Of a stretch of 44,800 bases of DNA, positions 1 to 44,800 are shown piece by piece (position 1 is the stretch's first letter; each line of letters starts with the position of its first letter). This DNA comes from Nitrospirota bacterium (lineage in GTDB: Bacteria; Nitrospirota; Thermodesulfovibrionia; Thermodesulfovibrionales; JdFR-88): the NCBI GenBank assembly GCA_021813405.1, contig JAKAKS010000005.1, forward strand, positions 1-44,800, read 5' to 3'. Below the pieces are notes generated by a model. The model saw only the letters and a program-made list of their open reading frames with translations, searched no databases and was not told the DNA's origin. A program made the position numbers and the translations under genes.

Positions 1-270
1 AAAAGAGAGGCAGGCCAGTGTTATAAAAAAGCAGTCTGCGCAACGGCCCATAAACTCATGAGGGTGATCTTTGCCCTGCTTTCCCAAAAAGTCTATTTTT
101 CGGCGGAGTGTAGATAGTTGACAGTACTCCGGATGAACTTAGAAGAACTTTCGATAGTGCGTTTCGCCCTCAAGTCCGCGTCTCTTCAAGGGCCGCTGAC
201 TCTCATATTCTGGTTGAAAGAGACACCGGGATAAGTAAGGGCTCCGGCATTGGGCTCCCCTATGCCCTAA
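1..270. other. Left-edge stretch without a recognised gene
   Basis: I see no credible gene with a start codon and ribosome binding site here. A plus-strand reading frame without a start is open from about 114 to 320. Its translation has a DTGI followed closely by GSGIGL, which recalls the G1 and G2 boxes of histidine-kinase ATPase domains. It is too short and lacks the N and F boxes, so it may be chance or a decayed remnant. Its right half overlaps the minus-strand toxin gene. Confidence 0.4.
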
Positions 271-576
271 TCACTCCGAAAGATAGGTTTCCTTTAACAA
301 TCTGCTGCCGTGTACAATCGTAATAATTATAACCGTGTTCCGTTCATTATCAAAACGATAAATGGTCCGGTAATTACCCGAAATCAATTCTCTATATGGC
401 AGTTCAGGAAACTCCGGAAGATGACGGCCAGACTCAGGAAACATTTTAAGAGTTTCTACGGATGTAAGCAGATCCTGGATGGTATAACGCGCATAAACGG
501 CTGAGCCCGACGCTATAAAATCATAAATGTCTTCCAGGTCTGATAGCGCCCTTTCGGTCCATCTCAGTTCTGCCAT
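271..576 (-). CDS. ParE/RelE-type toxin of a toxin-antitoxin pair
   Basis: A 101-residue protein of the usual size for the ParE/RelE superfamily. It starts with the typical ELRWTERALSDLEDIYDFIA segment (helix 1), has a middle helix rich in hydrophobic residues, and then a beta-strand region containing YRTIYRFD and the end motif VIIITIVHGSR, which is characteristic of ParE-like toxins. Its start overlaps the end of the upstream small gene by 13 bases, the normal arrangement for a translationally coupled antitoxin-toxin operon. ParE members poison DNA gyrase and RelE members cleave mRNA. The sequence looks closer to ParE, but the target cannot be decided by eye. Confidence 0.85.
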   Translation of the reverse strand: MAELRWTERALSDLEDIYDFIASGSAVYARYTIQDLLTSVETLKMFPESGRHLPEFPELPYRELISGNYRTIYRFDNERNTVIIITIVHGSRLLKETYLSE

Positions 577-752
577 TTCTTCGAGAGCCTTTCAATGGCG
601 TCTTTATGAGAAACCACTTTGCCCTCCTCAACATCCTTTTCCCCAGCCTCAACCTTCTGAAGAAGATATATCCTGTACATGATGTCTTCCACGTCGACTT
701 TTTCGGGCAACCCCTTCAAAAGGTCCTCAAGCTTTGACTTTAAGATTTGCAT
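564..752 (-). CDS. Small antitoxin partner of the ParE-type toxin
   Basis: A 62-residue, charged, mostly helical protein encoded just upstream of the toxin and overlapping it. A clear ribosome binding site (GGAGG, read on the minus strand) lies about 8 bases before the ATG. The segment around EEGKVVSHKDAIERL resembles the C-terminal part of many small antitoxins of ParE/RelE systems, which carry a short helix that wraps the toxin. I do not see a strong ribbon-helix-helix or Phd/YefM signature. The identity therefore rests on position, size and composition. Confidence 0.7.
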   Translation of the reverse strand: MQILKSKLEDLLKGLPEKVDVEDIMYRIYLLQKVEAGEKDVEEGKVVSHKDAIERLSKKWQN

Positions 753-852
753 ATTTTTACCTCCTGCTCTTTCTTTGAGTCGTCATCTTAACGGTCGCTG
801 ACCCTATTTTCGTATTCGAATTGCCGGGTTTCGCTGCCCTCAGTCCAGCCTA

Positions 853-1179
853 CTATTCTCCATATCCCCATTGATGCAAATCGCTTATTATCTTTTGCGC
901 ATCCTTAGCAATATACCAGAAAATAACTGTTGAAGGATTTACCTGCATATCTAGATTGTGGTGGATCTGGATTCCTTTCCCGAAAAACGGAATGATACCT
1001 ACTGGTTCAATTTTTAGTACCTGATCTGGACGGAAAGACATTGCTCCCCAGAACGTTACCTTTAAACATAGACGTTCATGAGAGACAGTTAGCTTAGCAA
1101 AAGGCCAAGTAACATTAAATATGTCGAGACGGGCTCCACCGATCCAGCTTTGCTGATTATCTATCAAGCCTTCCTGCAA
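853..1179 (-). CDS. Small hypothetical protein, possibly PH-like
   Basis: A 108-residue frame that looks coding. It has a balanced composition with several aromatic residues, and a pattern of beta-strands (ARLDIFNVTWPFAKLTVS, LCLKVTFWG, VLKIEPVGIIPFFGKGIQI) followed by a C-terminal helix. This pattern recalls small bacterial PH-like or YcxB-like domains of unknown role. The only in-frame start is TTG at 1179, with an in-frame stop 21 bases upstream. No good ribosome binding site is visible, and the start lies next to a REP-like hairpin, so the gene could be truncated at its 5' end. I cannot assign a function. Confidence 0.45.
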   Translation of the reverse strand: MQEGLIDNQQSWIGGARLDIFNVTWPFAKLTVSHERLCLKVTFWGAMSFRPDQVLKIEPVGIIPFFGKGIQIHHNLDMQVNPSTVIFWYIAKDAQKIISDLHQWGYGE

Positions 1180-1191
1180 GAGTAGATGTTG

Positions 1192-1217
1192 GTCGGGTTA
1201 GCGGAGCGTAACCCGAC
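1192..1217. repeat. REP-like hairpin 1 (GTCGGGTTA inverted repeat)
   Basis: A perfect 9-base inverted repeat, GTCGGGTTA and TAACCCGAC, separated by an 8-base loop (GCGGAGCG). It matches the general form of the intergenic palindromes found scattered in many bacterial genomes. Some of these are mobilised by REP-associated tyrosine transposases. No such transposase is seen in this window. Confidence 0.8.
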
Positions 1218-1279
1218 ACTCCCTTAAAAATATTTTTTTCTTCCCCGACTCATTCACAAGCGACCCCTCATCGGAAATT

Positions 1280-1305
1280 GTCGGATTACGCAAGGCTAAT
1301 CCGAC
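1280..1305. repeat. REP-like hairpin 2 (GTCGGATTA inverted repeat)
   Basis: A second perfect 9-base inverted repeat, GTCGGATTA and TAATCCGAC, also with an 8-base loop (CGCAAGGC), followed by CTACA. It differs from the copy 63 bases upstream by one G-to-A change in the left arm and the compensating C-to-T change in the right arm. The conserved architecture indicates a family of related elements. Confidence 0.8.
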
Positions 1306-2008
1306 CTACACGAATAAAAATTCTCCTGATCGAAACCTGCACAATTATAGCAGATGTGGAATACACGGCATTCGGTGCGTACTCTAGTATGCGTTGCCAC
1401 TGCCCAAAAATGCGGAGTCGAAGGGGGTACACCGCATATCGCCAAAGAGATATTGAGGTGATGGTTTCATTTGTACCAAACACAATTGGAATGCCTTCCA
1501 AAACCATGACACCTATTTTATGACATAGGTCATATGGACAATGTCATGTTTTAGCGTGTTATCATGGCGCGTGTGAGGGGGAGCAACCAACCCCGGCCTT
1601 TGGCCACCCGGTAGCCGCAATCGGCCTGTTACGAGAGCCGGGCCGTTCCGTCCCTTTAAGGAGGGGGGCTCCCACGGTGTTCTTTGAAAAGATACGGGGG
1701 GCCTTTGACTTGCTTTAAAACCGCGGTAACCGGGTTTTGCATAGTAAAACTCCCTTGCAAGCAGATTGTAAAGCCAAAGTTTACAAATCCCTAAAAAAGA
1801 TTCTAAAAACAATTGGTTATGACTGTTCCAGGATTTTGCTGCATCTTCAAAATTTGAAAATGCAAATCCTTCAAAATCAATCACTTATGATGTGAAACAG
1901 ATGGAACAGATGGAACAGGATTTTGGTCGCAAGTGTCCGTAAATAAAGAAGAACCCCGAAATGGCTGGAACATATAAAAAGAAAAGGAGGGCAGGGCGGG
2001 ATTTTTGC
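1306..2008. other. Gene-poor stretch with a GC-rich structured island
   Basis: No open frame here has a convincing start, ribosome binding site or recognisable product. About 1510-1545 carries a near-palindrome around TATGACATAGGTCATA. About 1570-1700 is strikingly GC-rich and full of short inverted repeats, for example GGCC-TTT-GGCC, CGGCC paired with GGCCG, and CCTTTAAGG. It could be an RNA element or a mobile-element remnant. About 1893-1912 has a short direct repeat of GATGGAACA. The stretch ends at the stop of the RND pump gene. Confidence 0.5.
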
Positions 2009-5000
2009 TCAGGGAATCTCGCGCAGGTGTTTTTTGGTCCGGTCCGTGGCTAGGAACATGTACATGGCGGGAACAACGAATAATGTGAAAAGCGTGCCGA
2101 TAGCAATGCCCGTCATTATTACCAGCCCCATGTTATAACGCCCTGCCGCGCCCGCGCCCGATGCAGTCACCAATGGCACCACGCCCAGCACCATTGCCGC
2201 GGTGGTCATGAGTATCGGCCTTAACCGGATGGCTGCTGCGGTCTCAACGGCCTCGCGCTTGCTTTTGCCTTCGTCCTGCAGGTCGTTTGCAAACTGCACA
2301 ATCAATATGCCGTGCTTGCTGATAAGGCCTATAAGCGTAACAAGGCCAACCTCCGTAAAGATGTTAAGGGTTGCGCCTCCAACTCCAAGGCTTATGAATA
2401 TCATCGCTCCGCATATGGACATGGGCACGCTTATCAGCACTATGAGAGGATCGCGGAAGCTTTCAAACAGTGCGGCCAGGGAAAGAAAGATCACTATGAG
2501 CGCAAAAAAGAACGTGACCAGCAGCGCCGCGGATTCCTGAACGTACTGCCTGGACTGGCCCGCGTAATCGATGCTGTAGCCGGCGGGCAGCGCGCGCTTT
2601 GCAATTTTATTAAGCTCAGTCAGTGCCTGCCCCAGGGTAACACCCGGCAGGGGTACGGCAGAGATGGTGGCGGAGTTTAATTGCTGGAAATGGTTCAGCG
2701 ATTCCGGGACCGTTGAGGTTTTCAAATGGGCGATTGTTGAAAGCGGGATTGGTGTGCCTGTCCCGGTTTTGATGTAATAATTCTCCAGGTCACTCGCGTT
2801 CAGCCGGTAGTGCCGCATTGTCTGCGGGATTACCTGATAGGAGCGCCCCGCCAGGTCGAAATAATTCACATATCCCCCGCCAAGCATGTCACTAAGCGCT
2901 GTCCCTATGCCGCCCATGTTCAAACCAAGCTGGGCCGCCTTGTTGCGGTCAAATTCAACAGTGGTCTGCGGCTTGTCTATCTTCAGGTCCGTGTCGGCAT
3001 AGGCGAACATCCTGCTTGCGTACACCCTTGCAAGGAAGGCCTGGGATACGGCATTCAGCCTGTCAAAGGATTCCGTTGTGCCAATTACAAATTGCACCGG
3101 CAATCCCCGGCCCGCGCCAGGCAGGGGAGGGCGCTGGAACGCAACGGCCTGCACTCCGGCAATCTGGTTAAGCTTTGCCTGCACCAGCGGCTGAAGCTGC
3201 ATGGTTGTCCGCTTCCGCTGGTTCCAGGGTTTCAAGACCATGCCCGCTATGCCGGAGTTTAGGCCGCTTATTCCGTCAAGCTGAAAAACATGGCCAGTCT
3301 CCGGAAATCCGGCCATAATCCTGAATACCTGCCTTGTATAAAGGCTGGTCTGCTCCAGGGTGGCATCTGGCGCGGCCGTGGCCATTGCGATTATTACACC
3401 TTCGTCTTCCTGCGGGGCAAGCTCGCTTGTGGAATTCTTGTAGAGAAAGTAGTTGCTGAGAAGGATTATTGCCGCAAATACAGCCGCAACAGGCAGGTAA
3501 TTGAGCGAATTGTGCAAGAGGCCATGGTATCCGTTTCGCAGGCGGCCGAACTGGCGGTCCACAAAGTCCCCGAAGCGCCGCCGGGCGCCGTGCGGCTTGA
3601 GCAGGCGCGAAGACATCATGGGCGAAAGGGTAAGCGCAATCACGGCCGATACTGTAACTGTTCCGGCCAGGGTGAAGGCGAACTCCGTGAAGAGCGCGCC
3701 TGTAAGCCCGCCCATGAAACCTATGGGCACATAAACGGCTACCAGCACAACCGTTATGGCTATGATGGGGGTTGCAAGTTCCCTGGCCCCAAGATAGGCC
3801 GCCTTCATGGAGGGCAACCCCCCTTCAATATGCCTGTGGACGTTCTCCACCACTATTATCGCGTCGTCAACAACAAGACCTATCGCAAGCACCAGGGCAA
3901 GAAGCGTAAACAGGTTTATGGTGTAGCCAAGAGCAAGCATGATAAAAAAGGTGCCAATAAGAGAAAGGGGCATGGCGATGGTTGGAATTATCACGGACCT
4001 TGGCGAACCAAGCGACAGGAATATGACCAGCGTCACTATTACCAGGGCCTCGCCGATTGTGGTTATGACCTCACGAATAGAGGTCTTTACGTATTGCGTG
4101 GCGTCGTAGACTATCTTGCCGCTTAACCCCTGGGGGAGCTGCTGCTGTATAGACGGAAATACTTTGTGGATATCGCTTATTACAGACAGCAGGTTGGCTG
4201 AGGGCGCAACCTGTATCCCTATATACACGGCGCCCTTGCCGTCAAAATACACCCTGGTGTCGTAGTTTTCCGCGCCAAGCGTAACATTGGCCACATCGCC
4301 AAGCCGGACAATAGCCCCGTTCACCGATTTGATGGCCAGGTTTTTAAATTCGTCTACCGTGTGCAAGCCCGTTGCCGACGTAAGGTCCACCGTTACCATA
4401 TTTCCCTTTGTGCGGCCAACCGCGGAGATAAAATCGTTTGCGGCCAGGGCATTGTTTACGTCGTATCCGGTAACGTTTAAAGCCGCCATCTTTACGGGAT
4501 TCAGCCAGGCCCTGAGCGCAAACCGCTGCTGGCCAAGGATTTCGGCCAGCTGCACGCCGGGCACCGTCTGAAGTTTCGGCTGCACCACACGTATAAGGTA
4601 ATCGGTTATCTCGTTTGCAGGCAGCACATTGCTGTAAAAGCCAATGTACATTGAATCTATGGCCTCGCCAGTGACCACGGTGATAACGGGTGTCTGGGAT
4701 TCCTTGGGCAATTGATTCAGCACGGCGTTTATTTTGGTATTAATGTCCGAGACGGCCTTGGATGCATCGTAATTCAGGCGCAGGTTGGCCTGAATGGTGC
4801 TTTGCCCCAGCGTGCTTGTGGATGTGAGATAGTCGATGCCCTGCGCCTGCGCTATTGAGCTTTCAAGAGGGGTTGTGATAAAGCCGGAAACCAGCGCCGG
4901 GTCCGCCCCGAAGTAGGTGGTGGACACGGTTACCACAGAGCTTTGCACCTCGGGGTACTCGCGCACTTTCAGAAGCCCTATCGAGCGCAGCCCCAGAACC

Positions 5001-5065
5001 AGAATAAACAGGCTTACCACTGAAGCCAGCACCGGCCGCCTTATGAATATGTCCGTAAACTTCAT
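2009..5065 (-). CDS. RND efflux pump inner-membrane transporter (HAE1/AcrB type)
   Basis: A 1018-residue, full-length resistance-nodulation-division transporter of the hydrophobe/amphiphile efflux class. The N-terminus MKFTDIFIRRPVLASVV is the classic first segment before TM1. TM4 carries the proton-relay pair Asp400-Asp401 in GLVVDDAIIVVEN, equivalent to AcrB Asp407/408. The second half ends with the paired TM10-TM12 segments (GLVTLIGLISKHGILIVQFAND and beyond). Two large periplasmic porter loops lie between TM1-2 and TM7-8. It is the last gene of a three-gene operon, 21 bases after the fusion protein gene. Substrates cannot be read from the sequence, but likely include drugs, detergents or dyes. 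No adjacent regulator gene was found. Confidence 0.95.
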   Translation of the reverse strand: MKFTDIFIRRPVLASVVSLFILVLGLRSIGLLKVREYPEVQSSVVTVSTTYFGADPALVSGFITTPLESSIAQAQGIDYLTSTSTLGQSTIQANLRLNYDASKAVSDINTKINAVLNQLPKESQTPVITVVTGEAIDSMYIGFYSNVLPANEITDYLIRVVQPKLQTVPGVQLAEILGQQRFALRAWLNPVKMAALNVTGYDVNNALAANDFISAVGRTKGNMVTVDLTSATGLHTVDEFKNLAIKSVNGAIVRLGDVANVTLGAENYDTRVYFDGKGAVYIGIQVAPSANLLSVISDIHKVFPSIQQQLPQGLSGKIVYDATQYVKTSIREVITTIGEALVIVTLVIFLSLGSPRSVIIPTIAMPLSLIGTFFIMLALGYTINLFTLLALVLAIGLVVDDAIIVVENVHRHIEGGLPSMKAAYLGARELATPIIAITVVLVAVYVPIGFMGGLTGALFTEFAFTLAGTVTVSAVIALTLSPMMSSRLLKPHGARRRFGDFVDRQFGRLRNGYHGLLHNSLNYLPVAAVFAAIILLSNYFLYKNSTSELAPQEDEGVIIAMATAAPDATLEQTSLYTRQVFRIMAGFPETGHVFQLDGISGLNSGIAGMVLKPWNQRKRTTMQLQPLVQAKLNQIAGVQAVAFQRPPLPGAGRGLPVQFVIGTTESFDRLNAVSQAFLARVYASRMFAYADTDLKIDKPQTTVEFDRNKAAQLGLNMGGIGTALSDMLGGGYVNYFDLAGRSYQVIPQTMRHYRLNASDLENYYIKTGTGTPIPLSTIAHLKTSTVPESLNHFQQLNSATISAVPLPGVTLGQALTELNKIAKRALPAGYSIDYAGQSRQYVQESAALLVTFFFALIVIFLSLAALFESFRDPLIVLISVPMSICGAMIFISLGVGGATLNIFTEVGLVTLIGLISKHGILIVQFANDLQDEGKSKREAVETAAAIRLRPILMTTAAMVLGVVPLVTASGAGAAGRYNMGLVIMTGIAIGTLFTLFVVPAMYMFLATDRTKKHLREIP

Positions 5066-5086
5066 CTGGCGCCGTTCACCCCGTGA

Positions 5087-6256
5087 TCATTCTTCAGGGG
5101 GCGTTGGGGCGGGATTGTTGCCCGGCTGTATCGAGTTGTTGATAACAACCTGCATCCCGTTTTTGAGCTTCATCTGTCCGCTGGTTACAACTGTTTCTCC
5201 TCCGGTAAGGCCCGACAGTATGGCAACCTGGTCGCCGCGTGTGGGGCCCGTGGCAACAAAGGCCTGGTTTACTGTCAATAGTGGTTTGCCGCCGGGCGCC
5301 TTCCCGCTTTTTGTAATCACAAACACTGTATCGCCGTAGGGGTTATAGGTGACGGCGGTCTGCGGGATCGTGATATACCGTTTGGGCAGCCCTGTATTGA
5401 TATCCACAGTAACGTACATGCCGGGGAGAAGTTTGTGCCCGGGGTTCCTTAGCGTTGCCTCGACCAGAACGTTCCTGGAGGCAGGGTCTACCTTGGGGTT
5501 AATCGAGGTTATTGTCCCGGTGAATTTGAGGCGGGGGTAGGCGTCGCTTTCCGCCACGACGGACTGTCCTTTTCTGATTGCTGAAAACTGCTGCTGGGGC
5601 AGATTGAAATCTGCGTAAAGCGGATTAAGCATCTGGAGAGTGACTACCGCGTTGCCGGGATTGATATACTGCCCTGGGTTAATGGTGCTGATGCCAAGCT
5701 GCCCGGCAAAGGGCGCCCTGATTGTTTTTTGGGCCACAATGGCCTTCTGCTGCGCGGCCTGGGCAAGCTTGCTCTTTAAATCTGCGGCGTCGGCATCCAG
5801 TGTGGCCCTGCTTACAGCCTGAATGGCGAACTGTTTTTTATCGCGTTCAAATACGGTGCGCGCAAGCTGGGCGGCGGCTTCAAGCGAGTGGAGCAGCGCG
5901 ATGTCCGAATCCGCGTTAAGCTGCACAAGCGCCTGGCCTTTAAATGCTGTTTCGCCGCTTCTGAAGTAAATCCGGCGCACCAGTCCCGCTATCTCGCTGG
6001 TAACATCCACCCCGCGCACGGCGCGCAAGCCGCCAACGGCCTTTATCTGCGGCTGCCACATCGAATATTGCACCTTTATTGCCGTAACCGTAACCGGCGG
6101 CGGACGCCGGGCGGCCATCATCTTTTTGTTTCGGTAGGATTTGTACGCATGATAGCCGAAGATGAAGCCAAAAATTATTCCCACGATTATAAGCATCATG
6201 ATCATGGGTTTTATGCTGGAACGGCGCTTCTGCTGGTCCATGCCGTTTTCGCTCAT
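5087..6256 (-). CDS. RND efflux periplasmic adaptor (membrane fusion protein)
   Basis: An HlyD/AcrA-type adaptor of about 389 residues that links the inner-membrane pump to the outer-membrane factor. After the start comes one membrane anchor (IKPMIMMLIIVGIIFGFIFG), then the lipoyl half-motif VDVTSEIAGLVRRIYFRSGE, an alpha-helical hairpin rich in Ala and Gln, the second lipoyl half (TIRAPFAGQLGISTINPGQY) and beta-barrel and membrane-proximal domains (PGMYVTVDINTGLPKRYI). I placed the start at 6256, where the ATG overlaps the TGA of the upstream gene (ATGA) and has GGAG just before it. An ATG-less extension to 6301 would overlap the neighbour by 49 bases. The C-terminus is Pro-rich. Confidence 0.93.
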   Translation of the reverse strand: MSENGMDQQKRRSSIKPMIMMLIIVGIIFGFIFGYHAYKSYRNKKMMAARRPPPVTVTAIKVQYSMWQPQIKAVGGLRAVRGVDVTSEIAGLVRRIYFRSGETAFKGQALVQLNADSDIALLHSLEAAAQLARTVFERDKKQFAIQAVSRATLDADAADLKSKLAQAAQQKAIVAQKTIRAPFAGQLGISTINPGQYINPGNAVVTLQMLNPLYADFNLPQQQFSAIRKGQSVVAESDAYPRLKFTGTITSINPKVDPASRNVLVEATLRNPGHKLLPGMYVTVDINTGLPKRYITIPQTAVTYNPYGDTVFVITKSGKAPGGKPLLTVNQAFVATGPTRGDQVAILSGLTGGETVVTSGQMKLKNGMQVVINNSIQPGNNPAPTPPEE

Positions 6257-7767
6257 TTGTTCTCCATTGCGGTTGCGGACGGGCTGTTTCTGTTCCACCA
6301 TCCGCCGCCAAGCGCCTGGAACAATGCGGCCGTGTCTGCCAGGCGCGCGGCCCTTGCCTGAACTAAATTGATTTCGGCCTGCTGGTACTGGCGCTGCGCA
6401 TTAAGCAGCTGAAGATAACTTACCGCCCCCTGCCGGAACTGGCCCATGGCGGTGTTAAGCAGGCTCCGCGCGGCAGCCCAGGCCTGGGCCTGCGCGTTTA
6501 AATAGGCGGCATCCCTGTCCAGGGCGCGAAGCACGTCGGCCACGTTCTGAAACGCCCCCAATACGGTCTCCTGATACTGGGCCAATGCCTGCTTGTAAGC
6601 GTCTATTGCGGCGCGCCTTTTTGCGGTAAGCTCGCCCCCATGAAATATGGGCGCAAGGAGGGACAGTCCGAAATTCCATATGCTGGTATTTTCTCCGAAC
6701 AGGTCCTCTATCTTTGTGGTCTCCGTCCCTATGCCGGCGTTGAATGTAATCTGCGGAAACATCGCGGAGGTGGCAACGCCTATCTGCGCGCTTGCCTGAT
6801 GCAGTAGCGCTTCGGAGGCGCGTATGTCCGGACGCTGGTGCAATAATGATGAGGGTAAAGACAGCGGCAATTCAGCTGGCAATGTGAACCCGCCGATATC
6901 GAATTGCGGCAGCGTGCCTGTCTTGTCCGGCGTAAGCCCGGCAAGCGCCGCCAGTTGATGACGGGTTTGATAAAGCCCTTTTTCAAGCGGGGGCAGTGTT
7001 GCCATGGTCTGGGCAACCTGGCTTTTCTGGGCAAGCACATCGGAGTTGGACACGCCGCCAAGCGCCAGCTGCCGCTCCATTATGGAAAGCTGCTTTTCCT
7101 GGTCCGCCAGCACCTCTTTGGTTGCCGTTATCTGGGCGCGGACGGACGCTTCTTGCATGGCCGTTGTGGCTATATTGGCTGTAAGCGCAATGTAGGCCCC
7201 TTCAAGCTGAAACCGCTGGTAGTCAACCTGCGCGCCAAGGGCTTCAATCTGCCTTCTGTTGCCCCCGAAAAAATCAAACATATATGATACTTTGGCCGAC
7301 GCGTTAAAAAGGTTGAAGATTATGCCGGGCATACCCGGATTTCCAAATGCCGCGCCGGAAAACCTTTCGCGTGTTGCGGTGCCCGTAGCGTCAATCTGGG
7401 GGTAAAGCAGGGCCCCAGCCTGGGCCCTCTTTAAATCGGAAGCCTGGGCCAGGGCCGCACGGGCCGCGGCAAGCGTGTAGTTTTGCTTCAGTGCCGTGTC
7501 TTCCAGGTGGTCAAGCGCGGGGCTGTTAAAAAGCGCCCACCACCTCGCCGGAATATTTTTAACGGATATGAACGATTGGGCCGTGCCTTCGGCAACAGGG
7601 GCGCTCCGGGTTTTTTGCGGCAGGGCGGTTGAAGTATAACCGGTGGCCGCAGGAGGCTGCGGCCGCCTGAACGCTGGGCCAACAGTGCATCCGGTTACGG
7701 CAGCGGCAAGCACAGCAGCGGCAGCCGTTTTGAAAGTAAATGAAAACGCTGAATACAATGCGCGCAA
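6253..7767 (-). CDS. Outer-membrane efflux lipoprotein (NodT/OprM family)
   Basis: A 504-residue TolC-like outer-membrane factor. It has a lipoprotein signal peptide with a lipobox ending at Cys27 (AAAVTGC), followed by the family-typical TVGPAFRRPQ segment. Two tandem outer-membrane-efflux repeats follow, each with long helices (ALAQASDLKRAQAGALLYPQ; PDIRASEALLHQASAQIG) and the conserved FPQI strand. It is the first gene of the pump operon and is coupled to the adaptor by an ATGA overlap. The start is TTG at 7767, with GGGGG about 6 bases upstream. A TTG nine bases further in is a possible alternative. It provides the exit duct for the tripartite pump. Confidence 0.93.
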   Translation of the reverse strand: MRALYSAFSFTFKTAAAAVLAAAVTGCTVGPAFRRPQPPAATGYTSTALPQKTRSAPVAEGTAQSFISVKNIPARWWALFNSPALDHLEDTALKQNYTLAAARAALAQASDLKRAQAGALLYPQIDATGTATRERFSGAAFGNPGMPGIIFNLFNASAKVSYMFDFFGGNRRQIEALGAQVDYQRFQLEGAYIALTANIATTAMQEASVRAQITATKEVLADQEKQLSIMERQLALGGVSNSDVLAQKSQVAQTMATLPPLEKGLYQTRHQLAALAGLTPDKTGTLPQFDIGGFTLPAELPLSLPSSLLHQRPDIRASEALLHQASAQIGVATSAMFPQITFNAGIGTETTKIEDLFGENTSIWNFGLSLLAPIFHGGELTAKRRAAIDAYKQALAQYQETVLGAFQNVADVLRALDRDAAYLNAQAQAWAAARSLLNTAMGQFRQGAVSYLQLLNAQRQYQQAEINLVQARAARLADTAALFQALGGGWWNRNSPSATAMENK

Positions 7768-7908
7768 AATTACCCCCGCTACGCGGCATTAATGTGCAAA
7801 GTATATCAGGGTTTAACGCCGCGGGCCATTGCTATTGTTTGAGCAATTCTGAGGCTGGCGGGATGCCGTTCTTAAGCGGTAAATAAGTTTCTGTGCTGAA
7901 TTTTTTAG

Positions 7909-7937
7909 CTGGAAGGCCAGTTTTATTTCTATATAAT
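7909..7937 (+). promoter_or_regulatory. Possible sigma70-type promoter of the prp operon
   Basis: A perfect TATAAT lies at 7932-7937, 74 bases before the start of the first gene. The -35 position at 17-base spacing (CTGGAA) is poor. The short inverted repeat CTGG-AAGG-CCAG (7909-7920) sits over it and might be an operator half or a weak hairpin. The site is in the gap between the divergent pump and prp operons. Confidence 0.4.
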
Positions 7938-8010
7938 GTAAATGGGTTGCAGGGGCGCAGGGGACGGCAATGGCTTTTGCGTTTATTTAAAAATAAAGGA
8001 GAGCAGAGGA

Positions 8011-8877
8011 GTGGCTAAAAAGGCGGTTTCAGAAAGCAGCAATGAAAGCGGACGTGCCTTTTCCTTCCTGGAATTAAACACGAGGATGGCAAAGCCGCGG
8101 ACTAAGGGTGTTACCGAGATCCGCGGGCCTTATTATACGCCCATGGGTAAACGATACCTGGAAGACATACTGGAGACGATGGGCCAGTATGTGGACATCC
8201 TGAAATTTGCGGGCGGCTCATTCAGCCTGATGCCGGAGCGCGCCGTAAGGGAACTGATAGCCCTTTGCCATAAATATGATGTACAGGTGGATACCGGCGG
8301 GTTTATTGAGCATGTCCTTACGCTTGGCGAAGGCGCGGTGGATATGTATATAGCTGAATGCAAGCGCCTGGGGTTCGATATAGTGGAGGTATCAAGCGGT
8401 TTTCTGAGCATGCCTGTTGACGATCTGGTGCGTATAACCGAGAAGGTGCAAAAGGCCGGGTTGAAGGCCAAGGCGGAGGTGGGCATACAGTTTGGCGCTG
8501 GGGGGGCAAGCTCCGTGGAAGCGCTGGAGGCCGAGGGCCCCGGCGATGTGGAATGGGCCATCATGCGGGCCAAAAAACACCTTGAAGCCGGGGCATATAT
8601 GATAATGGTTGAATCCGAAGGCATTACCGAGAGTGTGCGCCAGTGGCGCACCGACGTAATAGCCAGGTTTATTGGCGGGCTTGGCCTTGAAAAGACGATG
8701 TTTGAGGCGGCGGAGCCGGGCGTATTCGACTGGTATGTAAAGAACTACGGCCCGGAGGTGAATTTGTTTGTGGACCACAGCCAGATAGTTCTCCTTGAAT
8801 CACTGCGCTCCGGCACCTGGGGTACAAAGGACCTTTGGGGGCGCATAAGGACTTATAAAGGGCAGGATGGCAAATAG
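8011..8877 (+). CDS. Phosphosulfolactate synthase (ComA-like) family protein
   Basis: A TIM-barrel protein of 288 residues in the ComA/HSA32 family. In methanogens ComA adds sulfite to phosphoenolpyruvate to make (2R)-phospho-3-sulfolactate, the first step of coenzyme M synthesis. Plant HSA32 is a relative with a different role. Family features seen are the strand motif DILKFAGGSFSLMP, the segment VQVDTGGFIEHVL, the GFDIVEVSSGF strand, KAEVGIQFG, and the late segments MIMVESEGIT and VNLFVDHSQIVLLESLRSG. I chose GTG at 8011, preceded by AAGGAG at 9 bases, over an upstream ATG that lacks a binding site. It overlaps prpB by 11 bases, so it is cotranscribed with methylcitrate-cycle genes. Its reaction here is unknown, because no ComB or ComC neighbour is present. 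Confidence 0.85.
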   Translation: MAKKAVSESSNESGRAFSFLELNTRMAKPRTKGVTEIRGPYYTPMGKRYLEDILETMGQYVDILKFAGGSFSLMPERAVRELIALCHKYDVQVDTGGFIEHVLTLGEGAVDMYIAECKRLGFDIVEVSSGFLSMPVDDLVRITEKVQKAGLKAKAEVGIQFGAGGASSVEALEAEGPGDVEWAIMRAKKHLEAGAYMIMVESEGITESVRQWRTDVIARFIGGLGLEKTMFEAAEPGVFDWYVKNYGPEVNLFVDHSQIVLLESLRSGTWGTKDLWGRIRTYKGQDGK

Positions 8878-9748
8878 TCCTGGCCTCCGCTTGAAAGCGG
8901 CCATGGAGGCCGAAAAGCCACTCCAGGCGGCGGGTGCTATAAACGCGATGACAGCCATTATGGCGGAGCGCACCGGCTTCCGGGCGCTATATCTTTCAGG
9001 GGCCGGAGTGGCCAACGCCTCGTTTGCCCTTCCGGACCTTGGGATTACTACATTAAATGACGTGCTTGAGGACGCACGGCGGATTACTTCTGCTTCAAGC
9101 CTTCCGCTTATAGTTGATGCTGATACAGGGTGGGGTGGCGCTTTCAATATCCAAAGGACGGTAAAGCAGATGATAAGCGCCTCGGTTGCGGCCATTCACA
9201 TTGAAGACCAGGTTGCGGCTAAACGGTGTGGGCAAAGGCCGGGAAAAAAGCTGGTCTCAACAAACGAAATGGTGGACCGGATAAAGGCCGCCGTCGATGC
9301 AAAGTCGGATAACGGCTTCATGGTAATAGCCCGGACGGACGCAGCGGCGGTGGAAGGGTTTGACGCGGCCCTGGAGAGGGCCTGCGCATACCGTGACGCC
9401 GGTGCCGACGTGCTGTTTCCGGAAGCATTGGGCGGCCTTGAACAATATGCAAAATTTGTGCGTCACATGCAGGCGCCCGTGCTGGCCAATATGACCGAAT
9501 TCGGTGTTGCGCCGCTTTACACTGTCCAGGAGCTTGCCGGGGCCGGCGTAAGCATTATTCTTTACCCGCTTTCGGCATTCCGAGCGATGAACCGGGCCGC
9601 ATTCGATGTGTACCGGGCCATACGCGCCAATGGCACGCAAAAAGACATGCTGGCAATTATGCAGACCAGGGAAGAGCTGTATGAACTCCTGCGCTATTAT
9701 GATTACGAGCGTAAACTGGACCTGCTTTATCCCGGCGGGAAGCAATAA
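8867..9748 (+). CDS. prpB: 2-methylisocitrate lyase PrpB
   Basis: It cleaves 2-methylisocitrate to pyruvate and succinate, the last step of the methylcitrate cycle for propionyl-CoA disposal. The 293-residue protein matches PrpB along its length. Ser44-Gly45-Ala46-Gly47 form the substrate loop, Asp84 and Asp86 in VDADTGWGG bind the metal, and the catalytic loop KRCGQ contains Cys121. MVIARTDA, LFPEALG, LANMTEFG and LYPLSAFRAMNRAA are near-identical to the family. The C-terminus YDYERKLDLLYPG is also typical. Position 123 is Gln, where the PrpB/isocitrate lyase signature normally has His (KRCGH). The start ATG lies within the end of the upstream gene, which suggests translational coupling. prpC follows after 18 bases. 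Confidence 0.95.
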   Translation: MANSPGLRLKAAMEAEKPLQAAGAINAMTAIMAERTGFRALYLSGAGVANASFALPDLGITTLNDVLEDARRITSASSLPLIVDADTGWGGAFNIQRTVKQMISASVAAIHIEDQVAAKRCGQRPGKKLVSTNEMVDRIKAAVDAKSDNGFMVIARTDAAAVEGFDAALERACAYRDAGADVLFPEALGGLEQYAKFVRHMQAPVLANMTEFGVAPLYTVQELAGAGVSIILYPLSAFRAMNRAAFDVYRAIRANGTQKDMLAIMQTREELYELLRYYDYERKLDLLYPGGKQ

Positions 9749-9766
9749 TCATATGGAGGATATCCG

Positions 9767-10894
9767 ATGGGCTGCGAGGTAAAGGGGCTTGAAGGGGTTA
9801 TCGCCGGAGACACGGCGATCAGCACCGTTGGCAAAAAAGACATGGGCCTCACATACCGTGGGTATTCTGTTGAGGACCTTTCGGAACACGCATCCTTTGA
9901 AGAGGTGGCCTATCTTCTGATACATGACAAGCTTCCAAACCACAGGGAACTTGAAGAATACAGGACGGCCCTTGTAAATATGCGGGGTGTGCCAGACAGG
10001 CTGAAAGTAGTGCTGGAAAGCCTTCCGCCCGCGTCGCATCCAATGGACGTATTGCGGACGGGCTGCTCCGCGCTTGGGGCCATCGAGCCCGAAACGGCTG
10101 AAAGGGAACAAGACCAGTACCGGGTAGCAGACAGGCTACTGGCGAGTTTTCCTTACATGCTGCTTTACTGGTACCGGTTCCACCAGAGCGGTGCGCGCAT
10201 ATCGCATGAGAGCGGGCAGCGGGAAATGGCCGGGCATATTCTTGCGCTTTTAAACGGGATGCCGCCTGAGGCGATTGTACGAAAGGCCATAAACGCATCG
10301 CTTGTCCTCTATGCAGAGCATGAATTCAACGCTTCAACATTTTCTGCCAGGGTAACCGCCTCCACGCTGTCGGATTTTCATTCCGCTGTAACGGCGGCAA
10401 TAGGTACGCTAAGCGGGCCCCTGCACGGAGGCGCAAACGAACAGGCGATGAAGATGATAACCCCGCTTCGCTCTCCGGATGAAGCCGAAAAGGAAATCTT
10501 ACGGATGCTTGCGGCCAAAAAGAAGGTTATGGGTTTTGGCCACCGCGTTTATAAAAAGCAGCCGGACCCGCGCTCCAGCATAATGAAAGAGTGGGCACGC
10601 AGATTAAGCGCTGAGGCTGGGGACATGGGCCTTTTTTTGATATTCGAGCGCATCGAGGAGGTCATGTTCAGGGAGAAAAAGCTGTTTGCAAATGTAGATT
10701 TCTACGGCGCTTTAACGTATCACCTATGCGGAATCCCCACGGAGTTGTTCACCCCCGTCTTTGCCCTTGCCCGTGTAAGCGGCTGGGCCGCGCATATTAT
10801 CGAGCAGCGGGCCGATAACAAACTGATCCGCCCAAGCGCTGAATACATTGGCCCGGAGGCAAGGGCGTACGTGCCGCTGGATGAGCGCCCCTGA
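9767..10894 (+). CDS. prpC: 2-methylcitrate synthase PrpC
   Basis: It condenses propionyl-CoA with oxaloacetate to 2-methylcitrate and belongs to the citrate synthase family (375 residues, the size of the short type). Catalytic residues are visible: His220 in GPLHGGANEQAM, His259 in GFGHRVYKKQPDPRS, and Asp311 in NVDFYGALTYHLCGIP. The N-terminus has GLEGVIAGDTAIS and LTYRGYSVEDL, and the C-terminus has RPSAEYIGP, both typical of PrpC rather than GltA. GGAGG lies 8 bases before the ATG. The neighbours prpB and prpD make methylcitrate synthase much more likely than citrate synthase. Confidence 0.95.
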   Translation: MGCEVKGLEGVIAGDTAISTVGKKDMGLTYRGYSVEDLSEHASFEEVAYLLIHDKLPNHRELEEYRTALVNMRGVPDRLKVVLESLPPASHPMDVLRTGCSALGAIEPETAEREQDQYRVADRLLASFPYMLLYWYRFHQSGARISHESGQREMAGHILALLNGMPPEAIVRKAINASLVLYAEHEFNASTFSARVTASTLSDFHSAVTAAIGTLSGPLHGGANEQAMKMITPLRSPDEAEKEILRMLAAKKKVMGFGHRVYKKQPDPRSSIMKEWARRLSAEAGDMGLFLIFERIEEVMFREKKLFANVDFYGALTYHLCGIPTELFTPVFALARVSGWAAHIIEQRADNKLIRPSAEYIGPEARAYVPLDERP

Positions 10895-10895
10895 A

Positions 10896-12347
10896 ATGGA
10901 AAAGATTAACACCTCACAGCCCAATATCAGGCCGCAGCCGGATAAAGAGATGGTCGATATTGCGGAATATACTGCGGATTACCGGATCGAAAGCGAAGAT
11001 GCGTTTTCCATTGCTCGCTATGTGCTGATGGACAGCATGGGGTGCGCCATCCTTGCGCTCCGCTATCCGGAGTGCTCTAAACTCATCGGCCCTGCGGCGC
11101 CGGGTGCGTCCGTGCCGCTTGGGGCCAGAGTGCCAGGGACCGGTTTCGAGCTGGACCCTGTAAAGGCTGCATTCGATACCGGCACACTGGTGCGCTGGCT
11201 GGATTTCAACGACGCTTTCCTGGCCGCCGAATGGAACCATCCATCTGATAACCTTGGGGGCATACTCGCCGTTTCGGATTACATCAGCAGGAGAAAACTT
11301 CAGGAAGGGCAATTACCTTTAACCATGCGGGATGTGCTTGTTTCAATGATAAAAGCTCACGAGATACAGGGGGTGATGGCTCTTGAAAACAGCTTCAACC
11401 GCGTGGGGTTGGACCACGTGCTGCTTGTAAAAGTGGCTACCGCTGCCGTCACCACCAGCCTGATGGGGGGCGACAGACAGAAGATAACCGATTCCGTTTC
11501 CCAGGCCTGGATAGACGGCCCCCCCCTGCGTATTTACAGGCACGCTCCAAATACAGGCACGCGAAAATCGTGGGCGGCCGGCGATGCCACAAGCCGGGGC
11601 GTGTGGCTTTCTCTTCTGACCATGAAAGGAGAAATGGGATATTCCGGCGCGCTTACCGCGAAAGGTTGGGGGTTTTATGACGTGTTCTATAAGGGGCAGA
11701 GGTTTAAATTTCAAAGGCCATATGGCACGTATGTGATGGAAAACGTGCTTTTCAAAGTGGCATTCCCAGCTGAGTTCCACGCCCAGACTGCTGTGGAATG
11801 CGCCCTGCGTTTGCATGACAGTGCGCGCGGCAGGCTTGATGATATCAAAAAAATAGAAATCACCACACAGGAGCCTGCGATCAGGATAATAAGCAAAACC
11901 GGCCCCCTGTATAACCCTGCGGACCGTGACCACTGCATACAGTACATGGTTGCCGCGGCCCTTATCTATGGCGCACTGACGGCGGACCATTACAAAGAGC
12001 CTATTGCATCCAATCCGATGATTGATGAGCTTCGTGAAAAGACCGAAGTGGCTGAGGATAAGCGTTATACCCGTGAATATCTGGAACCTGGCAAGCGGTC
12101 CATCGCCAATGCCGTCCAGGTCTTCTTCAGGGACGGCTCTTCCACCGCTAAAGTGGAGATTGAATATCCCCTCGGCCACCCAAGAAGAAGAGCCGAAGGA
12201 ATCCCGCTTCTTATTAACAAATTCAGGCGTAATTGCGGTCATCTTTTTGCGCCTGAAAAGGTGGACTTCATGGTGGGCCTTTTTCTCGACCCTGCGCGCC
12301 TCCACGCGATGACCGTCCCGGACTTTATGGAATTATTTGCGTGTTAA
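10896..12347 (+). CDS. prpD: 2-methylcitrate dehydratase PrpD
   Basis: It dehydrates 2-methylcitrate to 2-methyl-cis-aconitate in the methylcitrate cycle. The protein of 483 residues is very close to enterobacterial PrpD. Recognisable segments are VRWLDFNDAFLAAEWNHPSD, ENSFNRVGLDHVLLVKVA, YRHAPNTGTRKSWAAGDATS, RPYGTYVMENVLFKVAFP, NPADRDHCIQYMV and HPRRRAEGIPLL. The start is not certain. ATG 10896 gives an N-terminus closest to the family, while ATG 10881 would overlap prpC by 14 bases. Neither has a strong ribosome binding site. It is the last gene of the operon. No propionyl-CoA synthetase or regulator gene adjoins it. Confidence 0.95.
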   Translation: MEKINTSQPNIRPQPDKEMVDIAEYTADYRIESEDAFSIARYVLMDSMGCAILALRYPECSKLIGPAAPGASVPLGARVPGTGFELDPVKAAFDTGTLVRWLDFNDAFLAAEWNHPSDNLGGILAVSDYISRRKLQEGQLPLTMRDVLVSMIKAHEIQGVMALENSFNRVGLDHVLLVKVATAAVTTSLMGGDRQKITDSVSQAWIDGPPLRIYRHAPNTGTRKSWAAGDATSRGVWLSLLTMKGEMGYSGALTAKGWGFYDVFYKGQRFKFQRPYGTYVMENVLFKVAFPAEFHAQTAVECALRLHDSARGRLDDIKKIEITTQEPAIRIISKTGPLYNPADRDHCIQYMVAAALIYGALTADHYKEPIASNPMIDELREKTEVAEDKRYTREYLEPGKRSIANAVQVFFRDGSSTAKVEIEYPLGHPRRRAEGIPLLINKFRRNCGHLFAPEKVDFMVGLFLDPARLHAMTVPDFMELFAC

Positions 12348-12427
12348 TGCTGATTTTCAACAAGTTCGCAGAGAATTCTTTACCGGACCAGGTTTGTACT
12401 CCTGTTTTCCCGCAACGGCTTCAGTGT

Positions 12428-12675
12428 AACCCTTTATTTGTTGACAAATCCTTCATGTTAAGAAAAAATAGACCGTTAGCAAAACAGCCAATTTATCAGG
12501 AAACTGCGAATTGCAGGGCCGGGCAAAAATGAGCGCTGTAAATTTGCAATCATAAAGGTAGATTTAGGGCTAGCCCAAAAACACTGGAACTATCCAGGGG
12601 GGAGGGATTTCCAGATTGCTTCGATTTAAATTTCTTGTGGCCTGTTTAGGGGTTTTTTTACTGCTTGCCTCCTGT
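12428..12675 (+). repeat. prsT control region, copy 1 of a diverged duplication
   Basis: This block aligns almost without gaps to 17272-17520. Shared elements, in order, are a TTCATGTTAAG(A/C)AAAAATAGAC box, an imperfect palindrome CTGC-N5-GCAG (12504-12516), a CTAGCC-(C/G)-AAAAA box (here inside the perfect palindrome GGGCTAGCCC at 12567-12576), a CTGG/CCAG hairpin (12584-12597), a GGGGG(G)AGGG ribosome binding site, a TTG start and the first codons. A TTGACA at 12441-12446 could be a -35 element, although no good -10 follows. The block is both the promoter region and the 5' end of prsT. Confidence 0.75.
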
Positions 12676-15354
12676 CATTCCATGTCCAAGGAGCAACTGC
12701 TTGCCAAAGGGACACAGTGCCTGGCGAAAGGGGAGCCCAGGGATGCGGTGATTTATCTGACCCAGGCGCTTAAAAAAGACCCTGGCTTTCTGGATGCAAA
12801 ACTCAAGCTGGCCCGGGCGTATTGTGAGCTTGGCAAATTCGATTCAGCAGCCGGGCAGCTCGAATTCATCCTCAAGAAAAACCCATCCAGCCAAAAGGCG
12901 CATTTAGAGATGGCACGGGTTTACCTGGAGCAGTCGAAGCCCGATCAGGCCATAATTGAGCTGAAAAAGATCCCGTCTTCGGTAAATGACGTCCCCGATG
13001 AGCTGGAAGAATACGGCTGGGCGTATGCCATAAAGAAGGATTACCCCTCCGCCCTTTCCTTGTTCCAGAAAGCCCTGCAGCAAAACGGCAACTTTGTTGA
13101 AATCAACATCCTGATGGCAAAGGTATATTCCCAGATGGGGAATCCAGCAATTGCAAAAGAGACGCTGAATACCGTCTTAAGTAAGGATGCGTCCAATCCT
13201 CAGGCGATACACCTGCTTGCGTCATTGCAGTTGAGCGGTAACGATGTTGACGGGGCCATCCATACATATGCCCGGGCGGGCAAAGACGATATCGATTCGC
13301 AGTTCAGGGAAGGGATGCTTCTTGTTATAAAAGACAGGCAAAAAGAGGCAAATGCGTTGGCTGACATGATTATCTCCAGATTCGGCTACAGGCCTGAAGG
13401 TTACCTGCTTAAGGGTTTTTCCCTTTTAAGTCTGAAAAATTACAACAGTGCCGTCGAATATCTCAGAAAATCAATGGGGTTGGGCGAAACGGCACAGGCC
13501 CATTATTATCTTGGGCTGTGCTTTTACAACCAGAATGAACTTGAACTGGCCTATAATGAGCTGAGCCGGGCGGCCAGTCTCGCCCCGTCCCTGGCGCCAG
13601 CCAGGAATCTCGCTGGACTTATCCTTTTAAAACAGGGGCGGGTGGACGACGCCATATCCCAGTTGAAGCAATTAATGGACAGCGGGCAGGGCGATGCCTA
13701 TTCTCACGACATCCTTGGCGGAGCCTATATGACAAAGGACATGTATGGTGCGGCATTGGATGAGCTTGGACGCGCCACGGCAATTGACCCTTCGCTCAGG
13801 AATGCCTATATCCAGAAAGGTGTTTTATTATTTTCGACCGGGAAATTTGCGGAAGGTGAAGCCGTGCTGAAAAAGGCGGTCAGCATGGAGACTGGAGATC
13901 CCCGGGCAAGGATGCTGCTTGCCGGCCTGTACCTTAAACAGAACCGGATCGAAGAGGCGCTGCACACTGCCAGCCAGGGAATTAAAGGGGACAAGACAGA
14001 CGCCCCGCTGTATGATTTTATCGCGGATGTATATCTAAGGCAGGGCAATATTGCTGAGGCCAGGGCCAGCCTGCAGAAGGCCAAGTCGGCTGACCCCTCC
14101 GATGCACGCGCCTATTTCTATCTGGCGTCGATCTACATGCAAACGGGGAGGGCAGCCAAGGCCGTGGCGGAGCTTGAAACGCTCTGCCGGAAAAACCCGG
14201 GCAATGTCCGGGCATTTATTGAAACCGCAATGCTTCTGGAATCAAATGGCGACGGCGCCGCCGCGCTTAAATATTATACACTGGCGCTAAACACGGGTGC
14301 TCCCGATGGGTATCTCTATTTTGCAGCATACCAGATGAAATCAGGGCAGTCCGCAGGCGCGCTTTCCACACTGGATAATGGAATATCCAAAAACCCCTCC
14401 GCTATCCAGCTTTATGAGATGAAGGGCGCCATCCAGATAAACATTAAGGATTATAAGGGTGCTGTTGGTACATTTACTTCGCTTGGAAAAATAGACCGCC
14501 AGGCCGGATTTGACCTGCTAGTAAAGGGATATATCGCCATGAACAGGCCCGGAGATGCCCTTCAGATGGTTAAGCAACAGATTGCCAAAAGCCCTGAAGA
14601 CATTAAATTGCTGGCCACACTCTCCACTATATATGGAATAATGGGCAGTCGCAACGAGGCGCTCAGCGCGGCAAGACAGATAATTAATATCAGGCCAACA
14701 GACCCTTTCGGCTATTTGCAGCTTGCATCCGTTCAAGCCAAGTATGATCTTGATAATGCCATAGAAACCCTCAGCGGCCCGCAAATTCCGAAAAGCGGCC
14801 CGATAGAAATGCTGCTGGGCGAACTGTATTTCCGGAAGAAGCAGTATAGCCTGGCAGAAAATCAATTCAAAATGGCCGAAAGTTCCATGTCTGCCAATCC
14901 CGAACCCGTGTACTGGCAGGGGACCGTTCTTGATGCAATGGGCAGATCCGCGGAAGCGGCTGCCGTATACCGCAAGGTCCTTTCGATGGCGCCGGGGAAT
15001 CTGCCTGCCGCGAATAATCTGGCATATTATTATGCGGACCGGGGAAGAAATCCTGCCCTTGCCCTGCGTCTGGCTGCTAAGGTATACAAAGCGGCTCCAA
15101 ATGACGGCAATGTGCTGGATACGTACGGTTTTGCGCTCCTGAAAAATGGCAAGCCTGCGGAAGCCCTGAAGGCGCTTGAGAGGTCCTATGCGCTTTTGCC
15201 TGCCAATCCCACTATTGCATATCATCTGGCGCTTGCGTATTCGGGACAGGGCAACAGGGCTCAGGCGGTCTTGTGCCTCAGAAAATGCCTGAGCATGGGT
15301 GATTTCCCAGAGGCCCGCTCTGCCAGGTTGTTGCTTTCAAAACTGACTGAGTAA
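12616..15354 (+). CDS. prsT: TPR-repeat lipoprotein, PrsT type (PEP-CTERM/XrtA system)
   Basis: A 912-residue lipoprotein made almost wholly of tetratricopeptide repeats. The signal peptide ends in a lipobox with Cys20 (LLLASC). About two dozen TPR units follow, marked by recurring A/G-x-Y/F and DPS or NP turns (for example PGFLDAKLKLARAYCELGKF, PSLAPARNLAGLILLKQGR, and the last one, YHLALAYSGQGNRAQAV). Length, lipoprotein nature and location next to an exopolysaccharide export operon match PrsT of exosortase A loci, whose exact role is unknown. The start is TTG at 12616, supported by a strong GGGGGGAGGG site and by conservation of the same TTG in the second copy downstream. It is likely anchored in the outer membrane, facing the periplasm. 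Confidence 0.8.
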   Translation: MLRFKFLVACLGVFLLLASCHSMSKEQLLAKGTQCLAKGEPRDAVIYLTQALKKDPGFLDAKLKLARAYCELGKFDSAAGQLEFILKKNPSSQKAHLEMARVYLEQSKPDQAIIELKKIPSSVNDVPDELEEYGWAYAIKKDYPSALSLFQKALQQNGNFVEINILMAKVYSQMGNPAIAKETLNTVLSKDASNPQAIHLLASLQLSGNDVDGAIHTYARAGKDDIDSQFREGMLLVIKDRQKEANALADMIISRFGYRPEGYLLKGFSLLSLKNYNSAVEYLRKSMGLGETAQAHYYLGLCFYNQNELELAYNELSRAASLAPSLAPARNLAGLILLKQGRVDDAISQLKQLMDSGQGDAYSHDILGGAYMTKDMYGAALDELGRATAIDPSLRNAYIQKGVLLFSTGKFAEGEAVLKKAVSMETGDPRARMLLAGLYLKQNRIEEALHTASQGIKGDKTDAPLYDFIADVYLRQGNIAEARASLQKAKSADPSDARAYFYLASIYMQTGRAAKAVAELETLCRKNPGNVRAFIETAMLLESNGDGAAALKYYTLALNTGAPDGYLYFAAYQMKSGQSAGALSTLDNGISKNPSAIQLYEMKGAIQINIKDYKGAVGTFTSLGKIDRQAGFDLLVKGYIAMNRPGDALQMVKQQIAKSPEDIKLLATLSTIYGIMGSRNEALSAARQIINIRPTDPFGYLQLASVQAKYDLDNAIETLSGPQIPKSGPIEMLLGELYFRKKQYSLAENQFKMAESSMSANPEPVYWQGTVLDAMGRSAEAAAVYRKVLSMAPGNLPAANNLAYYYADRGRNPALALRLAAKVYKAAPNDGNVLDTYGFALLKNGKPAEALKALERSYALLPANPTIAYHLALAYSGQGNRAQAVLCLRKCLSMGDFPEARSARLLLSKLTE

Positions 15355-15408
15355 AACTGGATGGGCCTGCACGGCCGGTCCTGAGGCACTCGCACACTTT
15401 TTTTTAAA

Positions 15409-16800
15409 TTGGTCAGGCTGTTTCCTGTAAAATTAAGGATGCAAAATAACATCCGGCCTGTATTTCAATTATTCCGCTATTTGCATTCCGCTTTGTCCAA
15501 ACTGGAAATATATCATGTTTTAAGCCATATATATGGATTGCCTGCCAGCAACCAATGGAAAGAGTCTTTTGCCTTGCGTGTGATCTTTTCCGTTCTCCTG
15601 CTTTCTTTCATTTATGTAGCCCAGCGCTTCTGGTTTAAAAGAGGGTTCCGGATTATCGATTCAACCCGCAGGCAGGGATTAAAGGTTTTTGGGCGGTATT
15701 CTTTAATTTCTGCCATCGTGCTTTTGATCTTAACCTCGCTTGATCCGTTTGGGCATTCCAATGAGAAATTATGGGAATTTGCTCTCTCTGTTTCGAAGCT
15801 TTGGCTGTTTGCATCTACACTTGGTTACCTGGCCGTCGTTATTGCGCGAGTTGCCGGGCTGCTATTCTCAAAAATTTTTATGCACATTGGTAATGGCAGA
15901 AAACAAAATACCGATCTGGCCAGGCGCGCTTTTTTGCGCCGCTCGACGCTTTACGCCGGCAGTCTGCCTTTCTTTGCCACTGGTTACGGCTACTTTGTAG
16001 AGAGATTCAGCTATCGCGTAAAAAAAATCGAGGTCCCTGTTGCCAATCTGCCTCGTGGCCTTGATGGATTGAGGATAGTACAGCTAAGTGATATTCATAT
16101 GGGCGATTTCATGTCGCGCGGTCAGGTCCGGAAGGCTGTTGATATGGCAAACGGACTGAATGCAGACCTTGCCGTCATCACAGGTGATTTTATTACTTTT
16201 AAAAATGATCCGCTTGCAGATTGCATTCAGGAATTAAGCAGGCTGCACGCTCCGTTAGGCACATGGGGCTGCAACGGTAATCATGAATTAAATTGTGGGG
16301 TTCAGGCCCTGGCGCAAAGGCTTTTTGCTGAAAATGGCATGCGGCTATTGCGCAATGAAAATGTGCAGATCAATTGGCGCGGAGAAACTTTTAATCTGAT
16401 CGGAATGGATTTCTGGATGGGGGAAGAGCACCCCGGCATTTTAATGAAAATAGGACCTCTGGTCCGGAAGGATATGCCTAATATTCTGCTTTCCCATAGT
16501 CCAGACACCTTTTATTGGGCATCCCAGTCTGGAATAGAATTGAGCTTGGCCGGACATACCCATGGAGGCCAGGTAAGGCTTGGCATTCTGAACCCGGCTA
16601 GCCTTTTCACAAAATTTGTGAGCGGGATGTATTTTCTGCCCTTTGAAGGGTCTGCGTACCATAAGGGCGACAAAACCACTCCGTTTGTCTCAAGGTCCGC
16701 CGCCCTTTACGTAAACAGGGGGCTGGGCACCCTGTTTGTTCCCGTACGCCTCGGGGTACCGCCGGAGATATCACTGCTGATTTTACGCTCGGCCGTTTAA
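15409..16800 (+). CDS. Membrane-anchored metallophosphoesterase (YkuE-like)
   Basis: A calcineurin-type metallophosphoesterase behind an N-terminal membrane region. Hydrophobic segments lie around residues 56-72, 97-111 and 128-155. A twin-arginine-like stretch, ARRAFLRRS, follows near 171-179. The catalytic part begins near 205 and has all metal-ligand motifs: LSDIHMGD (Asp228, His230), VITGDF (Asp260), GNHE (289-293), LLSHSPD, and GHTHGGQVRLG. Members hydrolyse phosphodiesters or pyrophosphates such as UDP-diacylglucosamine or undecaprenyl pyrophosphate, but the substrate here is unknown. The start is TTG 15409 or ATG 15439; neither has a clear binding site. It lies between prsT and the decayed prsT copy, and is followed by a terminator. 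Confidence 0.85.
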   Translation: MVRLFPVKLRMQNNIRPVFQLFRYLHSALSKLEIYHVLSHIYGLPASNQWKESFALRVIFSVLLLSFIYVAQRFWFKRGFRIIDSTRRQGLKVFGRYSLISAIVLLILTSLDPFGHSNEKLWEFALSVSKLWLFASTLGYLAVVIARVAGLLFSKIFMHIGNGRKQNTDLARRAFLRRSTLYAGSLPFFATGYGYFVERFSYRVKKIEVPVANLPRGLDGLRIVQLSDIHMGDFMSRGQVRKAVDMANGLNADLAVITGDFITFKNDPLADCIQELSRLHAPLGTWGCNGNHELNCGVQALAQRLFAENGMRLLRNENVQINWRGETFNLIGMDFWMGEEHPGILMKIGPLVRKDMPNILLSHSPDTFYWASQSGIELSLAGHTHGGQVRLGILNPASLFTKFVSGMYFLPFEGSAYHKGDKTTPFVSRSAALYVNRGLGTLFVPVRLGVPPEISLLILRSAV

Positions 16801-16832
16801 TGCACAAGATATAGGCTTTGTAATCATCGGAG

Positions 16833-16869
16833 CCGGTAGGGCCTGCATATTTCCTATTGGGTTTTTTTT
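16833..16869 (+). terminator. Rho-independent terminator after the phosphoesterase gene
   Basis: CCGGTAGG (16833-16840) pairs with CCTATTGG (16853-16860), forming an 8-base-pair stem with two G-U pairs and a 12-base loop. After one G come eight T residues (16862-16869). It lies 33 bases after the stop codon and separates the prsT-phosphoesterase unit from the export operon. Confidence 0.75.
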
Positions 16870-16923
16870 ATTAAGGACATTTAATGGGTAGGTTAATGCC
16901 CCAAAATGGGCCATTCGAGTAAT

Positions 16924-16949
16924 ATTTGGCAATCATATGATTGCCAAAT
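16924..16949. repeat. Perfect 26-base palindrome
   Basis: ATTTGGCAATCAT is followed directly by its exact reverse complement, ATGATTGCCAAAT, with no spacer. There is no T-run after it, so it is not a standard terminator. Perfect symmetry without a loop is more in keeping with a binding site for a dimeric regulator or a recombination site. Its spacing rules out a sigma54 promoter. Confidence 0.7.
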
Positions 16950-17271
16950 GAGGTAAACTTGAAAGAATTAAGGGACAATGTGCCGGATTTCTATTTCGAA
17001 CATGCCTTGCAGTCCCGGTGGCCGAAGCCATGAGCACTTTATATTAAAACTATTTGTCCTCTCCTCTGATTTTATGTAATTTTTCTTGACAGCACACGTT
17101 TAGCAATTTTTACAAAAGGCCAATTTTCTACTTAAGGGTGTTTTAAGCGCTTGCCAACTTGCTTCTGCTCATTTTTTTTATTTTTATTTTACAATGTGTT
17201 AATGTATATAGTAAGTAAAAATTTTATATCTTGCTTTTTTAAAAATAAAAATGATATTTTTTATTAAATGC

Positions 17272-17520
17272 AACCTTTAATTGGTAGACAACTTCTTCAT
17301 GTTAAGCAAAAATAGACAGTCAGTAAAGGATCCGATTTATCAAGCAGCTGCAATTTGCAGTGCTGGTAAGAATTAGAGGGATGGATTTTTTGCTGGCTAG
17401 GTTAGTTGGGGACTAGCCGAAAAAAGAGCTGGGGATTATCCAGGGGGAGGGTGTGCTAAATTGATTCGATTTGAATGCCTAATGTCCTATTTGGGGACTT
17501 TTTTACGAGTTCCTGCCTGT
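17272..17520 (+). repeat. prsT control region, copy 2 of a diverged duplication
   Basis: The counterpart of 12428-12675. It keeps the TTCATGTTAAGCAAAAATAGAC box, the CTGC-N5-GCAG palindrome (17348-17360), the CTAGCC-AAAAA element (here as the right arm of a GGCTAG/CTAGCC inverted repeat), the CTGG/CCAG hairpin (17429-17443), the GGGGGAGGG binding site and the TTG start at 17461. Conservation of these elements in order, with little length change over about 250 bases, shows common descent. It now lies upstream of the export operon and may supply that operon's promoter. Confidence 0.75.
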
Positions 17521-17733
17521 TATTACCATTTGGCCCTTTCGTATTTGGCTAGCGGCAAAAAAGACCAGGCGATCGAGTCCCTTTCTGAAACTTTTCCTGT
17601 CCCCTTTCCTTCAGAACTTAATATTCATTTAATATTGCCGCAAACACAAAAAAGTATAATTTCCGCCTGGCAATTGCTTTCAATGCTAATGATAGGCGCA
17701 ACGCCTGGAATAACACCCCTCGGCGGCTGCTGA
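17461..17733 (+). pseudogene. Decayed second copy of prsT (signal peptide plus one TPR)
   Basis: A 90-codon frame beginning TTG and encoding a degraded PrsT-like signal peptide (MIRFECLMSYLGTFLRVPAC, compare MLRFKFLVACLGVFLLLASC in the intact gene). Directly after the Cys come YYHLALSYLASGKKDQAIESL, which matches the final TPR of prsT (YHLALAYSGQGNRAQAV). About 850 codons of repeats are therefore missing, and the rest of the frame has no TPR character. The simplest reading is a duplicated prsT that lost its interior by deletion and then decayed by frameshift. A short functional TPR lipoprotein or leader peptide is possible but less likely. Confidence 0.65.
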
Positions 17734-17869
17734 GGAAAGCATAGATTTTTTACCGGCCTGCTTTTTTCCAGGGGCTGGCAAGCAGTACGACAGAGAAAGA
17801 GCCGGGGGAAGGGATTGAAAGCCCCCGGTATTAATGAGGGCCTTCTCAGTCTTATGGGACTGAGAAGGC
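17718..17869 (+). promoter_or_regulatory. Four-hairpin leader of the export operon (candidate cis-acting RNA)
   Basis: Four inverted repeats in succession. First, CCTCGGC/GCTGAGG (17718-17735, 4-base loop, with six T residues 10 bases later). Second, CTGCTT/AAGCAG (17758-17785) with an inner CCAG/CTGG. Third, CCGGGGG/CCCCCGG (17802-17828). Fourth, GCCTTCTCAGTC/GACTGAGAAGGC (17840-17869), a perfect 12-base-pair stem with a 6-base loop that ends 42 bases before the chosen ATG of the first export gene. I do not recognise a known riboswitch class; in particular, cyclic di-GMP motifs were not found. Attenuation or elongation control is an inference. Confidence 0.55.
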
Positions 17870-17911
17870 GGAGCATTGCCGGACACAATGGGAAAGAGGA
17901 CGAGGGATCAG

Positions 17912-19195
17912 ATGAAATTGCTGTCGTTTCTGGCCGTCTGGTTAGTTGCTCTGTCTTGCATGGGTGCATTTTGTAAAGATGTTTGGGCGGGACAGTTTAG
18001 TATAAGCCCGTCTTTTTCCGTGCAGGAGCAGTTTGACGACAATGTTTTCCTGACGGAAAAAGACCGGAAAGCCGATTATATAACGCGTCTGATCCCTTCG
18101 GTGGTTTTAGATTATAAAGCGCCGTTGTGGAACTGGAACCTGGCGTACTCGCTTGATTTCCGGCATTTTGCCAAAAATACTGTGAGCGATAATTTTGCGC
18201 AGAACATCAATTTGCAGAACTCGACCGAGTTGATAAAAAAACTGTTTTATATAGACGCAAGCGACACGTACGCCAAGACTTCCTTGTCGCTTCCCATCAA
18301 CTACAGCCAGCAGAGCCTGTTCTTAAATCAGACAGACCAGAACATAGCTACTTTAAAACCATATTTCAAGCTTAAAACCGGACAGTCCACTACAGTTGCC
18401 GCGGGATATTCATATCAGAACATATGGTATAAAAGCGGGCTGGGGGTCAAAAAAAGTGTCAACAGTGTTTTTGTAGAGGCAAAGGATGATGTATCGCACT
18501 CTTTTGAGCTTAGCGCCGGGGGCTTATATCTGGCAGACAGCAACGGACTTCAGGATTATTATGATACGGATGTACATGTGGGCTCCAGGTACGTGTACTC
18601 GAACGGATCTGATCTCTTTTTTACGTTCGGCCATGGAAACTATGTTTTTGCCGAAAATGGCGGCAGCGGCGAATGGGCCTGGGACGCCGGAGCGGACCGC
18701 CGGTTTGCGGCGTTCTCCGCAAGGCTGGAGGCTTCTTCCGGCACAGTGGAGAACCCCTCCGGCCTGCCGGACAAAGTGGACACATACAGTGCCTCAATTA
18801 CAACAAGTTCCGCGAGGACCCCTGTTTCCGTCGGCCTGTCACTAAATGAGTACACGGACCTGGTAACAAAAGCGCTCAAGGACCGGTCGTACGGCATAAC
18901 CGGGACGGTTTCGCATAAATTTACCAGGGCCTTTAGGGGTTCTGTCAATCTGGAATTCCAGAGACTTGAGGACAAAGTGGCCATGTCTTATTCGAATTTA
19001 GTCATATCAGGCATGGCTCTTAACTGGCAAATCGCACGCAGGGCTGAACTCTCACTCGGTTACCAGTACATATACAGCCATTCTCCGCTGATCTCAATGG
19101 ACCGGTATCTGGATGACCAGGTTACGGCAGGGGTTACCTGGGCTTTTGGAAAAGAACATGCCGCCAGGCCTGAATCAAAAGGTGGCGCAATTTGA
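17912..19195 (+). CDS. Outer-membrane beta-barrel protein of the exopolysaccharide locus
   Basis: The protein of 427 residues has a signal peptide (start MKLLSFLAVWLVAL, cleavage likely after VWA) followed by alternating polar and hydrophobic strands. These include ISPSFSVQEQFDDNVFLTEKD near the N-terminus, typical of the beta-barrel porin 2 (BBP2_2) family and the outer-membrane protein of XrtA loci. The C-terminal strands are of the form ELSLGYQYIYSHS and VTAGVTWAFGKE. It probably helps the polysaccharide cross the outer membrane. I prefer ATG 17912 because the signal peptide then starts with Met-Lys and GAGGGA lies just upstream; ATGs at 17876 and 17888 are in frame. It is the first gene of the export operon. 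Confidence 0.8.
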   Translation: MKLLSFLAVWLVALSCMGAFCKDVWAGQFSISPSFSVQEQFDDNVFLTEKDRKADYITRLIPSVVLDYKAPLWNWNLAYSLDFRHFAKNTVSDNFAQNINLQNSTELIKKLFYIDASDTYAKTSLSLPINYSQQSLFLNQTDQNIATLKPYFKLKTGQSTTVAAGYSYQNIWYKSGLGVKKSVNSVFVEAKDDVSHSFELSAGGLYLADSNGLQDYYDTDVHVGSRYVYSNGSDLFFTFGHGNYVFAENGGSGEWAWDAGADRRFAAFSARLEASSGTVENPSGLPDKVDTYSASITTSSARTPVSVGLSLNEYTDLVTKALKDRSYGITGTVSHKFTRAFRGSVNLEFQRLEDKVAMSYSNLVISGMALNWQIARRAELSLGYQYIYSHSPLISMDRYLDDQVTAGVTWAFGKEHAARPESKGGAI

Positions 19196-19256
19196 GGGAA
19201 GGATTTATATATCTAGCGATCGATAATGAGGACTGTTTTTTGAACCGGGAGAAAAA

Positions 19257-20114
19257 ATGATAATGGGAAAAAGAAATATTCGCATATTGGTGGTCCTGAG
19301 TCTTTTTTTAACTATGGGATGGGCATCTCTTGCCTATGCCGGGCAGTACGTGATAGGGGATGATGACATGCTTAGCATTTCCGTTTGGAAAGAGCCGGAG
19401 CTAAGTGTTAACGTGCCCGTAAGGCCGGACGGGATGATATCGGTGCCCCTGTTGGGCGACGTCAAGGCTGCTGGCAAAACTCCTCAGCAGCTCAAGACCC
19501 TTCTTGAAAGTATGTACGCCAGATACACAGAGGCGCCGGTCGTAAGCGTTATTGTGACCAAGGTAAATAGTTTTGTAGTGTATGTCTTTGGTGGCGGCAT
19601 ATCCCAGCAGCCGGCGGGCAGTGCGGCGTCCAGTCCGCAGACAGGCGTTTTTGTTTTCAAGAGAAACACTACCCTTTTACAGCTGCTTTCCAGGCTGGGC
19701 AGCCTTGGCAACGCGGACCTGAAAAAGAGCGCTGTGATACGAAACGGCAAAAAACTGAATGCTGATTTTTACCGGCTTTTCATCAAGGGTGACGTGACCC
19801 AGGACGTAATGCTTGAGCCCGGGGATTTCATATACATCCCAAGCAATTTTGGAACCGCCATCCGGGTTGTGGGGGCGGTAAAGAAGCCTGGTATTTTCCC
19901 TTATGAGGAGCATATGACCGTTCTTGATGCCGTGCTTACCGCGGGCGGGTTTACAGACTATGCCAGCCAGAACGACGTCTTTGTAGAAAGAAAGGAAGGC
20001 GGCAAGATAATCAGTATCAGGGTATTGCTTAAGGAAGTAATGAATGGCGATGTGAAAGAAAATGTTTCTTTGGACCCGGGTGACATGGTTATAGTCAAAT
20101 CCGGAATATTCTAG
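19257..20114 (+). CDS. Polysaccharide export protein (Wza/XrtA type)
   Basis: A 285-residue periplasmic or outer-membrane export protein. A signal peptide ends at AYA-GQ. The poly-export domain follows (YVIGDDDMLSISVWKEPELS, VPVRPDGMISVPLLGDVKAAGKTPQQL). A first SLBB-like domain is interrupted by a Gly/Ser/Ala-rich stretch, and a second SLBB domain is complete (RVVGAVKKPGIFPYEE, ENVSLDPGDMVIVKSG). There is no lipobox, unlike classical Wza. GGGAG lies before the ATG. It forms the outer-membrane or periplasmic conduit and works with the chain-length protein encoded next. Confidence 0.92.
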   Translation: MIMGKRNIRILVVLSLFLTMGWASLAYAGQYVIGDDDMLSISVWKEPELSVNVPVRPDGMISVPLLGDVKAAGKTPQQLKTLLESMYARYTEAPVVSVIVTKVNSFVVYVFGGGISQQPAGSAASSPQTGVFVFKRNTTLLQLLSRLGSLGNADLKKSAVIRNGKKLNADFYRLFIKGDVTQDVMLEPGDFIYIPSNFGTAIRVVGAVKKPGIFPYEEHMTVLDAVLTAGGFTDYASQNDVFVERKEGGKIISIRVLLKEVMNGDVKENVSLDPGDMVIVKSGIF

Positions 20115-20137
20115 TAAATTCATTGGGGGACTCTAGC

Positions 20138-21676
20138 ATGAGCGGAGAAAGCAGCTCGTTGGATATAAAAGACTATCTGGCCGTACTGCACGAAAAGAGG
20201 TATGTGGCGCTTGCGGCCGGCGCTGCCGTGCTTTCGATATTTGTTATGGCCTCATACCTTTGGCCAAAGTCTTACAAGGCCAGTTCCACTGTATTTGTAC
20301 AAAGGGGTGCGTTCATTCAGTCCCTCACAAAAAACAGCGGCAGCATCGATGGCGAGCTGGGAGTAATTAAAAACAGTATAACAAGCAGAATGATTGTCGA
20401 CAGCGTACTTAAAAAGTTGAACCTGGATCTGACCGCAGGGAATGCCGGCCGGTATGAGGCTCTCATTAACAACGTCCGGAAGAACCTCGATGTGAAGGTG
20501 AAGGAAGGCAGAGGCGACAATGTAGACATGTTCACACTGTCATATGAGGATCCGGATCCACGAAGGGCAAGGGACGTAGTTAACACTCTTGTCAATGAAT
20601 ATATCGAGCAGAGTGTGGCGCAGCAAAGAAACAACGCCATCAACGCATACGACTTTCTTAATAGCCAGCTCCAGAGCTATAAAGAAAAACTCGATGACTC
20701 GGACCGGCAGGTCGAAGAGTTCAGGAAGCAACATCCAGGGATGTCCATGCAGGCCAGCGCCGTCCCGGCTGCGGGCCTGGCGGCTCTGCAGTCTGACGCC
20801 ATTAATGACGAGGTAAAGCTCAGGAATCTGCAAAACCAGGAAGAGAGCCTTGAAATGGAGATATCGGGAAAGAAGAGTATAACATCCTCCGGACTTAGCG
20901 GCGGTCCGGATTCGCCCGATGCCAGGCTGGACCGGTTGAACGAAGAACTTATGGTGCTTAAAACCAGATATACCGACAACTATCCCGATGTTATCGTGAA
21001 AAAAGCTGAAATCGCGAAGCTTAAAAAACAGATTCAGCAGGGAAAAGATGGCCAGGCATTAAAAAACGGTCCGATTTACCAGCGGGTGAAAGACGAGCTT
21101 GAGCAGGTGCGCTCGAAAATCGGAGACATGAAATTGCGCCTGGCCGCGATATCAAATCAGGAAAAACAGATCGGCATGTCATCGGGGGGAATGCCACAGG
21201 ATATGGAGGAATGGGACAATATCCAGCGGAACAGGGACGGTTTTCAAAAGACATACGATGACATCCTCCAGAAACTTGAGGCCGCAAGGGTGGAAAAAAA
21301 TCTGCAGATGGGCGGCAACAGCTCTGTTTTAAATGTGGTAGACCCTGCCGTGCTGCCGGTAATACCTGATAAACCCAACAGGGTAAAGCTGATGGCACTG
21401 GGCCTTGTCCTGGGCCTGTGCGCCGGAATCGGCGCGGCCATCGGACTGGACTATATTGAAAAGCCGTACAGGAGCGAGAACCAGGTTGAAAGGGAGCTCC
21501 GGCTGCCTGTGCTTATCTCCGTCCCCCGGATGACATCGGAAGAAGACCGGAGGGCCTCACGGAAAAAGGACCTCAGGATATTTGGCTTTGCCGGAGTTTA
21601 TTTGATTGTTGTGATGGCTCTTCTGGCCAGGGAGATACTTTTCCGCTTTATGGGAATCAGGATATCTATTTTTTAG
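20138..21676 (+). CDS. Chain-length determinant protein (Wzz/XrtA type)
   Basis: An inner-membrane polysaccharide co-polymerase of 512 residues. A Wzz domain at the N-terminus (DIKDYLAVLHEKRY) leads into TM1 (VALAAGAAVLSIFVMASYLW). A long periplasmic coiled-coil region follows, then TM2 (VKLMALGLVLGLCAGIGAAI) and a third hydrophobic segment near the end (FAGVYLIVVMALLAREIL). The Pro-rich approach to TM2 (VVDPAVLPVIPDKPNRVK) is characteristic. The start is ATG 20138 with GGGGGA 7 bases upstream; a TTG at 20123 lacks a site. The kinase domain is not fused but encoded by the following gene. Confidence 0.92.
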   Translation: MSGESSSLDIKDYLAVLHEKRYVALAAGAAVLSIFVMASYLWPKSYKASSTVFVQRGAFIQSLTKNSGSIDGELGVIKNSITSRMIVDSVLKKLNLDLTAGNAGRYEALINNVRKNLDVKVKEGRGDNVDMFTLSYEDPDPRRARDVVNTLVNEYIEQSVAQQRNNAINAYDFLNSQLQSYKEKLDDSDRQVEEFRKQHPGMSMQASAVPAAGLAALQSDAINDEVKLRNLQNQEESLEMEISGKKSITSSGLSGGPDSPDARLDRLNEELMVLKTRYTDNYPDVIVKKAEIAKLKKQIQQGKDGQALKNGPIYQRVKDELEQVRSKIGDMKLRLAAISNQEKQIGMSSGGMPQDMEEWDNIQRNRDGFQKTYDDILQKLEAARVEKNLQMGGNSSVLNVVDPAVLPVIPDKPNRVKLMALGLVLGLCAGIGAAIGLDYIEKPYRSENQVERELRLPVLISVPRMTSEEDRRASRKKDLRIFGFAGVYLIVVMALLAREILFRFMGIRISIF

Positions 21677-21712
21677 AGCGCATGGACTTATATTTTTTTC
21701 ATGGAGGGCCAA

Positions 21713-22603
21713 TTGAGCAGGATTGAAAAATCTCTGGAAGAGGCTGTAAAGGCCAGGCAGACGGCCCTGAGGGCCAAGGCGCACGAGGCGGGCAGTCCAG
21801 CAGAAATTTACACTGAGGACACAAAATTCCGTCCAGCAGAGATTCCTGTTGTCAAGGATGAAGATGTGGACGGGCGCATAGCCTGCATCAGGGAGCCCAA
21901 CTCCTATGTTGCTGAACAGTTCAGAAAACTTCGCGCGCGCATAAAAGCCGCGCCGGGCGGAGCGCCCAGATCCATAATGATTACCAGCTCCGGCATAGGG
22001 GAGGGAAAGACGGTGACGTCCGTAAACCTTGCCGCCGCGCTTGCAAATGAGCTGGATAATACTGTGCTTCTTGTGGACACTGACCTCAGGAACCCGATGG
22101 TGCACAAATACCTGGGCCTGCTGCCAAAAGCTGGACTCAGCGATTATTTAAAAGGCGTGGTTGAGCTGAAGGACGTGCTGATTAAGACTGGCATCGGAAG
22201 GCTTGTAGTACTGCCTGCTGGCAACGTCCCTGAAAACCCCTCAGAGCTGCTCTCCTCCATGAGGATGGCAGCGCTTGCGGAAGAGCTTAAGCAAAGGTAC
22301 AGCGACAGATATGTTATATACGATTCGTCACCGCTTCTGGCCACGGCCGATTCCGTTACGCTGGCGCGGCATATGGACGGCATCCTGTTTGTGATGAGCG
22401 CCGGGCGCACGCCGAACAAGTCCGCGCAGAGGGCAATGCAGCTTTTGAAGGGCCATCGGGTCCTGGGCGTTGTGTTCAACAATGTCCAGGAGCAGCTTGC
22501 AAGAAGCATGTATCCTTATCCATACGAGCTGGCGGGGGCGTATGCATATGGCAAAAAAGCCGGTACCCCGGACGGCGCGGGAAACGGGGCTGACGTCAAA
22601 TAA
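21713..22603 (+). CDS. Tyrosine autokinase of the CpsD/ExoP family (XrtA associated)
   Basis: A cytoplasmic bacterial tyrosine kinase of about 296 residues that phosphorylates itself and partners with the chain-length protein. The N-terminal SRIEKSLEEAVKARQ helix is typical of XrtA-associated kinases. Walker A is SSGIGEGKT, Walker A' is VLLVDTDLRNP, and Walker B is VIYDSSPLL. The tyrosine cluster near the end (MYPYPYELAGAYAYGKK) is the expected autophosphorylation site. I prefer TTG at 21713 because GGAGGG lies 4 bases before it. The ATG at 21701 overlaps this binding site and gives an N-terminus four residues longer. Stop and next start overlap by one base. Confidence 0.9.
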   Translation: MSRIEKSLEEAVKARQTALRAKAHEAGSPAEIYTEDTKFRPAEIPVVKDEDVDGRIACIREPNSYVAEQFRKLRARIKAAPGGAPRSIMITSSGIGEGKTVTSVNLAAALANELDNTVLLVDTDLRNPMVHKYLGLLPKAGLSDYLKGVVELKDVLIKTGIGRLVVLPAGNVPENPSELLSSMRMAALAEELKQRYSDRYVIYDSSPLLATADSVTLARHMDGILFVMSAGRTPNKSAQRAMQLLKGHRVLGVVFNNVQEQLARSMYPYPYELAGAYAYGKKAGTPDGAGNGADVK

Positions 22604-23838
22604 TGTATCTTTCATTCTTCGGACTTGAGCGCAAGCCTTTTCAGTTAGCGCCGGATCCAGGCTCCTTTTTTTTAAGCCGCGAGCATAAAAAGGCGCTTAC
22701 CCATCTGACGTACGGGATAACGTTTAATCAGGGGTTCATGCTTGTGACCGGGGAAGTCGGCATAGGCAAGACGACCATCATCAGAAAAATCATAAAGGAA
22801 CTCGACAGAGATGTGCGTATAGCCAAAATCACAAATACGCGCGTTTCTTCAAACCAGCTATGGGCGCTTATCAATGACGATTTTGGGCTGGATTCCGCCG
22901 GTAAAGATAAGACCCTGATGCTGAAAGAGCTTACGAATTTCCTGATAAGCGAATATTCCCAGGGGCACCGGTGCATGCTTGTTATCGATGAGGCCCAAAA
23001 CCTCACCCCGGGCCTGCTGGAGGAAATCAGGCTGCTGTCAAATCTGGAGACCGACAATTCGAAGCTCCTGCAGATCATACTTGTGGGGCAGCCGGAGCTG
23101 AGGGAAACCCTGGCCAGGCCGGAGCTCAGACAGCTAAGGCAGCGCATAAACATAAGCTGCCACCTGAACGCACTGTCAAAAAAAGAGACAAGCGACTATA
23201 TTTTTCACAGGCTTGAGAGCGCAGGGAACCGTGATGCCGCGGTATTCGAGGCTGGTGCCATAGATGCCATCTACGATTTCAGCAAAGGTATACCAAGGCT
23301 TGTCAATATAATTTGCGATTTCCTCTTCCTTGCGGCGTACGATGAGGGGGCCCGTACTATTTCCACCAATCTCGCCAACGAAGTGATTGGTGAAATAGAG
23401 CAGGAGCATAAATACTGGAACAGCGCACAACCAAAAGCAGATATGCCGCCCGATGGCATGAAGGAAATGCTGCTCAGGCTCAAGGGGCTGGAGAAGGCGG
23501 TCCTGGAAAAAGTGCCGGACGGCAACGGAAGGCAACACGGTTCATCTGCGGAGGCGGCCATGGGCGACATGATGAAAAGAGTCATGAAAATTTTAAAGTG
23601 TGATATGGAGGCGGCCATTGGTGACATGGCGGAAAGGTTTATGGAAGCCCAGTCCAGGCTGCAATTGCATGAAAAAGGCGTTGAAGACAGGTTTGCCGCG
23701 CTTGAAAACGAACTGAGGCAACTCAGACTTTCGCTGCTTGTGAATGAGAAAAAGGGCAATATACGCCAAAAAACGCAAGCGGAAGCAATAACAAGGTTAA
23801 AAACAAAAAACCTATGGGGCAGGATATTCAGCAAATGA
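22603..23838 (+). CDS. ExeA-like AAA ATPase of XrtA exopolysaccharide loci
   Basis: A 411-residue protein beginning MYLSFFGLERKPFQLAPDPG, the hallmark of the general-secretion/PEP-CTERM ATPase family. Walker A is GEVGIGKTT (near residue 50) and Walker B is MLVIDEAQNL. Sensor and lid segments follow (LLSNLETDNSKLLQIILVGQ, LRQRINISCHL, KGIPRLVNIICDFLFLAAYD). The C-terminal 130 residues are highly charged and probably coiled-coil. The role in polysaccharide or exosortase systems is not established. ExeA helps assemble a secretin, so a role in building the envelope complex is plausible. It is translationally coupled to the kinase gene upstream. Confidence 0.9.
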   Translation: MYLSFFGLERKPFQLAPDPGSFFLSREHKKALTHLTYGITFNQGFMLVTGEVGIGKTTIIRKIIKELDRDVRIAKITNTRVSSNQLWALINDDFGLDSAGKDKTLMLKELTNFLISEYSQGHRCMLVIDEAQNLTPGLLEEIRLLSNLETDNSKLLQIILVGQPELRETLARPELRQLRQRINISCHLNALSKKETSDYIFHRLESAGNRDAAVFEAGAIDAIYDFSKGIPRLVNIICDFLFLAAYDEGARTISTNLANEVIGEIEQEHKYWNSAQPKADMPPDGMKEMLLRLKGLEKAVLEKVPDGNGRQHGSSAEAAMGDMMKRVMKILKCDMEAAIGDMAERFMEAQSRLQLHEKGVEDRFAALENELRQLRLSLLVNEKKGNIRQKTQAEAITRLKTKNLWGRIFSK

Positions 23839-24329
23839 ACTGGTTTGCCCTGTACGTCAAGTCCCGCCATGAGTTCACTACCTGCGGAGAGCTTGAAAAA
23901 AAGGGGATCGAGACTTTCCTGCCACAGGTAAAAAAGCTAAGAAGGTGGTCGGACAGGAATCAGTTCGTTGATTTCCCTCTTTTCCCGGGATACGTTTTCG
24001 TGCATTTGCTGGCGGGCCCGGAAAGTTTCACGCGGGTTTTAAAGACGCGCGGCGCGGTAAGCCTTGTTTCCGCCATTACCGGCCAACCCGCTCCGGTTGA
24101 TGACCAGGAGATGAAATCGCTTCGCATAATGGTGGACTCAGGTGAAAAACTGGACCTTGCACCCCATCTTAAAGAAGGGGAAAGGGTGCGCATCAAGGGA
24201 GGGCCGTTCAAGGGGGCCCAGGGTGTGCTGACCAAAAAAGAGGACCAGTATATTTTCGCAGTGAATGTGGAGCTGCTTGGCAGGAGCCTCTGCGCCAGAA
24301 TATACTCCGACGATATAGCCCCCCTGTAA
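23835..24329 (+). CDS. NusG-family elongation factor (RfaH/UpxY/LoaP-like)
   Basis: A 164-residue NusG paralogue. The NGN domain covers MNWFALYVKSRHEFTTCGELEKKGIETFLP through FPLFPGYVFVHL, and a KOW motif follows (EGERVRIKGGPFKGAQGVL). Such specialised paralogues suppress termination within long polysaccharide operons, usually after loading at a leader element. The start is ATG 23835, which overlaps the upstream stop (ATGA) and has AGGA 9 bases before it. An ATG at 23814 lacks a site. Its presence inside an operon whose leader contains four hairpins fits a self-acting processive antitermination model, but that link is an inference. Confidence 0.9.
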   Translation: MNWFALYVKSRHEFTTCGELEKKGIETFLPQVKKLRRWSDRNQFVDFPLFPGYVFVHLLAGPESFTRVLKTRGAVSLVSAITGQPAPVDDQEMKSLRIMVDSGEKLDLAPHLKEGERVRIKGGPFKGAQGVLTKKEDQYIFAVNVELLGRSLCARIYSDDIAPL

Positions 24330-24370
24330 GACGCCTCATTAAATAAAAAAATAAAAAAAAGGATATTTTA

Positions 24371-25558
24371 ATGAGCACAAGCCCGGTCAGGAGAATTTCA
24401 GTCGGACGAAGGCAGCCAAAGCTTCCTAGCGACAGCATATTCTGTTTTATAGACAGGGACAGCAACCTCTTCATGGAAAGCTATTTCCGTGAGGCCATAA
24501 TACTGGAGCGCAGGAGGTCGGCCCGCTCCGGGAAACCTTTTTTAACCATGCTCGTGGACCTGGGAAAGCTTTCCCCGTCCGTTAAACCCGATGTTATTCA
24601 AAAGGTGGCAGGCTCCCTTTTTGCAAACACCCGCGACACGGACATAAAAGGGTGGTTCCGGTACAACACCATAATTGGTGTTATCTTTACGGAGACGGAT
24701 GTCAGCCAGCGCGATTTGATACATCAGAAGGTAGCGGAAGGCATCACCGGCCTGTGCGGGAAGGAAACGGCTGACGGGATCGGCATTTCTTTTCATATAT
24801 TCCCGGATGTTGAGAACGCAGATTTTTTAAAAGACGGAGCCGAAGCGGGATATTCATGGGAAAAGATAGAGTCTTATCTGCTTGAGATGAACGAGCGCAG
24901 AAGGGGCGCTCGCATTATAAAAAGGGTTCTGGACATAGTGGGCGGCATCCTCTTTCTGCTGCTTGCAATGCCCTTTTTCATAATAATCCCTGTGCTTATA
25001 AAGCTTACGTCAAAGGGGCCGGTTATATTTAAACAGGAGCGCATCGGCCTTCATGGGAAGCGATTCACCTTTCTGAAATTCAGGTCAATGCGCATCGGTC
25101 AGTCCGATGCTATACACAGGGCATTTGTAAAAGATCTCATCCGGGGAAGCAACGGCGCTCCGGATGATAAAGGGGCCGGGCAAGACGTGCCGGACAAAAA
25201 AGTGTACAAGATTAAAAATGACCCCAGGATCACGCCCATTGGGAATTTTTTGAGAAAATCTAGCCTTGATGAGCTGCCGCAGTTCATCAATGTGCTGAGG
25301 GGGGAAATGTCTTTTGTCGGGCCCCGCCCCCCCATACCGTACGAGGTGAAAGATTATGACATCTGGCACCTGAGGCGCATACTGGACGTCAAGCCCGGCC
25401 TCACCGGGCTATGGCAGGTTAAAGGCAGGAGTTCCATAGGTTTTGACGAGATGGTGCGCCTGGATCTGCAGTATGCAAGGACGTGGACCTTGTGGATGGA
25501 CCTCAAGCTTATAGTACAAACTCCATTTGTCATGCTGAGGGGCAGAGGGGCTTACTGA
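24371..25558 (+). CDS. Polyprenyl-phosphate sugar transferase with a degenerate GGDEF-like N-terminus
   Basis: The C-terminal half is a bacterial sugar transferase that loads the first sugar phosphate on undecaprenyl phosphate. One membrane segment (about 188-210) is followed by IFKQERIGLHGKRFTFLKFRSM, SSLDELPQFINVLRGEMSFVGPRP and LDVKPGLTGLWQVKGRSS. The N-terminal 150 residues resemble a GGDEF domain: SYFREAIILERRRSARSGKP, then LTMLVDL, then RDTDIKGWFRYNTIIGVIFT. The GGDEF signature itself is lost, with FRYNT-I in its place, so it cannot make cyclic di-GMP but might bind a ligand or partner. A 30-residue acidic insert interrupts the catalytic part. AAGGA precedes the ATG. Confidence 0.9.
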   Translation: MSTSPVRRISVGRRQPKLPSDSIFCFIDRDSNLFMESYFREAIILERRRSARSGKPFLTMLVDLGKLSPSVKPDVIQKVAGSLFANTRDTDIKGWFRYNTIIGVIFTETDVSQRDLIHQKVAEGITGLCGKETADGIGISFHIFPDVENADFLKDGAEAGYSWEKIESYLLEMNERRRGARIIKRVLDIVGGILFLLLAMPFFIIIPVLIKLTSKGPVIFKQERIGLHGKRFTFLKFRSMRIGQSDAIHRAFVKDLIRGSNGAPDDKGAGQDVPDKKVYKIKNDPRITPIGNFLRKSSLDELPQFINVLRGEMSFVGPRPPIPYEVKDYDIWHLRRILDVKPGLTGLWQVKGRSSIGFDEMVRLDLQYARTWTLWMDLKLIVQTPFVMLRGRGAY

Positions 25559-25673
25559 GAGTCTCTTCATTTCACCGTGCTGAAATTAAAAACTGAGGAC
25601 TGCACCAGATGAACATGGATACAAGATATTTTCTTTTTTTTAAATCTTTTGAACTGCGAACATGGAGGGGAAT

Positions 25674-26675
25674 GTGATCAAGATTGGCGTTCTGGGTTAT
25701 GGGTATTGGGGCCCAAACATAGTCAGGAACTTTAATCAGGCTGACGGGGCCAAGGTTGTTTCGATATGCGACCAGAGCCAGAAGTCGCTAAACAGGGCAA
25801 GAAAGGCCAACCCATATATAGCGATGACTGATAACTGCGAGGAGACACTGTCCTCTCCGGATATTGACGCAGTGGCAATCGTTACCCCTGTCTCCACTCA
25901 TTTTGAGCTCGCAAAAAAGGCGCTCATGAATGGAAAACATGTCTTTGTGGAAAAACCTTTCACCGCTTCCATCGCGGAGGCCGAGGAACTGGTGAACCTT
26001 GCCGAGAGGAAAAATCTGATAATTATGGTGGACCACACCTTCATCTTTACCGGCGCCGTACAGAAGATGAAGCAGCTCATAGACGACGAGGTGCTTGGGG
26101 AGCCTTATTACTATGATTCCGTCAGGGTGAACCTGGGGCTTTTTCAGTCTGACGTCAATGTGGTATGGGACCTGGGGCCGCACGATTTTTCTATTCTGGA
26201 CTACCTTATCAAGGAAAAGCCGGTGGCGATATCGGCAAACGGCAAGGCACACGTGAACGGCAAAGAGGACACCGCCTACATCACGGCGTATTTTAACAAC
26301 AAGATGATAGCCCATTTCAACGTAAACTGGCTTTCTCCCGTAAAGGTTAGGACAACTCTGATAGGCGGAGAGAAGAAGATGCTTGTCTGGAACGACCTGG
26401 AAGCGGATGAAAAAATAAAGATGTATGACAAGGGCGTAGAGGTGAAAAATGGCGAGGGCAGATACGATATGCTTGTCAGTTACCGCTCCGGGGACATGTG
26501 GGTGCCAAGGATAGACCAGAAAGAAGCACTCAAATCGGAGGCGGAGTATTTTGTTTCCTGCGTCGAGAACAGCGAGACCCCCATAAATGACGGACATGCC
26601 GGCATGCGGGTAGTGCGAATGCTAGATGCCTGCGACAGGTCGCTTGCGAATAACGGGGCGATGGTGCGGCTGTGA
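25674..26675 (+). CDS. Gfo/Idh/MocA-family sugar-nucleotide oxidoreductase
   Basis: An NAD-dependent dehydrogenase. The Rossmann motif GVLGYGYWGPNIVRNF is at the N-terminus, and HVFVEKPFTASIAEA carries the catalytic EKP. The C-terminal sheet includes YYYDSVRVNLG and VWDLGPHDFSILDYL. Followed by an acyltransferase and an aminotransferase, it most likely oxidises C3 of a UDP-N-acetylhexosamine, as WbpB/WlbA or GnnA do. I chose GTG 25674 because GGAGGGG lies just before it. An ATG at 25662 is overlapped by that site and has none of its own. The end overlaps the next gene. Confidence 0.88.
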   Translation: MIKIGVLGYGYWGPNIVRNFNQADGAKVVSICDQSQKSLNRARKANPYIAMTDNCEETLSSPDIDAVAIVTPVSTHFELAKKALMNGKHVFVEKPFTASIAEAEELVNLAERKNLIIMVDHTFIFTGAVQKMKQLIDDEVLGEPYYYDSVRVNLGLFQSDVNVVWDLGPHDFSILDYLIKEKPVAISANGKAHVNGKEDTAYITAYFNNKMIAHFNVNWLSPVKVRTTLIGGEKKMLVWNDLEADEKIKMYDKGVEVKNGEGRYDMLVSYRSGDMWVPRIDQKEALKSEAEYFVSCVENSETPINDGHAGMRVVRMLDACDRSLANNGAMVRL

Positions 26676-27157
26676 AATATCTGTCCATATCTGAAGACGT
26701 GCGGCTTGGCGAAAATGTGAAGCTTGCAAATTTCGTTAACTTGTATGGCTGCTCCGTTGGGGATAACACAAAAATCGGGACCTTTGTCGAGGTGCAAAAA
26801 AACGCCACGATTGGCAGAAACTGCAAGATACAGAGCCATACTTTCATTTGCGAAGGGGTGGCCATCGAGGACGACGTCTTCATCGGCCACAGCGTAACCT
26901 TCATTAACGACAAGTATCCCAGGGCCACTTCAGCCAGCGGCGCCCTGCAGACCGAGGCGGACTGGAAAGTGGTGCCAACAGTAGTAAAAAAAGGGGCGTC
27001 CATAGGTTCAGGTTCCACGATACTGTGCAACGTGACCATCGGGGAGGGTGCTATCGTAGGCGCCGGAAGTGTGGTCACCAGGGACGTGCCTTCCGGGGCC
27101 ATAGTTGCCGGAAATCCGGCTAAATTCATGAGGATGGCAAGCGATGACGACAAATGA
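26672..27157 (+). CDS. LbH-fold sugar N-acyltransferase (WbpD/WlbB-like)
   Basis: A 161-residue left-handed beta-helix acyltransferase built from hexapeptide repeats (ENVKLANFVNLYGCSVGDNTKIG, and later SIGSGSTILCNVTIGEGAIVGAG), ending with VVTRDVPSGAIVAGNPAK. The loop FINDKYPRAT is characteristic of the WbpD/WlbB group, which acetylates the 3-amino group of UDP-3-amino sugars. It starts with GTG overlapping the stop of the oxidoreductase and itself overlaps the aminotransferase gene by 14 bases. The three therefore form a tight functional cassette. Confidence 0.88.
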   Translation: MKYLSISEDVRLGENVKLANFVNLYGCSVGDNTKIGTFVEVQKNATIGRNCKIQSHTFICEGVAIEDDVFIGHSVTFINDKYPRATSASGALQTEADWKVVPTVVKKGASIGSGSTILCNVTIGEGAIVGAGSVVTRDVPSGAIVAGNPAKFMRMASDDDK

Positions 27158-28340
27158 AATGATACCATTTCTGGACCTGGCAACGCCGCACCTGGAGCTC
27201 GAGGAGGAAATGGTCTCGCTCTTCAGGGACGCACTGAGGTCGAGCAGGTTCATTGGCGGGCCCACGGTGGAAGGATTCGAAAAAGATTTTGCCGCCTTCT
27301 GCGGCGCGGACCATTGCGTGGGGGTTGGCAGTGGCACCGACGCCCTGAGGTTTGCGTTGATAGCGGCCGGAGTAAAAGCTGGAGACACGGTAGTGACGGT
27401 GTCCAATACCTTTATTGCCACCACCGAGGCTATCTCCCAGGCGGGCGCGGTCCCGGCCTTTGTGGACGTAGATGAGCGGACGTGCAATATGGATGCAGAA
27501 AAGCTCCGGGAATTTCTGGAAACCGGATGCGAGTCCTGTAAAAAGGGCGGGCTGGTCAGCAAAAAAACCAAAAGCCCTGTTACCGCTGTGGTTCCGGTGC
27601 ATCTTTACGGGCAGATGGCGGACATGGACCCCATAGAGGAGCTTGCCGAAAAGTATGGCATGATTGTGATTGAGGATGCCTGCCAGGCGCACGGTGCTAA
27701 ATACTTTTCCAGGCGCCAAAACCGGTGGAGGACGGCTGGTTCGATGGGTGCCGCAGCCGCGTTCAGCTTCTATCCGGGGAAAAATCTTGGGGCCTGCGGA
27801 GAAGCCGGAGCAGTCACGACTGGAAACCCGGAGATGGCCGCAAAGATTCGCATGCTCAGGGACCACGGGCAGTCAAAAAAATATTACCACGAAATTGAGG
27901 GATATAATGGAAGGCTGGATGCGATACAGGCCGGTTTTTTACAGCTGAAGCTTAGAAAGCTTTCCGGGTGGAATGAGCTGCGTCGTCAGAATGCCTCACG
28001 GTATGGCGCGTTGCTTGGGGGCGTGGATAGGCTGGTTTTGCCTTACGAGCCGCAGTGGTCAAAAGGTGTTTACCACTTATACGTTGTCCGCACTGAAATG
28101 CGGGGGGGGTTGCAGGATTATCTAAGCGGCAAAGGGATATCAACCGGGCTCCATTACCCGGTTCCTCTGCATCTGCAAAACGCATACAGCGGGGTTCTGG
28201 GGTACCGGAAAGGGGATTTGTCCACATCGGAAAGGTTGGCCGCGGAGATACTTTCCCTGCCCATGTATCCGTCCCTTTCAGACGCCCAGATGGAGAAAGT
28301 CGCCGGAAGCATCAGGGACTTTTTCAAAGGCCGGGACTAA
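27144..28340 (+). CDS. DegT/DnrJ/EryC1 sugar aminotransferase
   Basis: A PLP-dependent aminotransferase of 398 residues for nucleotide-linked keto sugars. Typical segments are IPFLDLATPH, SSRFIGGPTVEGFEKDFAAF, VGVGSGTDALRFAL, VHLYGQMADM, VIEDACQAHGA and the Schiff-base lysine Lys213 in FSFYPGKNLGACGEAG. YNGRLDAIQAGFLQLKL follows. With the two preceding enzymes it should install the 3-amino group (WbpE/WlbC or GnnB type). AGGA lies 9 bases before the ATG. It is close to but not overlapping the FemAB gene. Confidence 0.92.
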   Translation: MTTNEMIPFLDLATPHLELEEEMVSLFRDALRSSRFIGGPTVEGFEKDFAAFCGADHCVGVGSGTDALRFALIAAGVKAGDTVVTVSNTFIATTEAISQAGAVPAFVDVDERTCNMDAEKLREFLETGCESCKKGGLVSKKTKSPVTAVVPVHLYGQMADMDPIEELAEKYGMIVIEDACQAHGAKYFSRRQNRWRTAGSMGAAAAFSFYPGKNLGACGEAGAVTTGNPEMAAKIRMLRDHGQSKKYYHEIEGYNGRLDAIQAGFLQLKLRKLSGWNELRRQNASRYGALLGGVDRLVLPYEPQWSKGVYHLYVVRTEMRGGLQDYLSGKGISTGLHYPVPLHLQNAYSGVLGYRKGDLSTSERLAAEILSLPMYPSLSDAQMEKVAGSIRDFFKGRD

Positions 28341-28375
28341 CTGCTTTTGATATTACTGCAGCGGATTAAGCAATC

Positions 28376-29404
28376 ATGAAGATAATAAATCCCCTGGAAT
28401 TTCCCTCGTGGGATGATATGCTGCTTCCGCATAATGGCGCGTCTTTTTTTCATTCATCGCAATGGGCCAGGCTCCTGGCGGAGGCCTATGATTACAGACC
28501 CATGTATTTCACTCTTTTTGACGGGGGCAGGCTCGTTGCTACGGTCCCCGTTATGGAGGTGAAGAGTTTTTTGACCGGGAAAAGGGGCGTCAGCCTGCCG
28601 TTTACAGATTACTGCGAGCCTCTTGCCGAAGGGGGGCAGCAGTTCCAGCTTTTGTTTGACGGTCTGGCCGAATATGGCAGGCGGGCCGGCTGGAAACACA
28701 TCGAATTACGCGGGGCATCTAGTTTTTTAGAGGGTGTGCAGCCTTCCTCAAGCTCATATGGCCACGTACTCGATCTCTCAAAGGGGGTGGAATACGTTTT
28801 TCCCGGCCTCAGGGACAGCACAAAAAGGAATATCAAAAAGGCGCGCAAAGAAGGAGTCGAGGTGGTGATTGATGCCTCGGCGCACGCTGTGGATGAATTT
28901 TATCGCCTGAACTGCCTTACAAGAAAAAAACACGGGCTTCCTCCTCAGCCGTTTGGCTTTTTCAGGGGATTGTTCAGAAATGTGATAGACAAAGGTTCCG
29001 GTTTTGTAGCAATTGCGTCATATAAAGGGAAAACAGTGGCCGGGTTGGTGTTCCTGCATTCTGGCAGAAAGGCCATTTATAAATACGGGGCCTCGGACGA
29101 GAATTACAATTTCCTCAGGGCCAATAACCTGGTTATGTGGGAGGCTATCAATTGGTACGCGAGGAACGGCTACAGCCAGCTCTGCCTTGGCAGGACCGAG
29201 CCTGAAAACAGCGGACTCAGGCAGTTCAAAACGGGATGGGGGGCATCTGAGAGGGCTATAAACTATTACCGCTACGATTTAGAGAAAGAGGCCTTTGTGC
29301 AAGCTCAATTGAGCGTATCAGGCGCGCATAACGCCATTTTCAGAAAAATGCCGGTGCCGCTCCTCAGGGCAGCCGGGGCTGTTATGTACAGGCACATGGG
29401 GTAG
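28376..29404 (+). CDS. FemAB-like protein of XrtA loci (GNAT fold)
   Basis: A 342-residue protein of the FemAB-related family found in exosortase/PEP-CTERM loci. Features are FFHSSQWARLLAEAYDYRP near the N-terminus, GVSLPFTDYCEPL, the positively charged stretch STKRNIKKARKEGVEV, TRKKHGLPPQPFGFFRGLF, the second GNAT core (FVAIASYKGKTVAGLVFLH), and KYGASDENYNFLRANNLVMW. FemAB enzymes transfer amino acids from aminoacyl-tRNA to peptidoglycan. In exopolysaccharide loci the acceptor is unknown, possibly an amino sugar. It ends YRHMG, like the second FemAB protein downstream. Confidence 0.88.
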   Translation: MKIINPLEFPSWDDMLLPHNGASFFHSSQWARLLAEAYDYRPMYFTLFDGGRLVATVPVMEVKSFLTGKRGVSLPFTDYCEPLAEGGQQFQLLFDGLAEYGRRAGWKHIELRGASSFLEGVQPSSSSYGHVLDLSKGVEYVFPGLRDSTKRNIKKARKEGVEVVIDASAHAVDEFYRLNCLTRKKHGLPPQPFGFFRGLFRNVIDKGSGFVAIASYKGKTVAGLVFLHSGRKAIYKYGASDENYNFLRANNLVMWEAINWYARNGYSQLCLGRTEPENSGLRQFKTGWGASERAINYYRYDLEKEAFVQAQLSVSGAHNAIFRKMPVPLLRAAGAVMYRHMG

Positions 29405-29413
29405 GCGGATCAT

Positions 29414-31606
29414 ATGAGCAGCTTGCAAAGAAAATTATATTACCAGGTAAAGCCTTTTATCCCAAGACAGGTCCAATTGCTGCTCAGGAGGAAAAGGGCC
29501 TTATGGATGCTCAGCAGATGCGCGGATATCTGGCCCATAGCCCAAAAGGCTGGCAGCCCACCCCGTCATTGGCGTGGCTGGCCCGAGCAGAAAAGTTTTG
29601 CTTTCATATTGACACATGACGTGGAAACGGCGGCAGGCCAGGAAAAATGCCATGATCTGGCACATCTGGAGGAACGGCTTGGGTTCCGGTCATCTTTCAA
29701 TTTTGTCCCGGAGAGATATGAAGTTTCCCCAGAGCTTCGCCATTATCTTGAGAACAGAGGATTTGAGGTTGGGGTGCACGGATTGTGCCATGATGGCAGA
29801 TACCTGGATTCCAGAGAAATATTCAGTGAAAGGGCTGTGAGAATAAACCGTTATCTGCGGGAATGGAAGGCGTCTGGTTTCCGTTTCCCTTCCATGTTGC
29901 ACAATCTCGACTGGATTCACGATCTGGAACTGGAATATGACCTGTCCACTTTCGATACCGACCCTTTTGAGCCGCAATCCGATGGCATGAATACCATTTT
30001 CCCTTTTTTTGTACCTGGCCCCACTTTGAGCGGGGGGTATGTAGAACTGCCATATACACTTCCTCAGGATTTCACCCTTTTCATAATCTTGCGGGAGAGG
30101 AATATAGATATCTGGAAAAAGAAACTGGACTGGATTGCGGAGCGTGGAGGCATGGCCCTTGTCAACGTCCATCCGGACTACATGAACTTCGGAACAGGCA
30201 AAAAGAAGGCCGAGGAATTTCCAGCAACCCTCTATAACGAATTCCTCAACTATGTGAAAAACAGATATGAGGGCCGGTTCTGGCAAGCGCTGCCAAGGGA
30301 TGCCGCGCGCTGGTTCAGAAAGGAAATGGGCAATGCACCGCATTCAACTTTATCTTCCGCCCGCCAGCGCGCAGTTAAGGATATTCCACCAGCGGACCTG
30401 CCACAGCGCAGTGCAGGCAAGGCCAAGGCCTCCGGGGTTAAGGCGTGCATGGTGGCATATTCTTTTTACGAGACGGATACCCGGATAATGCGTTATGCAG
30501 AGGCGCTTGCCGCGCGCGGAGACCAGGTGGACGTTTTTTCCCTTGCTATGGAAGGCACTGCGCCGGTGGAAAAGATAAACGGCGTCACCGTTTATCGTAT
30601 CCAGAGGCGGGACATAAACGAAAAGACAAAATTCTCCTACCTGGGCAGGCTTATGTCTTTCCTTTTACGCTCGTCATGGAGTCTGTCAAAAAATTCAATT
30701 CGCAGGCCATATGACATCATCCATGTGCACTCAGTGCCAGACTTTGAGGTGTTTGCGGCCTTGTTTCCAAAGCTTCGGGGCTCCAAGTTGATCCTTGATA
30801 TCCACGACATAGTTCCGGAGTTTTATGCAAGCAAGTTTGGCACCAGCCACCTGTCCTTCACATTCAAGGCCCTCAAGCAGGTCGAGCGGTGGTCCACTGG
30901 TTTTTCAGACCACGTCATCATAGCCAATCACATCTGGGAAAGGGTCATCACCTCCAGGTCCGTCCCGTCCGGGAAGTGCTCAACATTTCTTAATTATCCG
31001 GACCGCCGCGTTTTCAACCCGCTAAAGCGTAAAAGGCAGGCCGACGGACGGTTTGTAATGATGTACCCAGGCACTCTCAACTGGCACCAGGGGCTGGATA
31101 TTGCAATAAAAGCGTTCGATTTGATAAAGACAGAGGTCCCGGAGGCGGAGTTCCATATCTACGGCAAAGGGCCTGCCGGGGAGGCCTTAAAGAGCCTGGT
31201 AAAAGAACGGTCTTTGGAAGACCGGGTGAAGTTTATGGATACAGTCCCGGTGGAACAGATAGCGGGCATTATGGCGGATGCTGATCTTGGAATTGTCCCA
31301 AAGCGCAACGACTCTTTTGGCGGTGATGCTTTCAGCACGAAGATATTTGAGTTCATGGCGCTTGGAGTGCCTGTTGTTGCCGCCAACACACGTATAGACA
31401 CCTTTTATTTCAACGACTCTCTCCTTAAGTTCTTTCAATCCGGGGATGAAAAAAGCCTTGCCGCAGCCATGTTGGAGATGATAAAAAACCATGGCTTTCG
31501 CCGGCAACTTGCGGCCAACGCCCTGACCTATGTGGCAGGGCAGAGCTGGGATGTCAAGCGTCAGGACTATCTGGACCTGGTGGACCGGCTGGTCATGGGC
31601 CGCTGA
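29414..31606 (+). CDS. Fusion of a polysaccharide-deacetylase-like domain and a GT4 glycosyltransferase
   Basis: A 730-residue two-domain protein. Residues about 60-300 form a NodB-like deacetylase domain: FAFILTHDVETAAG (Asp69), SSFNFVPERY, and GVHGLCHDGRY with the His122-x3-His126 metal pair. Residues about 350-725 are a GT-B glycosyltransferase of family 4. They show MVAYSFYETDTRIMRYAEAL, IIHVHSVPDFEVFAALF, MMYPGTLNWHQGLDIAIKAF, FHIYGKGPAGEAL, and the donor-site loop DAFSTKIFEFMALGVPVVAA. A Ser/Ala/Pro-rich linker joins them. The deacetylase part could remove acetyl groups from the sugar acceptor before or after transfer. Separate genes are more usual. The start lies 9 bases after the FemAB stop. 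Confidence 0.88.
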   Translation: MSSLQRKLYYQVKPFIPRQVQLLLRRKRALWMLSRCADIWPIAQKAGSPPRHWRGWPEQKSFAFILTHDVETAAGQEKCHDLAHLEERLGFRSSFNFVPERYEVSPELRHYLENRGFEVGVHGLCHDGRYLDSREIFSERAVRINRYLREWKASGFRFPSMLHNLDWIHDLELEYDLSTFDTDPFEPQSDGMNTIFPFFVPGPTLSGGYVELPYTLPQDFTLFIILRERNIDIWKKKLDWIAERGGMALVNVHPDYMNFGTGKKKAEEFPATLYNEFLNYVKNRYEGRFWQALPRDAARWFRKEMGNAPHSTLSSARQRAVKDIPPADLPQRSAGKAKASGVKACMVAYSFYETDTRIMRYAEALAARGDQVDVFSLAMEGTAPVEKINGVTVYRIQRRDINEKTKFSYLGRLMSFLLRSSWSLSKNSIRRPYDIIHVHSVPDFEVFAALFPKLRGSKLILDIHDIVPEFYASKFGTSHLSFTFKALKQVERWSTGFSDHVIIANHIWERVITSRSVPSGKCSTFLNYPDRRVFNPLKRKRQADGRFVMMYPGTLNWHQGLDIAIKAFDLIKTEVPEAEFHIYGKGPAGEALKSLVKERSLEDRVKFMDTVPVEQIAGIMADADLGIVPKRNDSFGGDAFSTKIFEFMALGVPVVAANTRIDTFYFNDSLLKFFQSGDEKSLAAAMLEMIKNHGFRRQLAANALTYVAGQSWDVKRQDYLDLVDRLVMGR

Positions 31607-31625
31607 AAGAACTAAACCTGGAAAA

Positions 31626-32693
31626 ATGGATATACGCATCACTATCATCGATCCGGAGACGGACGGCAGATGGGACGATTTTGTAGAGCAGCATGCCTAT
31701 GGATGGATCTGCCATCTTTCCGGATGGAAGCATGTGCTGGAGAACAGCTTTAAACATATGCGAGGCTATTATCTGGCCTTGATGCAAGGCCAGACGATCA
31801 GGGCCGCACTTCCGATCTATGAGGTGCGCAGCCGCATAATGGGAAACCGGCTGGTCAGCGTTCCTTTTGCAACGATCTCAGACCCCCTTGTCTCATCGGG
31901 AAAGGATGTGGCCCTGCTCTTGGATGCTGCAAAAGAAATTTTTGAGCGGATTGATGCAAATTTCATGGAAATCAGGGCATTTTCATCGTCCGCGTATATG
32001 CAGGAAGACCGGCTGGAAAAGGTGGAAAATTACAAGCACCATTATATTGTTCTAGATAGGCCAATTGATGATATCAGCAAGACGTTTCACCGGTCCTGCG
32101 TGCGCCAGAGGATTGCCAGGTCATTAAAAAGCGGCATCACGTTCGAGTCCGGTGAAACAGAACTTGATCTGAAACAATTCTACAACCTGTACCTTACCAA
32201 CAGGAAAAGACTCAGCCTGCCGCCACAGCCTTATTTGTTCATTAAATCATTATGGGACACATTTCATCCATCAAAAAAAATTACACTGCTTATGGCCAGG
32301 AAAGACGGGGCCCTCATCGGGTGCCTTATGTTCTTTAGGTTTAAGGACAGGGTCTCTGCGGAATTCGCAGCTTATGATGACAGTTATTTGAATATAAGTC
32401 CTCTCCATGGAATGTTCTGGGAGGCAATTCAGGCGGCGCAGCGGGAAGGGTACCGTATTTTTGATTTCGGCCGGACGTCTTTGGACAATTCCACTCTCAT
32501 TGATTTCAAGGACAGATGGGGTACTGAAGTCACTGGCCTTCCGCAATTTTATTTTCTCCCAGATCACTCAACAAAAAAAGTAAAAGTAAAAAATGGGGCG
32601 TTAGGCAGACAAGTCTTTGGGCGGATGTGCAAGTTTGCTCCAAAGCCGCTATACATCTGGATGGGGAATATTCTCTACAAACATATGGGCTGA
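31626..32693 (+). CDS. Second FemAB-like/GNAT protein
   Basis: A 355-residue paralogue of the FemAB-like protein at 28376. It has WICHLSGWKHVLENSFKHMRGYYLALM, VSVPFATISDPL, SCVRQRIARSLKSGITFESG, RLSLPPQPYLFIKSLWDTF, ITLLMARKDGALIGCLMFF, and FDFGRTSLDNSTLIDFKDRWG, and it closes with ILYKHMG. The start is ATG 31626, just after the fusion gene; an upstream TG-start frame would overlap that gene by 77 bases. The role is likely aminoacyl or acyl transfer to the glycan or a lipid-linked intermediate, but the substrate is unknown. Lys/Arg residues near 150-180 may bind a phosphate or tRNA. Confidence 0.8.
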   Translation: MDIRITIIDPETDGRWDDFVEQHAYGWICHLSGWKHVLENSFKHMRGYYLALMQGQTIRAALPIYEVRSRIMGNRLVSVPFATISDPLVSSGKDVALLLDAAKEIFERIDANFMEIRAFSSSAYMQEDRLEKVENYKHHYIVLDRPIDDISKTFHRSCVRQRIARSLKSGITFESGETELDLKQFYNLYLTNRKRLSLPPQPYLFIKSLWDTFHPSKKITLLMARKDGALIGCLMFFRFKDRVSAEFAAYDDSYLNISPLHGMFWEAIQAAQREGYRIFDFGRTSLDNSTLIDFKDRWGTEVTGLPQFYFLPDHSTKKVKVKNGALGRQVFGRMCKFAPKPLYIWMGNILYKHMG

Positions 32694-32736
32694 GAATCCA
32701 TGGGCCGGAAATTCTTTGGGCATTTTCCTCTGAGAA

Positions 32737-33705
32737 ATGAAAAAACACAAGTATATACATTGGATTAAATATGGATTTGAAGAGCTCAAATTTATCAAAT
32801 CCGCTAAGGATATAAAGATATTAAGCCAGAAAGTTCCCTTTCTTCTTTCTAGGCTGGGTGGGAATGATTCCTGCGTTCCACCGAGTCTGCAATTGGAGCC
32901 AACTAACCATTGCAATCTCAGGTGCATATCCTGCCCAAGGGACAGGATGAGCAGGGAGAAAGGCTTTCTTGATTATGGCCTCTTTAAAAAAATTATCTCT
33001 GAAGCAGCTGGTATTGGAGTAAAAAGAGTGTATCTTTATCTTCATGGTGAACCCTTGCTTCATCCTTTTATTGTCAAGATGATACAAGACATAAAATCCA
33101 AGGGGATGGGAGTAAACGTGGTAACCAACGGGATGTTTCTTGACATGGGGAAAATAGTAGACATTCTTTCTTCAGGCGTGAACAGCGCCGACTATTTTAC
33201 ATTCTCAGTGCTTGGGACAACCAAGCCCGTGCATGAAACGGTTATGAGGGGAGTGGACCATGAAAAAGTTTCAAAAAATATAATTGATTTTTTGGATATG
33301 CGAAAAAAATCGGGGTCGAACGGACCCATTATTGAAACAATTTTTTATCCTATGCCTGAAAATGAACATGAGATCGGGCAGTTCGAGGAAAGATGGGATG
33401 GCATAGTTGATCATGTACACATTGCCGAAAAAATATCCAGGAGTTTTGCCAATTTCAAGCTCGATGGTGCTTTCATTCCATTGCGCAACAGAAGCTGCAA
33501 ACATATACGGGAAAGAATGATCATCCACTGGGATGGAAATATTGCGTTATGCCCCGAAGATGTAGATGGGTATTATATTTTTGGAAATGCAGCGGATAAA
33601 TCTTTAAAGGAAATCTGGAATTCCAAAGACATGATGGCCTTTAAAAAAATTCACAGTGAAAACCGGATCGGGGAAATCCCTATGTGTTCAAGGTGTGATC
33701 AATAA
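32737..33705 (+). CDS. Radical SAM protein with SPASM-like C-terminus
   Basis: A 322-residue radical SAM enzyme. The cluster motif CNLRCISC gives Cys59, Cys63 and Cys66 in LEPTNHCNLRCISCPRD. The strand YLYLHGEPLLHP carries the GE motif, and VNVVTNGMFL follows. The C-terminal third has cysteines in SCKHIRERMIIHWDGNIALCPEDVDG and in MCSRCDQ at the very end, a pattern of SPASM or twitch auxiliary clusters. Such proteins within sugar loci could oxidise, epimerise or dehydrate a sugar or modify a peptide, and the substrate is unknown. The gene looks more AT-rich than the ones around it. It is followed after 3 bases by an SDR gene, suggesting the two act together. Confidence 0.88.
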   Translation: MKKHKYIHWIKYGFEELKFIKSAKDIKILSQKVPFLLSRLGGNDSCVPPSLQLEPTNHCNLRCISCPRDRMSREKGFLDYGLFKKIISEAAGIGVKRVYLYLHGEPLLHPFIVKMIQDIKSKGMGVNVVTNGMFLDMGKIVDILSSGVNSADYFTFSVLGTTKPVHETVMRGVDHEKVSKNIIDFLDMRKKSGSNGPIIETIFYPMPENEHEIGQFEERWDGIVDHVHIAEKISRSFANFKLDGAFIPLRNRSCKHIRERMIIHWDGNIALCPEDVDGYYIFGNAADKSLKEIWNSKDMMAFKKIHSENRIGEIPMCSRCDQ

Positions 33706-33708
33706 CAA

Positions 33709-34434
33709 GTGAGCCACGGTAAGGCTGTCATCATCGGTGCGACATCGGGTATTGGCAGGGAGCTCGCGAAGATATTTTCTCAGAAAGGTTTTGTGCTTGG
33801 CCTGGCAGGCAGAAGGCAGCAGCTTCTCCTGGAACTTCAGGCAGAGCTCCCTACACCAACATATATAAAACGGATCGATGTGTCCAGACAGGATGATTCA
33901 ATCAGGTATTTAAAGGAACTTGTGGCTGAAATGGGCGGGATGGAAATTATTGTAATAAGTTCAGGCGTCTGCTTTTCGGGCAGAGGATTGGACTGGCAGA
34001 TGGAGAAGAAAACGATAGACGTTAACGTCGCCGGGTTTGCGGCCATGGCGGACGCGGCGTTCGATTTCTTTTGTGGTCAGGGGGCCGGCCAGATTGTAGG
34101 GATATCGTCGGTCCGCGCAGCAAGAGGCGGCTGGAGCGCCCCGGCATATAATGCGTCCAAGGCTTTTGTATCGAATTATCTTGAAGGGCTGAGGATAAAA
34201 GCTGGCAAGATGGGCAAAGATATCCATATGACTGATATCCGGCCGGGATTTGTGGATACCCCGATGCTTGGAGGCAGAAAAAGCAAATTTCTGGTCACGC
34301 CCGCAGACAAGGCGGCAGAGCAGATATTCAGTGCCGTTAAAAACAGAAAAAGGAGCGCTTATATACCCCCAAAATGGGCGTTAATAGCCATGGCGCTAAA
34401 AATACTTCCTTACAAGATGTACGAGAAATTGTGA
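33709..34434 (+). CDS. Short-chain dehydrogenase/reductase
   Basis: A 241-residue classical SDR. The nucleotide motif is VIIGATSGIGRELA (residues 8-20), LAGRR is at 32-36, and the catalytic set is Ser133 in GISSVRA with Tyr147 and Lys151 in PAYNASKAF. The usual NNAG is replaced by ISSG near 83-86. The sequence continues with DIRPGFVDTPML, and a hydrophobic C-terminus (KWALIAMALKILPYKMYEKL) could be a membrane contact, as in several membrane-associated SDRs. It starts with GTG 3 bases after the radical SAM stop. The substrate is not identifiable; a keto sugar or lipid is plausible. Confidence 0.88.
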   Translation: MSHGKAVIIGATSGIGRELAKIFSQKGFVLGLAGRRQQLLLELQAELPTPTYIKRIDVSRQDDSIRYLKELVAEMGGMEIIVISSGVCFSGRGLDWQMEKKTIDVNVAGFAAMADAAFDFFCGQGAGQIVGISSVRAARGGWSAPAYNASKAFVSNYLEGLRIKAGKMGKDIHMTDIRPGFVDTPMLGGRKSKFLVTPADKAAEQIFSAVKNRKRSAYIPPKWALIAMALKILPYKMYEKL

Positions 34435-34477
34435 CCAGACAGCGTGGCGTTAAAAAATTATTAAAGGAGTTTCAGAT

Positions 34478-35641
34478 ATGAAGGTATGCGTAATAGGCTG
34501 CTGGTTCAAGAATGATATATATTCACACCACCTGAAGACCTTGGTGGATGCTGGCAAACGTCAAAATAATGTTGACTTAGACCTTGTCACATCCAACTGT
34601 AATTGCTTTTCAAGCTCTCAAAAATATTCGATAACAGAAGAGGAACTGCTGGACAGGAACTGCTCTGCGATAAAAATACCCTTTGCGCCGGCTGATCCAA
34701 CCAAAAAATACGGGAAGCTCAAATATTATCTCGTAAAAGGACTGAAACTGAATTTTATACTGGAGCCATTAAGAGGTATTACATTTTTCATGCGGGCAAG
34801 GAAATGCCCAGTTGTACATTTTGACCAGGTACTTAAGTCCTTCGGGGTCCTCTCCTTTCTGGTCCTGCTTGCCATTTCCAAGCTGTTTGGCAAAAAGGTG
34901 GTTGTAACCGTCCACGAGTTGGACCCCTTGCAGGAAAAATACATCAGTCTGAATAGATATTATAACTGGGCGGACAGGATCATAGTCTTTTCTTCAACAT
35001 TTAAAGAGCAACTGGTAAAAGCCGGGATGAAAATGGAAAAGATAGAGGTGGTCCCGTATGGGGTTGCTTTGGAACCTTTAAATGGTTCTTTTAAAAGAGA
35101 CCGGTTCATATTTTTCGGCGGTCATAAGCTTTTAAATGGGAAAGGTTTTAACACGCTGATTGAGACACTGGATATTTTGAGAGCAAAAGGAAAGAAGTCT
35201 AGTGTGCTCATTTACACTGGAGAGGGATGCATAGGGCTTGAAGAGGGCAAAAAGCTTGTGAAGGACATGCATCTGGATGAATATGTCAAATGGAGCGATT
35301 TTTTATCCGGCGCCAAGATGGCTGAAGCCTACCAGAAGAGCATCGCCTGCCTTGTCCCTTTTACTGGGGGGTCTGGCAGATATCCTGCCACTGCTGCCAT
35401 GGCAAATGCCACACCTGTGATCGCAACCCGAAAAGCGGACCTGCCGGAGTACCTTGGAGATGCTGGCATCTATATAGGGGAAAGTTCCGCCGAAGAACTG
35501 TCTGAGGCCATGATAAATCTTATGAATAACCCGGATATGGCCAGGGCCTTCGGAGAGAAGGGCCGGAAGAGGGCGGAGGAGCATTTCAGCGCGGAGTTGA
35601 TCAGCCAAAGAATATTTCAGATATACGCGGAAATACAATAA
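34478..35641 (+). CDS. Glycosyltransferase family 4 protein
   Basis: A GT-B glycosyltransferase of 387 residues. The N-terminal strand is MKVCVIGCWFKNDIYSHH. The middle includes VVVTVHELDPLQEKYISLN and DRIIVFSSTFKEQLVKAG. The C-terminal domain has RFIFFGGHKLLNGKGFNTLI, a donor-site region around LVPFTGGSGRYPATAAMANA (a less conserved version of the usual E-x7-E motif), and TPVIATRKADLPEYLGDAG. An AAAGGAG site lies before the ATG. It probably adds one sugar to the lipid-linked repeat unit. Confidence 0.88.
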   Translation: MKVCVIGCWFKNDIYSHHLKTLVDAGKRQNNVDLDLVTSNCNCFSSSQKYSITEEELLDRNCSAIKIPFAPADPTKKYGKLKYYLVKGLKLNFILEPLRGITFFMRARKCPVVHFDQVLKSFGVLSFLVLLAISKLFGKKVVVTVHELDPLQEKYISLNRYYNWADRIIVFSSTFKEQLVKAGMKMEKIEVVPYGVALEPLNGSFKRDRFIFFGGHKLLNGKGFNTLIETLDILRAKGKKSSVLIYTGEGCIGLEEGKKLVKDMHLDEYVKWSDFLSGAKMAEAYQKSIACLVPFTGGSGRYPATAAMANATPVIATRKADLPEYLGDAGIYIGESSAEELSEAMINLMNNPDMARAFGEKGRKRAEEHFSAELISQRIFQIYAEIQ

Positions 35642-35715
35642 TGCAATTATGTCTGATAAGGCCATTTACAGTGGTACAGGTGCTTTTGGCCTTGAATATC
35701 TGAAGATTTGATCTC

Positions 35716-36666
35716 ATGTTATTGACACAGATGAATGGTAAAACAGCGTCTTCATCTCCTTTCAGAGTTGACCGGTCTCTCACTATGGGCTTTTTTGCTC
35801 CTCTTGCGGAGATTAGAAAAAGGCGGGAAAAAACACTGCGTATCCCGATACTAATGTATCACAGCATTTGCAGGGAGCCCGAGCTGGGGGTACATCCATA
35901 TTATCGTGTAGTGACTACGCCGGAGGTTTTTGCCCGGCATATGAAACTGCTTGCCTGGCACGGATATCAGACCGTTGGGCTGAAGGAGACAGCCATGCTG
36001 CTTCGACAGAATGGCCCTAAAGGTGCGCCAACCATAAAAAAACCTGTTGTGATCACCTTTGATGATGGCTTTCTGGATTTTTATACCGGCGCATTTCCCG
36101 TGTTGGCTGCCCGTGGGTTTACCGCGACGGTCTTTCTGCCAACATCTTATATCGGCGGCAGCCGAAAAGTGGCCGGGAAGGAATTTCTTACCTGGGCGCA
36201 GGTTCGGGAATTGGGCGACGCGGGAATTTCGTTTGGCTCGCACAGCGTATCGCATGGCCTCCTGACGGCAATGCCGCGCCATGAAGTCGAGTTGGAGCTG
36301 AGTAGGTCGAAAGAGGCCATAGAGGCGGAAACGGGGCGCACGGTGGATGCTTTTTCCTACCCCTATGCCTTCCCTGAGCATGATAAGGGATTTGTTGCTT
36401 TTTTGCGCGGGGCAATAGAGGGTTGCGGTTACCGCTGTGCGGTTACAACGGGTATCGGCACGGCTACTTTGACCGGAGATACTCTTTTTTTTAAAAGACT
36501 GCCTGTAAACGATGCGGATGATGATGGGCTTTTTCTTGCAAAGTTGAATGGCGGTTATGACTGGCTGCATTCGGCCCAATACGCGGCCAAAAAGGCAAAA
36601 AGGATTCTAGGTGTTGGTAGAAGGAAAAACCTAATTAAATGGAGCCCGCCGCAACAGGACCAATAA
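35716..36666 (+). CDS. Polysaccharide deacetylase (NodB-like, XrtA type)
   Basis: A 316-residue carbohydrate esterase family 4 protein. Motif 1 is ITFDDGF (Asp116, Asp117), motif 2 is SHSVSH (His176, His180), and motif 3 is the variant SYPYAFPEH. IPILMYHSICREPE is the typical first strand and TATVFLPTSYIGG follows motif 1. It has no obvious signal peptide, so it may act in the cytoplasm on lipid-linked intermediates. The start is uncertain: ATG 35716 has only a weak site, and ATGs at 35731 and 35785 are possible. A 74-base gap precedes it. It is the second deacetylase domain of the locus. Confidence 0.88.
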   Translation: MLLTQMNGKTASSSPFRVDRSLTMGFFAPLAEIRKRREKTLRIPILMYHSICREPELGVHPYYRVVTTPEVFARHMKLLAWHGYQTVGLKETAMLLRQNGPKGAPTIKKPVVITFDDGFLDFYTGAFPVLAARGFTATVFLPTSYIGGSRKVAGKEFLTWAQVRELGDAGISFGSHSVSHGLLTAMPRHEVELELSRSKEAIEAETGRTVDAFSYPYAFPEHDKGFVAFLRGAIEGCGYRCAVTTGIGTATLTGDTLFFKRLPVNDADDDGLFLAKLNGGYDWLHSAQYAAKKAKRILGVGRRKNLIKWSPPQQDQ

Positions 36667-36667
36667 C

Positions 36668-37648
36668 GTGCAAACAAGAAATCAACCAGTAGACATATCT
36701 TTTATAGTTGTAAGCTGGAACGCGAAGGAATACCTTTATAAATGCCTGGCCTCGATAGAAAAAGAAGCGGCCGGTTACAGGTCGGAGGTCATAGTGGTCG
36801 ACAATGCGTCCTCCGACGGATCGCAGGCTATGGTGCGGGAGCGGTTCCCGCAAGTCAAACTGATCGACAGTAAAGAAAACCTTGGCTTTGCCAAGGCCAA
36901 CAATATAGGTATCAGACAAAGCCGTGGTAAATATCTGGCCCTGATCAATTCAGATGTTGAAGTGCTGCCGGGCTGCATAGGGATGATGACCGGGTACATG
37001 GAAGAACACAGGAAGACCGGTATTCTCGGTCCTCAGATCCTGGATGCTCATAAAAACGTACAGCGCTCCTGTATGGGCTTCCCAACGCTCTGGAACAGTT
37101 TTTGCCGCGCTTTGGCCCTTGATGCCGTATTTCCAAAAAGCAGATTCATTGGCAGTTTCGAGATGACATACTGGCCGCATGATTCAACCAGGGAAGTGGA
37201 CATTATAAATGGGTGCTTTTGGTTGGTCAGGCGAACTGCATTGCAGCAGGTGGGCGTACTCGATGAGAGATTTTTTATCTATGGGGAGGATATGGATTGG
37301 TGCAAGAGGTTTTGGGATGACGGATGGAAAGTTGAATATTTCTATCAAGCCAAGGCGGTCCACTACGGCGGGGCAAGCTCTTCCAACGCTCCGGTAAGGT
37401 TTTTTATCGAGATGAACCGCGCGAACCTGAAATACTGGCGCAAGCACCATAGCCGTCCAGCCCAGATGGGCTACCTGGTTATCATAATGCTTCATTACCT
37501 GATCAGATATCTTGGAGCCGCCCTCCAATATGCGACCCGGCCCGCCGGGAGAGCAGATGCCACATTCAAGATAAAAAGGTCTGTGGCGCTGCTCAGGTGG
37601 CTGTTGGGCTTTGATAACGCAAAAGAGGCGCATTATGACAAGGCATAG
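36668..37648 (+). CDS. Glycosyltransferase family 2 protein (rhamnosyltransferase-like)
   Basis: A GT-A enzyme of 326 residues. ISFIVVSWNAKEYLYKCLASI begins the nucleotide domain. VIVVDNASSDGS and ENLGFAKANNIGI are typical of WbbL-like rhamnosyltransferases. The metal-binding region is LINSDVEVLPG and the catalytic loop is FFIYGEDMDWCKRF. A hydrophobic segment near 260-285 (MGYLVIIMLHYLIRYLGAAL) may dock it on the membrane. It starts with GTG 1 base after the deacetylase stop. The last 14 bases overlap the next gene. Confidence 0.9.
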   Translation: MQTRNQPVDISFIVVSWNAKEYLYKCLASIEKEAAGYRSEVIVVDNASSDGSQAMVRERFPQVKLIDSKENLGFAKANNIGIRQSRGKYLALINSDVEVLPGCIGMMTGYMEEHRKTGILGPQILDAHKNVQRSCMGFPTLWNSFCRALALDAVFPKSRFIGSFEMTYWPHDSTREVDIINGCFWLVRRTALQQVGVLDERFFIYGEDMDWCKRFWDDGWKVEYFYQAKAVHYGGASSSNAPVRFFIEMNRANLKYWRKHHSRPAQMGYLVIIMLHYLIRYLGAALQYATRPAGRADATFKIKRSVALLRWLLGFDNAKEAHYDKA

Positions 37649-38531
37649 GGAATATGTCCTTATTACCGCAGCCAGGAACGAGGCCGCCTATATTGCCCGG
37701 ACGATAGAATCGGTTTGCATGCAGACGATAAGGCCTTCAAAATGGGTTATTGTCAGCGACGGCTCAACGGACGAAACGGACGAAATAATTAAAAAGTATG
37801 CTGTAAAACATAATTTCATCTTCTTTCAAAGAAGGGAGTGCGGCTGCAACAGGCCGGATTTCGCTTCTAAGGCGTTTGCGCTGGAAGACGGATACCGTTG
37901 GCTGCAGGGATTGGAGTACCATTATATTGGGATTCTGGATGCAGATATAACCTTTGAAGCCACTTATTATGAAGAGGTCCTTAAGCGCTTTTATACAAAT
38001 ACCAGGCTGGGTATATGCGGAGGGTTTGTTTATGAAAAAATTAATGGCTTATTCAAAAGCCGTCCAACTAATTCAACCCGGTCGGTAGCGGGTGGGATAC
38101 AGTTTTTCCAGCGCGAATGTTATGAGAAGATCGGAGGCATCATGCCATCGAAATCCGGCGGAGAGGATTGGATGGCTGAGATAAGTGCGCGTATGGCTGG
38201 ATGGGAAGTGGCGGCATTTCCCGAACTTGCCGTGCATCATCATAAGCCTGGCTCCTCAGTCCGCGGTACGGCGAGAGAATGTATAAGACAGGGTAAAATG
38301 GATTACGCTATTGGCAGCCATCCCCTTTTTGAGATCTTCAAATGTGTCCGGCGGGTAAAGGTGAAGCCTTTTTTTATCGGTTCAATTTTGAGGATATTTG
38401 GCTATGCCCATGCATGGGCAAGCGGAGAGAAAAGGGTTATGCTTCCCGAAGCAATGGCCTTTTTAAGGGCGGAGCAATTAAACAGAATAAAACACAGCTT
38501 GCAAGATAGTAGGATTTGGCGGCTATTATGA
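37635..38531 (+). CDS. Glycosyltransferase family 2 protein
   Basis: A GT-A protein of 298 residues. YVLITAARNEAAYIARTIESV and KWVIVSDGSTDETDEIIKKY are the nucleotide-binding start, GILDADITF is the DxD region, and GGIQFFQRECYEKIGG followed by SGGEDWMAEISARM holds the catalytic acid region. ATG 37635 is preceded by AGAGG at 6 bases and overlaps the previous gene by 14 bases. An upstream ATG at 37611 would lengthen the overlap. It ends in an ATGA overlap with the membrane protein gene. Confidence 0.9.
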   Translation: MTRHREYVLITAARNEAAYIARTIESVCMQTIRPSKWVIVSDGSTDETDEIIKKYAVKHNFIFFQRRECGCNRPDFASKAFALEDGYRWLQGLEYHYIGILDADITFEATYYEEVLKRFYTNTRLGICGGFVYEKINGLFKSRPTNSTRSVAGGIQFFQRECYEKIGGIMPSKSGGEDWMAEISARMAGWEVAAFPELAVHHHKPGSSVRGTARECIRQGKMDYAIGSHPLFEIFKCVRRVKVKPFFIGSILRIFGYAHAWASGEKRVMLPEAMAFLRAEQLNRIKHSLQDSRIWRLL

Positions 38532-39874
38532 CACCCATGGGGCTTACAATCTTAATCTGCAGTATTCTGGTGGTCTTGTTTGGTTCGCGCGAATGGGCAG
38601 CGATGGCAATGGTAGCAAGTATTTTGTACCTGACAGAGGGCCAGCGGGCAGATATAGGGGGAATTAATTTTTTTGCTGTCCGTTTTATCGAAATAGCGGG
38701 ATTTATAAGGATTACCCTAAGAAAAGAAATAACAGGGGTCCAGTTCAACGATATAGATAAAAGTTTTCTGATCTTCCAAAGCGTCCTTCTGTTGGTTTTC
38801 CTGGTTCGTTCCTTCGTGAATCCGGCTTCGTCAGGCCATCGTGCGTACAGGATCGGTTTTTTTTGTGACGCCCTCACTACTTATTTTATTTTCAGGTCGT
38901 TGATAATTGATACGATAATTTTCAGGAACTTTTTAAAAAAATTATCACTTCTAATTATACCGTTTGCTGTATTAATGATAATAGAGAGCAGAACAGGAAG
39001 AAATCCTTTTGCATCCATGGGCGGGGTCCCGGCGGTCCCGGTAATTAGAAACGGGCATTTCAGGGCACAAGGTAGTTTTGGGGTTGCAATAACTGCAGGC
39101 TCTTTTGGCGCCACGCTTATGCCGTTATTTATAAGTGCTATTTTGGTTGAGAACAGGCGCCTTTGGGGCTTTTTAGGAATCGGATCATGTATTGCCATTG
39201 CGATAACGGCGCATTCCGGCGGTCCAGTGCTTGCATTTGTTGCAGCTGTTATAGCTTGGTTTTCATGGATAATACGTGAATGGATGAGAATGGTGCGCCG
39301 AGGTATGCTTTTTTTAGCAGTTTTACTGCAGTTAGTAATGAAAGCTCCTATTTGGTTTGTTCTGGCTCGGGTTAGTAATCTGACGGGCGGTCATGGATGG
39401 GACAGGGCCAATTTGATAGATCACTTTGCCAAAAACTTCTGGAATTGGTGGCTAATCGGAATGCCAATGGCAAGTGTTAATAGCTGGAACGTGGCCAAAA
39501 GGGCTAACGGAATGGTAGATGTACTCAATACTTACGTTTCTACGGGCATAACCGGAGGATTGCTGGCACTGATTTTGTTTATAGTCCTCATTGTCAAATG
39601 TTTTAAATCCCTGGGAATCAGCATGCGGCTGATGCGCAGTAAGGCGGACCTCAACAATGAGATCATCCTTTGGGGCGCCGGCTGCTGTCTGTTCAGTCAT
39701 ATCATTAATATAATAGGAGTTACATATTTCGATCAGATATTTGTAATGTGGTATATGGTATTAGCCTTGATATCAAGTTTGACGGCTTATTGCCGTGATA
39801 CTGTAGCTATAGCGGATGAAAATGAAGAAGCTATTCACGATGATTTAGCTGATTACCAAACCGTAATAACATGA
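38528..39874 (+). CDS. Wzy/O-antigen-ligase-like polytopic membrane protein
   Basis: A protein of 448 residues with about ten hydrophobic helices, the last group followed by a cytoplasmic acidic tail. Segments such as GLTILICSILVVLFGSREWA, LIIPFAVLMIIESRTGRNPF, FRAQGSFGVAITAGSFGATL and GLLALILFIVLIVKCF, with a large loop near 310-350, fit polysaccharide polymerases or O-antigen ligases, which show little sequence conservation. GHFRAQGSFG resembles a motif seen in this group. The ATG overlaps the previous stop (ATGA), so I prefer it to a TTG 12 bases upstream. It is the best candidate for the repeat-unit polymerase of the locus. The gene is AT-rich relative to its neighbours. Confidence 0.75.
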   Translation: MTPMGLTILICSILVVLFGSREWAAMAMVASILYLTEGQRADIGGINFFAVRFIEIAGFIRITLRKEITGVQFNDIDKSFLIFQSVLLLVFLVRSFVNPASSGHRAYRIGFFCDALTTYFIFRSLIIDTIIFRNFLKKLSLLIIPFAVLMIIESRTGRNPFASMGGVPAVPVIRNGHFRAQGSFGVAITAGSFGATLMPLFISAILVENRRLWGFLGIGSCIAIAITAHSGGPVLAFVAAVIAWFSWIIREWMRMVRRGMLFLAVLLQLVMKAPIWFVLARVSNLTGGHGWDRANLIDHFAKNFWNWWLIGMPMASVNSWNVAKRANGMVDVLNTYVSTGITGGLLALILFIVLIVKCFKSLGISMRLMRSKADLNNEIILWGAGCCLFSHIINIIGVTYFDQIFVMWYMVLALISSLTAYCRDTVAIADENEEAIHDDLADYQTVIT

Positions 39875-39884
39875 CCGTGAAGGA

Positions 39885-41051
39885 ATGAAAACAGAATTTG
39901 GCAAAGCGGCAGAACCAGATTTTTCTATCGTTACGGCTAGGAATAATCAGGAAGTGGAATTGCTGCGTACGGCCTGGCAGAGACTGCAGTGGCACCCTAA
40001 CGCAGATATAGATTTTTATCTGACTGTCCTCGCCTCGAGGCCGGAGATATTGCGCCCTCATGTCATAGCTCTGGGTTCTAATGGAGATGTGAAGGCAATG
40101 CTCATCGGCCGCATTGAGGAAAGGGCCTTGGATTTCAAGGTTGGATACAAGACCGTATTGCGTCCTAAAGCAAGAGTTTTAACTATCATATATGGGGGCA
40201 TATTAGGAGACGCGTCCCCTGGAGTCTGCAGGATACTTATTAAAATATTGATGGAAGCCCTAAACAAGGGGGAAGCGGATATGATTGCTTTCTCTCATGT
40301 TGATATAAACTCGCCTCTCCTCAGCTTTGGCAAGACTTTGCCAAATTTTTTGCAGCGTGATTACGCGATCGGGGTAAATGCCCACTTGAAGATAAATCTA
40401 ACCGGTACAATGGAAGATTTTCTTCGAAGGGTAGAGAGGAATACCCGGCGGATATGCCGTAAATTTGAAAGGGAAGAACAAGTCCAGGTCAAATGTTTTT
40501 CTAGCGTTGAAGATGTAAAAATACTTTGCAACGATATTGAGCAGATTGCGAAAACGACTTATCATAGAGGGTTAGGGGTTGGATTTGTTTACAACAATGA
40601 AAATGAAAATATCTTAGTTTTGAGTGCTATTAATGGATGGCTGCGGGGCTATGTCTTATATGTGGGCGGAAGACCGTGCTCTTTCTGGCTGGCAACTCTT
40701 TATAAAAAGACAGCGCATACCGGTTTTACCGGTTATCTACCTGAATATCAGCACTATAAGCCAGGGGCCTTACTCTTTCTGAAAATGATCGAGGATTTTT
40801 ATCGGATGCCAAATCTTGAAAGCGTTGATTTGGGGTTTGGAGACGCACTATACAAGAGGCAATATTGCGATCATAGTTGGGAGGAAGTGTCATTTTACAT
40901 TTATTCACGGTCTTTCAGGGGGCTTAGGCTGAATATCGGACGAACCGTAGTCGGGTTTATTGACCTGAATTTAAGGCGGTTTGTTAAAAATTTAAAACTT
41001 GAGGCGAAAATCAAAAAAATTTGGCGTCTCTCAAAGGCCGGAAAGGATTAG
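39885..41051 (+). CDS. GNAT/FemAB-type acyltransferase (CelD/BioF2-like), third of the locus
   Basis: A 388-residue protein of the GNAT class found in polysaccharide loci. It has WQRLQWHPNADIDFYLTVLAS near the N-terminus, the basic segment FLRRVERNTRRICRKFEREE in the middle (analogous to the charged helix of the FemAB proteins), ILVLSAINGWLRGYVLYVGGR with PCSFWLATLYKKTAHTGFTG, and ESVDLGFGDALYKRQY near the end. This last region matches the Acetyltransf_6 pattern. It is more distant from the other two FemAB-like proteins. It may acylate a sugar or an amino sugar, but the substrate is unknown. AAGGA lies immediately before the ATG, closer than usual. Confidence 0.78.
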   Translation: MKTEFGKAAEPDFSIVTARNNQEVELLRTAWQRLQWHPNADIDFYLTVLASRPEILRPHVIALGSNGDVKAMLIGRIEERALDFKVGYKTVLRPKARVLTIIYGGILGDASPGVCRILIKILMEALNKGEADMIAFSHVDINSPLLSFGKTLPNFLQRDYAIGVNAHLKINLTGTMEDFLRRVERNTRRICRKFEREEQVQVKCFSSVEDVKILCNDIEQIAKTTYHRGLGVGFVYNNENENILVLSAINGWLRGYVLYVGGRPCSFWLATLYKKTAHTGFTGYLPEYQHYKPGALLFLKMIEDFYRMPNLESVDLGFGDALYKRQYCDHSWEEVSFYIYSRSFRGLRLNIGRTVVGFIDLNLRRFVKNLKLEAKIKKIWRLSKAGKD

Positions 41052-41075
41052 AAATATATTTCCCCCGAATAAACG

Positions 41076-42380
41076 ATGAAAATTTGCTTACTTGGAGCAA
41101 CCGTTAATACCAATAATATGGGTGTCGGCGCATTAAGTGCCGGGGCAGTGAATATGATATCGCATCAGTTTCCCGACGCCGAAATTTGCGTTTTGGACTA
41201 TGATGAAGACCCTCTGGCCTGCGAGTATTCTGAGTATTTTATTGATGGCCATAAAGTGCGGCTCCGGATAATAAATCTTAGGTTTTCAAAGAAAATCTAT
41301 TTAAAAAACAACATTGCCCTTTTGCTTTTTTTCGCGTTACTAATTGGACTGATCCCGTCAAAAAAAACGAGGCGCCGGGCCTATTCGCTTAATCCGTATC
41401 TGAAGCAGCTCGATGATGTAGGAATGTTTGCAGCAATTTCGGGTGGAGACAGCTTCAGTGACATTTATGGAATGGCCCGGCTTATATACGTCTCACTGCC
41501 GCAGTTCCTTGTTTTGCTCATGCGGAAGAATCTGGTTGTTTTACCCCAGACACTGGGCCCCTTTAAACGAAGGACTGCTAAATGGATAGCGCGTTTTATT
41601 TTCAAAGGTGCAAAAGCGATATATTCGCGGGATTATGCGGGGCGTGAAGATATACCGAAGCTGATGGGCGGAACGCATATAATGGACAAGTTTAAGTTCT
41701 GCTACGATGTCGGTTTTTTGATGTCCCCTCTGAAACCACATGGGCCGGTCCCGGAAGAAATTGAGAAATGGAAGAGGGCTGGTTTTTCGGTTGTTGGTCT
41801 CAATGTAAGTGGCCTTCTTTTGATGGGTGGATACTCACGAGACAACATGTTTGGGCTAAAAGTCGGTTATAGAGATCTTTTAAATGACATAATTCGCCTG
41901 ATGATAGACAAAGGGGCGCACGTCCTGCTCGTTCCCCATGTTTTTGGTGACGGAGGCGAAAGCGATATGGCCGCATGCGAAAAAATTTACAATGAGCTGA
42001 AACCCGTCCATAAAGACCGCATCGCGGTGGTGAGGGGAAGTTACAATCAGAATGAGATCAAGTATATTATCGGGCAGTGCGATTTTTTTATCGGGGCCAG
42101 GATGCACGCATGCATCGCGGCGTTGTCCCAGAATATTCCTGCTGTTTCGATAGCATACAGTAAAAAATTCCGCGGGGTAATGCAGACCATAGGAATGGAT
42201 GCGCTTGTAGCGGACCCGAGGACCATGGACAAGGGAGAAATCCTGCGTATAATTGCAAGCTCTTTCGAAATCAGACATTCTCTAAGCGGAAAATTGGCTG
42301 CTAAAATGCCGGAAGTAAAATACGCGGTGCGTTCCATAATGAGGGATATTTATTCGCTGTCGAACGGTAACGCACATTAA
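41076..42380 (+). CDS. Polysaccharide pyruvyltransferase-family protein
   Basis: A 434-residue protein of the WcaK/CsaB family, which transfers pyruvate from phosphoenolpyruvate to form ketals on sugars. It begins MKICLLGATVNTNNMGVGAL, the usual N-GVGAL signature. FAAISGGDSFSDIYG corresponds to the GGG-x-D region, and VVLPQTLGPFKRR to the P-Q-x-G-P motif. The C-terminal domain has IIGQCDFFIGARMHACIAAL and NIPAVSIAYSKKFRGVM, the conserved R-x-H motif. It would add a negatively charged pyruvyl group to the polymer. The ribosome binding site is weak. Members that transfer other groups are known, so the donor is not proven. Confidence 0.88.
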   Translation: MKICLLGATVNTNNMGVGALSAGAVNMISHQFPDAEICVLDYDEDPLACEYSEYFIDGHKVRLRIINLRFSKKIYLKNNIALLLFFALLIGLIPSKKTRRRAYSLNPYLKQLDDVGMFAAISGGDSFSDIYGMARLIYVSLPQFLVLLMRKNLVVLPQTLGPFKRRTAKWIARFIFKGAKAIYSRDYAGREDIPKLMGGTHIMDKFKFCYDVGFLMSPLKPHGPVPEEIEKWKRAGFSVVGLNVSGLLLMGGYSRDNMFGLKVGYRDLLNDIIRLMIDKGAHVLLVPHVFGDGGESDMAACEKIYNELKPVHKDRIAVVRGSYNQNEIKYIIGQCDFFIGARMHACIAALSQNIPAVSIAYSKKFRGVMQTIGMDALVADPRTMDKGEILRIIASSFEIRHSLSGKLAAKMPEVKYAVRSIMRDIYSLSNGNAH

Positions 42381-42401
42381 CAAAATAAACGATTCTGGAC
42401 G

Positions 42402-43859
42402 ATGCTAGATAAGATAACTGACAGAATAAAGGCGCTCTTTACCGGGCAAGGCATGAGGGCCCTCGCGCTCAAGGGAGGGATTTGGCTTAGCGCGGGCAGT
42501 GGCCTGGAATATAGCTTGCGCTTTCTCAGGAATATCATACTGGCCAGGCTGCTTGTCCCGGAGAGCTTCGGACTGATGGCTATTGTTCTGGCCGTGAACG
42601 CCGGATTGGGTGCCTTTACATATATTGGTATTAATGAGGCGGTAATCCAGAGTCCTGATGGAAGGGAGGAAACATATCTTAACGCTGCATGGTGGCTTTC
42701 GCTGTTCAGGTCTGCGGGTCTGTTCGCGCTGGCTGTTGTCGCGCTGCCATGGTTTGTGTCCTTTTATTCTGTAGAGCGATATTCTGCGATGTTTATGGTG
42801 TCATTTCTGTCGATTATTTTCACCGGGGCCATGAGCGCGCGAGCGTATATAGCCCAGAAAGAGATGGATTTTAAAAAATGGATGCTGATATCGAACGGCG
42901 GCTCCGCCATAGGCATATTGACCGCGATAGGGCTTACATTCTGGCTTCATAGCATCTGGGCGCTCGTAATAGGTTATGTAATGGAGGCGGCCGGGAGGTG
43001 CCTTTTGTCCTTCATCGTGTGTCCCTATCTGCCCAGGCTGCATTTCAGCAAGGAGCATACAAAGACTTTATGGACATACGCAAGCGGGATGTTCGGGCTC
43101 CCGATCCTTTATTTTTTGTTCAGGGAAGTGGATGTTTTCGTGATAGGCAAACTGCTGCCTAAAAGGGAACTCGGTCTTTACAGCATGTCGATGAAGTTGG
43201 CGCAGATGCCAATATTGCTGGTCTCGACGGTGCTGAATCCCATTCTTATGCCCATGTTTTCAGCAAAGCAGACGGATAAACAGTGGATAAATCGTGTGCT
43301 TATCAAGTCTACGGCGGCCATTCTTCTTGCCGGAAGTCCCATAGTCTGCTTTTGCGCTTTGTACGGCAAGGATCTGCTTACGGTAGTTTACGGCCCGCAA
43401 TACGCGGCAATGGCCTTGCCGTTTGCTATCTTGCTGACCGCTACTCTTTTAAGGACAGTCTCTACGCCGATCACCAATGTTTATTTTGCGATTGGGAAAC
43501 CGCAGCTTCAGCGTCTTTTTTTGATAATTCGCGCCGTGTTGATGATCATTATTATTTATCCGGCGATCAGGTTCCTGGGGCTTACAGGCGCCGCCGGCGC
43601 CGGTCTTATTGCCATGCTTGCAGCTTATTTCTTCCAGGTGTTGCGGATATGGTACCTGGGCTATCTCGATATCCGGCGGTACGGTGCTATTTTTCTCTAT
43701 GGCATTGCCGTATCCATGATTGTTTTTGCTGTGTGGGTGGCCGCCAAGCGGATGCCGCTGCAGCCAATCCATAATATGTTGGTTGGTTTCACGTGGTGCG
43801 CGGCCGCATATGTTTTTTTGGGAGTCATGGCCTTCAAAATTTACCGGAAGGCAGCCTGA
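42402..43859 (+). CDS. Wzx-type lipid-linked polysaccharide flippase
   Basis: A 485-residue MOP/MATE-superfamily protein with about 12-14 membrane helices. The N-terminus [20 protein letters not shown] followed by [20 protein letters not shown] is the signature of WzxC-like polysaccharide transporters. [15 protein letters not shown] and [20 protein letters not shown] are typical of the same group. The C-terminal half consists of further helices ending [10 protein letters not shown]. It should flip the undecaprenyl-linked repeat unit to the periplasm, where the Wzy-like protein would polymerise it. This indicates a Wzx/Wzy-dependent pathway. Confidence 0.92.
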
Positions 43860-43860
43860 A

Positions 43861-44490
43861 ATGGCCCTTAAACAATTTATTGCCGGAGTGCTTTTTCGCG
43901 CGTATGATGTAAAAAACGGGGTATCCCGGAATTTTATTCTGTGGTTGATCAGGAAGCTTGAAAATGGAGAATTTTATTCGTCGACCCTGAGGCGGATTTA
44001 TTCCCACTATCATGGAATTAGAGTAGGTATGTACAGCTATGGCGGGTGTTTTTGCACTGAGAACATTTGGCCAGGAACGGAAATAGGGCGCTATTGCTCA
44101 TTTGCAAAGAATGTGTATATTTTCAGGCGTAACCACCCGATCGAAAATAAATCAACACACCCCTTTTTTTTTAACTCAAATTTGAAAATTGTTGATAAGG
44201 ACCTGATTGATTTTTCCAGGCTGATTATCGGAAATGATGTTTGGGTTGGAATGAATGCAATAATTTTACCGTCCGTCTCGAGAATAGGCGATGGAGCAGT
44301 CATAGGAGCGGGTAGCGTTGTTACAAAGGATGTGCCGCCATATGCCATTATGGCCGGTAATCCGGCTAGGGTAGTTCGCTATCGCTTTGGTACCGATAAG
44401 ATAGGGCAACTGGTGGAATCCAGGTGGTGGGAGAAAAATATTGAGGACCTTAGGCCGGAATTGCATGATTTTACCAATCCACTGAGGTAG
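43861..44490 (+). CDS. LbH-fold acyltransferase (hexapeptide repeat)
   Basis: A protein of 209 residues. The N-terminal 55 residues are helical, and the rest is a left-handed beta-helix with [30 protein letters not shown], the active-site loop containing [14 protein letters not shown], and [30 protein letters not shown] followed by [18 protein letters not shown]. This arrangement fits CatB-like or Vat-like O-acetyltransferases of polysaccharides. The start ATG 43861 is one base after the flippase stop, with GGAAGG about 10 bases upstream. A longer frame that starts inside the flippase gene is not credible. Confidence 0.9.
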
Positions 44491-44615
44491 CCAAAATAAA
44501 ATTTTGATTAACGGGAATATATAAACGGCGGTGAAAATATTGACGGCAAGGGACTTTTCTCTGATTTCATGGCGCAATTTCAGCTTTTGATTTTACATAA
44601 TTAAAGGGTGATAAT

Positions 44616-44800
44616 ATGCTTAACTTACGAATGAAAATATTAAGGGCCGTTTCAATTGTTCTGGTACTGTTGTTTTCATCAACTGCCTGGGCTGCTACTT
44701 TTTACATCGATTATGTTAACGGCAAAGATTCCAACAATGGGACATCTGAAAGCACACCCTGGAAGCACCAGCCATATATGAACGGCTTTACCGGCACGTA
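44616..44800 (+). CDS. Secreted right-handed beta-helix-like protein (partial, runs off the window)
   Basis: An open frame from ATG 44616 to the window edge (61 full codons). AAAGGGTG lies about 5 bases before the start. A signal peptide is clear (MKILRAVSIVLVLLFSSTAWA, likely cut after AWA). The mature N-terminus FYIDYVNGKDSNNGTSESTPWKH is the pattern that opens many right-handed parallel beta-helix proteins of the pectate-lyase-like group (YVdp..GsDsn.GtsptpWkt). Such proteins in exopolysaccharide loci can be lyases or epimerases that trim the polymer. The function cannot be confirmed from the fragment. Confidence 0.7.
   Translation, partial: MLNLRMKILRAVSIVLVLLFSSTAWAATFYIDYVNGKDSNNGTSESTPWKHQPYMNGFTGT

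Follow-up and report, generated by a model that had tools for sequence, protein, structure and literature searches.

A hairpin-and-core element at the head of a Nitrospirota polysaccharide operon, a candidate loading site for the UpxY-family NusG paralogue of the same operon

The operon, its NusG paralogue and its leader

The window analysed here (the whole stretch of 44,800 nucleotides, positions 1 to 44,800 of the forward strand of contig JAKAKS010000005.1, from a Nitrospirota bacterium of the order Thermodesulfovibrionales) carries a polysaccharide operon on the plus strand. The first gene (17912-19195) encodes a PEP-CTERM-associated outer-membrane protein (TIGR03016; NCBIfam, 138 bits), for which an ATG at 17912 was preferred by eye as the start to a TTG at 17876. 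It is followed by genes for an XrtA/PEP-CTERM exopolysaccharide export protein, a chain-length determinant, a tyrosine autokinase and an ATPase (19257-23838; NCBIfam), and then by a gene for a UpxY-family NusG paralogue at 23814-24329 (NF033644, 128.2 bits against a cut-off of 100), in agreement with a preliminary description of the locus that had placed a NusG-family factor at 23835. The paralogue gene stands between the genes for the XrtA ATPase and a sugar transferase, that is, within the polysaccharide operon. Genes for that sugar transferase, a dehydrogenase, an aminotransferase, a FemAB protein and a glycosyltransferase (24371-31606; NCBIfam) are assigned to the operon on the basis of spacing and strand.

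The paralogue scores below the cut-offs of the models for RfaH (TIGR01955, 83.2 bits against 144.5) and for LoaP (NF033641, 65.5 bits against 125). Its AlphaFold model (pLDDT 89.7) contains a beta-barrel KOW domain, so that no sign of the autoinhibition typical of RfaH is predicted, although a fold switch could escape a structure prediction. This fits a report of monomorphic RfaH homologues that are encoded near their targets and are without some of the ops-binding residues (PMC13015549). Of the RfaH residues that contact ops, K10 is kept as K or R in this family and R23 is mostly K or R, but H20 (replaced by E or R) and R73 (variable) are not conserved; G74 of RfaH is also kept. It follows that the contacts made by the family must differ from those of RfaH.

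Upstream of the operon, the stretch AATATTGCCGCAAACACAAAAAAGTATAAT at 17631-17660, with TATAAT at 17655-17660, is the likely promoter; it is unchanged in a same-genus relative, was not listed by a sigma-70 scan of the window, and would place the start of transcription near 17667. A sigma-54 promoter suspected by eye at 17668-17683 (TGGCA...TTTCA) was rejected, since its -12 part and spacing do not fit. The promoter-like sequence AATATTnCCGCAAACACAAAAAAGTATAAT occurs in two identical copies in the genome, the one at 17631-17660 and another at C16:69138-69167 (locus L293; about 1530-1580 in L002), the second lying directly before a gene read by eye as EAL-domain-like, hinting at common control of the leader and that gene and at a link to c-di-GMP.

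The preliminary description had drawn attention to four successive hairpins in the leader, and had treated them together as a possible loading or attenuation element. All four are present in the sequence, but they are of very unequal quality. Stem 1 (CCTCGGC/GCTGAGG, 17718-17735, 7 bp) and stem 3 (CCGGGGG/CCCCCGG, inside 17801-17829) differ from shuffled sequence when taken alone (z -3.3 and -2.5, respectively); stem 2 is weak, and is replaced by an alternative fold when stems 1-3 are folded by themselves. Jointly, stems 1-3 (17718-17831) are no more stable than might be expected of shuffled sequence (z -1.34, 19 of 200 shuffles as stable), and in a relative with 77% identity in the export protein (G009) stems 1 and 2 are not retained and stem 3 is present only in shifted form. 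They were accordingly rejected as parts of the element and are regarded as leader sequence outside it. Stem 4, at 17840-17869, is as perfect as had been claimed, with 12 Watson-Crick pairs (13 if the closing U-G is counted) around the loop TTATGG; it reaches a z of -6.18, with none of 200 shuffles as stable, and it is mostly because of this stem that the leader as a whole has a z of -4.

Stem 4 runs directly into a conserved 3' flank (GGCGGAGCATTGCCGG at 17867-17882) that lies partly beyond position 17869, where the preliminary description had ended. The unit that emerges is therefore not a set of four hairpins but one hairpin (17840-17869, with its conserved stem formed by 17842-17850 and 17859-17867) followed by the ops-like core GGCGGAGCATTG at 17867-17878, whose most conserved part (GCGGAGC-A-N-T-G) reaches 17878. 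Within the core, GC-GGA-GC at 17868-17874 is prone to form a mini-hairpin; counted from the predicted pause, GG occupies positions -11/-10 (17867-17868), T17877 is -1 and G17878 is +1. Folding this core as DNA with ViennaRNA is uninformative, since the program yields no fold for GCGAAGC either, despite the well-known stability of that sequence. The 3' end of the element is about 30 nt upstream of the ATG at 17912, and the element stands at the head of the operon, with the paralogue gene 6 kb downstream.

Conservation of the element and its genomic setting

Only stem 4, among the four stems of the leader, belongs to a conserved family. Together with its 3' flank it is kept in the same-genus relative (G001) and in G009, in which compensatory changes give CTTTCCGGTC/GACCGGGAAG in place of CTTCTCAGTC/GACTGAGAAG; at more distant loci the hairpin and core are found mostly just 3' of a NusG-paralogue gene. 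A first covariance model, built from eight of these elements and used at a threshold of E <= 0.01, matched 89 of the 176 genomes of the order, and a second, built from 67 elements, matched 112 of 395 genomes of the phylum Nitrospirota, other classes included; the E-values are rough (short calibration), and many of the genomes are fragmented bins. In its own genome the element has one strong copy (58.9 bits), the next best places being the reverse strand of the same hairpin (20.4 bits) and a site at 17.1 bits.

The stem covaries. Across the 67 aligned elements, the ten-pair stem has standard pairs in 92.8% of its cells, and eight of the ten pairs have changed on both sides, in 48 cells as compared with a shuffled mean of 9.7 (0 of 500 shuffles); the alignment was fitted to the covariance model and these counts lean towards it, but sliding the pairing partners abolishes the signal. 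In a check that makes no use of an alignment, 55 of 70 loci showed a hairpin that ends precisely at the core (p <= 0.05 against shuffled upstream sequence), a count that leaves out the window's own copy, which was tested separately as described above. The loop varies in sequence and from 3 to more than 40 nt in length, and G-U pairs are numerous, which together point to an RNA structure rather than to a duplex operator. In eight loci with loops of roughly 18-32 nt (L135, L139, L140, L157, L159, L161, L163 and L168), a second small hairpin, for example TCCGCAAAATGCGGA, is found within the main loop.

Conservation does not stop at the base of the stem. GCGGAGC is present in all 67 aligned elements (an invariance that partly reflects the way in which candidates were found), T stands at -1 in 66 and G at +1 in 54, and conservation is a little higher in the 3' arm than in the 5' arm (1.48 and 1.19 bits per column, respectively). 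The bias towards the 3' arm and the invariant, unpaired GCGGAGC indicate that more than pairing is probably read. Rfam offers no match to the window at the gathering threshold and chance matches only below it, in line with the earlier remark that no known riboswitch was in evidence, and nothing relevant was retrieved from the window and its relatives at gathering and permissive thresholds. The suggestion that the leader might represent a new RNA class is supported by the conservation, the covariation and the genomic associations described below; the homologue comparison and Rfam scan proposed with it yielded a conserved, covarying stem 4 and no unrelated family, and so did not overturn it.

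The genomic setting ties the element to genes of the UpxY type. Among 70 elements whose surroundings were retrieved, 37 stand no more than 300 nt downstream of such a gene and three no more than 100 nt upstream of one, in both cases on the strand of the gene; a further 28 have no paralogue gene in the DNA retrieved, in some cases owing to the end of a contig. Wherever a paralogue gene is near, the element is on its strand. Viewed from the genes, the core element is found within 160 nt in 22 of 30 UpxY-family loci. Across 61 genomes of relatives, element and paralogue occur together in 27 and are both missing from 29, while an element without a UpxY above the cut-off is seen in two genomes and the reverse in three (Fisher 9e-12, or 2e-8 outside the organism's own family, with shared ancestry ignored). 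At one locus (L261; G033 C2:814-877 and 1434-1492) elements flank a single UpxY-type gene, 40 nt before it and 35 nt after it, suggesting autoregulation combined with control of the downstream operon.

Most of the elements examined that lie away from a paralogue gene precede polysaccharide or XrtA genes (PrsT, export proteins, GMP_PMI, flippases, nucleotide-sugar enzymes, glycosyltransferases and TIGR03016), and a few precede other genes, such as ones resembling L-2-hydroxyglutarate oxidase. From this position before remote polysaccharide genes it follows that one paralogue probably acts on several operons in trans. The distance from the element to the next gene ranges from overlap with the gene start to more than 600 nt.

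A related element is found beyond the Nitrospirota. In 46 loci, mostly from Acidobacteriota and collected by a protein search with the paralogue, a sister element ending in CCCTGTAAGTGASGGGGCGRAGC lies 60-168 nt upstream of the paralogue gene in 26 cases, whereas the remaining 1.38 Mb of sequence searched gave eight matches. Some of these 46 loci had been used to derive the pattern, so that the first dozen matches are not independent. The acidobacterial form reads GGTTAGSTCAC-N-CCCTGTAAGTGASGGGGCGRAGC (loci L175-L222, 60-170 nt upstream of UpxY-type genes) and has a 5-bp stem whose first pair is compensatory (13 C-G, 6 G-C). An H-type pseudoknot between GGGT and ACCC in this form is only suggestive (258 of 5000 permutations, p about 0.05). 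A Methylomirabilota (NC10) locus carries GCGAAAGC.

Cores of the GGA and GAA types also meet within one organism. The genome that contributed the window has a second UpxY-type paralogue (L049, contig C35, minus strand), and about 70 nt downstream of it (about 8938-9007) there is a weak element of the GCGAAGC type with no good hairpin. The two cores might separate the regulons of the two paralogues; a search for a residue specifying GGA or GAA gave differences inseparable from the split between Nitrospirota and Acidobacteriota.

Relation to known recruitment sites

The preliminary description had pointed to both LoaP and RfaH as parallels, and of these the closer is RfaH with its ops/JUMPstart site, rather than LoaP with its UNCG hairpin. 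As in the E. coli galF-rfbB leader, a stem-loop stands directly upstream of a core in the leader of a polysaccharide operon; in JUMPstart the 3' arm of the stem runs into the ops core GCGGTAGCGTG, and here it runs into a GGCGG..AGC..TG core. The two also share GG at -11/-10, T-1/G+1, and two G-C pairs around a non-template GN(N)A loop (PMC5995543, PMC2864571). RfaH reads a mini-hairpin that the non-template strand of ops adopts around GGTA, and the pause is due to the flanking bases (PMC5995543). Free DNA oligonucleotides with GNA or GNNA loops closed by two G-C pairs, such as d(GCGAAGC), are extraordinarily stable (PMC4686876), and GCGGAGC, GCGAAGC, GCGAAAGC and the E. coli GCGGTAGC all fit this scheme; that the structure would also form in a transcription bubble at the present locus is our extrapolation from those oligonucleotides.

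The differences from ops and JUMPstart are equally clear. The ops 12-mer GGCGGTAGCGTG does not occur here: the window's GGCGGAGCATTG shares GGCGG..AGC..TG with it, but is without T6, the base that is flipped into RfaH. The GC-GGA-GC core is one base shorter, the covarying stem is longer and its loop variable, and the Nitrospirota element usually lies beside a paralogue gene. The covariance model for JUMPstart, RF01707, found no match in the window or its relatives at gathering or permissive thresholds, whereas an E. coli control scored 61.1 bits.

The UpxY proteins of Bacteroides belong to the same protein family as judged by NF033644, and their genes likewise lie inside or adjoining the polysaccharide operon that they control. 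The differences are that other phyla are concerned here, and that no UpxZ-like gene was seen among the genes examined. The leader sites of Bacteroides UpxY were reportedly characterised by Chatzidaki-Livanis (2009) and by Saba et al. (2024), as cited in PMC12691694. UpxY reads the paused polymerase through non-template DNA and the upstream DNA duplex, with nascent hairpins assisting. In Bacteroides, it prevents premature termination in the leader (PMC7819879). The present element probably works like the ops/JUMPstart sites and the Bacteroides UpxY sites, but falls outside RF01707. No description of it was found in the literature on RfaH, UpxY, LoaP and JUMPstart, our coverage of which was incomplete; the family of cis-elements looks new, and the type of mechanism familiar.

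Proposed mechanism, alternatives and implications

On this basis, the stretch 17840-17878 is probably (at a rough estimate, three chances in four) a two-part site at which polymerase pauses and the operon's own UpxY/RfaH-like NusG paralogue is loaded. An RNA polymerase starting near 17667 would transcribe the 12-13 bp hairpin, which would close at the RNA exit channel once the enzyme had reached T17877, where the consensus-pause signature (GG at -11/-10, T-1/G+1) predicts a pause. A hairpin whose foot adjoins the RNA-DNA hybrid is the arrangement found in hairpin-stabilised pauses, and the window has it in the register of ops. The paused complex would expose the non-template GC-GGA-GC, which may fold into a mini-hairpin in the manner of E. 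coli ops; the paralogue would then read the non-template DNA, the RNA hairpin or both, bind the polymerase and travel along with it. Polymerase so modified would be expected to resist pausing and termination across the long operon, to the proposed benefit of the downstream polysaccharide genes at 24371-31606.

It is unlikely that the paralogue instead binds the RNA hairpin itself once this has left the polymerase, with GCGGAGC as part of the RNA site or as a spacer and the non-template DNA uninvolved. In the dfn and mln operons of Bacillus velezensis, the NusG paralogue LoaP binds a leader RNA hairpin that is required for antitermination (PMC12691694); the stem of the present element covaries, and the CTD of its paralogue is predicted to form a beta-barrel like that of the NusG-RNA complex 8f5g. 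The LoaP hairpin, however, causes no pause and carries a UNCG loop, in place of which the window has TTATGG and the relatives a variety of loops; the paralogue falls well short of the LoaP cut-off; and it is the unpaired GCGGAGC, not the loop, that is most invariant, in a core and register that match a pause or ops site. A more improbable reading dispenses with the paralogue altogether, and makes the element a pause or an RNA-processing or stability element of polysaccharide operons that, for instance, synchronises a ribosome or another regulator. A hairpin with consensus-pause bases could by itself affect polymerase, some elements are far from any paralogue gene, and the window's copy ends close to the start codon of the first gene; but it would then be coincidence that the element sits so close to paralogue genes in two phyla and co-occurs with the paralogue across genomes, and the wide range of distances to the next gene argues against a role in translation.

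Two further readings have very little probability, about equally small. A stable hairpin of 12-13 bp in a leader could be an intrinsic terminator or attenuator that halts transcription unless a factor intervenes, yet GCGGAGCATTG follows it in place of a U-tract, terminator scans do not report it, and in every relative the conserved 3' flank is rich in G and C. For want of that U-tract, the attenuation half of the original proposal is unsupported, whereas conservation, covariation and genomic association lend its loading half good support. The perfect dyad of the window could likewise serve an ordinary transcription factor as an operator in duplex DNA, but the spacing of its arms varies between 3 and more than 40 nt among relatives, G-U pairs are common, and the element keeps to the strand of the nearby paralogue gene.

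A broader proposal, which we hold to be slightly less likely than not, is that the element belongs to an old and distinct class of composite loading signals, present in Nitrospirota, Acidobacteriota and possibly Methylomirabilota. The same bases would then be read in two forms, in the nascent RNA as a hairpin and in the non-template DNA as a GN(N)A mini-hairpin. The readers would be UpxY-type paralogues without RfaH-type autoinhibition, acting on remote polysaccharide operons as well as on their own. Were this so, ops/JUMPstart would be a single branch of a wider GC-GN(N)A-GC code for the recruitment of NusG paralogues.

NusG paralogues are widespread, and the recruitment sites of only a few (ops for RfaH, the hairpin of LoaP, and those of Bacteroides UpxY) have been worked out. 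The present element accounts for a conserved hairpin leader that is absent from Rfam, and supplies, for at least two further phyla, a sequence-defined candidate for the site where their paralogues load, such that the regulons of these paralogues (XrtA/PEP-CTERM exopolysaccharide operons) may be predictable straight from DNA. The occurrence of a GC-GN(N)A-GC core beside an RNA stem in these lineages suggests that this is a recurring design, and not an enterobacterial peculiarity.
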